Source of the DNA: Methylomicrobium agile
GTDB taxonomy: Bacteria; Pseudomonadota; Gammaproteobacteria; Methylococcales; Methylomonadaceae
Direction: 5' to 3'
Assembly: GCF_000733855.1 (NCBI RefSeq)
Contig: NZ_JPOJ01000001.1
Coordinates: 1 to 64,000 of the forward strand
Length of the DNA stretch: 64,000 bases
The position numbers were made by a program, and so were the translations under genes. Below are positions 1 through 64,000 of the stretch, piece after piece. The notes under the pieces are model-generated. The model was not told the DNA's origin and ran no database searches. It saw only the letters and a list, made by a program, of their open reading frames with translations. Position 1 is the stretch's first letter, and each line of letters starts with the position of its first letter.

Positions 1-307
1 GTCGGCCATGTCGAACTCGGTGATACCGAATTCGGCGCAGTTCTTTTCGAGGGTTTCGACCTGCAAACGGAAACCGGATCGGCAATGCCCTTGTCGCGGT
101 CGGTGGTCGGCACGTTGTGATCGGCGACCGCCAGGTTTCGGTCGGTGCGCCACGGCTTGCGGCCGGTCAGGCGCAGGCCTTCGAAAGCCTGCGGCGAGGT
201 GACTTCATGCACCAGCTGGCGGTCGATATAAATCAATGAAGACCCGTCTTCCTCGGTATGGACGACATGATCTTCCCAATTTTGTCATATAAAGTTTTAC
301 CCGGCAT
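1..307 (-). CDS. leuC: 3-isopropylmalate dehydratase large subunit, N-terminal part, frameshifted
   Basis: LeuC isomerises 3-isopropylmalate to 2-isopropylmalate (leucine synthesis, cytoplasm, [4Fe-4S] enzyme). Only the first ~100 residues lie in the window. Read in three frame segments from ATG 307, the translation gives the LeuC start: GKTLYDKI, then [58 protein letters not shown] and [19 protein letters not shown]. Two single-base deletions break the frame, near 277 (the Trp codon of KIWED) and near 69-70 (a G lost from a G run before LQVETL). Residue conservation is otherwise excellent, so these look like sequencing errors rather than decay. Family assignment is secure; intactness is not. 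Confidence 0.85.
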
Positions 308-363
308 AGCTCTTGTGTGTAGTTGGCCGATGGGTACGGCGGAATGAATAATAACGATGAACT

Positions 364-999
<636 letters not shown>

Positions 1000-2075
1000 G
1001 AAATAACTCCCGATCTTTTTGCGTCGTTAAAAAATGCTTTCAAATTAAGAAGCTTGACCGCATATTCTATAACAGTTCAGTTTTAAACTGTTGTAAAATT
1101 TGTCGGCTTTATTTGAAGGATGTCTTGACAAAAATTTCTCAATTCGTAGAGACTAATCACTTCCAAATAAAAGAGATTCTCTTACTTGAACGACTTACCT
1201 CTCGGTTTACTTTGGGCCTTGCTGGCCCTGATGCTCGTCTTATCCTCATTTTTTTCCGGCTCCGAGACCGCATTGATGATGCTGAACCGGTATCGGCTGA
1301 AGCATCTGGTCAAATTGAAGCATAAAGGCGCCACCAAGGCCCACCGACTGCTGCAGCGCCCCGACCGTTTGATCAGCCTGATCCTGCTCGGGAATGTCTT
1401 CGTGAATATCGCCGCCTCCTCGATCGCCACGGTGATTGCGATCCGGCTCTATGGCGAAGACGAATCGGTCATTACGATTGCGGCGATTCTGCTGACGATC
1501 GTGGTGTTGATCTTTTCCGAAGTGACGCCGAAAACCCTGGCCGCGGTAAAGCCCGAAGCGCTGGCGTTTCCGGCCGCCTGGATCTACGTCCCGCTCCTGA
1601 AAGCCGCTTACCCGCTGGTATTGAGCATCAACCTGACCGCGAACCTGCTGCTTCGGATGGTCGGCGTCCAGGTCAGCAAGAACAGCCACGAAACCCTGAA
1701 CAAGGAAGAACTGCGCAGCATCGTCACCGAAGCGGAAAGCCTGATTCCCTCGCGCTACCAGAAAATGCTGCTGGGCATTCTCGATCTCGAATCGGCGACG
1801 GTCGAAGACATCATGACGCCGCGCAACGAAATCTACGGAATCGACCTGGAGCTGCCGATCGAAGACATCGTCAACCAGATCAGGAACAGCCCGCATACGC
1901 GCTTGCCGGTATATAAGAAAAGCATCGACCGGGTCGTCGGATTCTTACACCTGCGCAATGTGCTGGTAAAAATCAATCAGGAGAATTTCGACAAACAGAT
2001 GCTGATGAATGCGTTGATCAAACCGGCCTTCATTCCGGACAGCACGCCGATCCACAACCAGATTCAGCACTTTAA

Positions 2076-3258
2076 GGAAACTCTGAATAAGTTCTGTTGC
2101 TGCGATAAAATATCCGCAGCCACCCTTATCGAGAGGACGCCGCAGATGAAACAACTCGGACTCAGTGCCCCGCTGTTCGTGAAGAAGCCGAAGCAGACCC
2201 GACGCCAACAATTCCTCCAGGAGATGGAACAGGTGGTACCGTGGGCGTTGTGGACGCGTCGGATTGCGCCGCACTATCCGATGGCGGGCCGAGGCCGGCG
2301 TCCCTTTGCTTTGGCGACGATGTTGCGTATCCACCTGATGCAGCAGTGGTTCGGCTATTCTGATCCGGCGATGGAGGAGGCCTTGCACGACATGCCCTTG
2401 TTGCGCGAATTTGCCGGGCTCGATGCCGGTGAAGAGGCGATGCCGGATGAGACGACGATCCTCAAGTTTCGGCGCCTGTTGGAACGCCATCAGTTGGCAC
2501 AAACGCTGTTCGATGAAACGGCGGCATTGTTAGCCGACAAAGGCTTGTTGCTGCGGCAAGGGACGATCGTGGATGCCACCTTGATTGCCGCCCCGCCCTC
2601 GACCAAGAACCGCGATCGCAAACGGGATGGCGAGATGAGTTCCACCAAGAAAGGCAACAACTATCACTTTGGCATGAAAGCGCACATTGGGGTCGATGCC
2701 GCATCGGGGCTGGTGCACACCGTCGAGATCACTACTGCGAAAGTGGCGGACGGGGTGATGACCGATGCGTTGCTGCACGGCGATGAACAGGTCGTGCTGG
2801 GCGACCGGGCCTATACGCGCAAGGATCGCAATCTGGCGGCGGAACGTCAGGAAGGCGAGCCAGTCTGGGCTTTTCCGTTCAAGCGCCGGAAGGGCGAAGA
2901 GTTGCCGGCGGAGCAAGCCCTTTGCAACCGCATGTTGGCTTCGCTGCGGTCCGCGGTCGAACACCCGTTCCGGATCGTCAAGCGCCAATTCGGTTATACC
3001 AAAGTGCGCTACCGGGGACTTTTCAAGAACGCGCAGCAACTCTACTTGCTGTTTGCCCTCGGTAATCTTTACCACATCCGGCAGGCGTTGATGCCGGCCT
3101 AGAGGAGACGTCCGTCCTGCGTCCTGGAAACCCCGGGGGCGAAGGACGAAAACGGCCTCTCATAGGCCGCTTCTCGTCGAAAATCGGACGATTTTTCGGC
3201 CAGCCGCCCACGCCGATTGACCGGTTCTAGCGATAAAAGCTACTTAATCAGAGTTTCC
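2076..3258 (+). mobile_element. IS5-family insertion sequence, complete, 1183 bp
   Basis: Terminal inverted repeats are seen directly: GGAAACTCTGAATAAGT at 2076-2092 and its near-perfect complement ending at 3258 (16 of 17 positions). A 4-bp TTAA is duplicated at 2072-2075 and 3259-3262, as expected for the YTAR-type targets of IS5 elements. One transposase gene fills most of the element. About 150 bp of non-coding sequence lies at the right end. Confidence 0.93.
2146..3102 (+). CDS. IS5-family transposase
   Basis: A DDE transposase of 318 residues starting at ATG 2146. It has the N-terminal DUF772-type region (RRPFALATMLRIHLMQQWFG, YSDPAMEEALHDMPLLREF). The catalytic acidic residues are visible: Asp in GTIVDATLI, Asp in LGDRAYTRKD, and Glu in SAVEHPFRIVKRQFGY. 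The length is normal and the frame is intact, so it may be active. The reading frame is open upstream and continuous with the interrupted CorB-type gene, so a 638-residue fusion could be read; this appears to be coincidence. Confidence 0.93.
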   Translation: MKQLGLSAPLFVKKPKQTRRQQFLQEMEQVVPWALWTRRIAPHYPMAGRGRRPFALATMLRIHLMQQWFGYSDPAMEEALHDMPLLREFAGLDAGEEAMPDETTILKFRRLLERHQLAQTLFDETAALLADKGLLLRQGTIVDATLIAAPPSTKNRDRKRDGEMSSTKKGNNYHFGMKAHIGVDAASGLVHTVEITTAKVADGVMTDALLHGDEQVVLGDRAYTRKDRNLAAERQEGEPVWAFPFKRRKGEELPAEQALCNRMLASLRSAVEHPFRIVKRQFGYTKVRYRGLFKNAQQLYLLFALGNLYHIRQALMPA

Positions 3259-3664
3259 TTAAGATGGAAAAGCTACGAATCGGCCTGGTGGTCGACGAGT
3301 ACGGCGACGTGCAGGGGCTTGTAACCCTCGACGACTTGCTGCAGGAAATCGTCGGCGAACTGGTCACCGACGAAATGACCGTCAAGAAACAGGCCGACGG
3401 CAGCTATCTGGTCGATGCCGGCATCACGATCCGGGAACTGAACCGGCTGATGCAATGGGAACTGCCGACCGAAGGCCCTAAAACGTTGAACGGCCTAATC
3501 ATCGAATTCATGGAAACAATCCCCGAAGAAGGTACCAGCATCAAATTGCACGGCTATCCGCTGGAAATCATTCAAAGCGACCAGAACGCGGTCAAGCTGG
3601 TCAAATTCTTAATCGAACGGTAAAAAGCGACCGCATCCTTACCCAAACCGGTTTGAGCATCGAT

Positions 3665-3997
3665 ATGTTTGAGATCAAGACTGTCGCCCTGTTTTTTGTC
3701 ACCGCCCTGTCCGAGATCCTGGGTTGCTATTTGCCTTATCTCTGGCTCAAGGAAAACAAGTCGCCGTGGTTGCTGGTTCCGGCAGCGATCAGCCTCGCCC
3801 TGTTTGCCTGGCTGCTGTCGTTGCACCCGACTGCGGCCGGCCGGGTATATGCCGCCTACGGCGGCATCTATATTTTTGTCGCGGTCATGTGGTTATGGGT
3901 GGTCGATGGAATCAAACCTTCGGTGTGGGACCTGACTGGTTCATTGATAGCCTTATGCGGCATGGCAGTCATCCTGTTTGCGCCAAAACATGGGTAA
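3665..3997 (+). CDS. YnfA/UPF0060 family small membrane protein
   Basis: A 110-residue protein with four hydrophobic helices, matching UPF0060: helix 1 with the conserved Glu ([15 protein letters not shown]), helix 2 ([18 protein letters not shown]), helix 3 ([19 protein letters not shown]) and helix 4 ([18 protein letters not shown]). The family is related in fold to small multidrug resistance transporters; its substrate is not settled. ATG 3665 gives the usual start; a TTG at 3653 would add four residues. It lies 41 bases after the CorB-type gene and could share its transcript. Confidence 0.88.
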
Positions 3998-4035
3998 CAA
4001 ATAAAGCGGCGCCACGACGAAGCGCAAAACCGGTT

Positions 4036-4695
4036 TCACTCCCGGCCGGCCAGAAACGGCACGAAGGTCACCGGTTCCAGTTCTTCAATCTCATAGCCGT
4101 TCTCGGTCCTGAACACCCGCTGCAGTTCCTGTCTGTCGCCGCGCCCGATCGGGATGATCATCACGCCGCCGACCGCCATTTGTTCGAGCAGCATTTCGGG
4201 AATTTCGGAAGGCGCCGCCGCCACCAGAATCCCGTCATACGGCGCGTGCTCCGGCCAGCCCCAGCCGCCGTCGCTGTGCAGATAGCTGATATTTTTCAGC
4301 CTCAGGCTCCATAAGTGGTCCTTGGCCTTCTTATGCAGCGGCAGAATCCGTTCGACCGTGTACACATGATCGACCAGCTGCGCCAGAATCGCGGTCTGGT
4401 AGCCGCAGCCGGTCCCGATTTCCAGCACCTTGCCGGGACGCCCGAATTCGAGCAGCAATTCGGTCATCTTGGCGACGGTATAAGGCTGCGAAATGGTCTG
4501 GTTGAAACCGATCGGCAGCGCCGTATCCTCATAAGCTCGGCTCGACAACGCTTCGTCCACAAAAATATGCCGCGGCGTCCGGCTCATCACATCCAGCACT
4601 TTATTGTTGCGGATGCCCTGTTCGAGCAGGCGCTTGGCCATCCGTTCACGGGTCCGCCGCGAAGTCATGCCGATGCCTAGCAAGGTGGAATTCAT
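4036..4695 (-). CDS. pcm: Protein-L-isoaspartate O-methyltransferase
   Basis: Methylates isoaspartyl residues with SAM to start repair of damaged proteins. The family landmarks are present: N-terminal [18 protein letters not shown], the [20 protein letters not shown] block with the downstream substrate loop ([17 protein letters not shown]), and the SAM site [16 protein letters not shown]. The start at 4695 overlaps the surE stop as ATGA, indicating translational coupling. About 219 residues, a normal length. The surE-pcm order is typical of gammaproteobacteria; nlpD and rpoS do not follow here, as ynfA converges on its end instead. Confidence 0.95.
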
Positions 4696-5450
4696 GCGCA
4701 AACCTCCCCGGAAAGCCAGTTTCTGACCATATTGATTCTATCGTACCAAGTCAAATCCAATTGCAGCGGCGTGATCGAGACAAATCCCATGCTGACGGCG
4801 TGAAAATCGGTCCCCGGCCCCGCGTCCTGCTCCGCGCCGGGCGGGCCTATCCAATAAATCGACCGTCCGCGCGGATCCCGCTGTTTAATGACCGGTTCCG
4901 ACTTGTGGCGCTGGCCCAGCCGGGTCGCCCGGTAGCCCTGAATATCTTCGGGCGCGACGTCCGGCACGTTCACGTTCAGCAGAGTATCGCGCGGCAACGG
5001 CCTGTCGACGAGGCGCTTCAACAGCACCACCGCCACCTCGGCCGCCGTTTCGAAATGCTGCGGCTCTTCGTTGCAGGCCAGCGAAATCGCCACCGCCGGC
5101 AAGCCCAGAAAGCGCCCTTCGGTGGCTGCGGCGACCGTGCCCGAATACAGGACATCGTCGCCCAGATTCGCGCCGTGGTTGATTCCCGCGAACACCATGT
5201 CCGGTTCCGGCTCCAGGAGCCCCGTGATGGCCAAGTGCACGCAATCGGTCGGCGTGCCGTCGACCTTGATGAAGCCGTTGTCGGCCACGTGCGCGCGGAG
5301 CGGCATTTCCAGGGTCAGCGAATTGCTGGCCGCGCTGCGATTGCGATCGGGCGCCACGACCGAGATATCGGCATAGGGACGCAAGGCGCCGGCCAGCGCG
5401 ACGAGTCCTTCGGCCAGATAACCGTCGTCGTTACTCAACAAAATATGCAT
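4692..5450 (-). CDS. surE: 5'/3'-nucleotidase SurE
   Basis: A 252-residue metal-dependent nucleoside-monophosphate phosphatase. The N-terminal metal site ([11 protein letters not shown]) and conserved [26 protein letters not shown] and [20 protein letters not shown] blocks are all present. It is the first gene of the surE-pcm pair, with a 4-bp overlap. Normal length; no anomalies. Confidence 0.96.
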
Positions 5451-5526
5451 TTATGGTTAGCCCAAAAGCGGAATCCACTATAAAATCTCGAGATATTAGC
5501 AACAATGCCCCATAAAATCAGCTTTC

Positions 5527-6096
5527 GTGACAAAAAAAATCCCCGATTCCGAAGACAGCGGACTGTTCCATCTCGCCATCGGCCAGGTGCGTGCGATCAA
5601 GGACGACAAAGTACGGCTGGATAGCGGCGAAAAACCGAAGCCGTACCCGAAACATCGACCCGCCGAAGCCGAAAGCCGCCTTGCCGAACAACAGGATTAC
5701 GACCTGGATCCGGTCAGCATCGAAGACCGGCTCAGCTATCTTGCGCCGGGAGTACAGAAAAGCGTGCCCGCCAAAATGCGCAAGGGCCAGTTCGGGCTGG
5801 ACGCCGAAATCGACCTGCACGGCCTGACCAGCGAGGAAGCGAAGCGTCAGCTCTTGATATTCCTGCAACGCGCGGTGATCGATGGCTGCCGTTGCGTACT
5901 GATCATTCACGGCAAGGGCTACCGTTCGCCCGACAATCTGCCGGTTCTGAAAAACAGCCTGAATCTCTGGCTGCGCCAGCACCGGGATGTGCTGGCCTTC
6001 TGTTCGGCGAAACCACGGGATGGCGGAGCGGGCGCAGTGCTGGTCCTGCTCAGGTTGTCCGAAAAATTCGCCAAAAGAGACGAGCTGCTATTTTAA
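5527..6096 (+). CDS. Smr-domain protein (SmrA-like)
   Basis: A 189-residue protein with a charged, low-complexity N-terminal half and a C-terminal Smr domain: the LDLHGLT-type motif (AEIDLHGLTSEEAKRQLLIF), then RCVLIIHGKGYRSPDN. Smr domains are nicking or RNA-cleaving nucleases. The GTG at 5527 is the only in-frame start but lacks a clear ribosome site. An ATG at 5505 starts MPHKISFRDKKN in the adjacent frame and would join after one indel in the A8 run at 5531-5538, so the true N-terminus is uncertain. The gene stands between truD and surE but points the opposite way. Confidence 0.85.
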   Translation: MTKKIPDSEDSGLFHLAIGQVRAIKDDKVRLDSGEKPKPYPKHRPAEAESRLAEQQDYDLDPVSIEDRLSYLAPGVQKSVPAKMRKGQFGLDAEIDLHGLTSEEAKRQLLIFLQRAVIDGCRCVLIIHGKGYRSPDNLPVLKNSLNLWLRQHRDVLAFCSAKPRDGGAGAVLVLLRLSEKFAKRDELLF

Positions 6097-6110
6097 GAGA
6101 GATCCCGTAG

Positions 6111-6137
6111 GGTGTGCTGAACGCAGTGAAGCGCACC
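6111..6137. repeat. REP-like hairpin, GGTGTGCT...AGCGCACC
   Basis: An 8-bp stem (one T-G pair) around an 11-base loop, preceded by CGTAGG. It resembles the GTAGGGT-type dispersed hairpins at 6157-6212 and elsewhere in the window but has a different stem. Found just after the Smr gene. Confidence 0.5.
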
Positions 6138-6156
6138 AAACATTCTATATTCCATT

Positions 6157-6212
6157 GTAGGGTACGCTGTGCGTACCATCGGGGGTGAAATGGTACGCAC
6201 AGCGTACCCTAC
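6157..6212. repeat. Dispersed inverted repeat, copy 1 (GTAGGGTACGCTGTGCGTACC)
   Basis: Two perfect 21-base arms (6157-6177 and 6192-6212) around a 14-base loop, lying between the convergent Smr and truD genes. The same arm recurs at 10877 and 18391. It has no coding capacity and could act as a bidirectional transcription stop or a MITE/REP remnant. Confidence 0.85.
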
Positions 6213-6302
6213 GGAATTTCCCACCGCTACGCTCCCGTCGTAAAACCATGTAAACAGAGGTGAGAAAATATAAAAGGAAGAACGGCTTACCGATGCAACG
6301 GC

Positions 6303-7328
6303 TCAATCATTCCAATCGATCACCTCGCGCAGCAGCGCCGTCGCATAACTGCCGGCGGGCAGCGAAAAGCGTAACTGCAGCCGGTCATCCAAGAACTCCC
6401 ATGCCAAATCCGGCACGTTGACCCGCAGCGCCCGCCGTTCGATTTCGACGCCGCTGTCCTGGAGCCCCTCCGCCAGTTCGGGAAAGCGCCCGATCACTTC
6501 GGCTTCGAGCGCCGCTACCGCCTCCGTGACCCCGCTGTCGCCTCGCCCCCAAAGGACGCCGGTCGGATGAATTTCTCCCGCCTCGACGCGTCCCGCTATC
6601 GCCTGATCCAGGGTATCGGCTTTGAAACGGCTGTGCGACTTGTCCAGCATGCAGATTTCGCCCGGCAGCGGGCGATTCCAGGTCCGTTGCTCGACGCGGC
6701 CCGCCAGCACCTGATTGAACAGGAACGAACGCGCCGCCGACAAATAAAGGCTGCGCTGCTCGCGGCCGGCCTTCTTCCCCTGGAACAGGGCCAGCGCCTG
6801 TTCGACATTGCGCCCCCGATGTCCGAAACGCTGCTCGCCGAAATAGTTGGGGATACCCGAAACCTGGAGCGCATCCAGCTGCGCTTCGGCTTTATCCCGA
6901 TCGCCCCGCCACTCCCTGACGGTCAAACCGAAACGGTTGCAGGATAAAGCGCCGCGCTGCAATTTGCGTGCATGGCGGGTCGCCTGCAGCACTTCAATCG
7001 AAGCCGAGGCGAACGCGGCCCAGTCCGGATCGGCTTTGCCCGGCAGCCAGACGCTGAACCATTGGGTGGTGACCGCGTGGCGGTCCTTGAGCCCCGCAAA
7101 GCCGATGTCGCGCTGCCTGACATCCGCAAAACGGGCCAGTTGCCGTGCCACATAGTCGGTATTCTCGCCGATCTTGCGAATCTGCAGGAAAGCATGCTCG
7201 CCCGTTCCGGACGGCTCGAACGCCAGCACTTCTTGGACGATGAAGTCTTCGGGAAAAGCACGGATGGTGCCCCAGCCCGAAGGGCCGCCGTATGCAAAAG
7301 GCCAAGCAGGAAGGATAAAAGGAGACAT
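6303..7328 (-). CDS. truD: tRNA pseudouridine(13) synthase TruD
   Basis: Makes pseudouridine 13 in tRNA. The catalytic Asp lies in IGFAGLKDRHAVTTQWFSV. The family blocks TGEHAFLQIRKIGENT, IPNYFGEQRFG and RSFLFNQVLAGR are present. I chose ATG 7328 (MSPFILPAWPFAYGGPSG) because the upstream extension to 7457 does not match the family. 341 residues, normal length. The C-terminal EGLQDSGVEIERRALRV region is also typical. Confidence 0.94.
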   Translation of the reverse strand: MSPFILPAWPFAYGGPSGWGTIRAFPEDFIVQEVLAFEPSGTGEHAFLQIRKIGENTDYVARQLARFADVRQRDIGFAGLKDRHAVTTQWFSVWLPGKADPDWAAFASASIEVLQATRHARKLQRGALSCNRFGLTVREWRGDRDKAEAQLDALQVSGIPNYFGEQRFGHRGRNVEQALALFQGKKAGREQRSLYLSAARSFLFNQVLAGRVEQRTWNRPLPGEICMLDKSHSRFKADTLDQAIAGRVEAGEIHPTGVLWGRGDSGVTEAVAALEAEVIGRFPELAEGLQDSGVEIERRALRVNVPDLAWEFLDDRLQLRFSLPAGSYATALLREVIDWND

Positions 7329-7489
7329 TTCAAATCGGCGTAATTTACCACGCATTCCGCCAAGTATACAAAGGTAGCCGATCCGAAACGGTCTATCCGG
7401 CAGGTTCTCCGGTCTTTCCGGTAAGCTTGCGCTAGGATGAATGACTTTACGCAGCATTCCCCAAAGAATGCTGCGTTATTTTTGTCACT

Positions 7490-9799
7490 TTAAAAAGTGA
7501 TCCGCACACCGACCCACCCTGCCCTGGGCGCGCCCGGCGATACGAAGCGGGGATTGTTGAACGCATCGCCCAGCACTTCGTCCGCCTGCCCGAAAGTCCC
7601 GAACGAGTTGTAGTGGTTGTCGAAAATGTTGTCGAGCTTGCCGAACAACGCGAAGTGCTTGTTGAACTTGTATTCGGCCCGTGCGTTGAATAGCCAGTAG
7701 CCCTGCAGTTGGCCTGTCAGATTGGCCTCGTCGCCACGGAAAAACTGGTCGCTGCTGTACAGGCCGTCGATGGCTAGCGACAGGCGCCGCCAGAGCTCGA
7801 CGCCGACCGATGCTTTGAAAATATGCTCCGGTATGCCCGGTATCTTGTCGCCGCGCCGGACCTGCGCCGCCACGTCGTTGTTCAGCGGATTCTGAATGAT
7901 GAAGCTGTCCAGGTAACGCGCATTCAGGTAGGTATAGTTCGCCGCAAAACTCCAGTCATCGATCGAGCTAAACAAAGCCGGAATAAACGAATTCACGCCC
8001 GCTTCGACGCCGTAGCGGCGGGTCTGCCCCACATTGCTGAAAAACCCCTGGCTGATGCTGCCGCCGCTGCGATGGAAAATGATGTCGTCATGATTCGTCG
8101 TATTGAAATAGCCGAGGTTCCATTGGGTATCTCCCTTGCCGATCAGCTTGTTGAAATCGCCGCGGAAACCGCCTTCCCACGTCTTCGCGACCACTTGGTC
8201 GAGCGGCGGATCGGACACGAACGCATTCGGCAAGCGGCACGGATCGTTCGGATCGGCGCAGCTGAGCTCCATTGGCGTCGGCACCCGGGACGATTCACCG
8301 TAGCTGCCGTACACGCCCAGATGATCGAAAATCTGATAAGTCAGGCCGGCGGACGGATTGAAACGCTCGTAGCTATGCTTGCCGCTCAGCTTGTCCTCGC
8401 CATCCGCGCCGATGTATTGATTCTTCATCGTGATGCTGACATGGTTATAGCGGCCCGCCAGCGTCGCGGTCAGTTTGTCGGTGATCGAAAAACTGTCGCT
8501 CAGATAAAAGCCGTAGGTTTCGGTGACCGTATTCAGGCGCACCCTGGCTTCTTCCACCAATATGCCGCTGCCGATCGTGCCCCGATCGGGCGTCAGTTGC
8601 GCCAGCTCGGTATCCGAACCGAAGTGCACGTCCGCGTAATCGTAGCTGCCGCCTACGAGCAGATTGTTTTTATGCCCGAACCAATCGTGGTCGAACATCG
8701 CCTGCAGAGTGCCGCCGCGACTACGGTTGTAGGTCTCGCTGGTATTCTGAGTCGCACCCTCTACACTATCGCTGGCCGCAATTTGATTGCCCAAAACATC
8801 TTGGGCGATTTGGCCGTCCCCGTTGCACAAAAACGCATCATCGAACGCGCATTCGTCAAAGTCGCTGTCATCGCCGTTGAAGGTTCGGATCCGGTTCTGC
8901 CGGTAATAGGCGTTGGCGCTCAGCTCGATCTTGTCGGTCAAAGCATAGCTGCCGGCCAGTTCGGAGAAAAACATCCGGGTAATGGTCTGGTCGGGATGGG
9001 TGAACACCGCGTTCCGGTCGATCTGCTGCAGTTGAACCGGCACCGCGCCGTTGCCGCGCATGTCGTTGTCGTTCGCGCCCAGGGTCAAATCGAGATTGGC
9101 CCGGTCATTACGCCAGCTCAGCGTACCGAAAACCTGATTGGCCTCGGTCGGCGAAAAATTGCGCCAGCCCTGTTCGTCGAAATGGTGCAGGTCGATGAAA
9201 TAGCCGAAGGTGCCGTTGTTCCAGCCGCTGGTCAACTCTTCCGAATGCCGGTCCCAGGAACCGCCGTACGCCTCGAACTGGTGTTTCGGCGCGGTAAAAC
9301 CGGTCTTGGTTTTCAGCGAAATCGCCCCGCCCAGGCTGTTCAATCCATACAGCGGATTGGAGCCCGGATACAGGTCCATTGTGTCGATCGCGCCGCGCGG
9401 AATCAGGTCCCAGTTGACCGTATCGCCGAACGGTTCGTTGAAGCGGACCCCGTTCACGTAGGTCGACAGGCCCTGCGGCAACCCCAGCAATGGCGAAGCG
9501 ACGAAGCCGCGGTAATAAATATCGGGCTGCAGGGGATTATTTTGCGCCTCGTTCACATGCACGCTGCCGAGGTGACGGTTCATGTACTCGGCCAGGGAAA
9601 TGCTTTGGGCCTTTTCCATCTGTTCGGCATTTGCGGTCTGGATGTTCGCCGCTACTTTCTTGGCGTCGATGCCGCTGCCGGACAGCGGCGCCACATCGAT
9701 CACTTCGACCACGTCGAGATCTTGTGACTGTTCCTCCTCGGCCAGTACAGACGACAACACGGCCAGATAACATAAGGAGATAGAGACGAGTCGGTTCAT
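7490..9799 (-). CDS. TonB-dependent outer-membrane receptor
   Basis: 769 residues. It has a signal peptide (MNRLVSISLCYLAVLSSVLA), a possible TonB box (LDVVEVID), a plug domain (NAEQMEKAQSISLAEYMNRH, YYRGFVASPLLGLPQG, NPLYGLNSLGGAISLKTKTG), then a 22-strand-type barrel ending in an aromatic residue (AGWVGVRITF). The substrate cannot be read from sequence; siderophore, cobalamin or a metal complex are all possible. A NarL-type regulator lies just upstream on the same strand, 97 bases away. No TonB, ExbB or periplasmic-binding gene is adjacent. Confidence 0.93.
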   Translation of the reverse strand: MNRLVSISLCYLAVLSSVLAEEEQSQDLDVVEVIDVAPLSGSGIDAKKVAANIQTANAEQMEKAQSISLAEYMNRHLGSVHVNEAQNNPLQPDIYYRGFVASPLLGLPQGLSTYVNGVRFNEPFGDTVNWDLIPRGAIDTMDLYPGSNPLYGLNSLGGAISLKTKTGFTAPKHQFEAYGGSWDRHSEELTSGWNNGTFGYFIDLHHFDEQGWRNFSPTEANQVFGTLSWRNDRANLDLTLGANDNDMRGNGAVPVQLQQIDRNAVFTHPDQTITRMFFSELAGSYALTDKIELSANAYYRQNRIRTFNGDDSDFDECAFDDAFLCNGDGQIAQDVLGNQIAASDSVEGATQNTSETYNRSRGGTLQAMFDHDWFGHKNNLLVGGSYDYADVHFGSDTELAQLTPDRGTIGSGILVEEARVRLNTVTETYGFYLSDSFSITDKLTATLAGRYNHVSITMKNQYIGADGEDKLSGKHSYERFNPSAGLTYQIFDHLGVYGSYGESSRVPTPMELSCADPNDPCRLPNAFVSDPPLDQVVAKTWEGGFRGDFNKLIGKGDTQWNLGYFNTTNHDDIIFHRSGGSISQGFFSNVGQTRRYGVEAGVNSFIPALFSSIDDWSFAANYTYLNARYLDSFIIQNPLNNDVAAQVRRGDKIPGIPEHIFKASVGVELWRRLSLAIDGLYSSDQFFRGDEANLTGQLQGYWLFNARAEYKFNKHFALFGKLDNIFDNHYNSFGTFGQADEVLGDAFNNPRFVSPGAPRAGWVGVRITF

Positions 9800-9895
9800 G
9801 TTTCTTCCCTGGATAAAATGCCGGCCATCTTAGCCAAATCATTTTTCCGCTACCATCCGTCAGCCACAAAAAGGAAAATTTCCCGAACCCTTGAT

Positions 9896-10528
9896 TCAGA
9901 GGATTTTCAAATCGATCGCCAGCCGCGCCAGTTCGGCAACCGTATTGACTTTCAGCTTGGCTTTGATCTGCGTGCTGTAATTCGCCACGGTCTTGACGCC
10001 CAGGCACAGCTCGTCGGCCGCTTCGTGCGTGGTCAGTCCCTTGGCGAGCAGGCGGAACACGTCGAACTCCTTCGGTGAAAGCGCCGCCAGCAATGCCTGA
10101 TAATCCGGCTGTCCGGCCCGGAACGCATCCGAGGCTTTCAATCCGGCTTCGATATAATCTTCGCCGCCGGCAATGGCCTGCACGGCCGTAATCAGCATTT
10201 CCGGCGCGCTGCTCTTCGTAATATAGCCTTTCGCGCCCGCCGCGAGCGCCCGCTCGACATAGACTTTCTCGTCATGGATGCTGAACACCAGAATCTTCGC
10301 TTCGGGATCGCGCGCGGTAATCCGGCGGATGCCTTCCAGCCCCCCGATCCCCGGCATCGATAAATCCATCACCACGACATCCGGCCGAAAGTCGTCGTAC
10401 AGTTTGCAGGCTTCCTCGCAACGCGACGCTTCGGCCACGACTTCGATCGCCTCGACCGACGCCAAGAGCAGCCGAAAACCGGCGCGCACCACCGCATGGT
10501 CATCGACCAGCAAGACTCTGATTTTCAT
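9896..10528 (-). CDS. NarL/FixJ-type response regulator
   Basis: 210 residues from ATG 10528 (MKIRVLLVDDHAVVRAGFRL); the extension upstream is not receiver-like. The receiver domain has the acidic pocket DD, the phospho-acceptor Asp in DVVVMDLSMPGIGGLEG, and the conserved Lys in GAKGYITKSSAPEML. The C-terminal LuxR-type HTH reads LSPKEFDVFRLLAKGLTTHE and LCLGVKTVANYSTQIKAKL. It resembles UvrY/GacA-type regulators. No sensor kinase is encoded beside it, so it is an orphan here. It may be co-transcribed with the TonB receptor. Confidence 0.93.
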   Translation of the reverse strand: MKIRVLLVDDHAVVRAGFRLLLASVEAIEVVAEASRCEEACKLYDDFRPDVVVMDLSMPGIGGLEGIRRITARDPEAKILVFSIHDEKVYVERALAAGAKGYITKSSAPEMLITAVQAIAGGEDYIEAGLKASDAFRAGQPDYQALLAALSPKEFDVFRLLAKGLTTHEAADELCLGVKTVANYSTQIKAKLKVNTVAELARLAIDLKIL

Positions 10529-10776
10529 CACCCTTATATTCCAAACATGTTGAATACCCGCAAAAACAGCACGCCGGCCGCCGCAAGCAGAGCCCATATC
10601 GCCGTTCTCGATGCGCGTATCCGTAAATAACGATAATTAATGACACGGCAAACGCCTGCTGTCAAAGGAGCGCAAGGAAAGCGGACGACTCTGCAACGGA
10701 AATCCGGGATATTCGCAATTCTGGAAGATGCGCCAAGCGGATTCGTCAATAAGCCATCCACCCAGGATGGAAAGAG

Positions 10777-10805
10777 AGCCGGCGGCAAGCAAGCCGCCGC
10801 CGGCT
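10777..10805. other. Strong GC hairpin
   Basis: AGCCGGCGGC and its complement enclose a short loop. There is no U-run on either side, so it is not a standard terminator. It abuts the dispersed repeat at 10808. In the ~480-base gap between the regulator and the decayed gene I see only this hairpin and the two repeats. Confidence 0.5.
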
Positions 10806-10807
10806 AG

Positions 10808-10872
10808 CGCATTTTCATATCGCGTGCAGAGCGGTCCTCACCTTCTGAAAGGTGCCCAGCCGTTAAGTCCAG
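10808..10872 (-). repeat. Dispersed ~64-bp repeat, copy 1 (inverted relative to 11877-11940)
   Basis: Reads as the reverse complement of 11877-11940 with about six mismatches by eye. The core is a small hairpin, CACCTTCTGAAAGGTG. The pair brackets the decayed gene at 11020-11668. Both copies end in GAAAATGC. Confidence 0.8.
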
Positions 10873-10876
10873 CCCC

Positions 10877-10931
10877 GTAGGGTACGCTGTGCGTACCTTT
10901 CGACATGGAGGGTACGCACGGCGTACCCTAC
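10877..10931. repeat. Dispersed inverted repeat, copy 2 (GTAGGGTACGCTGTGCGTACC)
   Basis: Arms 10877-10897 and 10911-10931 around a 13-base loop, with one mismatch between arms. Same family as 6157-6212 and 18391-18468. It is immediately next to the 64-bp repeat copy 1. Confidence 0.82.
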
Positions 10932-11019
10932 GGGGCAGTCGTCCGGTAATCCCTGAATGACGTGCTTTCCTTACGAAGGCCATATACCCAAAGCAAAAAT
11001 GCTCTAGTCGGCAAAGCAA

Positions 11020-11668
11020 TTACTCGGGCAAATCCGCCGTGCAATTTTCGACCGCCGTGACCGAATAAGCCGTGGTATTCGGATCGGCCTGGATCGTGCG
11101 CAGTTTCCTGATGAAATCCCGGAAGGCGTTGGGTGGAGCGAAATCGCTTTCTTCCACACAAACCGAAAACCCGCCCTCGATGGCGTAGCCGAAGACGACG
11201 AACAGGAAAATCACATCGTCAGCAACCGCCTTACCGATCGTTTTTCTCACCCTGCGGAAAGCCCCCTTCGTCCATGGCGGGCCCGATGCCGCCAATATGG
11301 ATTTCGGCCGCCTTGCCTTCGAACGGCACCTCGCGCTCGTACGGTGCTTCCTGCGCATCCGGCCACCCGTCGAGAGACTGGAAGCCCCGGCCGGCCGTAT
11401 CGCTCAGGTTTTTGGCCAGGATGTCGTACGAATTCGGGCGGCCGGTTTCGGCGCCGCAGACCGCCGTGTAAAACTGTCCGTCAGTACCGCAGCGTCTGTC
11501 CGACCGGGGTTTTCGCCTGCGCCAGTTCCATTTTCATGGCCCTGAGGCCGATGCCTGCGCTCTCGCACTGGATGGCGCCGTTGTATTTCGCCACCGTCAC
11601 CCAACCGCTTTCCGCCCCGGCCGCAAACGCCGCCGCCAAGCCCAAGCCAAGCCCCCAAATAAAACTTT
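11020..11668 (-). pseudogene. Decayed gene for a secreted protein of unknown function
   Basis: Three frame segments on the minus strand make one protein-like sequence. The first is a signal-peptide-like start (WGLGLGLAAAFAAGAESGWV, then NGAIQCESAGIGLRAM) ending at a stop after GQTLRY. The second frame reads TDGQFYTAVCGAETGRPNSY through EVPFEGKAAEIHIGGIG. The third reads AVADDVIFLFVVFGYAIEGG to AVENCTADLPE and stops at 11020. At least two frameshifts are needed and no good start codon exists. Several Cys residues fit an exported protein. I do not recognise the family. It lies between two inverted copies of a dispersed repeat. Confidence 0.55.
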
Positions 11669-11876
11669 AACCGATAAGCACTTAACAACAAATATATAGA
11701 ATTTAAGGATTTCCCCCCGATAGCCAAGGAAGGAAATGCGAGTTGTCCTTCTAAAACAACTGGACCCTGAAGAAGCGCTGGCATCGGTAGCAACGCATGG
11801 AGCGGTTGCCGAATCCAGAAACCCAGGAGGGTTGGCTTTCATACCTCCCTGTCATCTGGATCTCGGCAATCCCTGC

Positions 11877-11940
11877 CTGGACTTAACGGCATGGCACCTT
11901 TCAGAAGGTGAGGACTTCCCTACACGCGATATGAAAATGC
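11877..11940 (+). repeat. Dispersed ~64-bp repeat, copy 2
   Basis: Matches 10808-10872 in inverted orientation. It runs up to the stop codon of the diguanylate cyclase (TAG on the minus strand, 11942-11944), and is preceded at 11840-11876 by ATACCTCCCTGTCATCTGG and following sequence of repeat-like character. It probably sits in the cyclase 3' region as a folded RNA end. Confidence 0.8.
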
Positions 11941-11941
11941 T

Positions 11942-13519
11942 CTAGCCCATACAGCAACGGTTTCGCCCGCGTTTTTTCGCTTGATACAAGGCCCGATCAG
12001 CCCGCTCAAAAATCAGTTCATAAGTATCGCCTTTCATCAACTGGGCAATTCCGCAAGAAACGGTAATGCAATGGACCGTACCGTTTAGATTCAGCTGATG
12101 TTTTTCGATAATATCGCGTAAATTTTCTGCCTTTTGAAAAGCCGAGAGTTGCCTGGTATTCGGCATCAACACGACAAATTCTTCTCCTCCAAGCCGGGCC
12201 ACAAAATCCGTTTTACGGATATTTTCCGAAAACAGCCGGCCCACATGCTTCAACACGGCATCCCCTAATTGATGCCCGAAATTGTCATTGATTTTTTTGA
12301 AAAAATCGATATCCCATATCAGCAGACACAGCGGCGTGTGATAACGTTGCCAATGGGCTATTTCGTACTTTAAACGATTGTCATAAGCTAAACGATTCGG
12401 CAGCCCTGTTAAAGCATCGCTAAACGCTCGTGAATTAGCAACGACTAGCTTGGATTTGAGTTCACCGGTTTCCATTTCCATCGCTTGGATTTTTTGATTC
12501 AGCCTTTCCATGTGAAGTTGAAACTTTTCGAGTTCGATCGCTTCCTTTTTTTTATTTTCCTGAATTTCCCGGGTAATTTTATCGATATGGGAAGAAATGG
12601 CTTTTTGTAAAGACTCCAGCTGAGTCGCCTGCAGTGATCGGTATTGCAGATCGCTCATTTGCTCGGAAACCGACTGGTCGAATTTGCTTCTATTTAAACC
12701 CACATTCTTGAATGTCTTATTAGAATCGGTAATAGCCGAACTCAGCGCCGCAAGTTGTTCGGTTATTTGCGCCAGGAATTTATCGATCTCCTCTTTCTTC
12801 GGTTGATTGTCGGTATTGATTTCGATCAAAAGCGAAATAATGCTATCCAGTATCGATTCGAGCGAATGAGATGTTGCCCCAGCGTTTAATTGTTGTTTTA
12901 CGTTTTGCACCTTTTGTTCGAATGCTTCCGGAACCTTTATTTTTTCCAGGAGTTTCAGTAATTGCGCACTGACAAAAGAAGTATCGATAGAATGCCGAAC
13001 TGAAGACTCATTTTCACCGTGTTGCCGGGAAATTCCTGCATCCACTGGATCGCTCTCGATAATCCTGGCAATAGCCGCAAATAATCGCCGAGGCTCCGCT
13101 AAAGGCTGACCGCTTTCTTTCAGTTGAGTTAATTCTTTTTGCTGCCTGCTCGAGGTATAACGCTGCAATAAAAACTCGAACAAAAGGTTCGTATCAGCAG
13201 CCTTTATCGATCCTTTCGAGGACAAATCTTTAAGCTGATAGATAATTTTTGTAAGGCTTTCAAGATCCTCCTTAAGTTGACGATTGTCTATGCCGTTCTT
13301 TAAATGATCGCGGATACGCTGCAGGTAGGGTTCGAGTTGGGCGTCAACTTCGGAACTCACAATGGAAAGGCGAATGATAATTTTGATTAGTGTTTCATGT
13401 TCTTCTTTATAAGCTTTTTCCAGTCGTTCATGCGCATCCAGCAGATCCAGATATTTGTTTTTCCATTTATCCGTTCCGACGTCACTATTTTTGTCTGCCG
13501 ATCTTGTGAAGAACTTCAT
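11942..13519 (-). CDS. Diguanylate cyclase (GGDEF) with a long helical N-terminal region
   Basis: 525 residues. The C-terminal ~165 residues are a GGDEF domain: DALTGLPNRLAYDNRL, LLIWDIDFFKKINDNFGHQ, and the active site as GGEEF near residue 443. An RKTD inhibitory site lies five residues before it, so c-di-GMP feedback is expected. The first ~340 residues are mostly charged helices with coiled-coil character (REIQENKKKEAIELEKFQLH just before the catalytic domain). There is no signal peptide, membrane segment, PAS or receiver domain. The sensory input of this region is unknown. The base composition is more AT-rich than its neighbours. The stop codon touches a dispersed repeat. Confidence 0.92.
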   Translation of the reverse strand: MKFFTRSADKNSDVGTDKWKNKYLDLLDAHERLEKAYKEEHETLIKIIIRLSIVSSEVDAQLEPYLQRIRDHLKNGIDNRQLKEDLESLTKIIYQLKDLSSKGSIKAADTNLLFEFLLQRYTSSRQQKELTQLKESGQPLAEPRRLFAAIARIIESDPVDAGISRQHGENESSVRHSIDTSFVSAQLLKLLEKIKVPEAFEQKVQNVKQQLNAGATSHSLESILDSIISLLIEINTDNQPKKEEIDKFLAQITEQLAALSSAITDSNKTFKNVGLNRSKFDQSVSEQMSDLQYRSLQATQLESLQKAISSHIDKITREIQENKKKEAIELEKFQLHMERLNQKIQAMEMETGELKSKLVVANSRAFSDALTGLPNRLAYDNRLKYEIAHWQRYHTPLCLLIWDIDFFKKINDNFGHQLGDAVLKHVGRLFSENIRKTDFVARLGGEEFVVLMPNTRQLSAFQKAENLRDIIEKHQLNLNGTVHCITVSCGIAQLMKGDTYELIFERADRALYQAKKRGRNRCCMG

Positions 13520-14167
13520 TTAGTCCTCTTTCTGCCGTTGATAAAATGCCTACCGTACCCGATTCGAAATCCGTATTAACATTTCATTTTTCAATAACTC
13601 CGCTGATTCAAGCCTGCTTGAACTAGAGCTGACGAAAAGTTTTTTAAACCCTTATTGGTAACGCCAGATAACACAGCTGCTGAAATTTTTTCGGCAATCA
13701 GAACCGCATCAGCGTCTTGACTGCCAGGCTCACCGTAAATCTTTTACAGATTCGGGGTGAACAATTGTTTTATGGGTTATAAAAGACCAACATAAAGAAT
13801 AGCCGCTTGATTGTTCTCCAATTCTTTGGAACCGCAAAAATCGTCTGTAACAAGCCAATTATCGCACATCAAAACCCTACGCATTGTAAGAAAAATGCGT
13901 ATACTTAGAATTATATTATAGCAGCGGTTTAGCTCCCTGTGATTGACGGCCCCGGTTGGCAATTCAGTTCGAGGATAAAGCCCTTCCAACACAGAACCGG
14001 AGCGACGCTTCCGGAAAACACAGCATCCTGTTCATTCGATAATTATTTTTTGCCGTTATTGAATGAGAGAATCCCGGTTTATTTTTTGTTGGAGCTTCCT
14101 TAACCGCATGAATTTTAATTTGACGGTTTTCAACGTGTTTCATATCGATAAGTTGTCCGATAAATGA
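13520..14167. other. 648-base gap, no gene recognised
   Basis: AT-rich DNA between the cyclase start and the decayed sensor gene. Short open frames here (e.g. minus strand 13777-13992) have no family features, poor starts and no ribosome site. It should contain the cyclase promoter near 13520-13600, but I cannot fix its elements. Confidence 0.5.
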
Positions 14168-15399
14168 ATGTTTTTCCCCTTGGTATTTAAAGAAACCCCT
14201 GTAAGCGTGCGGTTAGTGTTAAAGAATCAAATTAAGTTTCCTGGGGTTTCGTCGCTCGTCATTTCATTCCTGTTAGTGGCATTCTCTGCATTTTTGCGTA
14301 CGAAACTGTCAAGTGACCTGGGGTTACACGCCTTACTTATGTTACTTTTTTTCCCGCAGTTTTAATCAGCGGATTGCGGAGAGGGCTTTTAGCCGCCCTG
14401 CTGTCCGGCCTGTTCGTCATTTTATGGCGTTAGCTTGATGAACAACAATTTGTCAATGATTCGCTGGACTGGATAGGTTTAAGTATTTTTACTCTGAACG
14501 ACATAGTGGTATCGGTTATCGTCTGGAAATTAATACTTGCGAAATTTAGCGGAAGCAAAGCTCGATCGTTATTCAGTAAGTCCCGGAAAATGCCCCGATC
14601 GGGATGCACATCGCCACTTTTAGAGGGACAAATGATTCTTCAATCGGTGCTTAATCACATGCCGGCCATCATTGGGTACTGAAACCGCGATCTGACCAAT
14701 ACATTCGGCAATCAGGCCTACCAGGAAGGGTTTGGGATTCCTCCGGAACAATTGCGGGGCAAGCATATTCGCGAAGTCCTCGGCGAGGAGCTTTACAGGC
14801 TGAACCAGCCCTATATTCAGGCGGTTTTGAAGAACTGTTCGAACGCATCATTATCGATGCTTCCTACATAGTGTCGTCACAAGGCGACTCCTTATCAGGT
14901 ATAATACGAAGATTGTAGTTGTTGATGAGATTAGGGAAGCATCGGCATAACGTTGTACCCCAACGATGCGAAAACTTCGGACGAAGTGCTCAAAAACGCC
15001 GATCAAGCCATGTATGTCCCCAAGAATGGGGGACGCAATCGCTTCAGTTACTTTACCAACGAAATGCAGGAAAAGGCGCAGGCAAGGCTTAAGCTGCCAT
15101 CCGACCTGCGGCGTGCGCTGGACAAAAAGCAGTTTTGCTGTTCTATCAACCCATCGTAGATCTCCGTTATCAGAAATCTTCGAAACGGCTCGTCGGAAAT
15201 GGCCATTTCGGAAGCCATCATTGTAATGGCCCATAAACTGGGGTTAAAAGTCATAGCAGAGGGAGTGGAAACCAAAGAGCAACGCGACCTGCTCGTTGCG
15301 GCGGAATGCGATTTTGTACAGGACTACCTCTACTCAAAACCGCTTTCCTCGAAAGATTTTGAAGAACTGCTGATGAAGAACTTATTGACTATCGGATAA
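14168..15399 (+). pseudogene. Decayed membrane-PAS-GGDEF-EAL signalling gene
   Basis: Fragments in order on the plus strand. A hydrophobic N-terminus resembles DUF4118-type sensors (VSSLVISFLLVAFSAFLR, HALLMLLFFPQF, then LLAALLSGLFVILW). A PAS segment follows (ILQSVLNHMPAIIGY, a stop where Trp is expected at 14681, then NRDLTNTFGNQAYQEGFGIP). Next is a GGDEF tail (ITLYPNDAKTSDEVLKNADQ, GGRNRFSYFTNEMQ) running into an EAL start (LPSDLRRALDKKQF). Last is the EAL end (KLGLKVIAEGVETKEQRDLL, CDFVQDYLYSKPLSSKDFEE). The GGDEF active site and most of the EAL domain are deleted, and stops and frameshifts are numerous. It was a c-di-GMP enzyme and is now non-functional. Confidence 0.8.
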
Positions 15400-15505
15400 G
15401 ATGGCGTCGAAGACTGTTACCCGCTGAATTATTCCTGTGGCAATTAGGCAATCGCCGAAACGAAAAAACGTATTGACAAAACGAACCGCCACGATAAATT
15501 CTTTT

Positions 15506-15745
15506 TTACTCCCGTCGCTTGAAAACAAAGTCGCGCACCGGCTCAAGACTTAATTTCGTAGACTTTTTGCCGCGTCCGCCGTCGTCGCCGTTTTTGATAC
15601 AAAGACCAACAAAGGCTCGAAGCTCTTTGGTCGCTCTTTCTTTACTGTCAAAAGGTCCGAAATTGCCTTCCCGCGCGGAAAAAAACCATTCCGTCGTTCC
15701 CGTTTTAGGATTACTCTGGCTGTAAATTCTTTCTGCTCGAAACAC
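15506..15745 (-). CDS. Small DUF6316-like protein
   Basis: About 79 residues from GTG 15745 (VFRAERIYSQSN); a TTG at 15793 would extend it to 95. The central block TEWFFSAREGNFGPFDSKER followed by a helix (ATKELRAFVGLCIKNG) resembles small DUF6316 proteins, which carry a WYF-type strand and a GPF turn before an Glu/Lys-rich helix. Function unknown, probably cytoplasmic. The Lys/Arg-rich C-terminus is basic. Assignment is by eye only. Confidence 0.6.
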   Translation of the reverse strand: MFRAERIYSQSNPKTGTTEWFFSAREGNFGPFDSKERATKELRAFVGLCIKNGDDGGRGKKSTKLSLEPVRDFVFKRRE

Positions 15746-15894
15746 GTTGATCCCATTGCCTAAATAAAGACGATATCGGCTTAATAATAGCAAAACCCAG
15801 TAGAAGCATCCGAACTTTTACGGATTTGATCGCCGTTGCGGACTAAAAAGCCTCTCTGCCAATCGCATTGTTGATTTGATAGGGCGGTCCGGCA

Positions 15895-16344
15895 TTATAG
15901 ACGGGTACAAAGAAGCTTTAACTCGTCCGAAAAAACTTCCATATCGATTAACCTGTCCGCATCCTGCACACTCAAACGGATCGATACATCTGCCGCAGGC
16001 AGCATACCCTCTCCCATCTCGGGCCACTCGACGATGCAGACGGATTCCTCGTCCAGGTAATCGCGAATCCCGATCCATTCCAGTTCCTCCGGATCGGCCA
16101 GGCGGTATAAATCGAAATGATAGATTTTCCGATCGCCGATCCGGTACTCTTCGACCAGCGTGTAAGTCGGGCTCTTTACCGCGCCGGCATGACCCGCCGC
16201 CTGCAGAAAGCCGCGCACCAGCGTCGTCTTTCCCGCCCCCAGGTCGCCGTGCAGAAACACCAGGCATTTCGGCGGCAACAGGCGCCATAACGCCGCGCCG
16301 AACTGTTCGGTGGCTTCCGCCGATTGCAAATAACGCTGCATCAA
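15895..16344 (-). CDS. tsaE: tRNA threonylcarbamoyladenosine biosynthesis ATPase TsaE
   Basis: 149 residues. It has a Walker A (LHGDLGAGKTTLVRGFLQAA), a switch region (VKSPTYTLVEEYRIG) and the YHFDLYRLADPEELEWIGIR block with the conserved DEESVCIVEWPEMG. It works with TsaB and TsaD to make t6A37 in tRNAs. The start overlaps the upstream nnr stop by four bases (ATGA), a conserved gammaproteobacterial pairing. Confidence 0.95.
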   Translation of the reverse strand: MMQRYLQSAEATEQFGAALWRLLPPKCLVFLHGDLGAGKTTLVRGFLQAAGHAGAVKSPTYTLVEEYRIGDRKIYHFDLYRLADPEELEWIGIRDYLDEESVCIVEWPEMGEGMLPAADVSIRLSVQDADRLIDMEVFSDELKLLCTRL

Positions 16345-17804
16345 TTCACCAACTGTTTCAAAAAAGGCAATAAATCGGTCGCCAATAAGCCGCGTTCGCC
16401 GTCTCTCGCGGCCGCCAGATCGGCGGCGCGTCCGTGCAGGAACACGCCTTGCTCCGCCGCTTCCTGCACATCAAGGCCCTGCGCGATCAATCCCGCGATC
16501 ACGCCGGACAGTACATCCCCCATTCCGCCCGAGGCCATACCCGGATTGCCGGTCGTCGACACCGCGATCCGCGAGTCGCTCGCAATCAGGGTGCCCGCGC
16601 CTTTCAATACCGCGATGCCGCCATAAGCCGCCCGGATCGCCGACACCGCAGAGAACCTGTCCCGCTCGACGGATTGCGCGGAACTATGCAGCAAGCGCCC
16701 GGCTTCGCCGGGATGCGGGGTCAATATCCAACAGGATTTGCCCATCGGAGCGGAAGCCAACAGATTCAAGCCGTCCGCATCGACTACCATCGGTTTTTCG
16801 GACCGCAGCACGGCGCCGAACAGGGTTCTGCCCCACTCTTTCTGCCCTAGCCCCGGCCCCAGCGCCACGACATTGGCCTTATCCAGCAATGGGAGCAAAT
16901 CCGCCTCGCTTTCGACGCCGCGGCACATCAGCTCCGGCCGGTTCAAATTCATCAAGCCGGCATGCTCGCTCCGCGTCGCGATGCTGACCAGGCCGGCGCC
17001 GACCCGCAACGCCGCCTCGCCGGCCATCCGCGCCGCGCCCGAAAAACCCAGGTCGCCGCCGACAACCAGCACATGCCCCATATTGCCTTTGTGCGCGCAG
17101 CGGTGGCGCGGCATCAGCGGTTTTTGGCCGACGAGGAAAACGTCGGGGTTTACTCGATCAAAAACAGCGTCCGGCACCGCCAGCCCGTCATAAACAATCT
17201 CACCCGCGTATTCGGCCGCCTGGCCGGTAAAGAGGCCCTGTTTCAGTCCAATAAAAGTCGCCGTGCAGTCTGCCTTCACGGCGCAGCCCAGCGGATTGCC
17301 GGTATCCGCATTCAGGCCGGAAGGAATATCGACCGCCACGACAGGCAAACCGGACCGGTTGATTGCCGCAATCGCCTCCGCGTAAAGCCCGGTTACCGAC
17401 CGGTCCAGGCCCGTGCCGAGCAACGCATCGACCACGAGATCGGCCTCGATCGCATGCTCCGTTTCAAATGTCTTTACCGAACCTCCCGCCTGAACATAAT
17501 CCCGATAAGCCGTCAGCGCATCGCCTTTCAGCTTTTCGGGATCACCGACACAAACCGCCAGTGCGTCCAATCCGGCTTCTCTTGCCAGACGCGCGGCCAC
17601 ATAACCGTCTCCCGCATTATTGCCGCTGCCGCAAAATACCGCCAGCGACCGCACTGTTGGCCATTTTCCGGTCAGGCATTCGAATACGGCTCCGCCTGCC
17701 CTGCGCATCAGCGCGCAGCCGGGAATGTTGAATTCTTCGATTGCGATCCGGTCAAGTTCTCTGACTTGGGCGGCGCGGTACAGTATTTCTGGCAATTTTT
17801 GCAT
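16341..17804 (-). CDS. nnr: Bifunctional NAD(P)H-hydrate epimerase / ADP-dependent dehydratase
   Basis: Repairs hydrated NAD(P)H. The N-terminal YjeF epimerase domain has CGSGNNAGDGYVAARLAREA and VVAVDIPSGLNADTGNPLG. The C-terminal ribokinase-like dehydratase domain has NMGHVLVVGGDLGFSGAARM, VVDADGLNLLA, TPHPGEAGRLL and the catalytic GNPGMASGGMGDVLSGVIAG. ATG 17804 (MQKLPEILYRAAQVREL) is the family-like start; a GTG at 17828 is possible. 487 residues, normal length. Confidence 0.94.
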   Translation of the reverse strand: MQKLPEILYRAAQVRELDRIAIEEFNIPGCALMRRAGGAVFECLTGKWPTVRSLAVFCGSGNNAGDGYVAARLAREAGLDALAVCVGDPEKLKGDALTAYRDYVQAGGSVKTFETEHAIEADLVVDALLGTGLDRSVTGLYAEAIAAINRSGLPVVAVDIPSGLNADTGNPLGCAVKADCTATFIGLKQGLFTGQAAEYAGEIVYDGLAVPDAVFDRVNPDVFLVGQKPLMPRHRCAHKGNMGHVLVVGGDLGFSGAARMAGEAALRVGAGLVSIATRSEHAGLMNLNRPELMCRGVESEADLLPLLDKANVVALGPGLGQKEWGRTLFGAVLRSEKPMVVDADGLNLLASAPMGKSCWILTPHPGEAGRLLHSSAQSVERDRFSAVSAIRAAYGGIAVLKGAGTLIASDSRIAVSTTGNPGMASGGMGDVLSGVIAGLIAQGLDVQEAAEQGVFLHGRAADLAAARDGERGLLATDLLPFLKQLVN

Positions 17805-17954
17805 CCCGTCGAATATCCTCAAGATCACTTTTACGGGTTATTATCATAGCCGGTTTTATTGGCAATCTCACCCCGACTGATTCCAATAGAACCGTATAAT
17901 TTCTGGTACACTTGCAACCCTTCACACTCTTTATTAATTACAGGAGGTTAGTTC

Positions 17955-18368
17955 ATGAAAACAGTCCATTTCAAACGCCTGGTCATTCTTTTAGCCGCCC
18001 TCGGCCTCGGCAATGCCGCGCATGCCGAGCGGCCGTCGACCGACATCGACGGCAAGGTGCATCATCTCGTGATCATCTGGCTGAAACAGCATGGCGATCC
18101 GGAAGCACGGCGGAAATATATCGAGGGCAGTAAGCGGCTGTCGAAACTGCCGGGCGTAGTGAGTTACGACATCGGGCCTGTCGCAGGCATCAAGCGCGAA
18201 CATCCGAGCCCATCGGTCGACGACAGTTTCGACGTCGCGGTTTCCGCCACGTTCGAAAGCAAGGAAGCGCTGGAAAATTATTCGAAGCATCCGGAACACC
18301 AGACGGTGATTCAGGAAGTCTTGAAACCGTTGGTCAGCCATTACAAGGTCTACGATTTCGCGGATTGA
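17955..18368 (+). CDS. Exported Dabb (stress-responsive A/B barrel) domain protein
   Basis: 137 residues with a signal peptide (FKRLVILLAALGLGNAAHA) and a single Dabb domain: HHLVIIWLKQHGDPEARRKY, then LPGVVSYDIGPV and the DDSFDVAVSATFESKEALEN block ending in the conserved HPEHQTVIQEVLKPLVSHY. Dabb proteins form dimeric ferredoxin-like barrels; their function is mostly unknown. The start is well supported by ACAGGAGG seven bases before ATG. It stands alone and is followed by a dispersed inverted repeat. Confidence 0.88.
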   Translation: MKTVHFKRLVILLAALGLGNAAHAERPSTDIDGKVHHLVIIWLKQHGDPEARRKYIEGSKRLSKLPGVVSYDIGPVAGIKREHPSPSVDDSFDVAVSATFESKEALENYSKHPEHQTVIQEVLKPLVSHYKVYDFAD

Positions 18369-18390
18369 CGGCGGGTTTTGAATTCCGTGT

Positions 18391-18468
18391 GTAGGGTACG
18401 CTGTGCGTACCTTTTCAGGTGTCCGATTTGCCGGAAGCACTCCAAAAGGTACGCACAGCGTACCCTAC
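18391..18468. repeat. Dispersed inverted repeat, copy 3 (GTAGGGTACGCTGTGCGTACC)
   Basis: Arms 18391-18411 and 18448-18468 are perfect over 21 bases, and pairing extends inward through the CTTTT/AAAAG bases. The loop is longer than in the other two copies. It lies 22 bases after the Dabb gene, where it would give a stable RNA 3' end. Confidence 0.85.
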
Positions 18469-18630
18469 ACTTTGCTCAACCCAATCCCGAAAATTGCCGA
18501 GAAGCCTTTGGCGTTCCTGTGCGCACCTTCTATGCGATAAAGAAAACGCACTTTCCCCAACCTGGGATATATCCGATCCCTGCACCTGTCGAATTTTAGA
18601 ATCCGCATAAACCATTGATAGGAAATTGCC

Positions 18631-19689
18631 ATGATCAAAACACCCGCCTACGCCGCCGCCACTCCTACATCCCCCCTGGCTCCGTTCACGATCGATCGCC
18701 GAGAACCCGGCGCGCATGACGTATTGATCGATATTCTGTACTGCGGCGTCTGCCATTCCGACATTCACCAGGCGCGCGACGAGTGGGGAGGAGCGATTTT
18801 TCCGATGGTGCCGGGTCATGAGATTATCGGGGTCGTGGCGCAAACCGGCAGTGAGGTCAGCCGCTGGAAGATCGGCGATACGGTCGGCATCGGCTGTTTT
18901 GTCGATTCGTGCAGGCAATGCGAAGCCTGCGAAGCAGGCGAAGAGCAGTATTGCCGGCGCGGCGCGAGCTTTACTTACAATTCGCGGGAACAGGACGGCC
19001 AAACGCCGACCTACGGCGGTTATTCGACGCAAATCACCATCGACGAAGCGTATGTCGTCGGCATCCCCGAAGGCATTCCGCCGGAACGCGCCGCACCGCT
19101 GCTCTGCGCGGGCATTACCACCTATTCGCCGCTGCGCCGTTTCGGTGTTCGTCCCGGCGACAAGATCGCCATCGTCGGACTCGGCGGCCTCGGGCATATG
19201 GGAGTCAAGCTCGGCAAGGCATTCGGCGCACATGTGACCGTTTTGAGCCATTCGCCGGGCAAACGCGACGATGCGCTCAAACTCGGCGCGGACGATTTCA
19301 TCGTAACGAGCGAGGCGGAAGCCTTTACCCGGAACGCCGGCCGTTTCAGTTTCATTCTCGATACGGTCTCGGCAACGCATGACTACAATGCTTACTTGAA
19401 CCTGCTCGGCCTCGACGGCACCATGGTGCTGGTCGGCCTGCCCGACCCTACCCCATTGGCCGCCTGGCCGCTGGTCACGGGGCGCCGGCGCCTGGCCGGC
19501 TCCATGATCGGCGGGATTCGCGAAACGCAGGAAATGCTGGATTTTTGCGGAGAGCATGGCGTTACGGCCGATGTGGAGATGATTCCGATACAGAACATCA
19601 ACGAGGCATATGAGCGCACGCTAAAAAGCGACGTGCGCTACCGTTTCGTGATCGACATGGCGAGTTTAAGGCAATTGCCCGGTCACTGA
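18631..19689 (+). CDS. Zinc-dependent NAD(P) alcohol dehydrogenase (YahK/AdhC type)
   Basis: 352 residues, medium-chain dehydrogenase family. The catalytic zinc site is CGVCHSDIHQ with GHEIIGVV. The structural zinc site has four Cys (CRQCEACEAGEEQYC). The cofactor fold is GLGGLGHMGVKLGKAFGAHV, followed by SHSPGKRDDAL, whose Ser-His pattern fits NADP-preferring aldehyde reductases such as YahK. It reduces aldehydes or oxidises alcohols; the substrate is not deducible. ATG 18631 has GGAAATTGCC just before it. It appears monocistronic. Confidence 0.92.
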   Translation: MIKTPAYAAATPTSPLAPFTIDRREPGAHDVLIDILYCGVCHSDIHQARDEWGGAIFPMVPGHEIIGVVAQTGSEVSRWKIGDTVGIGCFVDSCRQCEACEAGEEQYCRRGASFTYNSREQDGQTPTYGGYSTQITIDEAYVVGIPEGIPPERAAPLLCAGITTYSPLRRFGVRPGDKIAIVGLGGLGHMGVKLGKAFGAHVTVLSHSPGKRDDALKLGADDFIVTSEAEAFTRNAGRFSFILDTVSATHDYNAYLNLLGLDGTMVLVGLPDPTPLAAWPLVTGRRRLAGSMIGGIRETQEMLDFCGEHGVTADVEMIPIQNINEAYERTLKSDVRYRFVIDMASLRQLPGH

Positions 19690-20482
19690 GCGATAAACTG
19701 CATCGCGTCCTGCCACCAAGGGCGCCAGGGTTCGAAGGGCAGGCTGTTGTGGCCGGCATTTTCGAAACGCCAGAGTTTTTTCTTCGCGGGCAGCGCCTCG
19801 AACAAGGCGAGCGTGTTCCGGTTCGGAATCACTTCGTCACGCCCGGCCAGGACTACTGCAATGGGGCCGTTGAAATCGCGCAATCTCGCGACATTGTCGA
19901 ATTTATCCCTGACCAGCCAACGCGCGAGCAAAAACCAATAGTGACGCTGCGCAACATTCGCCATCGTATCGAACGGCGTAATCAGCAACAATCCCCGAAT
20001 CGGCACTTGGCGCGATGCGGCTATCCCCGCCGCAACCCCGCTGCCGAGCGACTCGCCGCACAGGAACAAAGGCTCCTTGTACGCTTGCAGGATCTGTTTC
20101 GCCGTCGCAATGCCGTCTTCGATCAATGCCGCTTCGGAAGGCGCGCCCTCCCGTGCGCCGTATCCCGGATATTCGGCGACAGAACCCGATAACCCAAACG
20201 CTGCAGGGCCTCGATATAATATGCCCGGTGCAGCGCCGCGCCGGCATTGCCGTGAAAAACCAGCACCGTACCCTTCGGATTTTCGACCGGAATCCGGCAG
20301 GTGATCGCCCGCCTTTCGCCCACCGATGGCCAGGATCGCAGGTTCAGTTCCTTCATTAATTGGTCCTGCTGCACCTCGGTAAAGCGGGACGGGAAGTACA
20401 TCATCTTGCGCTGCAACAGAAACGCCATCATCAGGATCAGCAAATAGATCAGCAACAAGGACATAAGGCGGGAACGGTTCAT
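19683..20482 (-). pseudogene. Membrane-anchored alpha/beta hydrolase, one frameshift
   Basis: Starts at 20482 (MNRSRLMSLLLIYLLILMMAF, an N-terminal membrane anchor), then the oxyanion region VLVFHGNAGAALHRAYYIEA up to LGYRVL. A one-base deletion near 20178 shifts the frame; the other frame continues as AEYPGYGAREG. The nucleophile is in LFLCGESLGSGVAAGI, Asp in VLAGRDEVIPN and His in ENAGHNSLPF. Restoring one base gives 266 residues, normal for BEM46/ABHD17-like hydrolases. The triad is intact, so a sequencing error is at least as likely as a mutation. The 3' end overlaps the convergent dehydrogenase by seven bases. Confidence 0.82.
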
Positions 20483-20547
20483 AGGGCCACCGTCGGGAAT
20501 TGCGGACAGACTTCCTGACTTGCAGTCCGCCCGGCCCGCCGCACAAT

Positions 20548-23500
20548 TTATTGCCCCGCAACCATCGCCATTTTCGGCTCGGGGAGAGCGTTTCCGCCGC
20601 CGTCCACCGGCCGATTCAACAAAGGCGTCAACGTCGGCTTCAAAAAGCGGACGATCTGCACCGGCAGCGAGCTGGTGAACTGATAGTTTCCGGCGTCTTT
20701 GCCTGCGACATAGGCGGTTATCACGCCGAAAAACCGGTCGCCCATGAAAAAGGTAAACACAGCCGCACGGCTGATGAATTGCGAGCCGATCATTTGGCCG
20801 CGGGCATTGAACATTTCCTTACGGTGGTCGCCTGTTCCGGTTTTTCCGCCTATCGGGATCACCCGGCCCTGATTGTCCGTATAGACCCCTTTCAGGCGAG
20901 CGGCCGTGCCGCCTTCGACGACCCCGATCATTGCGCTTCTGGCCGCCCGGGCCACCTCGGCCGGGAATACGCGCTTTCCTCCGTTCGGCGATTTATCCAA
21001 AACCGTCTCGTAAGGCGTTCCTTCCGCGAAGTGCAGATTTTCGAAGCGGACAGTGGGCATTCTGACCCCGTCGTTCAAGATGACGCCGACCAGCTCGGCC
21101 AGCGCCGCCGGCCGATCGCCCGAGGCGCCGATCGAGGTCGCATAGGACGGGGTCAGCCTGCCGAACGGATAACCGACCTGCTTCCAGGCGGCATGAATTT
21201 TCTGGAAGGCCTCCGCTTCGAGCATGCTCATGATGCGGTGCTGCTGCCCGGCTTTCTTCCTTTTGCTCTTCAACAGCCAGCGGTAGACTTCCAGGCGCTG
21301 CTTGGCGCTGGCCGCAATCACTTCCTCGCGGGTAGCCTGCGGGTGTTCGGCCAAATAACCGGCCAGCCATAATTCGAGCGGATGAATCTTGGTAATGTAG
21401 CCCTGATCCTGCAGATCGAATTTATCCGCCGAATATTTATCGTAAAGGGCGTAGATGTCTTCCTTGTCCAGGATCTGTTTCGGAAGATAGTTGCGCAAGA
21501 ATCTGTTCAGCTGCTCCACGTCATGATCGGGATAAATCGCCCGATACAGCATCGTCAGCCGCGAGGACTTCAGCCATACCCGCTTGGCGAGCATGCCGAG
21601 ACGTTCGGCTTCGCTTTTTCCCTGCATCTTGGCGAAAAAACGGCCAAGGTAAACCTGTGCTTCCCGGTCGGCGAACCGTTCGAGATATTCCTGGCGCTTC
21701 GGGCTTTCCGGATCGTCGAGCCAGCGAGCCACGCCATCGGGCCTGTATTGATAATGGTAAACGATGTCGCGCATCAGGCGAATGAACACCAGATTGACCG
21801 AATCACGGAGCGCATTCCGCACCGACATGATCTGATAGTCGTCGCTCTTCTGGAAATTATTGAAGTGATGAAGCCCGCCGCCGGTAAAGAAATATTCTCC
21901 CGAACTGGCCGAATATTTACGATCCAGCGCCTGATCCAATAGCGTCTGCAGGTCGATTCCGGGCTGCCCCTTCAATTGGGTAATGACCCAGGCGCTCAGA
22001 TAATCCCGGGGATGCAGCGCCACTTTATTCAGTTCTTCTACCGGCTGGCCGTGGTACTGCCGATAAAGCTCCGCGACCAACTGCAGGTAAAGCACCATCG
22101 TGCGCAGTTTGGAAGTAGAGCCCAAATCCAGGCGAATTCCCTCGTTGATGTCGAGCGGCTGGTCCAGGTTATCGGTCTGCACCCGCAAAAAGTTGCCTTT
22201 CGGCGTTTTTTCGAACAACATCAAACTGTAGACGACGCGTGACAGATCGACGTTTCCATTCAGCCGCCGCTCGCCGAAAGCGCCGGCCGCGCGCGCTTCT
22301 TCGGGATTGCCGAGCTTGCGCAGGGCGGTCGCCACCGCTTGCTGGGTATTGTAATCGATCGTGGTTCTGGCGGTTAAATCCAGCCGATCGAGGTCGTAAA
22401 TCGTTTTGACATTCAACGCTTGCGCCAGCCGGGTACGCAATACGGCTTGCGTCTTTTTTTCCGGTACGAATTGCGTAGGCAGCGAATCCGCCGGCAGCGG
22501 CTTGAGCGTCTCGGCCTTCAAGGCCCGGTCGCGCAGCGCCGCGGAAATCATGCCGGCATCGGCCATCAGCCGAAGATAGCTGTTCGCCAGCGTCTGCAGG
22601 GCGTTAAATCCCGTCCCCAGAAAATAGGAAGGCCGTCTTTGCGACAGAAGAATGCAAAGCACCTGGCGGAAAGCGACCGCCTGCCGGTCGGTAACGCTTT
22701 CCCCGGAATTTTGCATGGCCGCACGCAGCAGGTTGTTCACCTCGTCGAAATCGGCGCCGAACCAGGCCGCCAGACCATCGCCCAGTCCATGCACTTCGCC
22801 GACTTTCGGCGCGGCCGACAGCGGCATCGAATTGAGGTAGGCCAGCGCGATCTGGCGGCGCATCTCGCGGGTATCGGCCCCCCACAGATAGGCGCGGATC
22901 GAGGCCGAGCCCATCTGACGGAATTTGTCGATGACGGAATTGGTGTAACCATTGGGGGAATGCCGGTATTTTTCGATCTGGGTCGCCAAGGTGCTGCCAC
23001 CGGGCACATTCTTGTTTACGCCCAGCTTGTTGGCGACCATCTGCAGGCTGGCATAACCCAGGCGGTCCCATTCGACGGCCGGATTCAAAGTCACCTTCGC
23101 TTCATTCAGCAACTCGCGGTTTTCGATGAACAGCAACGTATAAAGTACCAGCGGCGGTATCGACTCGAAATTGGGATAGCCGTGATTGGGGTAAGTATTA
23201 CCGAATATCAGCTGGTGGGTCTGATCGTAGATCTTGAGGCCGGCCTGGGTCTTTTCGTGATAGATCGCAAAGAAGCCATCGTCGATCAATTGAGTCAGCA
23301 TCGGCGAGGAAACCGCCTGGGCGGATACCGAAAAACCGGCCTGGGTCATCCGCTCGACCGCTTCGGGCAATAAGGTATAGCCCATGCGCTGATCGTAAGG
23401 TCCGTATTCGGGATACCGTATCGACGCGCTCGGGCCTTTTTCAAGTTTGAAGCTGATCCGCTTGCCGATATTGGAGAGATAGTGCGCCTGATACCGCGAA

Positions 23501-23610
23501 GTTTCGACTTCTTCGCGTACAAATTTAACGACGGCAATACCGACTATCAGCAAACCTGCCAATAGGCCTAACAGCACTATTTTGGGTAAAATTCGTCTTT
23601 TGTTCTGCAT
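20548..23610 (-). CDS. Large bifunctional penicillin-binding protein (GT51 glycosyltransferase + transpeptidase)
   Basis: 1020 residues from ATG 23610 (MQNKRRILPKIVLLGLLAG), which gives an N-terminal membrane anchor directly. The GT51 domain has the catalytic Glu in LLFIENRELL (near 163) and GGSTLATQIEKYRHSP (near 204). The transpeptidase domain has all three motifs: STSK (near 497), SVN (near 604) and KTGTGD (near 924). The first GT51 motif is ENREL rather than the usual EDRRF, and a long charged insertion (~residues 640-800) separates SVN from KTG. It is longer than MrcA or MrcB (~850), so it is a divergent class A PBP. It makes or modifies peptidoglycan in the periplasm. Confidence 0.88.
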   Translation of the reverse strand: MQNKRRILPKIVLLGLLAGLLIVGIAVVKFVREEVETSRYQAHYLSNIGKRISFKLEKGPSASIRYPEYGPYDQRMGYTLLPEAVERMTQAGFSVSAQAVSSPMLTQLIDDGFFAIYHEKTQAGLKIYDQTHQLIFGNTYPNHGYPNFESIPPLVLYTLLFIENRELLNEAKVTLNPAVEWDRLGYASLQMVANKLGVNKNVPGGSTLATQIEKYRHSPNGYTNSVIDKFRQMGSASIRAYLWGADTREMRRQIALAYLNSMPLSAAPKVGEVHGLGDGLAAWFGADFDEVNNLLRAAMQNSGESVTDRQAVAFRQVLCILLSQRRPSYFLGTGFNALQTLANSYLRLMADAGMISAALRDRALKAETLKPLPADSLPTQFVPEKKTQAVLRTRLAQALNVKTIYDLDRLDLTARTTIDYNTQQAVATALRKLGNPEEARAAGAFGERRLNGNVDLSRVVYSLMLFEKTPKGNFLRVQTDNLDQPLDINEGIRLDLGSTSKLRTMVLYLQLVAELYRQYHGQPVEELNKVALHPRDYLSAWVITQLKGQPGIDLQTLLDQALDRKYSASSGEYFFTGGGLHHFNNFQKSDDYQIMSVRNALRDSVNLVFIRLMRDIVYHYQYRPDGVARWLDDPESPKRQEYLERFADREAQVYLGRFFAKMQGKSEAERLGMLAKRVWLKSSRLTMLYRAIYPDHDVEQLNRFLRNYLPKQILDKEDIYALYDKYSADKFDLQDQGYITKIHPLELWLAGYLAEHPQATREEVIAASAKQRLEVYRWLLKSKRKKAGQQHRIMSMLEAEAFQKIHAAWKQVGYPFGRLTPSYATSIGASGDRPAALAELVGVILNDGVRMPTVRFENLHFAEGTPYETVLDKSPNGGKRVFPAEVARAARSAMIGVVEGGTAARLKGVYTDNQGRVIPIGGKTGTGDHRKEMFNARGQMIGSQFISRAAVFTFFMGDRFFGVITAYVAGKDAGNYQFTSSLPVQIVRFLKPTLTPLLNRPVDGGGNALPEPKMAMVAGQ

Positions 23611-23964
23611 CGCCGGTCGCGCCCAAGGCACGATGTCACCTCTGGTTATTATTGATCTGAAGCGTCGTAATGTTCGACAACCATCCAAGGCTTCCTGCAT
23701 TTTTGCAAATTGGACAAGCAGCGGAGCTATAGGTTCGGAATGTTTCGGTCTTCCTAACGCGGCTGGCTGCTCGCTCTGTTTACGACGGAATTATAGCAAA
23801 TTAAAATCTCAATGCCGAATTAGGAACGCCTGGCTGTTGCAAATGAACAACACTTACGCTATCCGAGAGCCCGAAGCCCCAAATGCGGTTTCAGAAAAAT
23901 TTCCTCAACCGCTGGCCCGCGCTTACTGATAAAATCTGCCGCTTTCAACCAAACAGCATTCGAA
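23611..23964. other. 354-base divergent promoter region, no gene
   Basis: Lies between the divergent PBP and tex genes and must hold both promoters. The short open frames in it look like extensions, not genes. No operator repeat stood out. Confidence 0.4.
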
Positions 23965-26247
<2,283 letters not shown>

Positions 26248-26307
26248 AGAAAAAATGCTCTGCTATACTTGCTGGATATCGATTAATACCTAGCAGCAGG
26301 ACCAGAT

Positions 26308-26901
26308 ATGATGACTTTTTTACGTTCTTTTGCATCCCTGTCAGTCGTTTGCCTAGCAATCGGCTACGCGCCTCCTACGAAGGCGGATCCGATGGCTCAG
26401 GCGTGGGATATCGATGCGCCTTCGCCCAAAATCCCGACCAAGCCGCAGAGTTACGGCGAACGCATCGGCGAGAAGGCGGTGAGCAGTTTCGCGAACCTGG
26501 CGACCGGTTGGCTCGAAATGCCCAAGAACGTGATCAACACCACCAACCAAAGCAATATCATCTACGGTTTTACCGGTGGCCTGGCGAAAGGGATGATTCA
26601 TACCGCCGGACGGATGGGCGTCGGCATCGCGGATTTGATCACTCTGCCGCTCGCCACCAAACCGATGATCTATCCGCTGTATATCTGGGAGGATTTCGAT
26701 GTCGATACCAATTACGGCGACGTGATGCGGCTGCACGAACCGCCAAGAAGAACGCAGGACACCGCGCTTCCGCCCGTTCCACAGGCCGCCCCGCCTGTTC
26801 CGGCCACCGCGCCGGCTCCCGAATCCGTGCCCCCGGTTCAATATCCGGCCGACACCAACCGCAAGATCGATGCGATTTTCAACAAAGAGATGATGAAATA
26901 A
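26308..26901 (+). CDS. Exosortase system-associated protein, TIGR04073 type
   Basis: 197 residues with an N-terminal signal region. The conserved core is YGERIGEKAVSSFANLATGW, EMPKNVINTTNQSNIIYGFT, GLAKGMIHTAGRMGVGIADL and PLATKPMIYPLYIWEDFDVD, which is the pattern of the TIGR04073 family found in genomes with exosortase/PEP-CTERM protein sorting. A Pro/Ala-rich tail follows (PPVPQAAPPVPATAPAPESV). Biochemical function is unknown. The original start may be one codon later (ATG 26311). No exosortase is in the window; finding one elsewhere is a prediction. Confidence 0.82.
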   Translation: MMTFLRSFASLSVVCLAIGYAPPTKADPMAQAWDIDAPSPKIPTKPQSYGERIGEKAVSSFANLATGWLEMPKNVINTTNQSNIIYGFTGGLAKGMIHTAGRMGVGIADLITLPLATKPMIYPLYIWEDFDVDTNYGDVMRLHEPPRRTQDTALPPVPQAAPPVPATAPAPESVPPVQYPADTNRKIDAIFNKEMMK

Positions 26902-26912
26902 CGCGCCGCTTT

Positions 26913-26943
26913 CCTCCCTGCCTGCATCTATGCAGTCAGGGAG
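26913..26943. terminator. Hairpin between convergent genes
   Basis: CTCCCTG...CAGGGAG with an inner TGCAT/ATGCA stem, between the TIGR04073 gene and rsfS. It lacks a U-run, so it may be a processed or bidirectional 3' end rather than a classical terminator. Confidence 0.5.
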
Positions 26944-26951
26944 CGGAAACC

Positions 26952-27302
26952 TTAAACCGCCTTCCCGGCTTCTTTGGGCTGATCCACCGACCAGAGTTTT
27001 TCGAGCTGGTAAAACTCGCGCGACTGCGCGGTCATCGCATGCACGATCACATCGCCCAGATCGAGCAGAACCCAGTCCGAACCCAAATCGCCCTCGATAC
27101 CGAGCGGCTTGACGCCGGACTCCGCGAGTTTTTCGACCACATAATCGCACAACGCCTTCAAATGACGGTCGGAAGTCCCGGTTACCAGCACCATGTAATC
27201 GGTAAAGCTGGTCTTGCCGCGGACGTCGAGCGTAGTGATGTATTTGCCTTTCTTATCGTCCAGCACGGTCCGGACGACATTCAATATTTCTTCTGCTTGC
27301 AT
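26952..27302 (-). CDS. rsfS: Ribosome silencing factor RsfS
   Basis: 116 residues. The DUF143 core is complete: KKGKYITTLDVRGKTSFTDY, VTGTSDRHLKALCDYVVEKL, and WVLLDLGDVIVHAMTAQSRE followed by FYQLEKLW. It binds ribosomal protein L14 and blocks subunit joining during starvation. It is the last gene of proA-nadD-rsfS, a typical gammaproteobacterial order. Confidence 0.95.
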   Translation of the reverse strand: MQAEEILNVVRTVLDDKKGKYITTLDVRGKTSFTDYMVLVTGTSDRHLKALCDYVVEKLAESGVKPLGIEGDLGSDWVLLDLGDVIVHAMTAQSREFYQLEKLWSVDQPKEAGKAV

Positions 27303-27331
27303 TCGTTTTCCTAAATTCGCCGATCCGGGGA

Positions 27332-27955
27332 TCAGGCGTTTTGATAAAGATGATGACTATGAATATAGTCTAATACGGCATCGGGCAATAAAAAACGGGG
27401 GTCGCGTTTTTCGGCGATCATTTTCCGTATCGCGCTGGCCGAGATGTCCAGTTGGGTGATCGGCTGAAAAAACAGCTTGCCGGCTTTGTACCGGGCCAAG
27501 TCCCCGGCTTCGAAGACCTGCAGGACGTCCCAAAAATCGTTCTCCGGTCGCGCCGAGCTACCGGGCCGGGTCATTACGACGATATGCGCATGGTCGAACA
27601 ATTCGCGCCAACGGTGCCAGGTCGTCAGCCCGTTGAAGGCATCGCTCCCGACAAACAGCAGGAGCGGCCGCTCCGGAAAATCGCCCCGCAGCGAGCTTAG
27701 CGTATCGACCATGTAGGACGGCCCTTCCCTGTCCAGTTCGCGGGTATCGATCACCACATTGGACAATGTACAGGCTGCAAGTTGCAGCATTTCAAGCCGC
27801 ATCGACGCGGAAGCGGAAGGTTCGAGCCGGTGCGGCGGCGTCTTGTTCGGAATCAATCGCACTTGTTCCAGGCCGAAGATTTCGCCGACCTCGATAACGG
27901 CGCGCAAATGGCCGTAGTGCACCGGATCGAAGGTGCCTCCGAAAATGCCGATCAT
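27332..27955 (-). CDS. nadD: Nicotinate-nucleotide adenylyltransferase
   Basis: 207 residues. It has the nucleotidyltransferase signature GIFGGTFDPVHYGHLRA, the LIPNKTPPHRLE block and the C-terminal ISASAIRKMIAEKRDPRFLL. It forms deamido-NAD from nicotinate mononucleotide and ATP. Its ATG immediately follows the proA stop, so the two are probably translated together. Confidence 0.96.
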   Translation of the reverse strand: MIGIFGGTFDPVHYGHLRAVIEVGEIFGLEQVRLIPNKTPPHRLEPSASASMRLEMLQLAACTLSNVVIDTRELDREGPSYMVDTLSSLRGDFPERPLLLFVGSDAFNGLTTWHRWRELFDHAHIVVMTRPGSSARPENDFWDVLQVFEAGDLARYKAGKLFFQPITQLDISASAIRKMIAEKRDPRFLLPDAVLDYIHSHHLYQNA

Positions 27956-29212
27956 TTATTGACGGATATGGCCGTCGCCAAGCACGATGAATTTCAGAGT
28001 CGTCAAACCCGCCAGACCAACCGGCCCTCGCGCATGTAGCTTGTCGGTGCTGATCCCGATTTCGGCGCCCAGGCCGTACTCGAAACCGTCCGCAAAACGG
28101 GTCGAGGCGTTCACCATTACCGAACTCGAATCGACTTCGCGCAAAAACTGCCGCGCCAAGGTGTAATTTTCGGTGACGATCGCGTCGGTATGCTGGGAGC
28201 CGTAGCGGTTGATATGGGCAATCGCCTCGTCGATGCCGGCCACGACCTTGATCGACAGGATCGGTGCCAGGTATTCGGCGCCCCAGTCCTCTTCGGTCGC
28301 ACGTCGAGCGAACGGAACCAGCGAACCTGTTTTCGGGCAGCCGCGCAATTCCACGCCTTTTTCCCGGTACTGCTCGGCCAGCACAGGCAAGACCCGGCCT
28401 GCAATCGCTTCCGCAACCAACAGCGTTTCCATCGCGTTGCAGACGCCGTAACGGTGGGTTTTCGCATTGACCGAAATCCTGACCGCCTTGTCGATATCGG
28501 CCGAATCGTCGATATAGACATGGCAAATTCCGTCCAGATGCTTGATCACCGGGATCGTCGCCTGGTTTGAAATCCGTTCGATCAGGCTTTTGCCGCCGCG
28601 CGGCACGATCACATCGACATAACAGTCCATCGTAATCAGCTCGCCGACCGCTTCGCGGTCCGTCGTTTCCACGACCTGAACCGCTTCGCGCGGCAAGCCG
28701 GCCGCCTCCAACCCTTCGGCGATGCAGCCAGCAATCGCGCGGTTCGAATGAATCGACTCCGAACCGCCGCGCAGGATACAGGCATTGCCCGCTTTCAGGC
28801 ACAAGGCGGCCGCATCGACGGTCACGTTCGGGCGCGACTCGTAAATGATTCCGATTACCCCGAGCGGCACGCGCATCTGCCCGACCTGAATGCCGCTAGG
28901 GCGGTAGTTCAGGCCGGTGATTTCACCGACCGGATCCGGCAATGCCGCCACCTGCCGTAAACCGTCGATCATCGTCTGAATTGCCTTCGGCGACAGCGTC
29001 AGCCGATCCAGCGACGCGGCGTCCAGGCCGTTCGCCCGGCCGGCGTCGAGATCCTTGGCGTTTTCCGCAGTCAACAGATCGCGGCGGCTGCCGAGCGCCT
29101 CGGCGATTTTCGATAACGCCAGATTCTTCCGGCCCGTCTCGGCGCGGCTGATTTCCATTCCGGCTTGCCTGGCCTTGATCCCAAGGCTCTGCATGTATTC
29201 TTTGATATTCAA
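27956..29212 (-). CDS. proA: Gamma-glutamyl phosphate reductase
   Basis: 418 residues, the second step of proline synthesis. The aldehyde-dehydrogenase-like fold is seen in [38 protein letters not shown] and [16 protein letters not shown]. The catalytic Cys is in [12 protein letters not shown]. The end [19 protein letters not shown] is typical. The first gene of the proA-nadD-rsfS unit; proB is not adjacent. Confidence 0.96.
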
Positions 29213-29303
29213 AACCGATGCCTACTGATTTTTTCCGAATAAACCGGCCATTATATTCGGTTCCCCGATCCGGGCAACAATATTAAAAATGGGAAGAGTA
29301 TGC

Positions 29304-30299
29304 TCAGGAGCCTACAGACGCCCGAGCGGCGAAACTCAATGCGCCTAACAGGCCGATTTCCTGGTTGATGCAGACTTTGACCGGAATCTGCTTCAAGGCG
29401 GTACGGTAACGGCCTTTTTCCAGATAGCCTTCCATGAAATCGCCGCGGGTCAACAGCGGCAGGATCTTGGGCGCAATTCCGCCGGCAAGATAAATGCCCG
29501 CATAGGGCAGGCACTTGAGCGCCAGATTGCCCGCCTCGGCGCCGTAAATCCGGCAGAACAGCGACAAGGCTGCGGCGCTCAGTTGATCGGTGCCGGCCAC
29601 GCCGGCTTCGCCGATCACGGCCGCAGGATCGGATTCGGTCATCCGCTCCTCGAACCCGGATTGAACCGGAGCATGACCGGTTTTCTTCAAGAACTGGTAG
29701 ATATTGACCAGCCCTTCGCCGGACAGCAATCTTTCATAGCTGACATGGCCGGGATAGTTTTCCCACAGATACCGCAGCAAGGCGATTTCCTGCTCGCTTC
29801 CGGGCGCAAAATCGGTATGTCCGCCTTCGCTGGCCAGTACCTGATAGGCTTCTCCGTTCCAGGCGATGATCGCTTCGCCGAGCCCCGTGCCCGCCGCAAG
29901 CACCGCACGATTGCCGTGCGGCGGCGCATCGCCGCCCGCATTTAGCGTCACGAAATCCGCTGCCGGCAAGTCCAGGATGCCCCAGGCGGTCGCTTCGAGA
30001 TCGTTCAACAGCCGTACGTTCGGCGTCCCGGCCAGGGCGCCGATTTCACGCCGGAGCAGAACCCAGGGCAGATTGGTCGCTACACAGTCGCCATCGACGA
30101 TCGGGCCGGCCACGCCCAGGCACGCCGAACCGATCGTCCGTCCGTCGCAATCCGCTAAAAAATGCTGCAACAGGCCGGTAAAAGTGGAATGATCCAGGCT
30201 CGCATAGCGTATTTTTTTGACGCAGCGCCAGCCTTTTCCTTCCGACTCGAAAAGCGCCAGAATCGTCTTGGTACCGCCGACATCGCCAGCCAGTATCAT
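29304..30299 (-). CDS. glk: Glucokinase
   Basis: 331 residues of the bacterial Glk family: ATP site GDVGGTKTILALFE, LLNDLEATAWGIL, AAGTGLGEAII, ASEGGHTDFAP and the glycine-rich end GIYLAGGIAPKILPLL. It phosphorylates glucose in the cytoplasm. It starts two bases after the stop of the DUF411 gene, suggesting one transcript, although the functions are unrelated. Confidence 0.94.
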   Translation of the reverse strand: MILAGDVGGTKTILALFESEGKGWRCVKKIRYASLDHSTFTGLLQHFLADCDGRTIGSACLGVAGPIVDGDCVATNLPWVLLRREIGALAGTPNVRLLNDLEATAWGILDLPAADFVTLNAGGDAPPHGNRAVLAAGTGLGEAIIAWNGEAYQVLASEGGHTDFAPGSEQEIALLRYLWENYPGHVSYERLLSGEGLVNIYQFLKKTGHAPVQSGFEERMTESDPAAVIGEAGVAGTDQLSAAALSLFCRIYGAEAGNLALKCLPYAGIYLAGGIAPKILPLLTRGDFMEGYLEKGRYRTALKQIPVKVCINQEIGLLGALSFAARASVGS

Positions 30300-30301
30300 G
30301 G

Positions 30302-30757
30302 TTATTTGCCGGAATAGTGGTTGAAGACTTCGAAATGTTTTTCCTTGTCGAAACTCACGACGTCATAGGGATCGACGCGCCCGCCCATCTCCATGCCCGG
30401 ACTGCCGGTGACCATCCCCGGAACGGCAAGGCCGGTCAACTTGGGTTTGGTTTTCAGCAATTTCATGATATCGGCGGCCGGTACGTGCCCTTCGACCACA
30501 TAACCGTCGACAATGGCGGTATGACACGAGGCCATCTCCTTCGGTACTCCGTAGCGGGCCTTGATCGCCTCCATGTCGTCGGTAATGTTGTCTTTGACGC
30601 TGAAGTGGTTTTGCTTCAAATGGTCGATCCATTTTCCGCAACAGCCGCAGGTCGGACTGCGGTAAACGGTCACCTCGACCGGTTTATCTTCCGCATAGGC
30701 GGCGGCAAACGAAAACGCCGCGATAAAAATCCCCAAAACGATCTGAATTGCTCTCAT
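30302..30757 (-). CDS. DUF411 metal-binding periplasmic protein
   Basis: 151 residues with a signal peptide (VLGIFIAAFSFAAAYA) and the DUF411 domain. The Cys cluster SPTCGCCGKWIDHLK is a probable copper site, followed by CHTAIVDGYVVEGHVPAADI and GLAVPGMVTGSPGMEMG. Related proteins occur with copper-resistance genes, but their exact role is not established; methanotrophs carry them often. No other copper gene is adjacent. Confidence 0.9.
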   Translation of the reverse strand: MRAIQIVLGIFIAAFSFAAAYAEDKPVEVTVYRSPTCGCCGKWIDHLKQNHFSVKDNITDDMEAIKARYGVPKEMASCHTAIVDGYVVEGHVPAADIMKLLKTKPKLTGLAVPGMVTGSPGMEMGGRVDPYDVVSFDKEKHFEVFNHYSGK

Positions 30758-30787
30758 GTAATCACCTCACTGGTGTGAAATCGGATT

Positions 30788-31855
30788 TTATGACTGATGA
30801 TAAGCCGGGCTGAAACGATGCACCGCATCGACCATCGCTCCGACATGCTCCGGATCGATGTCCGGCAGAATCCCGTGGCCGAGATTGAATACATGACCCG
30901 GCCCGGAACCGTATTGTTCCAGGATCGTTCTGACTTTTTCGGTAATCACCTCCGGCTTGGCGTACAGCGCAACCGGATCCATATTGCCCTGCAGGGCCAC
31001 TTTGTCGCCGACGCACGCGCGCGCGCGGCCGATATCGGTCTGCCAGTCCAGTCCGAGCGCATCGAAGCCCGCTTCGGTCATCGCTTCGAGCCAGAGCCCG
31101 CCGCCTTTGGTGAACAGAATCTTCGGAACCTTCCGGCCTTCTGCATCGGTTTTCAATAATTCGGCCACGCGGCTCGCGTAATGAAGCGAAAACGCCTGAT
31201 AATCTTCGGTCGTCAGCATGCCGCCCCAGGTATCGAACACCATCACCGCCTGCGCACCGGCGGCAATCTGCGCATTCAGATAGGCGGCAACCGCCTCCGC
31301 CAGTTTTTCGAGCAGCCGATGCATCAAGGCCGGCTCATCGTACATCAAGGCTTTGACTTTGCGGAATGTCTTGCTGCCGCCCCCTTCGACCATATAGGTT
31401 GCCAATGTCCAAGGGCTGCCGGAGAAACCGATCAACGGCACGCGTCCGTTCAATTCGCGCCGGATCAGGCGTACCGCGTCCATCACATAGCGCAGGTCGG
31501 TTTCCGGGTCCGGAATGCCGAGCCGATGAATATCGGCGGCCGAAGCGACCGGTCTGGCGAACTGCGGTCCCTCCCCTTCGGAAAAACTCAACCCCAGTCC
31601 CATCGCATCGGGCACCGTGAGAATGTCCGAAAACAGAATCGCCGCATCGAACGCAAAACGCCGAAGCGGCTGCAGCGTCACTTCGCAGGCCAGCTCGGGA
31701 TTCGTGCATAATTTGATGAAACTGCCCGCCTCTTCCCTGACCTTGCGGTATTCGGGCAAATACCGGCCCGCCTGGCGCATCATCCACACCGGCGTCCGTT
31801 CGACGGGCTGCCTTAACAAGGCTCTGAGAAAGCTATCGTTCTTTAGTTCTGTCAT
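30788..31855 (-). CDS. hemE: Uroporphyrinogen decarboxylase
   Basis: 355 residues, converting uroporphyrinogen III to coproporphyrinogen III in haem synthesis. The signatures are [57 protein letters not shown] and [17 protein letters not shown]. The start overlaps the stop of the DamX-like gene by four bases (ATGA), placing it at the end of the aroK-aroB-damX-like chain. Confidence 0.97.
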
Positions 31856-33300
31856 TCGCTATGCATTCCTGGATTAATGGATTGTCGCACCCGCTGAGTT
31901 GAGGGTTTGGCGGATGGAAAATCTTTCCGAATCGCGCCGAATTTCCGGGCGATGGCGGCTCTGAACTCGGCCGGCAACGCGCTTTTGGCATTTTTTGCCG
32001 ATTCGGCATCCGCAAAACGGCCGTACAGCAGCACGAATTTTTCTTTTCCTTTCGATAAAAAGCGCACAATGCGCAAGTCCGGCTGCAATCCGGCATGGCG
32101 GGCGACGGTAGCCCGCATGGAGGAGGCTTTCGATAACACCGTCAGCTGCAGCGAATAGTCGTTCTCGGGCTGCGCAGCCAGCCAGACGCCGCCATCCCCG
32201 ACAGGCACACGAACAGCCGGCTCCGGAATCGCGTCCTGCGCATTTTCGGAGAGGACGTCCTGCCGTTTCGCTGTTCCCGAAGGACCATCCGCCTCAAAAG
32301 CCGCCGTCGGTTCCGGCCCGGAATCTCCGGCAATCTGGCCGGCTTTTCGATCATTCGCGGGCGGATCGATTTTCCGAGGCTCTGCCGAATCGGAACTTGC
32401 AGCATATTTCAGTAAATTGCCGACGGGCAGACTGACAACAGGCCGTTCGAAATCGAAATGCGCCGCTCGCCCGCCAGTTTGAGCCGTGGCCCCCTTCTTT
32501 TCGCCGATTGGTCTTGAGGCCGTGAACCATTGGGTAGAAAGCGCGAGCGACACCAGGCACACGACGGCAATAACCAGAACGGTCAAAGGATCCATGCTTT
32601 CTTTGGGCTTGTTCAGTTCCGGAAAATGGGTGAGCATTCTGGCTGGAATGCCGTGCGAGTCCCGGTAAACCGCCTCGGTGATATCGTCCGCCCCTTCTTT
32701 TCCGATCCGTAGCGAGTTCGTGAGTGAGGCAATGTGCTGGATGAAATCACGGCATTCCTTTTGAAGAAAAGGCTTGGCTTCCACCAGATAGCAGTTCTCG
32801 ATCGCAGGATCGGTATAATGCTTGATATGCCACTGATCGTGCGTCAGAACGAAAAGCAAACGCAACTCCGGATGCGTTTCGGCATATTGGATCAATCGGC
32901 CGACCAGGCCCGGCGAGATGTCGCCGGCATCATCGACAGCCAGAACGGCAGCGCTGGAAAAAGCCGGCGAGTCCTTTTTGATTGCCGATTCGGCCCGCTG
33001 ATGCCTTAGCAAAGGCCCTGTGCGTTCTTGAATCTCCTCGAAAGTCAGGCCGCCATGCCCTTTCACCGAGCACCAGCGCAATTCATCCTGCAGACGCTGC
33101 TGCAAAACCTCCAGCAAGCCGGTTTTGCCGACGCCTTCCGGCCCGCACAGCACGACGGCCTGCCGGGTATTCGCAATCAAATGCCGAAGCAATTCGAGAT
33201 TTTGACTCCTCCCCTGTGTAATCAGAAAGCGGGGAGGAGCCGCCCGATCGTCTCCCCGCATTGATTTGACTTGATAGGTCTCACTATCAATTTCGACCAT
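31852..33300 (-). CDS. DamX-like AAA ATPase with a transmembrane helix and C-terminal SPOR-like region
   Basis: 482 residues. The N-terminal AAA/GspA-type domain has the Walker [19 protein letters not shown] and a Walker B-like [12 protein letters not shown]. One membrane helix lies near 245-262 ([17 protein letters not shown]). A long disordered Pro/Ser/Ala linker follows, and the C-terminus has SPOR-type strands ([20 protein letters not shown]). The position after aroB matches damX of other gammaproteobacteria, whose SPOR domain binds septal peptidoglycan. The start overlaps aroB by 14 bases; ATG 33261 is an alternative. The SPOR match is by eye and imperfect. Confidence 0.8.
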
Positions 33301-34369
33301 AGCCGTTCAATGTCGATTCCAGCAGGGTACGGTCCACATAAACCGGCAGCGTGGTTCTGCCGATTTTCTCCAGCAGGATCAGGCGGATTCGACCGTCCAG
33401 ATTCTTTTTATCGACCGCCATCAGTTCAAGAAAGCGTTCGGCATCGAGTCCGGCAGGAGGAATCACGGGCAAACCCGCGCGGAGAAGCAAAGCGGCGATC
33501 CTTTGCACGTCCTGCCCGGTCAGCCAGCCTTTGCGCATCGACAGATCGGCCGCCTGACAAATGCCGATCGCCACCGCCTCGCCGTGCAGATAGGCGCCGT
33601 ACCCCGTACCGGTTTCGATCGCATGGCCGAACGTATGCCCCAAATTCAACGTGGCCCTGACGCCGCTTTCAGTTTCGTCCTCGGCGACAATCTCGGCCTT
33701 GTTCCGGCACGAACGCTCGATCGCATAGGCCAATGTATTTTTATCGCGCGCGCAAAGCGCCTCGATATTGTGCTCAAGCCAGACAAAAAAATCGGCATCC
33801 CGGATCAGCCCGTATTTGATCACCTCGGCAAGACCCGCCGCCAGTTGACGGTCATCCAGCGTATCCAGCGCGTCGGTATCCGCCAATACGCATTGCGGCT
33901 GATAAAACGCGCCGATCATATTTTTACCGAGCGGGTGGTTCACCCCGGTTTTGCCGCCGACCGAAGAATCGACCTGCGCCAATAAGGTAGTCGGAATTTG
34001 CAGAAATGCGATCCCGCGTTGATAACAGGCTGCGGCGAAGCCGCCCATGTCGCCGATCACGCCGCCGCCGAGCGCGATCAAGGTTGCGTTGCGACTGAAT
34101 CTGGCTGACAGCAGAGCATCGAAAACGCGGTTCAACATTTCCAGCGTTTTATACTGCTCGCCGTCAGGCAAAACCACCGTTTCAACCTGATAAGAGGTTA
34201 AGTTTTGCCTTACCCGATCGAGATAAAGCGGCGCCACCGTTTCATTGGTCACGATCAGGACTTGTTTGGACTTGATGTGCGCCGCATACAAGTCCGGCCG
34301 GCTCAAAAGCTGCGAGCCGATATAAATAGGATAACTCCGGTTACCCAGTTCGACATGGAGATGTATCAT
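33287..34369 (-). CDS. aroB: 3-dehydroquinate synthase
   Basis: 360 residues, second step of the shikimate pathway, NAD- and metal-dependent. Visible blocks are [40 protein letters not shown], and the metal His in [18 protein letters not shown], with [10 protein letters not shown]. The start overlaps aroK by four bases (ATGA). Normal length. Confidence 0.97.
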
Positions 34370-34896
34370 TCTGAATTGGAATTGAGTTTTCTGTAGTGCT
34401 CTAGAATGCGATTGACGACGGCCCTGCTTTGCATCACACCGGTATCGACTTTAAAGTCAGCGCAGGCAAGGTAAAGGGGTTCGCGTTCGGCATAAAGGCT
34501 TTCCAGACGGGCACGGGGATTATCGGTTCTCAACAGAGGGCGCTGCGTGTCTTTACGGGTCCGTTCGAGTATCCGGCCAACCGAACATTTCAGATAAACG
34601 ACGAAACCGTTTTCTTTAAGCAAATGCCGGTTTTCTTCGCGCAGAATGGCGCCGCCGCCGGTTGCCAGGACAATCCCGTGCATCTGGGTAAGATGCCTGA
34701 TCATTTTCTGCTCGCGGTCCCGAAACCCCGCCTCGCCTTCGAATTCGAAAATGGTCGGAATATTGACGCCGGTCGCTTCCTCGATCGCCTTGTCGCTGTC
34801 GTAGAAAGGCAATTTCAGCGTTTTTGCCAATTGCCGTCCGATCGTGGTTTTGCCCGCGCCCATCAGGCCGATTAAATAGATATTTTCAGATCGCAT
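34366..34896 (-). CDS. aroK: Shikimate kinase
   Basis: 176 residues. The P-loop is [20 protein letters not shown], the shikimate-site Asp is in [13 protein letters not shown], and [15 protein letters not shown] and [16 protein letters not shown] follow. It is coupled to aroB. A hairpin between pilQ and aroK implies it can have its own promoter in the 35024-34897 stretch. Confidence 0.96.
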
Positions 34897-35023
34897 GGCG
34901 TATCGCTGCGGTGCCCGTTCTACCGGTTAAAAATACGCCATTATGCCTGTTTCTTTTAAACAAGATCAATTGTCGGAACAAAATTTGTTCGCAAGCCTGA
35001 TCTTCAAGGAAAACGGCCTGAAA

Positions 35024-35053
35024 ATAAAAAAGGGGACTTCACGCCCCTTTTCT
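35024..35053 (-). terminator. Rho-independent terminator after pilQ
   Basis: Read on the minus strand, GGGGCGTGAAGTCCCC is followed by TTTTTTATTTT, a stem-loop with a U-run 19 bases after the pilQ stop. The A-run on the other side makes it usable in both directions. It separates the pil operon from aroK. Confidence 0.85.
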
Positions 35054-35071
35054 ACCTGATTCTGAAAGCCG

Positions 35072-37392
35072 CTAATTATTGGCCAATATATCCTTGACGA
35101 TTTTTGGCGTGACAAACACCAGAAGTTCGCGTTTATCCTCCGAATTGACAGTTCTCTTGAACAAAAAGCCGATGCCGGGCAAATCCGCGAAAAAAGGCAC
35201 CTTATTCAATTCGTTGGCCGTCTCGCCTCTATAGATGCCGCCTAAAACGATCGTTTCCCCATCGTTTACCAGCACGTTGGTTTTAACGGAATTGATATCT
35301 ATTTTCGGGCGGCCCAAAACCAATTCGGTCGTCGGTTCGTCGCGCGTAATGACCAGATCCATATTGATACTGCCGCTCGGCGTAATCTGAGGCGTAACGT
35401 CGAGCGAAAGCAAGGCGTCGATGAATTGTACGTTGGTGCCGCCATTGCCGCTTTGGGTTTCGTAAGGGATCGACTGGCCCGAAGTAATCGTTGCCTGACA
35501 GCGGTCCGTGGTCATAACCCGCGGATTGGACAGAATCTGCGCCTTGTTTTGATCCTGCAATGCCGATAATTCGAGATTCAGCACATAATCGGCCCCCTCG
35601 CCAGGGTCATGCCCAAAGCGCCGTAAGGATTGGATTCCGTTGCGAGATCGACAATCGTATCCTGTATTTCCCCGATGTTACCGTCTGCATCGGGTTGTGC
35701 ATTACTGTAAGCATGGGTTCCGGCCCCGCCGAGCGCAAAATTTTTGCCCGAACCGACCTGCGCCATTTTGGCCACGCCGAATCTGACGCCCAACTCGCGG
35801 GCAAATACGCTAGACGCGATCACCACCCGGGACTCGATCATCACCTGTCTGACCGGAATATCCAGCTTACGGATCAGTTTTTTAATTTCATCCAGCCGCT
35901 TGGCCGTTTCTCTGACGATCAGCGTATTGGTTCGCGAATCGACCATGACGGTGCCGCGTTCCGTCAACATATTCAGTTTCTCGCTTGGGTTTTGTCCATA
36001 ACCCCCTTCCGACGTCATTCCCGGTCCCGGAGACATGCCGCCTCTGCTCGCCATTTGCTGTTGTGTTTTCTGATTCTGAGCCTGGCTAGCGACACTGGAA
36101 GCGGCCGAGGCACTCGTCAAAGCTTTCGAGATGGTATTCGAGCCTTTTGCAAGTCCGCACACCGTATTCCCTCCGCTATCTTCTCCATAGAGCAGATTTT
36201 TGAAATTTTCCGCCTTGGCATAGTTGATCTTCAGATACTCGGTCACCAACGGATCGAGCTGCTCGATGACGACCTCTTTCTCTCGCTGTTTTTCCTTGTA
36301 ATCCTTGATTTTGCCGACCGGAGCGACCAGCGTCACGTTACCGGTTTCGTATTTTTCCAATCCTTTGGTCATCATGATGAAGTCCAGCGCTTCATCCCAC
36401 GGGACATCGTCCAGTTTTACCGTTACCGTCCCCGTCACATCGTCGCCAGCCACCACATTCTGGCCGGTAAATTCGGACAATACCGCGATCACACTGCGGA
36501 TATCGATATCCTGAAAATTCAGCGACAATCTATCGCCGGTGTATTTGTCGCGCTGGCTCTGGATCGCCTCTTTTTCGGCAGGCGTCAACGGGCGAAACTC
36601 GACTGTCAACAAGCCTTCGGACTGAAATAACGAATAATCGTATAACGGACTTTGCGGCACCACGGTGACCGTCGTTTCCTTGGCCGTCGAAGCGGCATCG
36701 ATATACTTGACCGGCGTCGCAAACTCGGACACATCCATACGCTTACTCAAACGGCCCGGCAACTGCGTATTCATGAAACTTATCACCACATTACCGCTTT
36801 CTTCCCGCGTGTTCACCACCGTATTGGGATTCGCCAACGAAACCAGAATTCGCCCTTCGCCCTTATCCCCCCGTTTGAAATCGAAGCCGGTAATCGACTG
36901 CTGGGGAATCAATTGGCTGGTAATGGCAGCGCTTGGCGTAGCCGGCAGCGGACTCACGGAAGATGCCACGGGAACGGATTTTGCATTGGTCAGCGTCAGC
37001 AAGACTCTCCGCCCGTCCGTTTTGGTATCGAATGGAGCGGATTCCGTTAAATTCAGCACGACACGCACCCGGTCGGCCGCTTCCGCGACATACAGGCTGT
37101 TGACCACACCCTGGTTGATCGGATAGGTTTTTTTCGGCAGACCGTTCTTGACGCCCGAAAAATCCAGCGCAATCCGGGCAGGATTATCGGTTTTGAATAC
37201 TCTCGGGGCGACTGCCGGGCCGTTCATTTCCAACTGGATCTGCAGTTTGTCTCTTGCCTGCGTCGCTACGTCCACCCGAGTAATTGCCAGTTCGGCGGCT
37301 TTTATGGGTACGTTCTGCGCGATAAATAAAACCAGGCCGGCACCAAAGGTCCTTATTATTCTCATCAAAAGGCCATTTTGTTGATTAATCAT
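35072..37392 (-). CDS. pilQ: Type IV pilus secretin PilQ, with one homopolymer frameshift
   Basis: Outer-membrane channel for the pilus. From ATG 37392 (GAGGAC upstream) there is a signal region, AMIN domains (LAITRVDVATQARDKLQIQL, LLTVEFRPLTP), a secretin/TonB short N-terminal domain (LSLNFQDIDIRSVIAVLSEF), N1 (TNTLIVRETAKRLDEIKKLI) and the secretin core. At about 35596 the frame breaks in GMTLARG: five G stand where six would read GADYVLNLELSALQ. The other frame continues to NNDGETIVLGGIY-type sequence (LVNDGETIVLGGIYRGETAN) and VPFFADLPGIGFLFKRT. One added base gives 773 residues. A sequencing error is likely. Confidence 0.92.
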
Positions 37393-37409
37393 CTTTTTGT
37401 CCTCGAAAA

Positions 37410-37970
37410 TCATTCTGTCAAAGCCAATGAGGCTTGCTGTTCGCGCCATACTCCCGGCTTATCGGAAATCAATTCCATCACTTCTATTCTATCGCCGAGA
37501 ATACGAATGATTTTTCCGTAATTCTTGCCCATATGATTCCCGACTCTGACGCGATAAACCGTGCTATCGCCGGCCTTGATCAGTCCCCATAAGCCGACCT
37601 TCATGCTAACCGTGCCGACCATTCTCAAACTGTCGAGCGAAAAGGCCTCCAATTCCTCCTTGGGACGCGACAGGTCGGGCCTGATGCCGGAACCGGCTAC
37701 CGCCACCGCATCTGCCTGCCCGACCGCTTGTTCCAGCGGGATAAACGGATCGCGAAGGCCATCGGGATTGAAAATAAAGGGCTCTACCACTTTGATTTCC
37801 GGCAGCGGCTCGATCGAGCCTTTCGGCTTGGCTTTTTCGGCCGCGATAAAGGCTTGCAAATCGGATAAATCTTCGCTGGCACAACCCGAAAGCAATGCGG
37901 CGCCGAACAAGCAGCAGACAGGCATCCACGCACGCCTGTGCGCCAATAAAGGTAGCCTATGGGATTTCAT
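37410..37970 (-). CDS. pilP: Type IV pilus inner-membrane lipoprotein PilP
   Basis: 186 residues with a lipobox (LFGAALLSGCAS). The PilP family core is seen in EPFIFNPDGLRDPF and LEAFSLDSLRMVGTVSMKVG, LWGLIKAGDSTVYRVRVGNH, MGKNYGKIIRILGDRIEVME. It links the PilMNO platform to PilQ in the periplasm. ATGA overlap with pilO; 17 bases separate it from pilQ. Confidence 0.95.
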   Translation of the reverse strand: MKSHRLPLLAHRRAWMPVCCLFGAALLSGCASEDLSDLQAFIAAEKAKPKGSIEPLPEIKVVEPFIFNPDGLRDPFIPLEQAVGQADAVAVAGSGIRPDLSRPKEELEAFSLDSLRMVGTVSMKVGLWGLIKAGDSTVYRVRVGNHMGKNYGKIIRILGDRIEVMELISDKPGVWREQQASLALTE

Positions 37971-38599
37971 TTTTTAGCCCCCTTTCGTTTCTTCTTGTCG
38001 GTAGTGTCGGCGGACTGTGTATCGGTGTCTTCCTTATAAGTTTTGATGACCGCATCCATGACCATTAATTGCGCGCTGGATTTCTCCATAGGTAAAATCG
38101 CCACATTATGGACTGTCACGATTCTTGGCAGCGAGGCCAGACCGCTGACGAACAACCCCAGTTCATCGTAATGGCCGACGACTTGAATATCGATCGGCAA
38201 TTCGGAATAAAACTCTTTCCTGACCGGCGGGGCAGGCTTGAACAAACGAAACTCCAGGCCGCTCGCCAAGCCGGTCTGCGAAATATCGACCAGCAGGCTG
38301 GCAACTTCTTCCTCGGTAGGCATTTGCTTGATCATTTCTCCGAGAGCGTCCTGGATTTGCTCCAGCTGTTTCACATATTCGGGAAGATTGACCGCTTTCT
38401 TCTGTTTGCTCGCAAAGGTTGCCTTCAGCTCGTTTTCCTTTAACTCCAGACTATCAAGCTGATCCAGTTGATCCATCGTATCGTAATAATAGCCGCCGCC
38501 CATGACCAAAAGGCACAAGATCAGAATAAAGCCGGCTTTGATAGGCGGTGGCCAAGTTCCCGAGGCTTCGAAGTCCCAATTGATTTCGGAAAGGTTCAT
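37967..38599 (-). CDS. pilO: Type IV pilus assembly protein PilO
   Basis: 210 residues. A short cytoplasmic N-terminus, one membrane helix (AGFILILCLLVMGGGYYY), a coiled coil (DQLDSLELKENELKATFASK) and the ferredoxin-like periplasmic domain with ELPIDIQVVGHYDELGLFVS and LPRIVTVHNVAIL, all typical. It pairs with PilN. Coupled by ATGA overlaps on both sides. Confidence 0.95.
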   Translation of the reverse strand: MNLSEINWDFEASGTWPPPIKAGFILILCLLVMGGGYYYDTMDQLDQLDSLELKENELKATFASKQKKAVNLPEYVKQLEQIQDALGEMIKQMPTEEEVASLLVDISQTGLASGLEFRLFKPAPPVRKEFYSELPIDIQVVGHYDELGLFVSGLASLPRIVTVHNVAILPMEKSSAQLMVMDAVIKTYKEDTDTQSADTTDKKKRKGAKK

Positions 38600-39159
38600 A
38601 ACGGTTTCTCCGCACTTTTGGCGCCCTGGTTAGCGATCATCGTAAAATCGCTCGCATGCTCCTCTTCTTTTTTATCCGGAGACTGGATCACAACGACTTT
38701 GGGAGAATTCATCCATTTGGAGGCTTCGATCGCCCGCATGAACGCCGAGACACGGGCATTGGATTGGGTTTTGCCCTCGAAAGTCAGCGCAGAACCGGCT
38801 TGCGTCAACTGGGTCAGATAGATGCCGTCCGGAGTAACTTTGGGGATTTCATCAAAAAGATGCACAACCTCGGGCCGGCTTTCCTGCAGCTTCTGGATCA
38901 CATTGATCTTGGCCAACAATTTTTTCTTGGTTTCCTCGATGTCGCGAATCTTCGCGATTTGCACATCCAAAAGCCGGATCTCCGTCTCCAGAAGCCGGTT
39001 CCGCTGGCTCTGATATTCTTTCAGCCCTTCGATGTAAATATGCACGGCCACCAGCAGACCGATGGTCAGCAACACCGACGCGCCTATCGCCGCAATAAAA
39101 TCTTTTAGTTTTTGCTTGCGCAGTTCCTCGCGCCACGGGAGTAAATTAATTTTCGCCAT
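38596..39159 (-). CDS. pilN: Type IV pilus assembly protein PilN
   Basis: 187 residues. The N-terminus MAKINLLPWREELRKQKLKD is the conserved INLLPWR peptide that docks on PilM. A membrane helix (IAAIGASVLLTIGLLVAVHI), a coiled coil and a PilN fold (VTPDGIYLTQLTQAGSALTF) follow. It overlaps the pilM stop by one base. Confidence 0.96.
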   Translation of the reverse strand: MAKINLLPWREELRKQKLKDFIAAIGASVLLTIGLLVAVHIYIEGLKEYQSQRNRLLETEIRLLDVQIAKIRDIEETKKKLLAKINVIQKLQESRPEVVHLFDEIPKVTPDGIYLTQLTQAGSALTFEGKTQSNARVSAFMRAIEASKWMNSPKVVVIQSPDKKEEEHASDFTMIANQGAKSAEKPL

Positions 39160-40220
39160 CAGTCAAAACTCCTCAAAGCCAAACCACAAGCGATCATCAT
39201 CGCCGGGGCATCGTTACTCAAACCTTGCGGCCTGACTCGATTCGATAACGACATATTCACAAACGGATTGGCAATATACGCCGGCACGCCCAGGCTTTGC
39301 TCCACTAATTTGTCCACGCCGGCGATCGAAGCACACCCTCCGGCCAGAATGAGGCTATCGATGCCGCGATTGGCGCTGGATGAGACGAAAAACTGCAGGG
39401 ACCTCGCGATTTGCTGTACCATCGCCTTTTTGAAAGGCTCCAACACATCGACAATATAATTGTCGGGCAATCCTCCCTGCCTTTTCGCCACTCCTGCTTC
39501 TTCATAAGAAAGCCCGTAACGGCGTTGAATTTCTTCGGTCAACTGCTTGCCGCCAAAACCTTGTTCGCGGGTGTAAACCGTACGCCCGTCATGGAGGACG
39601 TTCAGCGCCACGACCGAGGCACCGATATCGGCAATCGCGACCGTTTTACCTTTTACCGAATCTTCAAACTGATCGGCAAGTAAAATAAACGCATTTTCCA
39701 TCGCGAACGCTTCAACATCGACGATCTTCGCTTTCACTCCCGCCTTCTGCAAAGCCGTAGCCCGATCATTGACATTCTCTTTCCTCGAGGCCACCAGCAA
39801 AACATCCACCATTTCCGGGTTATGTTCGTTAATCCTTTGTATTTCAAAATCGAAATTGACCTCATCCAGCGAGTACGGAACATACTGGTCGGCTTCCATC
39901 AGGATCTGCTCTTCCATTTCCTCATCGGACAGAGAGGCCGGCATCGTAATGATTTTGGTCATCACCGAAGAACCCGAGACCGCTACGGCCGCCTGCCTCA
40001 GCTTGGTGCCGGACTGTTTGAGTGCGGCTTTGACCGCACCGGAAATAATATCGACGTTTGTAATATTCTTATCGATTACTGCATCTTTGGGCAAAGGGGT
40101 CACAGCATAACTCTCAACCCGATAGCGCGATCCGGACTTGCTCAGTTCCAGCAATTTGATCGATGCCGTACTGATATCAATGCCAAGAACCGCATTCTGC
40201 TTCTGATCGAACAAGCTCAT
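39159..40220 (-). CDS. pilM: Type IV pilus actin-like ATPase PilM
   Basis: 353 residues from ATG 40220 (MSLFDQKQNAVLGIDISTAS). Its actin-like fold is shown by AVLGIDISTASIKLLEL, YVPYSLDEVNFDFEIQ, TVAIADIGASVVALNVLHDG and LILAGGCASIAGVDKLVEQS. It binds the PilN N-terminal peptide on the cytoplasmic side. First gene of pilMNOPQ; the promoter should lie just after 40220. The mrcA gene that often faces pilM in gammaproteobacteria is absent here. Confidence 0.96.
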   Translation of the reverse strand: MSLFDQKQNAVLGIDISTASIKLLELSKSGSRYRVESYAVTPLPKDAVIDKNITNVDIISGAVKAALKQSGTKLRQAAVAVSGSSVMTKIITMPASLSDEEMEEQILMEADQYVPYSLDEVNFDFEIQRINEHNPEMVDVLLVASRKENVNDRATALQKAGVKAKIVDVEAFAMENAFILLADQFEDSVKGKTVAIADIGASVVALNVLHDGRTVYTREQGFGGKQLTEEIQRRYGLSYEEAGVAKRQGGLPDNYIVDVLEPFKKAMVQQIARSLQFFVSSSANRGIDSLILAGGCASIAGVDKLVEQSLGVPAYIANPFVNMSLSNRVRPQGLSNDAPAMMIACGLALRSFD

Positions 40221-41167
40221 GATAGATCCCAAAAAATTTGAACATTAACACCATTCATATCTCGAAGTGCCTGTATTTACAGATACTAACAACCGTGAGG
40301 AAATGACCGGCCCTCAACCTGAAGCGGCCTAACGAAGTATAGTAGCGATTTTTAAATTGGCCGGGGAAAATACAATTTATCGCGCACCTGGACCGAACGC
40401 TTCACAGCTCCGGAAATGCTGATATTTTTATGTAGATTAGCTTATTTTTCTGGTAGATGCATCACATACTTAATAAAACAGAATAATAGTTTAAGCGAAT
40501 TTTTATTCTTCCGAAAAAACGAGCGACAGGGGACGAATCGAAGCCTTCGATAGATCGGGAGCGGGGGAGCGCACGATGATGTTCAATCTGGAAAACCGTA
40601 CGGCTGCTGTAGCTATCATCCATACTTCAACTCCTGATACCGTATTTTCGCAGCTACAGCTGAACCGGCCAAAGCCTGAATGATGGAAAATCAAAAACAG
40701 GCCACCGAGTACCGCAGCCTCAATCGGATCGCGTGGAAGAACCCGTATCGACTTCGATAGCGGCTTTAAGGTAAATAGGCCTGTAGCGCCGGTCCCTGGC
40801 AGATTGGGAGTAAGGAAGAGTTTCTTGGATCGGACTTTTCGAGCATATCGAACGGCAGAGTCTCGATCGAACTTCAGGAAGACTTACGCCGCCCGGCCGA
40901 AAACGCCTGAGCGTCCCCGCACGCCCGCCCGCGCCATTTGACGAAAAAAATGGGAGAGAAAGAGAAGATGTTTCCGGAACGGGCCAGAAGAAACCTCATC
41001 CGCGCTTGGCGACGGTTTTTTCTGCGGATACGGCCGGCTAAAATGCAGCAGGCCGGGATCAACCTGCGAAGAGAGCGATGGCGGCTCGGCCAAATAGGCG
41101 CCGAGCGGAGTTCAGAGACCCCGGCAATTTCTTTATTGCGTCAATTGCACGAACCGCCCGCCCGAAC
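40221..41167. other. 947-base gap, no gene recognised
   Basis: Lies between pilM and rpmE, both on the minus strand. The first 250 bases are AT-rich and probably carry the pilM promoter. Short open frames such as 40503-40694 (minus) and 40938-41240 (plus) show no family features. The unusual length may mark a lost gene. Confidence 0.5.
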
Positions 41168-41368
41168 TTATTTGCCGTATTTTCTACGGAACTTGTCGAC
41201 TCGGCCTGCTGTATCGACGACGCGTTGCTTGCCGGTGTAGAAGGGATGGCATGAGGAACACACTTCGATCAACAGGTCTTTGGAAAGAACCGACCCTGTT
41301 ACAAAAGTATTGCCGCAGCCGCAAGTCACTGTAATTTGTTTATAATTTGGATGAATTTCTGGTTTCAT
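41168..41368 (-). CDS. rpmE: 50S ribosomal protein L31, zinc-binding form
   Basis: 66 residues: [59 protein letters not shown]. The Cys residues (CGC and CSSC) are the zinc ligands, so this is the zinc-containing L31 paralogue that is replaced under zinc limitation in other species. Normal length. Confidence 0.97.
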
Positions 41369-41459
41369 AACGCTTCACATTAACCCGTGAGGGCCACATA
41401 CCGTTTAAAAAGCCCCCTATGATAAGGCTTCCATTCTATTTTATCAACCAGATTTTGCT

Positions 41460-42812
41460 TTACGGCCTTTGCGCAAGCATCTTGGCGCGCCGCTCACGGC
41501 CGATCAAGAGTAAAACCAGCGAGATCGCCGGCAATCCTACCGCGGAAGCGTAAATGAAAAAGATGTAATAGCCGTAATGGTCGACGACCAGCCCGGCAAA
41601 CCCGCCCAAGAACTGCGCAGGCAGCGTCATCAGGGAACTGAACAAGGCGTATTGGGTGGCAGTGTAAGCGGTGCTGGTCAAACCGGAAAGATAGGCGATA
41701 AAAACCGAAGTGGCGAGCCCGCCGCTCAAATTATCCGCGCTGATCACCGCCGCCAGCAGAAGTTTGCTGGGCTCGCTCAACGCCAGCACCGCAAACAGCA
41801 AATTGGTCGCCACCACCATCACGGAGCCCAGCAGCAACGGCCTCATGACGCCGTACCTGACCACTAACGCGCCACCCAAGGCGGCGCCTGCGATCGTCAT
41901 GAAAAAACCGAAAACCTTGCTGATTTCGGCAATGTCTTTTTTGCTGAAACCCAGATCGAGATAGAACGGATTGGCCATCACGCCCATCGTGATGTCGCTC
42001 ATCTTATAAACCGCGATCAGCAACAGAATGATGAGTCCGGTTCGGCCGTTGCGGCTGAAAAACTCGACGAAAGGACTCAATACCGCATCGGTGAAACCGG
42101 CAGCCATTCTTTGCCCAAAAGAAGCGCGCCCGGAAACGCCCAACGCGGATTCCAGCCGGCTTTCGACCTTGCGCGCCGACTCGACCCGCCGATGCTCGGG
42201 TTCGCGCAACGTCAGCGTCGTGAATATTCCGACCGACATGGTGGCCGCCATCACCGAATAGGCCGAATTCCAGCTCGAATACTCGGCGATATAAAACGCG
42301 CCCGCCCCAGCCATCAGCAGAGCGATACGGTAACCCAGCACATAAGCCGCCGCCATCGCACCCTGGTAACGCGCATCGGCCGTTTCGATCCGGAACGCAT
42401 CGATCACCACATCCTGGGTCGCCGAACAAAACGCCACGCCCACCGCAAACAGCGCACAGAGCCGCAATTGCGTATGAGAATCCAGACTCGCCATTCCAGA
42501 CAGCCCTAGAGCGATCCCTACTTGCGCAAGCAGCATCCAGCTCCGCCGCTTGCCCAGAAGGCGGGTCAGCAGAGGTATCGGCAACCGGTCGATCACCGGC
42601 GCCCAAAAAACCTTGATCGAATAGATCACGCCGACCCAACTGAAGAAACCGATGACGGTGCGCTCGATTCCTTCATCCCGAAGCCAGGCCGATAAGGTGG
42701 AAAACACCAGCAGGAAAGGCAAACCCGCGGAAAAACCGAGAAAGACCATATTGACAACGCGCGGTTGCAAATAGATCGCGAAAGCCGTTTTCCAGCTTTT
42801 ATCGGCAGCCAT
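41460..42812 (-). CDS. ampG: AmpG-family muropeptide permease (MFS)
   Basis: 450 residues with about 12-14 membrane helices. AmpG-type landmarks: MVFLGFSAGLPFLLVFSTLS, LRDEGIERTVIGFFSWVGVI, then FWAPVIDRLPIPLLTRLLGK, RRSWMLLAQVGIALGLSGMA, CSATQDVVIDAFRIE and the helix with DNLSGGLATSVFIAYLSGLT. It brings anhydro-muropeptides from the periplasm into the cytoplasm for recycling. A start at 42812 gives the normal length. Apparently single-gene, though nhaD ends 60 bases upstream on the same strand. Confidence 0.92.
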   Translation of the reverse strand: MAADKSWKTAFAIYLQPRVVNMVFLGFSAGLPFLLVFSTLSAWLRDEGIERTVIGFFSWVGVIYSIKVFWAPVIDRLPIPLLTRLLGKRRSWMLLAQVGIALGLSGMASLDSHTQLRLCALFAVGVAFCSATQDVVIDAFRIETADARYQGAMAAAYVLGYRIALLMAGAGAFYIAEYSSWNSAYSVMAATMSVGIFTTLTLREPEHRRVESARKVESRLESALGVSGRASFGQRMAAGFTDAVLSPFVEFFSRNGRTGLIILLLIAVYKMSDITMGVMANPFYLDLGFSKKDIAEISKVFGFFMTIAGAALGGALVVRYGVMRPLLLGSVMVVATNLLFAVLALSEPSKLLLAAVISADNLSGGLATSVFIAYLSGLTSTAYTATQYALFSSLMTLPAQFLGGFAGLVVDHYGYYIFFIYASAVGLPAISLVLLLIGRERRAKMLAQRP

Positions 42813-42871
42813 CGGGCTTTACCTGAAACAGGCGCGCCGCACGGAAAACGCGGCGCGGAAACAGAAAGTAA

Positions 42872-44230
42872 CTAGGCATTCAACAGATAATGCATGACGA
42901 TACTGCCGACATAACCGGCAGCAATCGCCGGCGTCCATTTCAGATGACTGAAGAACGTGTATTTATGATTGGACTGGCCCATCAGCGCGACGCCCGCCGC
43001 AGAACCGACCGACAGCAGCGAACCGCCGACGCCGGCTGTCAGGGTAACCAGCAGCCATTGATAGAGGCTCATATCCAGATTCATATTCAACACCGCGAAC
43101 ATCACCGGAATGTTGTCGACAACAGCCGAAATCAAACCGACCAGAATATTTGCGGTCGTTTGACCCAAACCGTCATACATGGCGCCCGACAGCAGCTCCA
43201 GGTAACCGATATAGCCCAGGCCGCCTACCGCAAACACGACGCCGAAGAAAAACAGCAGCGTATCCCATTCGGCATGGCGCACTTTGTTGAAGATATCGAA
43301 TGCCTCGTCGCCTTCCACAGTATATTTGGTTTTCAGATGGTAACCGTAAAGCATCAGAATCGACAGGCCGGCCATCATGCCCATGAACGGCGGCAGATGC
43401 AAAATCTGCTTGAAGCTGACCGCGGTCGCAATGGTCAACAAAAACATTACGCAGATCTGGATCGCGCCCGGTTTCAGTACCACCGCTTCCTCTTCGGAAG
43501 CATTGGGCTGCTCGTCCGGTACCGCAAAATACATCACTGCGGCGGGAACGCCGTAGTTGACCGCCGACGGAATGAACAATTTGAAGAAGTCGAAGAACTC
43601 GGCGTAGCCGGCCTGCCAGACCATCAGCGTGGTAATATCGCCGAACGGACAGAAGGCGCCGCCCGCATTAGCGGCGACAACCAGATTGACGAATCCGATG
43701 CTGACGAATTTGGGATTGTCCGCACCGACTGCCATGACTACGGCCCCCACCAGCAGCGCCGCGGTCAAATTATCGGCCACCGAAGACAGAAAGAAAGTGA
43801 TGACGCCGGTGATCAGGAACAGCTTGCGGTAACCGAACTGCCGTCTGACCAGCCAGGAACGCAGCGCTTCGAACACGTTGCGCTCGGCCATCGCGTTGAT
43901 ATAAGTCATCGCGACCAGCAGGAACAACATCAACTCGGCATATTCTTTCAAGTTGTATTCGAACGCTTCATGCATCGCCTCGACCGAAATACCGGCCTGC
44001 GAAGCCAGGATGGCCGCATGCGACCAAATGATCGCAGCCGCCAAAATGACTGGTTTCGATTTACGCAGATGCGTAAATTCTTCCGCCATCACAAAGCCGT
44101 ACGCGATCATAAAGATCAGTACGCAATAGATCCCGCGCTCGGTCCCGGTCAGCCCAAGACTTTCAATACCGCCGGCCATTGCGAACTCCGGCACCAGCAG
44201 CGTCATCAACAAAACAAAAAGAAACCTCAC
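42872..44230 (-). CDS. nhaD: NhaD-type Na+/H+ antiporter
   Basis: 452 residues with about 12 helices. It has a cleavable-looking N-terminus (LFVLLMTLLVPEFAMAGG), the repeated ion-transporter folds, AANAGGAFCPFGDITTLMVW, ITGVITFFLSSVADNLTAAL and LISAVVDNIPVMFAVL with buried Asp/Asn residues, and GGSLLSVGSAAGVALMGQSN near the end. It exchanges Na+ or Li+ for H+ at the inner membrane. Divergent from cysI, with 161 bases between. Confidence 0.93.
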   Translation of the reverse strand: MRFLFVLLMTLLVPEFAMAGGIESLGLTGTERGIYCVLIFMIAYGFVMAEEFTHLRKSKPVILAAAIIWSHAAILASQAGISVEAMHEAFEYNLKEYAELMLFLLVAMTYINAMAERNVFEALRSWLVRRQFGYRKLFLITGVITFFLSSVADNLTAALLVGAVVMAVGADNPKFVSIGFVNLVVAANAGGAFCPFGDITTLMVWQAGYAEFFDFFKLFIPSAVNYGVPAAVMYFAVPDEQPNASEEEAVVLKPGAIQICVMFLLTIATAVSFKQILHLPPFMGMMAGLSILMLYGYHLKTKYTVEGDEAFDIFNKVRHAEWDTLLFFFGVVFAVGGLGYIGYLELLSGAMYDGLGQTTANILVGLISAVVDNIPVMFAVLNMNLDMSLYQWLLVTLTAGVGGSLLSVGSAAGVALMGQSNHKYTFFSHLKWTPAIAAGYVGSIVMHYLLNA

Positions 44231-44391
44231 AAACTCCCCCTATTGATGATTTTTATATCGAAAAATTAAATGATTAAAGCGGTCTTCAACCGGATATACT
44301 ATCACTTCGGAATAACTTTTGTCATTTTATGACGCAGCGTATATGATTAGCGGTTGCTATTATGCGCTTAACGAGCAACGATAAACCATCT

Positions 44392-46044
44392 ATGTATCAG
44401 TACAACGAACAAGACCAAACCCTTGTCGAAGAAAGGGCCGCGCAATACCGGCGGCAGACCGAAGATTTCCTGAAAGGCGAACTGAGCGAGGATCAGTTCC
44501 GGGCCTTGCGGTTGCGCAACGGTCTGTATATCCAGACCCATGCCCCGATGCTCCGGATCGCCGTACCCTATGGCCTGCTGAACTCCAGGCAGTTGCGCAA
44601 GCTGGCGCATATCGCCCGCGAATACGACAAAGGCTACTGTCACTTCACGACCCGGCAAAACGTCCAATTCAACTGGCCGGAACTCGAACGCGTGCCCGAC
44701 ATCCTCGACGAACTGGCCAGCGTACAGATGCATTCGATCCAGACCAGCGGCAACTGCATGCGCAACACCACCTCCGACCATTTGGCCGGGGTCGCGGTCG
44801 ACGAAATCGAAGACCCGCGCCCATACTGCGAAATCATTCGCCAATGGACCACGCTGCATCCCGAATTCGATTATCTGCCGCGCAAGTTCAAGATCGCGGT
44901 CAGCGGCGCCCGCCACGACCGCGCCGCCACGCAATTGCACGACATCGGCGTCCATCTGGTCAAGAACGAGGCCGGAGAAACCGGTTTCCGAATCCTGGTC
45001 GGCGGCGGCCTCGGTCGTACGCCGATCATCGGCCAGGTAATCCGCCCGTTCCTGGAAAAGAAACACCTGCTTTCGTACCTGGAAGCGATTTTGCGGATTT
45101 ACAACTTGTTCGGACGCCGGGATAACAAATACAAAGCGCGCATCAAGATCCTGGTCAAAGAAACCGGTTTGGAAAAATTTACCGGGATGGTCGAAGCAGA
45201 ATGGCGGCAAATCAGGGACGGCATGGAACTTGGCGATGAACGGATAGCGGCGATCAAAGCACATTTCACACCTCCGGCTTATGATACGGAAGCGGCGCAG
45301 GATGAAAGCCTGTCTGCGCATTTAGCGGCCCATCCTGCATTCGCCACCTGGTACCGATACAATACCGCCGAGCACCGCGTGCCGGGTTACCGCGCCGCGT
45401 TCATTTCGCTGAAAGCCCCGGATTCGCCGCCCGGCGACATGACCGATACACAACTGGATGCGGTCGCCGATCTGGCCGACCGCTACAGCTTTGGCGAAAT
45501 CCGCAGTACACACCGGCAAAATTTGATTCTGGCCGACGTCAGACGGACCAACCTGTTCGCTCTGTGGCAGACATTGAGCGAACTCAACCTGGCCACACCG
45601 AATATCGGCACGGTGACCGACATCATCTGCTGCCCCGGCCTGGATTTCTGCTCGCTGGCGAATGCCGGATCGATCGGGGTCGCCAAAGAGATCAACGAAG
45701 CGCTCGAAGACATGGACTACGTACACGACATCGGCGACGTCAAGATCAACATGTCGGGCTGCATGAACGGCTGCGCGCATCAAAGCGTCGGCCACATCGG
45801 CATCCTCGGCGTCGACAAGAAAGGCGCCGAATGGTATCAGATCACCCTCGGCGGTTCTTCCGAGAACGAAGCCGCCATCGGCGAACGCTTGGGGCCTGCG
45901 GTGGCCCGCGACGAAGTCACCCAAGCGATCACCACGATCCTGGAGGTGTATGTCAACCAGCGGCAGCAAGAAGAATCATTTTTGGACATGGTAAAACGTG
46001 TTGGCATCACCCCTTTCAAAGAACGAGTCTATGCAGATCATTAA
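44392..46044 (+). CDS. cysI: Sulfite (nitrite/sulfite) reductase haemoprotein
   Basis: 550 residues from ATG 44392 (MYQYNEQDQTLVEERAAQYR); ATG 44362 adds ten non-family residues. Two ferredoxin-like and two sirohaem domains: CHFTTRQNVQFNWPEL, SGNCMRNTTSDHLAGV, FRILVGGGLGRTPIIG. The [4Fe-4S]-sirohaem Cys are in CCPGLDFC (near 413-420) and GCMNGC (near 456-460). This is the CysI form that pairs with a DUF934 protein instead of a standard CysJ flavoprotein, as in pseudomonads. Electron donor not in the window. It is probably assimilatory for sulfite; nitrite is possible. Confidence 0.92.
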   Translation: MYQYNEQDQTLVEERAAQYRRQTEDFLKGELSEDQFRALRLRNGLYIQTHAPMLRIAVPYGLLNSRQLRKLAHIAREYDKGYCHFTTRQNVQFNWPELERVPDILDELASVQMHSIQTSGNCMRNTTSDHLAGVAVDEIEDPRPYCEIIRQWTTLHPEFDYLPRKFKIAVSGARHDRAATQLHDIGVHLVKNEAGETGFRILVGGGLGRTPIIGQVIRPFLEKKHLLSYLEAILRIYNLFGRRDNKYKARIKILVKETGLEKFTGMVEAEWRQIRDGMELGDERIAAIKAHFTPPAYDTEAAQDESLSAHLAAHPAFATWYRYNTAEHRVPGYRAAFISLKAPDSPPGDMTDTQLDAVADLADRYSFGEIRSTHRQNLILADVRRTNLFALWQTLSELNLATPNIGTVTDIICCPGLDFCSLANAGSIGVAKEINEALEDMDYVHDIGDVKINMSGCMNGCAHQSVGHIGILGVDKKGAEWYQITLGGSSENEAAIGERLGPAVARDEVTQAITTILEVYVNQRQQEESFLDMVKRVGITPFKERVYADH

Positions 46045-46483
46045 AGACAAAGCCATTATCGACGACACTTTTACGCCGCTTGCCGACGATGCCCCGTTGG
46101 CCGGCGGCGACATCTCCGTCTCGCTGGCGAGATGGAAAAACGACCGGGAAGCCCTGCTCGCCCGTCCGGGCAAAGTTGGCGTGCGCATCCGGGCGAGCGA
46201 CAGCGTTTCGGACCTTGCCGGCGATCTGAAGCATATTGATCTGATCGAACTTGACTTTGCCGAGTTCGCGGACGGACGCCTGTTTTCGCAGGCCTGGCTG
46301 CTGCGGGGCCGCTACCATTACCAAGGCGAAATCCGGGCGGCCGGTCACTATTTGACGGACCAGACTTTTTATCTATCCCGCGTTGGCGTGAATGCGTTTC
46401 AACCCGCAAAAACGGAGCACCTGAATACCATTCTTGCGAATCTGAACGATTTTTCGGTCAAATACCAGCCTTCGATTCATTAA
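46031..46483 (+). CDS. DUF934 protein, partner of CysI
   Basis: 150 residues from ATG 46031 (MQIIKDKAIIDDTFTPLADD), overlapping the cysI end by 14 bases. The DUF934 core is VGVRIRASDSVSDL, DLIELDFAEFADGRLFSQAW, LLRGRYHYQGEIRAAGHYL, and RVGVNAFQ. The family is nearly always next to this cysI type and supports sulfite reduction, but its biochemical role is not settled. Ends the two-gene unit; a strong terminator follows. Confidence 0.92.
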   Translation: MQIIKDKAIIDDTFTPLADDAPLAGGDISVSLARWKNDREALLARPGKVGVRIRASDSVSDLAGDLKHIDLIELDFAEFADGRLFSQAWLLRGRYHYQGEIRAAGHYLTDQTFYLSRVGVNAFQPAKTEHLNTILANLNDFSVKYQPSIH

Positions 46484-46500
46484 TCCATCGGCACCAAAAC

Positions 46501-46541
46501 AAAAAGCCTTGTCCGGCATCGCCAGGACAAGGCTTTTTTAT
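46501..46541 (+). terminator. Rho-independent terminator after cysI-DUF934
   Basis: AAAAAGCCTTGTCC and its exact complement GGACAAGGCTTTTTT enclose a ten-base loop. The stem is 14 bp with a U-run. It can serve in both directions, but the gene on the other side (ctpA) ends 107 bases away. Confidence 0.93.
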
Positions 46542-46647
46542 GTGTGATTGAAAATCCGTGATGAAGCGATCAAAGTAATTCCGCTGATCCCTGCCGCCCC
46601 ACAGTATTACAAAATACCTACCGCGGAGCACTGCGATTCGGCCGGAA

Positions 46648-47979
46648 TCAATGCTTCATGATCGCCAAACCTTTCAATAAAGATAACGCCTCGAATATCG
46701 GATAATCGTTGATTTCCAGTGATTCTTCCGCCTTCGCCTTCTCATCCGGTGTTTTAGGCGTTTCGGTTTTTTCCCCTTTTTTCTTGCCGTTTTCCAGATG
46801 GTGCGACAAATCGGCTTCCTTGACCGGCACAAACTCCGGCTTTTCGAGCGACGCCAGCTTGACCGAAGCGAGCGCAATATCAGGTTCGATGCCTTCCGCC
46901 TGGATCGATCTGCCCGAAGGGGTATAGTAACGCGCCGTCGTCAATTTGACCGCCGCGCCGCTGCTGGTCGGCAAAATCGTCTGCACGGAACCTTTGCCGA
47001 ACGATTTTTCGCCCATGATTATCGCGCGCTTCTGATCCTGCAGGGCTCCGGCAACAATTTCGGAAGCCGATGCGGAGCCGGCATTGATCAACACCACCAT
47101 CGGCGCACCGTTCAATAAATCGTCTCCCGCCGCGGTAAAACGCATTTCCGAATTTTCGATCCGGCCTTTCGTGTAAACAATCAAACCGCTTTTCAAAAAT
47201 GCATCGCTGACTTCGACCGCGGCATTCAGTACGCCGCCGGGATTGTTCCGAAGATCGAGCACCAGGCCCTTCATCGCCCCCGCATTTTCTTTTTTCAACT
47301 GCGCCAGGCTTTCCAGCAGGCTTTCGCCGGTGCCGGATTGAAAGCTGCTGATCCGCACATAGCCGTAACCCTTCTCGAGCAATTTGCTCTTCACGCTTTT
47401 GACTTTGATCACGTCGCGGGTCAAGGTGAACTTCAGGGGGGCTTCTTCGCCTTCCCGAACTACCGTCAGATCGATTTTGCTGCCCGGTTCGCCGCGCATC
47501 GTCTTGACGGCCTCGACCAGGCTCATCCCCTTGACCGGCTTGTCGTCCAGCCGGATGATCAGATCCCCGGTTTTCAGACCGGCCCGTTGCGCCGGCGTAT
47601 CGTCGATCGGCGAAACAACCTTGATAAAACCGTTCTCCATCGTGACTTCGATGCCCAAACCGCCGAACTGGCCGGTAGTGCCTTCTTTCAACTCCTGATA
47701 TTCTTCGGGCACCAGATAGGCGGAATGCGGGTCCAGGCCGCTCAACATACCGCGCACCGCATCTTCCAGGAGCTTTTTGTCCGATACGGGCTCTACGTAA
47801 TCGCGCTTGATGCGCCCGAAAATTTCGGTGAACGTCCTGAGTTCCTCGAAGGGCAGAGCCTCCGGCTCGCTTTCCGCGGCTGGCTTGTTCAGCTCGGCAA
47901 GAACACTGCCGCCGATGCTGATGAACACGCCCAACATGACCCCCAGGGACAAAATAAAAAATGTCTTGTTTTTCTGCAT
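46648..47979 (-). CDS. ctpA: S41-family C-terminal processing peptidase
   Basis: 443 residues. A signal region (FILSLGVMLGVFISIGGSVL), PDZ domain (GLGIEVTMENGFIKVVSPID, DLIIRLDDKPVKGMSLVEAV) and the S41 protease with the catalytic Ser in INAGSASASEIVAGALQDQK and Lys in MGEKSFGKGSVQTIL. It cleaves periplasmic proteins near their C-termini. The gpmI-envC-ctpA order is conserved in gammaproteobacteria. The charged Lys-rich tail (KKKGEKTETPKTPDEK) is a common variation. Confidence 0.95.
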   Translation of the reverse strand: MQKNKTFFILSLGVMLGVFISIGGSVLAELNKPAAESEPEALPFEELRTFTEIFGRIKRDYVEPVSDKKLLEDAVRGMLSGLDPHSAYLVPEEYQELKEGTTGQFGGLGIEVTMENGFIKVVSPIDDTPAQRAGLKTGDLIIRLDDKPVKGMSLVEAVKTMRGEPGSKIDLTVVREGEEAPLKFTLTRDVIKVKSVKSKLLEKGYGYVRISSFQSGTGESLLESLAQLKKENAGAMKGLVLDLRNNPGGVLNAAVEVSDAFLKSGLIVYTKGRIENSEMRFTAAGDDLLNGAPMVVLINAGSASASEIVAGALQDQKRAIIMGEKSFGKGSVQTILPTSSGAAVKLTTARYYTPSGRSIQAEGIEPDIALASVKLASLEKPEFVPVKEADLSHHLENGKKKGEKTETPKTPDEKAKAEESLEINDYPIFEALSLLKGLAIMKH

Positions 47980-48049
47980 GCCTCTTGCTACCCCAAATAC
48001 TCGATTCCTAAACTATGTTATTCCATGATGGCCAACCGATTCTGCATCG

Positions 48050-49246
48050 CTAACCCGGATACCATGCCAACGGATCAACCGGCTTGCCGTTCTTGCGGAT
48101 GCCAAAATACAAACCCGACTGCGAGCGCCCACCGCTTTGGCCCGCGCCGGCAATCACCTCTCCCGCCTCAACCCAGTCATCGACCCGCTTATAGAGACTC
48201 TGATTGAAACCGTAAAGCGTCATGAAGCCGTTGCCGTGATCGAGGATCATCAGCAGACCATAACCCGTCAGCCACTGCGAATAGACAACCTTGCCTCGGG
48301 TCACCGCACGAACCTCCGCCCCTTCCGTGGCAGCGATCAGGATGCCGTCCCAAAGGCTCTGCATTCCTTCGGCAACCGACTGCCCCGAAATCGGCCAAGG
48401 CAAATGCCCCTTGAGCCGCTCGAAATCGACAGGAACTCCGGCCGGCTTCCGGACTGCGCCGGACGCAGACTCGTCCGGGTTCTGCATCTGCCCATTAGCT
48501 GCCGCAGTTTGCGGCTCCTGAGCCTCCACGACCTGACTTTGCCACTTGACTTGTTCGACGATCAGCGTCTTCAATTCGTCTTCGCTTTCTTTCAACCTCG
48601 CCAGCTGTTGCTCGCCGGACAGATAATCCTGCTCGACCTCGGTGAGCAATTTGCTCCTCTCATTCCGCAACAGTTCAAGCGCGCTTTGTTCAATACGGTG
48701 TTGCTCCACATCGTGTTCCATCTGCAACGCTTCCTCCCGCTGCCGGCTTTCCAGCTCGGCAAGCCCGGAAACCGACTTTTGCACGACAGCCAGTTTCTTC
48801 AGGCGCTGCCTGCGCAAATAATCGTGATAGACCACCATTCTGCTCGCCTTCGCGAGATCCTGGTGATTCAGGATCAGCTTCAATTTCCCGGACCGCCCCA
48901 TCACAAAATCGGCGCGCAATTGCGCCGCCAGCGCTTTGTGATGCAACGCAATCTCATCTCTCTGCAGCGCAATGTCCTGATGGATCAGCTTCATCTGGCG
49001 GCGATTCTGCGCGATCTGATCCTGAAGCCTTTTCAATGCGGCCGCGCTTTCGCCATAGCGTTGCTCGATATCGGCCAGCTGATCGGTTATCGCCTCCTTC
49101 CTGAGCAGCATTTCCCGTATTTTTTTCTTGACCGACGCGATACCGGACTGGACCACGCCCAGGTCGTTCTCAAGCATGATCTCTTCGGCACCGCATTCCC
49201 GCGCCAGCAACCCCAGCACGATGCAGGTTACGATCCTTGCCCGCAT
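48050..49246 (-). CDS. envC: EnvC-type murein hydrolase activator
   Basis: 398 residues. A signal peptide (RIVTCIVLGLLARECGA), a long coiled coil (~25-250) with QLADIEQRYGESAAALKRLQ, and a C-terminal LytM/M23 domain (VRAVTRGKVVYSQWLTGYGL, LMILDHGNGFMTLYGFNQSL, SGLYFGIRKNGKPVDPLAW). The usual HxH metal ligands are replaced (YGFNQ), so it should be an inactive LytM that switches on amidases at the septum, as in E. coli EnvC. ctpA begins 70 bases downstream. Confidence 0.92.
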   Translation of the reverse strand: MRARIVTCIVLGLLARECGAEEIMLENDLGVVQSGIASVKKKIREMLLRKEAITDQLADIEQRYGESAAALKRLQDQIAQNRRQMKLIHQDIALQRDEIALHHKALAAQLRADFVMGRSGKLKLILNHQDLAKASRMVVYHDYLRRQRLKKLAVVQKSVSGLAELESRQREEALQMEHDVEQHRIEQSALELLRNERSKLLTEVEQDYLSGEQQLARLKESEDELKTLIVEQVKWQSQVVEAQEPQTAAANGQMQNPDESASGAVRKPAGVPVDFERLKGHLPWPISGQSVAEGMQSLWDGILIAATEGAEVRAVTRGKVVYSQWLTGYGLLMILDHGNGFMTLYGFNQSLYKRVDDWVEAGEVIAGAGQSGGRSQSGLYFGIRKNGKPVDPLAWYPG

Positions 49247-49253
49247 AGCTCGC

Positions 49254-49727
49254 TTAATGGGCGGCCAGCAGCGATCCGTCCGTCCTTCCGGCGAACGGCG
49301 GAATCCTTAAAACATCCGGCATGGTCAGCGCCGGGCAGGATGTGCGACCCGTCATTCGCGGTTCTTCGCCGCAAACAGGCGCCTGAGGCACCTGATTCCT
49401 CATATGGACAGCGTGGGGGCGCCCGGTTTCTTCATCATATGTCGGATGGATGTTGCCGTGATCGGCGATTAGCCGCATCTTGCCGCCGTTCAGGAAGTAA
49501 GTGACATGGGCATATTTTTCGGTCTCGCCCAGACTGGGCTGTTTCATATTGAAGTTGGACAACACTTTGCCCAATCCGTTCTCAATATGAGCCGGCAGGT
49601 ATGCAACCGAGTGCTCGAACGCTTCACGGTATTCGGTCAGCTCCACGATAGCATTGCATTCTTTCTCCGGCGCGTACCCGCCTCCATCGAGAATCAACAA
49701 AACTGAGGGCTTTGGCCGGTCCGACAT
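49254..49727 (-). pseudogene. gpmI: Shrunken remnant of 2,3-bisphosphoglycerate-independent phosphoglycerate mutase
   Basis: 157 residues, open throughout, against about 510 for GpmI. N-terminus MSDRPKPSVLLILDGGGYAP is the family start, with the metal-site Asp. The next part matches the region around residue 300-340 (ETEKYAHVTYFLNGG). Then ADHGNIHPTYDEETGRPH matches the second metal-binding block near 440, and the tail recalls the last 40 residues. The catalytic Ser loop and most of both domains are gone. All deletions keep the frame. The position between yibN and envC is the standard gpmI locus. It cannot be a working mutase; glycolysis would need another gpm. Confidence 0.8.
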
Positions 49728-49754
49728 CTTTACAATTTCTCCAGTCACAAACAC

Positions 49755-50009
49755 AAAATCAACAGCCGCGCCGCCTTCGAACCCTTACTCTTCACCCATG
49801 AATTATTGTTTCAATTCTCCTACCCCCTAGAGATAAAACTAATGTATCATAGTGCCGTTTACTAGGCTTTCGTACGTAGGTATACGCAAGACAGGGCTAC
49901 TTACTGCCCACTATATTAATACACGCGGCAATTCTTGTGTAAAAATAATTCATTGCGGCTGCTTTATTTCTAAAAACAATAACAAAAAACCGTTCTGAAG
50001 GTCGAATTT
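49755..50009. promoter_or_regulatory. Divergent intergenic region upstream of the ArsR regulator
   Basis: 255 AT-rich bases between the gpmI remnant and the ArsR-type gene. It should hold the regulator promoter and perhaps its operator. An imperfect palindrome around TTTCGTACGTAGGTATACGC (49868-49887) is a possible site. No clear -35/-10 pair can be fixed by eye. Confidence 0.3.
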
Positions 50010-50324
50010 ATGGACACCCTCAATAAACCCACGATATACGACGATAACGACATCAACCGGGCCGCGCGGTGTATCAAGGCGATGTCGCATCCTTTACGGC
50101 TAAAGATATTGTGCGTTTTGGGCACCAATTCGGTCAGTGTACAGGACATCGTCGAACAGGTGGGCACCTCGCAAAGCAACATTTCCCAACATCTCGCCAT
50201 CCTCCGCGAAAAAAACATTCTGGGATCCAAAAAAGAAGCGAACCGGGTCTATTACTACATCGACGACAACCGAATGCTGCAGTTGATCAATATGATGCGC
50301 GATGTCTTTTGTTCGCGGCTTTGA
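50010..50324 (+). CDS. ArsR-family winged-helix regulator
   Basis: 104 residues: AARCIKAMSHPLRLKILCVL, SVQDIVEQVGTSQSNISQHL, AILREKNILGSKKEANRVYY and YIDDNRMLQLINMM. The winged helix-turn-helix is complete. No metal-binding CxC motif on helix 3; a lone Cys lies near the N-terminus (RCIKAMS) and another near the end (FCSRL), so a redox or sulfur signal is conceivable. It precedes the rhodanese gene by 45 bases and may control it. Confidence 0.92.
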   Translation: MDTLNKPTIYDDNDINRAARCIKAMSHPLRLKILCVLGTNSVSVQDIVEQVGTSQSNISQHLAILREKNILGSKKEANRVYYYIDDNRMLQLINMMRDVFCSRL

Positions 50325-50369
50325 TGTGATTTAATTCCTTATTCTTCATCCGTTTCAACCAACCAATCC

Positions 50370-50819
50370 ATGCAACGTCTTTTCGAATTCATTTTCAACC
50401 ACTACGTTTATTCGCTCGCGCTGGCGGTCGTCACTTATTTATTGATTCAGGAATTTTTTGATGTGGCATTCAAAAAATTCAATCACATCACGCCGATGCT
50501 CGCCGTTGCGAAGATGAACGAAGGCGGCATCGAGATCCTCGACGTGCGCGAGGCGCCCGATTTCTCGGACAGCCATATCGAAAACGCAATCAATGCGCCG
50601 CTCAGCAAGCTGGACGAGCAACTGCCCAAACTTGCCAGCGACAAAAAAGCCCCGCTGCTGGTCGTTTGCCAGAACGGCACCCGTTCCCTGACCGCCGCCA
50701 AGAAATTGGCCAAAGCCGGCTTCGAGCAGATATTCGTGATTACCGGCGGGATGGATGCCTGGACGGAAGACTACAAACTGCCGGTCGCCAGCCGCCGCAA
50801 GCAAAAAGCGAACACCTGA
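50370..50819 (+). CDS. Rhodanese-like membrane-anchored protein YibN
   Basis: 149 residues. An N-terminal membrane helix (YVYSLALAVVTYLLIQEFF) and a rhodanese domain: EGGIEILDVREAPDFSDSHI, and the active Cys in LVVCQNGTRSLTAAKKLAKA, ending GGMDAWTEDYKLP. It fits the yibN position upstream of secB-gpsA. It may transfer sulfur. The grxC gene that usually follows is missing here. Confidence 0.9.
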   Translation: MQRLFEFIFNHYVYSLALAVVTYLLIQEFFDVAFKKFNHITPMLAVAKMNEGGIEILDVREAPDFSDSHIENAINAPLSKLDEQLPKLASDKKAPLLVVCQNGTRSLTAAKKLAKAGFEQIFVITGGMDAWTEDYKLPVASRRKQKANT

Positions 50820-50858
50820 CCTTACCGCCCCGGCCGTCGATCGGCTTACCCAACCCCA

Positions 50859-50901
50859 TAAAAAAGCGGATTACAGGCATGACCTGTAACCCGCTTTTTT
50901 A
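50859..50901 (+). terminator. Rho-independent terminator between yibN and secB
   Basis: AAAAAAGCGGATTACAGG and CCTGTAACCCGCTTTTTT pair around CATGA, with one mismatched base. It ends the ArsR-rhodanese transcript and means secB has its own promoter (50903-50980). Confidence 0.92.
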
Positions 50902-50980
50902 AATGGGTTCTTTTGTAACCTTGCGATCATTCGAATGACGGATGATCCGAAAACATTCACTCTTTAACTGAAAGGCTATC

Positions 50981-51451
50981 ATGGCAGAAGAACAACAAAA
51001 CGTCGAAAAACAATTCGCAATTCAAAAAATCTATACCAAAGACCTCTCTTTCGAAACGCCGAACTCGCCGAAAATCTTCATGGAAAAGTGGGAGCCGGTT
51101 GTCGATTTCAACCTGAGCACCCGCGCCGAGACGATCGATAAAAACCTGTACGAGATCGTGCTGACCGTAACGATCACGGTCAAAGTCGCGAGCTCCACGG
51201 CTTATCTTGTCGAAGTGAACCAGGCCGGCATCTTTACGATGGCAGGCTTCGCCGACCAGGAACTCGGGCCGATGGTCGGCAGTTTCTGTCCGAACATTCT
51301 ATTTCCTTATGCCCGCGAAGCGGTGTCCGACCTGGTCGCCAAAGGCGGCTTTCCGCAACTGTTACTGGCGCCGGTGAATTTCGATGCATTGTACGCCCAA
51401 CATTTGCAAAACGCACAAAATCAAGCACCTGCGAAGGAAAACCTGAACTGA
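50981..51451 (+). CDS. secB: Protein-export chaperone SecB
   Basis: 156 residues. It holds the SecB core: FAIQKIYTKDLSFETPNSPK, FNLSTRAETIDKNLYEIVLT, VEVNQAGIFTMAG and CPNILFPYAREAVSDLVAKG, GFPQLLLAPVNFDALYAQ. It keeps preproteins unfolded for SecA. gpsA follows three bases later, so the two are coupled. The Shine-Dalgarno GAAAGG is about eight bases before the ATG. Confidence 0.97.
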   Translation: MAEEQQNVEKQFAIQKIYTKDLSFETPNSPKIFMEKWEPVVDFNLSTRAETIDKNLYEIVLTVTITVKVASSTAYLVEVNQAGIFTMAGFADQELGPMVGSFCPNILFPYAREAVSDLVAKGGFPQLLLAPVNFDALYAQHLQNAQNQAPAKENLN

Positions 51452-51454
51452 GCG

Positions 51455-52471
51455 ATGACCCCAAGAAGAATCGGCATCCTGGGCGCCGGCTCCTGGGGAA
51501 CCGCGTTGGCGATCCAGGCGGCGCGAACCGGCTGCGACGTCCTGCTCTGGGGGCATCATCCGGATCATATCGGGGCGCTTTCGGCCGACCGAGAAAACAA
51601 GCACTACTTGCCCGGCGCCGCTTTTCCGGCAAACTTGGCAGTGACTGCCGACCTTCGGGAAGTCTGCCGCTTTACCGATCTGCTGTTGATCGCGGTGCCG
51701 AGTCACGCTTTTAAAACGACGCTGGAGCGATTGAAACCGTTTGCGCCGGACACGCTCCAAATCGCCTGGGCCACCAAAGGCTTCAATCCGGATGACGGCT
51801 CGTTGCTGCACGAACTGGTGACCTCCCTGTTTTCCGAGCGGACGCCGGTTGCGGCACTGTCCGGACCGACCTTTGCGCAGGAAGTCGCGGCCGAATTACC
51901 GACCGCGATTACGGTCGCCTCGCCGCAGATCGAATTTTCGAGCCGGCTGGCACAATTTTTCCACAGCAGTCGTTTCCGGACTTATACCAGCACCGACATC
52001 ATCGGCGTCGAAGTCGGAGGCGCGGTGAAGAACGTGATGGCAATCGCGGCCGGCATCGCGGACGGACTGGGCTTCGGCGCGAATACCCGGGCGGCACTGA
52101 TTACCCGGGGCTTGACCGAGATCATCCGGCTCGGCCTTCGCCTTCGCGGCCACCAGGAAACCTTCATGGGACTTGCGGGACTTGGCGATCTGGTGCTGAC
52201 CTGTACCGACAACCAGTCCAGGAACCGCCGCCTGGGCATCGCACTCGGGCGGGGCCAAGCCTTGGAAGCTGCGATCCGGGAGATAGGCCAGGAAATCGAA
52301 GGCATCTTCGCGGCGAAAGAAACTTACCTGCTCGCCCGAAAACATTCGATCGAAATGCCGATTACCGAGCAGGTGTTTAAAGTGCTGTATGAAAACTTGT
52401 CCCCGGCCGCTGCGGTACAAAACCTGCTCTCACGGGAACTCAAGTGCGAGTCGGGTGTGCTCCAGGAATGA
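51455..52471 (+). CDS. gpsA: NAD(P)-dependent glycerol-3-phosphate dehydrogenase
   Basis: 338 residues. Its NAD site is IGILGAGSWGTALAIQAART. The family blocks AWATKGFNPDDGSLLHELVT, ALSGPTFAQEVAAELPTAIT and VGGAVKNVMAIAAGIADGLG, with LTCTDNQSRNRRLGIALGRG, are present. It makes glycerol-3-phosphate for phospholipids. Second gene of secB-gpsA. Confidence 0.97.
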   Translation: MTPRRIGILGAGSWGTALAIQAARTGCDVLLWGHHPDHIGALSADRENKHYLPGAAFPANLAVTADLREVCRFTDLLLIAVPSHAFKTTLERLKPFAPDTLQIAWATKGFNPDDGSLLHELVTSLFSERTPVAALSGPTFAQEVAAELPTAITVASPQIEFSSRLAQFFHSSRFRTYTSTDIIGVEVGGAVKNVMAIAAGIADGLGFGANTRAALITRGLTEIIRLGLRLRGHQETFMGLAGLGDLVLTCTDNQSRNRRLGIALGRGQALEAAIREIGQEIEGIFAAKETYLLARKHSIEMPITEQVFKVLYENLSPAAAVQNLLSRELKCESGVLQE

Positions 52472-52474
52472 TTG

Positions 52475-52504
52475 AAGCGCCGGCCGGCGTAACAGCCGGC
52501 GCTT
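52475..52504. terminator. GC hairpin between convergent gpsA and the L,D-transpeptidase
   Basis: AAGCGCCGGC and GCCGGCGCTT are exact complements ten bases long around a short loop. It lacks a U-run, so it may stop transcription weakly or protect the 3' ends of both transcripts. Confidence 0.6.
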
Positions 52505-52511
52505 CGGAGAG

Positions 52512-53522
52512 TCAAGACCCTCTGTAGTAACCGGGGGAAGCCGCGCCGGCCTCTCGGGTGATTCCTTGGGGCTGTTCCCGTTCCAGCGGCGGCAGCCTTT
52601 CATAGATTGCGGCCGGCTCACCGTCGAGGTCGTGCAAAACCTGATTCAATATTTTCTGATCGAAATCCGGCATTTCCTCGTGCGTTGCCTTCCGGATCAG
52701 ATCGAGCGCGAGCGCATAGCGTTCGTCCTGGCTCATCTCCTCGCCTTCCAGATCGGGATGAGCCTCGATATAGAGGGTATTGTCGAGCCAGCCGACCTTG
52801 ATCGGCTGCTTCACGATATAGACGGACGTGCCGACCGGCGCATGCTGGTATAACGCCTCGATGTCTTCCGGATACATCCGGACGCAGCCGTGCGTAATCT
52901 GCATCCCGATTCCGTAAATCTTGTCGATGTCGGTGCCGTGAATCCGATAGTCGCCGGGCAGATTCAAATACAGCGCATAAGCTCCCAGAGGATTGTGCGG
53001 CCCGGGCGGCACGACTTCAGGCAGCGGGTCTCCCATTGCCGCATGCTCGCGCCGGATCGACTCGGGCGGATGCCAGCTGGGATCCTTCACTTTTTTGATG
53101 ACTTTCGTTTTTCCGAGCGGCGTCTTCCAGTCCTGCCGGCCGATGCCGTGCGCGAACGACATCACCTGCTTTCCTCCGGGCGGGTAATAATACATCCGGT
53201 ATTCGGACAGGTTCAGCGTAATGCCCTCATGCGGCGTATCCGGCAGAATACGCCGGTTGGCCAGGCGCACCGGTTCGCCTTTTTTGACATGCCAGCGATC
53301 GACTTTCTGGTTCAGGCGCACGATTTCCGTTTGCCCCAGTCGATACTGCCGCGCCACGTCCAATAGCGTTTCGTCTTCTTCCGCCTTGGTAAAGGCGGTC
53401 GGCTGGGCGTACTCCATGACGACCGAATCGCCATTGGGCGGTAGGTCATAAGTGGTTGCGAACGCCGGACCGGCCGTCAGCAAGCAGAGAGGCAATACAA
53501 TATCAAGCGTTCGGATTTTCAT
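52512..53522 (-). CDS. L,D-transpeptidase (YkuD) with an N-terminal LysM-like domain
   Basis: 336 residues. A signal peptide (LDIVLPLCLLTAGPAFA), a LysM-like segment (EDETLLDVARQYRLGQTEIV), and the YkuD catalytic domain: NLSEYRMYYYPPGGKQVMSF, GIGRQDWKTPLGKTKVIKK, YRIHGTDIDKIYGIGMQI, with the active Cys in THGCVRMYPEDIEAL (near 213). It forms 3-3 cross-links or attaches lipoproteins. The Glu/Asp-rich C-terminal tail (~80 residues) is an extension seen in ErfK/YbiS relatives. Start taken at the second Met, 53522. Confidence 0.93.
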   Translation of the reverse strand: MKIRTLDIVLPLCLLTAGPAFATTYDLPPNGDSVVMEYAQPTAFTKAEEDETLLDVARQYRLGQTEIVRLNQKVDRWHVKKGEPVRLANRRILPDTPHEGITLNLSEYRMYYYPPGGKQVMSFAHGIGRQDWKTPLGKTKVIKKVKDPSWHPPESIRREHAAMGDPLPEVVPPGPHNPLGAYALYLNLPGDYRIHGTDIDKIYGIGMQITHGCVRMYPEDIEALYQHAPVGTSVYIVKQPIKVGWLDNTLYIEAHPDLEGEEMSQDERYALALDLIRKATHEEMPDFDQKILNQVLHDLDGEPAAIYERLPPLEREQPQGITREAGAASPGYYRGS

Positions 53523-53717
53523 CACTTTGATTCGGGGATAGTAAAAAATTCGCAGATTTTATGACTTAAAAAATGAGAGCTTACAGAAAAATAAATAGTT
53601 CAGGATATCCTAGGCTATCAGATTTTAGCAGGGAAATCCCGAGAGAAGGTTCACAATTCGATGGTATTGTATCACATCGATGAAAACTGTCAGACAGCCG
53701 GAGCCGTACGGTTCAAA

Positions 53718-54533
53718 CTATCGCTGGCACTGTTTGCAGAAAACGGTCGAGCGTCCCGACACGCGAATTTCGGTCAAAGACTCGCCGCACAGCGGACAAG
53801 GCAGACCCGCGCGGCCGTAAACCTGAAGCTGCTGCTTGAAATAACCGGGCCTGCCGGCCTCATTCACAAAATCGCGCAGGGTCGTACCGCCTTGCCGGAT
53901 CGCATTTTCTAACACGAGAGTTATGCACTCGGCAAGACACCGGTAGCGCGCGAGCGAAATCTTGCCCGCGTGCCGGGTCGGCAGAATGCCGGCCCTGAAC
54001 AGCGCTTCGTTCGCGTAAATATTGCCGACGCCGACCACGATATGGCTGTCCATAATGAAGGACTTGACGGGAATCTTGCGGTTTTGCGCCAACGCATGGA
54101 GGTGCGCTCCGTCGAAATCGCCCGTCAACGGCTCGGGGCCCAAGTCTTTCAACAACGGATGATCGGCAACCGGCCCGGCGGTCCACAATACGGCGCCGAA
54201 ACGGCGGGGGTCGTTGAACCGGAGCAGCGTCCGGTCGCTAAAAATCAGATCGACATGATCGTGCTTGCCGTAAGGCTGTCCCTCCGTCAGAATCCTCAAA
54301 CTGCCCGACATGCCGAGATGCATGATCAACGTCCCCCGCTCCGTGCGCAGGAGAAGATATTTGGCGCGCCGTTCAACCGATTGGATGATTTGCCCCGTTA
54401 CCGTTTCGGAGAGCGACTCGGGCACGGGCCAGCGCAGCCTCGGCTGCCGCACGATGACTTGCCGGATAAAACGGCCTTGAATAGCTGGCGCAATGCCGCG
54501 GCGGGTGGTTTCGACTTCGGGGAGTTCGGGCAT
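53718..54533 (-). CDS. mutM: Formamidopyrimidine-DNA glycosylase
   Basis: 271 residues from ATG 54533, which gives the mandatory N-terminus MPELPEVETTRRGIAPAIQG (catalytic Pro2, Glu3). RRAKYLLL holds the conserved Lys; SFIMDSHIVVGVGNIYANEA follows; the C-terminal zinc finger CPLCGESL...CKQCQR has four Cys. It removes oxidised purines such as 8-oxoG. Normal length. A start further upstream would destroy the essential Pro2, so 54533 is firm. Confidence 0.97.
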   Translation of the reverse strand: MPELPEVETTRRGIAPAIQGRFIRQVIVRQPRLRWPVPESLSETVTGQIIQSVERRAKYLLLRTERGTLIMHLGMSGSLRILTEGQPYGKHDHVDLIFSDRTLLRFNDPRRFGAVLWTAGPVADHPLLKDLGPEPLTGDFDGAHLHALAQNRKIPVKSFIMDSHIVVGVGNIYANEALFRAGILPTRHAGKISLARYRCLAECITLVLENAIRQGGTTLRDFVNEAGRPGYFKQQLQVYGRAGLPCPLCGESLTEIRVSGRSTVFCKQCQR

Positions 54534-54664
54534 CGGTTCTTCGGAAGAATCGGTTGGATTACATGTTACTGAAACGGCCCAGTGTAACATAAAATCGATG
54601 CCTGCCCTTTCGGCGGCCGACCCTTCCGCGGAAGGGCCGGCCGGATGCCGCCGATTTTTAAGTT

Positions 54665-55930
54665 TTAGAAACTGACGTTCGCTTGAAACCAGATTTTTTG
54701 CGTATCGGTCGCCGCAAAACCGGTATCCGCGTTAAAGTTGGCGTATTTGGCCAGCACCGAATAATGCTTGCCGAATTTCTTGACGACCTGGAAATCCCAT
54801 TCTTTGCCGTAAGCCATTTGCCCGGTATCGTCGCTGAAATCGTGATACACACCGGTTACGGTGGTTTGGTAGCGCGGAAATTCGACCATCACCGTGCCGA
54901 ACAGATCGCGGATCCCGTTCGCCGGTGTGGTCAGAAATAGATCGGCCCAGCCTTGGAAGGCATGGTTCGTGCCGAGCGGGGTATCGAAGGTTTTGTTGAC
55001 CCCATAGCCGTTCAACTGCTCCCAGGCCCCCATCACGCTGACGTTGAAAGCCTTGACGCCGCCCATGAAATTGAAACGGTCGGCTTCGTACTTGGTCGTG
55101 CCGTGGCCGTAATCCTTCTGGTCGGCCCATTCGGCCGTATAAAGCAGATTGATCGTATCGAAGAGTTTCGGCGACGAACCGTTGAAACGGATGCCGTAGG
55201 TTTGATTGGATTTTTCCAGAAACAGGTTTCTGCCCGCCGCCGGCCCCGGATTCACATCCTGATAGTCCAGCCAGTAACCGTAGGCCACCAGATTGCCGTA
55301 ATCGCCGACCTTGTAGTTGATGTTCAAGATCGGCGCTTCGATATTTTCCGTCGTCGAAGTAAACGTCTGCACGTTGCCGATATAACCGGCATTGATGGTC
55401 AGCCCGAAAATCTGCTGGTTGGCGTGCGTCAGCAGGATCGCATCGTAGGTGGTTTCGAGTTGCCGCCAGCCGACGTTGCCGATATAGCGGTCGTCGTCCA
55501 GTTTGATGCGCTGCCGCCCGCCTTTGATGATCGTGTCCGGAATGCCCGAATAACTGATCCATAACTGGTTCAGCTCGGTTTTCTCGGGATCGGCAATCGT
55601 AGAATAGGTTGTGTTTTTGTTCCGGGTGCTGTTGTAGTCCTCCTGCATCGCCCAGAGCCCCTCGAATTCGGCATAGCCCTGAAAGCCGTAAAACTTCGGC
55701 GATTGGGCGCCCAACCGGAATCTGGCGGTATTTGCATTCGCGGTTTTGGCCGTGCCCTTGTCCTGGTCGACATTCTCCCACCGGTAATTGATATCGGCTT
55801 TGATCGCGCCCTTGTTGCCGTAATGGTAAAAGTTCAGCGCATCCTCGATTTCCTGAGTCACGTCGGCCACTGCCGCACTGCTCAATAAGGACAGCGACAG
55901 GAAAGTAACTTTAGAAGTGTAATGTGTCAT
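54665..55930 (-). CDS. Outer-membrane porin (alginate-export/OprD-like barrel)
   Basis: 421 residues. A signal peptide (VTFLSLSLLSSAAVADV) and an anti-parallel beta barrel: INYRWENVDQDKGTAK, ARFRLGAQSPKFYGFQGYAE, KTELNQLWISYSGIPDTIIK, GGRQRIKLDDDRYIGNVGWR, ending in an aromatic residue (IWFQANVSF). The RQ-R-IKLDD...IGNVGWRQ pattern is typical of alginate-export-type barrels. It lies directly after the nitrate-type ABC transporter (33 bases), so it likely lets the same anion cross the outer membrane. Substrate by context only. Confidence 0.85.
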   Translation of the reverse strand: MTHYTSKVTFLSLSLLSSAAVADVTQEIEDALNFYHYGNKGAIKADINYRWENVDQDKGTAKTANANTARFRLGAQSPKFYGFQGYAEFEGLWAMQEDYNSTRNKNTTYSTIADPEKTELNQLWISYSGIPDTIIKGGRQRIKLDDDRYIGNVGWRQLETTYDAILLTHANQQIFGLTINAGYIGNVQTFTSTTENIEAPILNINYKVGDYGNLVAYGYWLDYQDVNPGPAAGRNLFLEKSNQTYGIRFNGSSPKLFDTINLLYTAEWADQKDYGHGTTKYEADRFNFMGGVKAFNVSVMGAWEQLNGYGVNKTFDTPLGTNHAFQGWADLFLTTPANGIRDLFGTVMVEFPRYQTTVTGVYHDFSDDTGQMAYGKEWDFQVVKKFGKHYSVLAKYANFNADTGFAATDTQKIWFQANVSF

Positions 55931-55963
55931 GGCGATTCCTTAAATTCTGTGATTGGCGTGGCG

Positions 55964-57762
55964 TTAGTGGGTATGGTCGCATTCGGCGAGGAAGGTCAGC
56001 AGGCTTTCCCGGTAGCGGTAATAATCGGGATGCGCCAGAAGCGCCTTGCGGCTGCGCGGCCTCGGCAGATCGATATCCTGAATTTTGCCGATTCTGGCGT
56101 GCGGACCGTTGGTCATCATCACGACCCGGTCGGCCAGCAAGATCGCCTCATCGACATCGTGCGTCACGATGATCGCGGTCACCTGCGTCCGCTCCCACAC
56201 CTCCATCAATACTTCCTGCAATTCCCAGCGCGTTAAAGAGTCCAGCATCCCGAAAGGCTCGTCCAGCAGCAGCAATTTGGGCGACAGCGCAAACGCCCGT
56301 GCGATGCCGACCCGCTGGCGCATGCCGTTCGACATGTCGGCGGCTTTTTTATGCAGCGAATCGCCGAGGCCCACACGCGTCAGGTAGTATTCGACGATAT
56401 CGTCGCGTTCGGCCTGGGTCGCATGCGGATAGACCTTGTCGACGCCCAGCGTGACGTTTTCGAACGCGGTCAGCCAGGGAAACAGGCTGGGTGCCTGAAA
56501 CACCACCCCGCGGTCGGGACCGGCGCCGTCGATCTCCCGGTTATCCAGCACGATGCCGCCTTCCGAAATGTCGTTCAGCCCGGCAGTCATCGACAGCACG
56601 GTCGACTTGCCGCAGCCCGATGGCCGATGATCGAAATGAACTCGCCTTTTTTCAGCTTCATGTCGAAACCGTCGACCACCTTGACGGTGCTGTTGCCGTC
56701 CGGCGTCGGGTAGATTTTCGAGACTTGCGAAAACTCCAGGTAACGTGGCCGGCCCAGATCGTCCTGCGGCGGTTTCAGAGCCGATGTGTCCGTTTTCCAG
56801 TCGTTGCTAGTGTTCGGGCGGACATTCGGCAGCACCACGCGGTCCGCATTGTCCTGCCGGTTCTTTTCGAGCCCCACCTGCATCAGATAGCGGGTGATGT
56901 CGGCGCGCAGGCGCTTGAATTCCTCGTTATGGTTCAGCGCGGTCCGGTCGCGCGGCCGTTCGATGTCGATCTTGAACGCAGGGCCGAACGTCGCATCCGG
57001 CCCCGGATTCAGCGGAATGACCCGGTCGGCCATGTAGATCGCCTCGTCGACATCGTTGGTGATCAGGACCACCGTTTTCTTGTCCTGCTCCCAAATCTGC
57101 AGGATCTCGTCCTGCAGATTGCCGCGGGTCAGCGCATCCAGCGCGCTCAACGGTTCATCGAGCAGCAAAATGTCCGGATTCGCGGCCAGAGCCCGTGCGA
57201 CATTGACCCGCTGGCGCATGCCGCCTGAAAGTTCGGCCGGCATTTTGTCCATCGCGGCGCCAAGATTCACCATCCGCACGTATTTCTCGGTATGCGCCTG
57301 GCGCTGCGCAGGCGTCCAATCCCTAAAAATCTGATCGACCGCCAAGGCGACGTTTTCATACACGGTCAGCCAGGGCATCAGGGAATAATTCTGAAACACC
57401 ACGCCGCGGTCCGGCCCGGGCGCCGTGATCGGCTGGCCCTGCTTCAACACGTCGCCGCCGTCGACGCCGTACAGGCCGGCGATGGTCGACACCAGCGTCG
57501 TCTTGCCGCTGCCGGAAAAACCGACGATCGCGATGAATTCGCCTTCCCGAATCGTCAGATTGATGTCCTTCAATATCGAAGCTTTCTGCGCTCCTTCGCC
57601 GTAGGATTTGCAGACATCCTTCAATTCAAGCAGCGTCTTGACGGCTGTCTCTTTGGAACCCTTCGGTTCGGAAGCCTTGGTTTTCGTAGGCAGTTCTACC
57701 ACATTGTCCTTCGGGTGATCCGAAACGTCGGCATTGCTCGACTTTAATTGGGCTGAAATCAT
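55964..57762 (-). CDS. Fused double ABC ATPase of a nitrate-type transporter (NrtC/NrtD-like), one frameshift
   Basis: Start at ATG 57762, with AAAGGAGG six bases before it. First ATPase: [73 protein letters not shown] linker follows, then a second ATPase: [16 protein letters not shown] and the Walker A, broken near 56625 where one base is missing (CATCGG for CATTCGG). The other frame then gives [40 protein letters not shown] and [20 protein letters not shown]. One added base makes 599 residues. No NrtA-like C-terminal sensor domain, unlike cyanobacterial NrtC. The two sites would form the transporter ATPase pair in one chain. Confidence 0.88.
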
Positions 57763-57775
57763 TGCCGGCCTCCTT

Positions 57776-58789
57776 TTAGCGTCCGAAAGAAAAGACTTTT
57801 TGCAGCGACTGCATGATCCGGTCGAGGATGAAGCCGATGATCCCGATCGTAAACACCGCCACCATGATCCGGCCCAGCGAGTTGGAACTGCCATTCTGAA
57901 ACTCGTCCCAGACGAACTTGCCGAGCCCCGGATTCTGCGCCAGCATTTCGGCCGCGATCAGCACCATCCAGCCCACCCCCAACGACAGCCGCATGCCGGT
58001 AAAAATGTAAGGCACCGCGGAAGGCAGGATGATCTTCTTGATCTGCGTGCTCCAGTTCAGGCGGAGCACCTTGCCGACATTGACCAAGTCTTTGTCGATC
58101 GAGGAAACGCCGACCGCCGTATTGATCAGCGTCGGCCACAGCGAACACAGGGTTACGGTGATCGCGGAAGTCAGGAACGATTTTTCGAACCAGGAATCGT
58201 CGGTGGTAACGTAGACCGCACTAACGACCAGAGTCACGATCGGCAGCCAGGCCAAAGGCGACACCGGCTTGAAGATTTGGATCAGCGGATTGATCGCCGT
58301 ATTGATGGTCGGGCTCATGCCGCACAGTAAACCGACCGGCACCGCGACCAGCGTCGCCAGCAAGAAGCCGGTGAAGACGGTCGCCAGACTGGTGCCGATC
58401 TGATCCAGATAGGTGCCTTTGCCGTTATAAGGACGCGCTTTCGGCGGCGGCTGGTCGGGATGTTCGGCCAGCGCCTGCTCGATCCGGGCTTCCTGGCGCT
58501 CGTAATACTGGCGTTCTTTCTCGCGCTGCGCATGATGCTCGTCCATCAGCCCGCCGGCCTCCTGCCAGACCGCAACGGGTCCCGGAATCGCGCCGAGACT
58601 GGTATTCACGCGCGCCGCGGAAAAACTCCACAGCCCCAAAAACAGCAGGAAGGCGATGAACGGCACGCCCATCATCAGCCACAACTGGCGCAGTTGCTGC
58701 GCGGGATTTTCTCCCGAGGCAATTTTCACCATCGGAATAAACCAGGTCAAACCGGCAATATTCAAAAATTTGATCAATTTGTTAGTCAT
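57776..58789 (-). CDS. nrtB: Nitrate-type ABC transporter permease
   Basis: 337 residues from ATG 58789 (MTNKLIKFLNIAGLTWFIPM). There are six or so helices; the binding-protein-dependent permease motif is seen in LFQIFKPVSPLAWLPI-type sequence (INPLIQIFKPVSPLAWLPIV) and in the C-terminal part (GVGWMVLIAAEMLAQNPGLG). A charged insertion near 80-120 (EKERQYYERQEARIEQALAE) between helices 1 and 2 is typical of this NrtB group. The ATPase gene follows after 13 bases. Confidence 0.9.
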   Translation of the reverse strand: MTNKLIKFLNIAGLTWFIPMVKIASGENPAQQLRQLWLMMGVPFIAFLLFLGLWSFSAARVNTSLGAIPGPVAVWQEAGGLMDEHHAQREKERQYYERQEARIEQALAEHPDQPPPKARPYNGKGTYLDQIGTSLATVFTGFLLATLVAVPVGLLCGMSPTINTAINPLIQIFKPVSPLAWLPIVTLVVSAVYVTTDDSWFEKSFLTSAITVTLCSLWPTLINTAVGVSSIDKDLVNVGKVLRLNWSTQIKKIILPSAVPYIFTGMRLSLGVGWMVLIAAEMLAQNPGLGKFVWDEFQNGSSNSLGRIMVAVFTIGIIGFILDRIMQSLQKVFSFGR

Positions 58790-58949
58790 AGTCTGCCCGC
58801 GCCCGTTACCGGGGGGTCCTGAAAAATGGTGTCTTGAGGGAATCGTGCCGAAAAAAATGTGCGTCCTTGCACTCACTCGACATCCGTTGTACACATCAGA
58901 GGCACATCTAGAACAAGAAGGGTTAATCCTTAATCAAGCTTCCGGGCCA

Positions 58950-60350
58950 TTACTCGGCGATCTTGCCGCCGGCCACCTTTTGCTTGCCTTTTAGACCAAT
59001 GGGGAATTTGGTCAGGTATTCGTTCGGCTTCGCCGCATCGAACGTAATCCCGTCGATAAAATCCGCGCTGGGCGGCTTGATGCCGGTCTCGCCGTCGCCC
59101 GGAAAATCCGCTGCCCTGGCTTTGCCTTCGGCGATCAACGCCTTGGCTGCCGCCATATAGATATCGGGACGGTAAACCTTTTTCGCCGTTTCCAGGAACC
59201 AGACGTCCGATTTTTCTTCGTTGATTTGACCCCAGCGGCGCATTTGGGTCAGATACCAGATCGCATCGCTGTAATAGGGATAAGTTGCGTGGTAACGGAA
59301 AAACACATTGAAATCGGACAAAGGCCGTTTATCGCCTTTTTCGTACTCGAACGTACCGGTCATGCTGTTCGCGATCACATCGAAATCGGCGCCGACATAC
59401 TGGCTTTGCGACAGCATTTCGACCGCTTCTTTCCGATTCTTGTTATTCTCTTCATCGAGCCATATCGCCGCGCGAATCAACGCTTTGATGACCGCCAAAT
59501 GGGTGTTCGGATGCTTGTCCGCCCATGCCTTGGTCACGCCGAACACTTTTTCCGGATTGTTTTTCCAGATTTCGTAATCGCTGATCACCGGCACGCCGAT
59601 GCCCTTGAATACCGCCTGCTGGTTCCACGGCTCGCCGACGCAGTAGCCGACGATCGTTCCCGCATCCAGCGTTGCCGGCATTTGCGGCGGCGGCGTTACC
59701 GACAGCAGCGCGTCGGCATCGATCTGGCCGGAAGTATCCTGAGGAGGCGAATAATAACCGGGTTTGATGCCGCCGGCCGCCAGCCAGTAACGCAACTCGT
59801 AATTATGGGTCGAAACGGGGAAAACCATCGCCATATTGAACGGCTTGCCCGCTTTTTTAAATTCGTCGACCACCGGCTTCAACGCATCGGCCTTGACCGG
59901 ATGGACGGGCTTTCCGCCTTTCTCCGGAATGTTCGGCCTCATTTTTTTCCAGATTTCGTTCGAAACGGTAATCGCATTGCCGTTCAAATCCATGCTGAAT
60001 GCGGTGATCACGTCGGCATGGGTGCCGAAACCGATCGTCGCGCCCAGAGGCTGGCCGGCCAGCATGTGCGCGCCGTCCAGTTCGCCGCTGATCACGCGGT
60101 CCAGCAGCACTTTCCAGTTGGCTTGCGCTTCCAGCTGAACGGACAAACCCTCGTCCTCGAAAAAGCCTTTTTCGAACGCGACCGCGAGCGGCGCCATATC
60201 GGTCAGTTTGATGAAGCCGAACTTGAGAGAGTCCTGCTCCAGATTTTCCGTTACCGCAACGGCCGACGTGCTGAATATGAATACGGCCGCCGCCGCTGCC
60301 CTGGAAAGAGCAACCGACAATGGAGCCGAGGTAAATTTTCCTTGTTTCAT
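58950..60350 (-). CDS. nrtA: Nitrate-type ABC transporter substrate-binding protein
   Basis: 466 residues from ATG 60350 with a signal peptide ([19 protein letters not shown]). NrtA/CmpA features: [80 protein letters not shown]. The Trp and His of these blocks line the nitrate or bicarbonate site in known structures. Nitrate fits the neighbours best; bicarbonate and cyanate are alternatives. The nrtB start lies 160 bases downstream. Confidence 0.9.
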
Positions 60351-60537
60351 AAAATTCGTCTTGGGGTAAAATTTAAGGCATAAAGCGTCTTCCCGTCGGA
60401 GCATCGGCAATGCCGATGCCGCAAGTTGACGCCATCAGATCGCTCTTCTTTAAGCACAAAATTTTGACCCCACCGTTAGAGTCTTCACTTGGATAAAAGC
60501 ATTATTTATGCCAATACCGAAAAGACTCCTCTTTTCT

Positions 60538-60840
60538 TTACTTTTTATTATTTTTCATATATTTGAACAAGTCATTCGCAGGGATGAGCCGACGCACGGG
60601 ACCGGAGAGATTGCCCAATGAACGTGCAGAAAACCTACCACATTGCACCAAGTTAAGGCCGCTCATGCCCAGGCAGGCCGAAGCCAGCCAGACTTCATCG
60701 ACGCCGACCCGTTCCACTATCGCCGTCCAGGTCAGCTGTTTTTTCACTTTCGCCGTAATGCTCGGGCCGGTCATTTGCTCGTTGGTCAGCAGCGATTCGG
60801 CCTTGCCGGACGACGGCGTTTGTGCGGGTGCGGTTTTCAT
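60538..60840 (-). pseudogene. Cyanase (CynS) remnant, shortened
   Basis: 100 residues against about 150 for cyanase. The N-terminal DNA-binding-like helices match: ITAKVKKQLTWTAIVERVGV and DEVWLASACLGMSGLNLVQC. After that the match is poor: CGRFSARSLGN, then PVRRLIPANDLFKYMKNNKK vaguely recalls the GSLPT...YRFYE region. The catalytic Arg96, Glu99 and Ser122 segment appears lost. Cyanases often sit beside nrtA-type transporters, which supports the origin. Family call rests on ~40 residues by eye. Confidence 0.65.
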
Positions 60841-60858
60841 TTTTAGAGTCCTCGCTTT

Positions 60859-60892
60859 TTAACTTGAACAACAAGTTAACTTGAACAACAAG
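60859..60892. repeat. Perfect 17-bp tandem duplication at the kinase 3' end
   Basis: TTAACTTGAACAACAAG occurs twice in a row (60859-60875 and 60876-60892). On the kinase strand the first copy is read as part of LLFKL, the second in another frame as CCSS and the stop. Without the duplication the frame would run on through LKSEDSKNEN. Confidence 0.93.
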
Positions 60893-62598
60893 GCGACAAC
60901 CGTAATGGCCAGAATCAAAGCAACGCTTTTCCAAAAAGCCACCGGATGACGTTCGATCAGCGGCGGCCGGGTTTTATTCAGAAACGCCCGGTTCGGGTGG
61001 CGAAGATCGTAGATAAATTCGGATAACTCCTCGTAGCGCCGATACGGATTCGGATGCACCGCTTTCCTGAGCACATCGTCGATCCAGGCCGGAATCTCGC
61101 GATCGTCGTCCAGCACCGAGCGATAGCCTAACTTCTTTTGCGCGGCGCGGGTTCTGGCCCTGGAAACTTCGGTTCCGTAAGGCAGTTTCCCCGACAACAG
61201 CTGATAGGTGATTACGCCCAGCGAAAAAATGTCCGAGCGGGTCGTCCCGCTTTCGCCCAGAAAATATTCCGGCGCGGTATATTGCGCGGTTCCGAGCAGT
61301 TCGTTGCGCTGAATCGGCGTGGCGATCTCCATCAGACCGGCCACTTTCGTCGAGCCGAAATCGATGATCCTGACCGTGCCGGTCGTGTCGATCATGATAT
61401 TGTCCGGCCGCAGATCCTGATGCAGCATTTCCAGCCGGTGAAAAGCGCGCAGGCCCTTGGCGATTTGTTCCACAATCCCGCGCACGGTTTCCATGTCCGG
61501 CTTCGGATTGTCGATCATCCACTGTGTCAATGTCTTGCCGTCGACAAATTCGGTCGCCAGATAGAGAGAGTTGCGCTGCCGCGTCCGGACGCAGGGTTTC
61601 AACACGTAGGCGCTGTTGATGCGCCGCGCGATCCACTCTTCGGTCAGAAACCTTTCCAGGTAAGCGGGGTCGCCGCGAAGATCGATCGACGGCGTTTTCA
61701 GTATGACGGACGCGCCGGTTTCGTTATCCACCGCCAGATAAACATGGCTGCGGCTGCTGGCGTGGATTTCCCTGACGATTTTGTAGCCGTCGAAAACCAT
61801 GCGGGCATCCAAAGGCGGAGGAAAAGGCAGCTCGGTCAGCTGCCGGTAAAGCGCGTCGGCATCCTGGCCGGGCAAATCTTCGACCCGGACGACCAAGGCG
61901 GTCAAATTATCCGGACTGCCTTGCCGGTAAGCTTCCTCCACGATCGCTTTCGCCGCCGCATCCGGATCGTTCGCATGCGTTTTGAACGCCTCGACGACGA
62001 AACCGGGGCCGGCATATTCGTAAACGCCATCCGTCGCAAATAAAAAAGTATCGCCGGCTTCGACCTGCAGGGCGCGATAGTCGATCTCGATCTGCGGATT
62101 GATTCCCAGCGCGCGGCCCAGATAACTTTCGTCCTGCGAAACCCAATACCGATGATCGTGGGTCAATTGTTCCAACGCATGGCCGCGTAATCGATAGATG
62201 CGCGAATCGCCCACATGAAAAATATGCGCGGTGGTCGACTTGATCACCATCGCGCTCAAGGTGCAAACGTATCCTCTGTCCTTATCGTAGCGGTACGGAC
62301 TTTGCCGGGTCTGGGCATGCAGCCACGAATTGGCCGCCTGCAGGACCCGCTGCGCGGATTTTCGGACGGACCAGGCTTCCGAAGTGCAATAATAATCCTC
62401 CAGGAATCCCGTCACGGCCGCTTCGCTGGCGATATGGCTCACGTCGCTGCTGCTGATCCCGTCGGCCAGCGCAACGGCAATTCCTTTAAAATGCAATTGA
62501 GGTTCTTTCGGAATATGGGAGCCGTGAAAATCCTGATTGATTGCCTTGCGGCCCTTGTCGGAATATTGCCCTATGGCGACTTTTAATTGACCGGGCAT
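60859..62598 (-). CDS. PP2C phosphatase-Ser/Thr kinase fusion with a C-terminal membrane helix
   Basis: 579 residues. The PP2C domain (1-245) has VALADGISSSDVSHIASEAA, HVGDSRIYRLRGHALEQ, LFATDGVYEYAG and GSPDNLTALVVRV. The kinase domain (270-540) has the ATP-site Lys in ASVILKTPSIDL, catalytic HQDLRPDNIMI (near 393), DFGSTK (near 414) and GTAQYTAPEYFLGESG. The C-terminus is one membrane helix (FWKSVALILAITVVALLF). It is of the type found with nitrate/nitrite uptake genes in pseudomonads. The last residues and stop come from a 17-bp tandem duplication. Confidence 0.92.
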   Translation of the reverse strand: MPGQLKVAIGQYSDKGRKAINQDFHGSHIPKEPQLHFKGIAVALADGISSSDVSHIASEAAVTGFLEDYYCTSEAWSVRKSAQRVLQAANSWLHAQTRQSPYRYDKDRGYVCTLSAMVIKSTTAHIFHVGDSRIYRLRGHALEQLTHDHRYWVSQDESYLGRALGINPQIEIDYRALQVEAGDTFLFATDGVYEYAGPGFVVEAFKTHANDPDAAAKAIVEEAYRQGSPDNLTALVVRVEDLPGQDADALYRQLTELPFPPPLDARMVFDGYKIVREIHASSRSHVYLAVDNETGASVILKTPSIDLRGDPAYLERFLTEEWIARRINSAYVLKPCVRTRQRNSLYLATEFVDGKTLTQWMIDNPKPDMETVRGIVEQIAKGLRAFHRLEMLHQDLRPDNIMIDTTGTVRIIDFGSTKVAGLMEIATPIQRNELLGTAQYTAPEYFLGESGTTRSDIFSLGVITYQLLSGKLPYGTEVSRARTRAAQKKLGYRSVLDDDREIPAWIDDVLRKAVHPNPYRRYEELSEFIYDLRHPNRAFLNKTRPPLIERHPVAFWKSVALILAITVVALLFKLTCCSS

Positions 62599-62671
62599 TC
62601 AGTATATTTTTAGGGATAAAGAAAGTGCTTCGGCCGGGAAAACCGGCCGAAGCTTTAAGGTGGTGCTCAAA

Positions 62672-63484
62672 TCAGACAATGGAACGCTTGGGCGCCGTTT
62701 TTATATGCGTGGAATATAAAGTCAGGCCGGTAAAGGCCAGCCCGCCGACCAGGTTGCCGAGCACGGTCGGAATTTCATTCCAGATGAAATAATCCATGAT
62801 CGAAAATTTTCCGCCCATGATCAGGCCGGAGGGAAACAGGAACATATTGACGATGGAATGCTCGAAAGTCATCGCAAAGAACAGCATGACCGGCATCCAC
62901 ATCGCGATCACCTTGCCGCTGACCGTCGTGGAAATCATCGCCCCGACTACGCCGGTCGAGACCATCCAGTTGCACAGCATGCCTCGGATGAACAGCGTCA
63001 GCATGCCGGCCGCGCCGTATTTCGCGTAACCGAGCGTGCGCGCCTCGCCGATGCCGGCAATTTTTTGCCCCACTTCATTGGGTTCGGTCGAAAATCCGAA
63101 CGTGAACACGATCGACATCATCACCGCCACCGTAAACGCTCCCATGAAATTGCCGACAAAAACCAGGCCCCAATTCCTTAACACGCCGCCGATCGTGACG
63201 CCCGGCCGTTTATCGATCAGCGCCAGCGGCGTCAATACGAAAACGCCGGTCAACAGATCGAAGCCCAACAGATACAGCATCGAAAACCCGACGGGAAACA
63301 ACAGGGCGCCGATGAGCCCGGAGCCTGTCTGGACGGTCATCGAAACCGCGAACACGGCGGCCAATGCAAGGATGGCGCCGGCCATATAAGCTCGTATGAC
63401 CGTATCCCGAGTCGACATGAAAATTTTGGATTCACCCGCATCCACCATTTTTGCGACAAACTCCGAAGGGACTAAATAAGACAT
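62672..63484 (-). CDS. Formate/nitrite transporter family channel (NirC/FocA)
   Basis: 270 residues and six helices: AYMAGAILALAAVFAVSM, GALLFPVGFSMLYLLGFDLL, GNFMGAFTVAVMMSIVFTFG, FIRGMLCNWMVSTGVVGA, AMTFEHSIVNMFLFPSGLIM. The central His in FEHSIVNMF and the Leu/Phe constrictions are conserved in FNT channels. By context (kinase, nitrate-type ABC genes) nitrite is the likely substrate rather than formate. Normal length. Confidence 0.93.
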   Translation of the reverse strand: MSYLVPSEFVAKMVDAGESKIFMSTRDTVIRAYMAGAILALAAVFAVSMTVQTGSGLIGALLFPVGFSMLYLLGFDLLTGVFVLTPLALIDKRPGVTIGGVLRNWGLVFVGNFMGAFTVAVMMSIVFTFGFSTEPNEVGQKIAGIGEARTLGYAKYGAAGMLTLFIRGMLCNWMVSTGVVGAMISTTVSGKVIAMWMPVMLFFAMTFEHSIVNMFLFPSGLIMGGKFSIMDYFIWNEIPTVLGNLVGGLAFTGLTLYSTHIKTAPKRSIV

Positions 63485-63864
63485 AATTTTCTCTACATCC
63501 GAAAGTGATTATGAGCAGTTCAATCGAGAACCGGTTTAGGCATGCAGGAACATGCGTTCCAACGCGAAGCAAAAACCGCACCACAGCGGAGGGAGGCGGG
63601 AATTAATCGCCAAATTCAGATAATTGCGCTGGCAACCGAACCAATATAGTGCAGGCCGAGTGTTCGAATGGTGCGGGGCGGATTGAATAATCCGCAGCGG
63701 ATAAGAGGGAAAAAGGCCAGCCGGTCCGGCGCCAATGCGCGCCGTGCTCGGCGAATCGAGCGGCTGTCGGACGGCGAAAGTCGAGGATTCATGCCTAACC
63801 GTTCCTATGCCTAAGCATGAGAACGAAGGTTTTCGGCTCGCGGAATATCCCTGGCAGGAAAACT
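63485..63864. other. 380-base gap, no gene recognised
   Basis: Lies between the GAF-like protein end and the FNT channel start. Open frames in it lack family features. It should contain the FNT channel promoter. An AT-poor, mixed sequence with nothing else distinctive. Confidence 0.35.
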
Positions 63865-64000
63865 TCAAAACAGAAACGTCACGATCGCCTTCAGCCGCCC
63901 TTGCTCGATCACCGGAATCGCAAGCATGCTGCTGAGATCGTCCAGTTCGACATTATAAGCGTCTTCCTGATTGCCGCTGATCGACGGCATGCCGGTCAGC
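63865..64000 (-). CDS. C-terminal end of a GAF-like sensor protein (partial)
   Basis: Only the last 44 residues are in the window, ending at TGA 63867-63865: ISGNQEDAYNVELDDLSSML, AIPVIEQGRLKAIVTFLF. The strand-loop-strand LAIPVIEQGRLKAIVTFLF is like the closing strands of a GAF domain, in which a ligand pocket is sealed. GAF proteins occur in nitrogen-responsive clusters. The remainder is outside, so the function is not assignable. Confidence 0.5.
   Translation of the reverse strand, partial: LTGMPSISGNQEDAYNVELDDLSSMLAIPVIEQGRLKAIVTFLF

Follow-up and report, generated by a model that had tools for sequence, protein, structure and literature searches.

A shrunken gpmI gene, probably kept as a ribosome-delivery leader of envC, in Methylomicrobium agile and its relatives

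An in-frame remnant of gpmI, the gene for cofactor-independent phosphoglycerate mutase, lies immediately upstream of an envC-like gene in Methylomicrobium agile (contig NZ_JPOJ01000001.1; the window analysed comprises positions 1 to 64,000, 64,000 nucleotides in all). The gene has been displaced by a second GpmI encoded elsewhere, and what is left of it is probably retained as a leader ORF that would deliver ribosomes to envC, through translational coupling, protection from transcriptional polarity or both, rather than as a metal-binding protein. The locus is organised as follows.

46648-47979, minus strand: ctpA-like C-terminal processing peptidase gene, downstream (TIGR00225, 351 against a cut-off of 219)
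48050-49246, minus strand: envC-like murein hydrolase activator gene, which the leader is proposed to serve (NF008644, 195 bits, below the cut-off of 270)
49247-49253, minus strand: spacer of 7 nt from the leader stop to the envC ATG
49254-49727, minus strand: GpmI remnant and putative translated leader ORF, 157 codons plus TAA
49257-49481, minus strand: C-terminal block, codons 83-157, GpmI residues ~437-511, with ADHGN
49482-49640, minus strand: middle block, codons 30-82, GpmI residues ~294-348, with ETEKYAHVT
49641-49727, minus strand: N-terminal block, codons 1-29, GpmI residues ~1-28
49738-49742, minus strand: Shine-Dalgarno-like GGAGA before the gpmI start
49728-50009: divergent intergenic region with the presumed promoter(s), 97% identical in the sister species
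50010-50324, plus strand: divergent ArsR/SmtB family regulator, used as anchor
50370-50819, plus strand: rhodanese, yibN-like, with a membrane anchor judged from the translation

The remnant begins with an ATG at 49727 (minus strand) and ends with a TAA at 49254-49256. Its three blocks are collinear with a 514-residue GpmI and meet in frame at about 49640/49641 and 49481/49482. The alignment assigns about 357 of the 514 residues to the deletions, among them the catalytic Ser loop, GNSEVGH. The metal ligands of GpmI presumably reside in the DMVGH segment, Asp14, ADHGN and later histidines; of these the DMVGH segment is deleted and Asp14 and ADHGN are kept, which leaves the metal sites incomplete. 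Descent from GpmI (TIGR01307 / NF003897) is evident from the three alignable blocks and from matches to TIGR01307 (NCBIfam, E 3e-21) and Pfam Metalloenzyme (1e-8). With 75.3 bits against a TIGR01307 cut-off of 330.65, no Ser loop and no full pair of metal sites, the remnant lacks what a functional GpmI should have. A scan of a collection of genome contigs with the short remnant protein as query found no relative. The sister species (G001), the only other species of the genus in our sample, carries a similar remnant at the same locus (158 aa, 80% identical), and because this form also stands there we regard the remnant as more than a product of chance.

These results agree with the initial annotation, which had described an in-frame shrunken gpmI with 157 open codons and without the Ser loop, had suggested looking for the short form in relatives, and had named envC, ctpA, yibN and secB as neighbours. 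Profile scores support the neighbours too, the envC-like match being below its cut-off, yibN being the rhodanese gene and secB lying beyond it (229 bits against a cut-off of 180); the ArsR/SmtB regulator that separates the remnant from the rhodanese gene was absent from that list. Many Methylococcales loci, and other gammaproteobacterial ones, have this gene order with gpmI at full length, and the gap between ArsR and envC can therefore be taken as the ancestral place of gpmI.

The family survey was anchored on the ArsR gene, which was found in 134 of the 201 family genomes searched. Three genomes with a full gpmI (G017, G021, G023) were left out and G019 was added, giving 132 loci, from which 12 without envC in reach and one without ArsR were subtracted to leave the 119 counted here. 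A gap of at least 1300 bp was scored as a full gpmI (71 loci, 65 of them on the strength of an ORF of 480 aa or more and six, G106, G197, G143, G179, G020 and G007, on that of open frames of 517-589 aa) and a gap under 1300 bp as a loss (48 loci). A gpmI start was recognised at a score of 5.55, above 99% of shuffled gaps, and a frame was called coupled when its stop fell between -12 and +6 nt from the envC ATG; both of these settings and the 1300 bp cut were chosen after the data had been seen. The EnvC tree covers the 106 of 119 loci with an EnvC piece of at least 200 aa, and was made by a quick method that leaves some long branches.

A second, long GpmI displaced the old gpmI of the ArsR-envC locus and made it redundant. 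The genome of the window, in four contigs, encodes an intact GpmI of 547 aa (G000 C1:361787-363430; L002 3788-5431), its one GpmI with an N-terminal domain, which exceeds the TIGR01307 cut-off (431 versus 331 bits) and answers the initial annotation's call to search for another gpmI; since a full GpmI is encoded elsewhere, the old gene is redundant. We also considered gpmA as the replacement and rejected it: the best of three PF00300 matches is alpha-ribazole phosphatase, not a mutase, and the second is closest to SixA and below cut-off. Searching the 201 family genomes with the 547-aa protein (>440 bits) identified the long type in 50, counting G175, where it is in two pieces. Of the 48 genomes that lack a full gpmI at the locus, 46 carry the long type, compared with none of the 71 that have one there; the two exceptions, G005 and G221, are genomes that are 77% and 76% complete. 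The long proteins fall into two groups, with about 85-100% and 54-56% identity to the window genome's own, which suggests two sources of displacement. On the EnvC tree, the full or lost state needs 17 changes, at least 12 of them forced by well-supported branches.

A full gpmI is missing at 48 of 119 loci, and 28 of the 48 keep a recognisable gpmI start. From this start the frame stays open to a stop within the -12 to +6 nt interval at 23 of 28 loci, whereas each of the other two reading frames reaches that interval at 0 of 28. Shuffled interiors predict 4.3 coupled loci in 28; with one third in frame by chance, the binomial P is 1.5e-7, and it is 5e-6 after four near-identical pairs are merged by eye (19 of 24 coupled). 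The leader stop and the envC ATG are 7 nt apart in 13 of the 23 coupled leaders, as in 25 of 54 full-length loci; this is the commonest gpmI-envC spacing among full-length relatives and also the one in the window. The coupled leaders have the following lengths.

18 aa, G094; 23 aa, G062, G140 and G199; 35 aa, G188; 37 aa, G066
38 aa, G218; 39 aa, G138; 40 aa, G206; 43 aa, G133 (4-nt overlap with envC); 47 aa, G149; 48 aa, G158
62 aa, G211; 68 aa, G221; 69 aa, G025; 70 aa, G074; 81 aa, G084; 82 aa, G002
100 aa, G205; 110 aa, G028; 157 aa, G000; 158 aa, G001; 195 aa, G088

Named genomes are G025 (Methylovulum miyakonense HT12), G066 (Methylobacter tundripaludum OWC-G53F), G101 (Methylomicrobium sp. 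wino1) and G012 (Methylomonas koyamae SM2). The retained parts of gpmI vary among the coupled leaders, and so do the deletions. On the EnvC tree, 12 changes are required to explain the coupled state, at least nine of them forced by starred branches, and the coupled remnants of G066, G088 and G133 sit among full-length genomes of one genus code. In four further genomes that form one clade (G012, G102, G170, G176), the gpmI ribosome site and ATG lead in frame into envC itself, a fusion that may be read as the end stage of reduction. Coupled and fused loci together make up 27 of 48, or 27 of 52 when four extra genomes are included.

These four (G090, G165, G182, G207) carry the long GpmI, stand outside the counts, and had their strand set by envC when read; by eye, a gpmI start could be recognised in none of them, and G207 retains the C-terminal tail of gpmI. 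Within the counts, five of the 28 loci with a gpmI start are uncoupled, through an early stop and a frame change (G073), one stop (G187), reduction to 8 codons (G004), a frameshift (G117), or a frame of 30 codons that ends 71 nt short of envC (G194). Another 16 of the 48 lack both a recognisable start and a fusion, namely G222, where the start score is under threshold and the frame stops 30 nt before envC, and 15 others. At least four of the six g11 genomes have a C-terminal tail at unchanged distance from envC and no gpmI start in frame. An ArsR-alignment search supplied 80 named loci, of which the 21 without a full gpmI were read by frame, several Methylococcales loci among them being repeats of genomes already counted. 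In L208 (Methylomonas sp. WSC-6), also among the 21, a start piece of 18 codons is uncoupled and ends about 87 nt before envC, and a gpmI-start leader was absent by eye from those of the 21 that lie outside Methylococcales. Because of such uncoupled, startless and leaderless loci, the leader must be called dispensable in some lineages.

The ribosome sites of the two genes are predicted to be unequal. Across the 28 remnants the median Shine-Dalgarno energy is -6.4 kcal for gpmI and -2.3 for envC (P 1e-7), and at 54 full loci the values are -6.6 and -0.2 kcal (P 7e-17). Opening the envC start is predicted to cost 9.0 kcal, against 6.2 for the gpmI start, at the 23 coupled loci, and 8.2 against 4.9 kcal at 40 full loci. 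A weak, folded envC start is the pattern expected of a gene that receives its ribosomes from the one upstream. The remnants combine three traits of a ribosome-delivery leader ORF: a strong ribosome site of their own, a stop near the next start (in 23 of 28), and a following start that is predicted to be weak or masked.

According to a review, coupling works best at short spacing, untranslated RNA is subject to polarity caused by Rho, and a short upstream ORF has been proposed whose sole role is to drive the next gene with ribosomes (PMC12548453). In one study, a spacing of about 20 nt almost abolishes coupling and short overlaps are the rule (PMC10666635), which may tell against coupling across the 7 nt seen here. 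The redundant ancestral gpmI has lost most of its length by deletions, and we propose that selection would have retained those deletions that keep translation running from the strong gpmI site to a stop near the envC start. Leader and envC would be co-transcribed, and ribosomes ending at the leader stop would reinitiate on envC, which would depend on them since its own site is weak and folded. Ribosome cover may in addition protect the mRNA from Rho, and ctpA would perhaps be served along with envC. Reinitiation and anti-polarity both fit the data, and either could be what is selected. A terminator scan gave 6 matches versus 2.5 expected (consensus matches only), one of them inside the leader, where a terminator-like hairpin with a T-rich tail lies in the last third (49334-49316, minus strand); if real and active, it would complicate the ribosome-delivery reading.

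With termination-reinitiation as known from these papers (PMC12548453, PMC10666635), these leaders share a short ORF with a strong site that ends near or overlaps a gene with a weak start. They differ from known delivery ORFs in being a shrunken enzyme gene, converted repeatedly in one family, and in that coupling is here inferred from sequence. They have redundancy, large deletions and a relaxed last third in common with an ordinary operon pseudogene, but 23 of the 28 that have a recognisable start retain it together with the frame and the stop-start spacing. Delivery ORFs and translational coupling are already known; for an enzyme gene that, once displaced, shrinks repeatedly to such a leader with its frame kept, word searches of the titles and abstract openings of open-licence literature turned up no description.

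An account that overlaps with ours is that the frame is kept only against Rho-dependent polarity on envC-ctpA, with no reinitiation involved. All the frame data fit it, and Rho polarity on untranslated RNA is established (PMC12548453). We nevertheless hold it to be unlikely on its own: leaders of 18-48 codons would offer Rho little naked RNA, yet they still stop within -10 to +4 nt of the envC start, and the envC ribosome sites are predicted to be weak and folded.

A second alternative is that in this genus the remnant encodes a small functional protein, whether metal-binding or not, and has been kept for its sequence. Over the whole ORF, the two species differ by 31 amino-acid changes versus 37.0 expected under neutrality (P 0.045). 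The first two thirds appear to be under mild sequence constraint in the genus: codons 1-104, a boundary chosen after the data had been seen and applied to two species only, have 11 changes versus 18.7 expected (P 0.0012) and an NG86 dN/dS of 0.17; ten neighbouring genes range over 0.05-0.25, and the full GpmI has 0.06. A pure leader could do without any such constraint, which would count against one. Codons 105-157 are unconstrained, with 20 changes versus 17.9 expected, dN 0.21, dS 0.20 and dN/dS 1.0, so the dN/dS check that the initial annotation had proposed points to constraint in one part and to none in the other. The changes include P5L, Y18H, L30Q, Y77C, G81D, H105P and H108P, the last two turning both C-terminal histidines into proline in the sister species. 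The predicted structure of the remnant is poor (mean pLDDT 50, pTM 0.34, from a 21-row alignment), and other lineages retain other parts, down to 18-23 aa. We thus judge a sequence-selected protein improbable. Its metal-binding version, which the initial annotation had given as one of two outcomes, is unsupported in view of the same changes and model and of the incomplete site; in addition, ADHGN is absent from 21 of the 23 coupled leaders. As for the enzyme itself, none of the 23 has the NSEVGH of its Ser loop.

Plain neutral decay, with the frame open by happenstance, is about as improbable: the gene is redundant, its last 53 codons evolve as if unconstrained, the open frame of two sister species is weak evidence by itself (34% of neutral simulations keep it open between them), and no start or fusion can be recognised any longer at 16 or more of the 48 loci, but 23 of 28 frames run to envC with the spacing kept against 0 of 28 in the other frames, and the coupled state has several independent origins. 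Decay by in-frame deletions had been the annotation's other outcome, and plain decay was to follow if relatives had a full gpmI here and the short form were unique and unexpressed. In-frame deletion, redundancy and the full gene in relatives stand; uniqueness does not, as the sister species shares the form, and plain decay leaves unexplained why many relatives, each shrunken in its own way, still have the start, the frame and the stop.

If the remnants are ribosome-delivery leaders, the conversion of a gene into a leader might, as a tentative generalisation that we put at somewhat less than even, be repeatable. The redundant first gene of a coupled operon would be hollowed out in frame, stepwise, to an ever shorter ribosome-delivery ORF, and the process could end when the next gene captures its ribosome site and ATG in frame, of which the Methylomonas koyamae group would be an example. 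This family of methane-eating bacteria offers a natural series of about 514, 195, 157, 110, 100, 82, 70, 48, 37, 23 and 18 aa, followed by fusion, which shows what selection retains when an operon gene is no longer needed for its protein. It points to a possible origin for upstream ORFs, and warns that a conserved open frame need not imply protein function. The question of coupling versus polarity is directly testable at envC, a cell-division gene.

The intergenic region at 49728-50009 shows 7 substitutions and 2 gap columns in 282 between the two species, and has diverged less than the synonymous sites of the neighbours (dS 0.11-0.25). A TACACAA...GTGTATTAATAT block is seen by eye in the ArsR-gpmI intergenic region of many relatives, and this region perhaps holds an ArsR operator and both promoters. 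A sigma-70 promoter scan stayed at chance (2 matches versus 1.9 expected, consensus matches only), and none of the known RNA elements came near its gathering score in 48900-50400. The ArsR/SmtB regulator is BigR-like (67 bits, below the model cut-off of 155) and adjoins the rhodanese gene; it may sense sulfur species. At many loci of Methylococcales and Chromatiales, ArsR is a neighbour of envC.

Other fates of gpmI were seen in passing. At seven Chromatiaceae-type loci (L222, L233, L235, L239, L248, L249, L259) gpmI is gone, the ArsR-envC gap is about 215-281 bp, and no gpmI-like leader was found by eye. G084 also has, at a distance from its envC locus, a second broken gpmI in two pieces (C1:2850498-2850960). 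In Candidatus Marithrix, a 247-codon ORF between ArsR and envC (L218:3047-3787, minus strand) looks by eye like gpmA, a cofactor-dependent mutase, and would take the place of gpmI.
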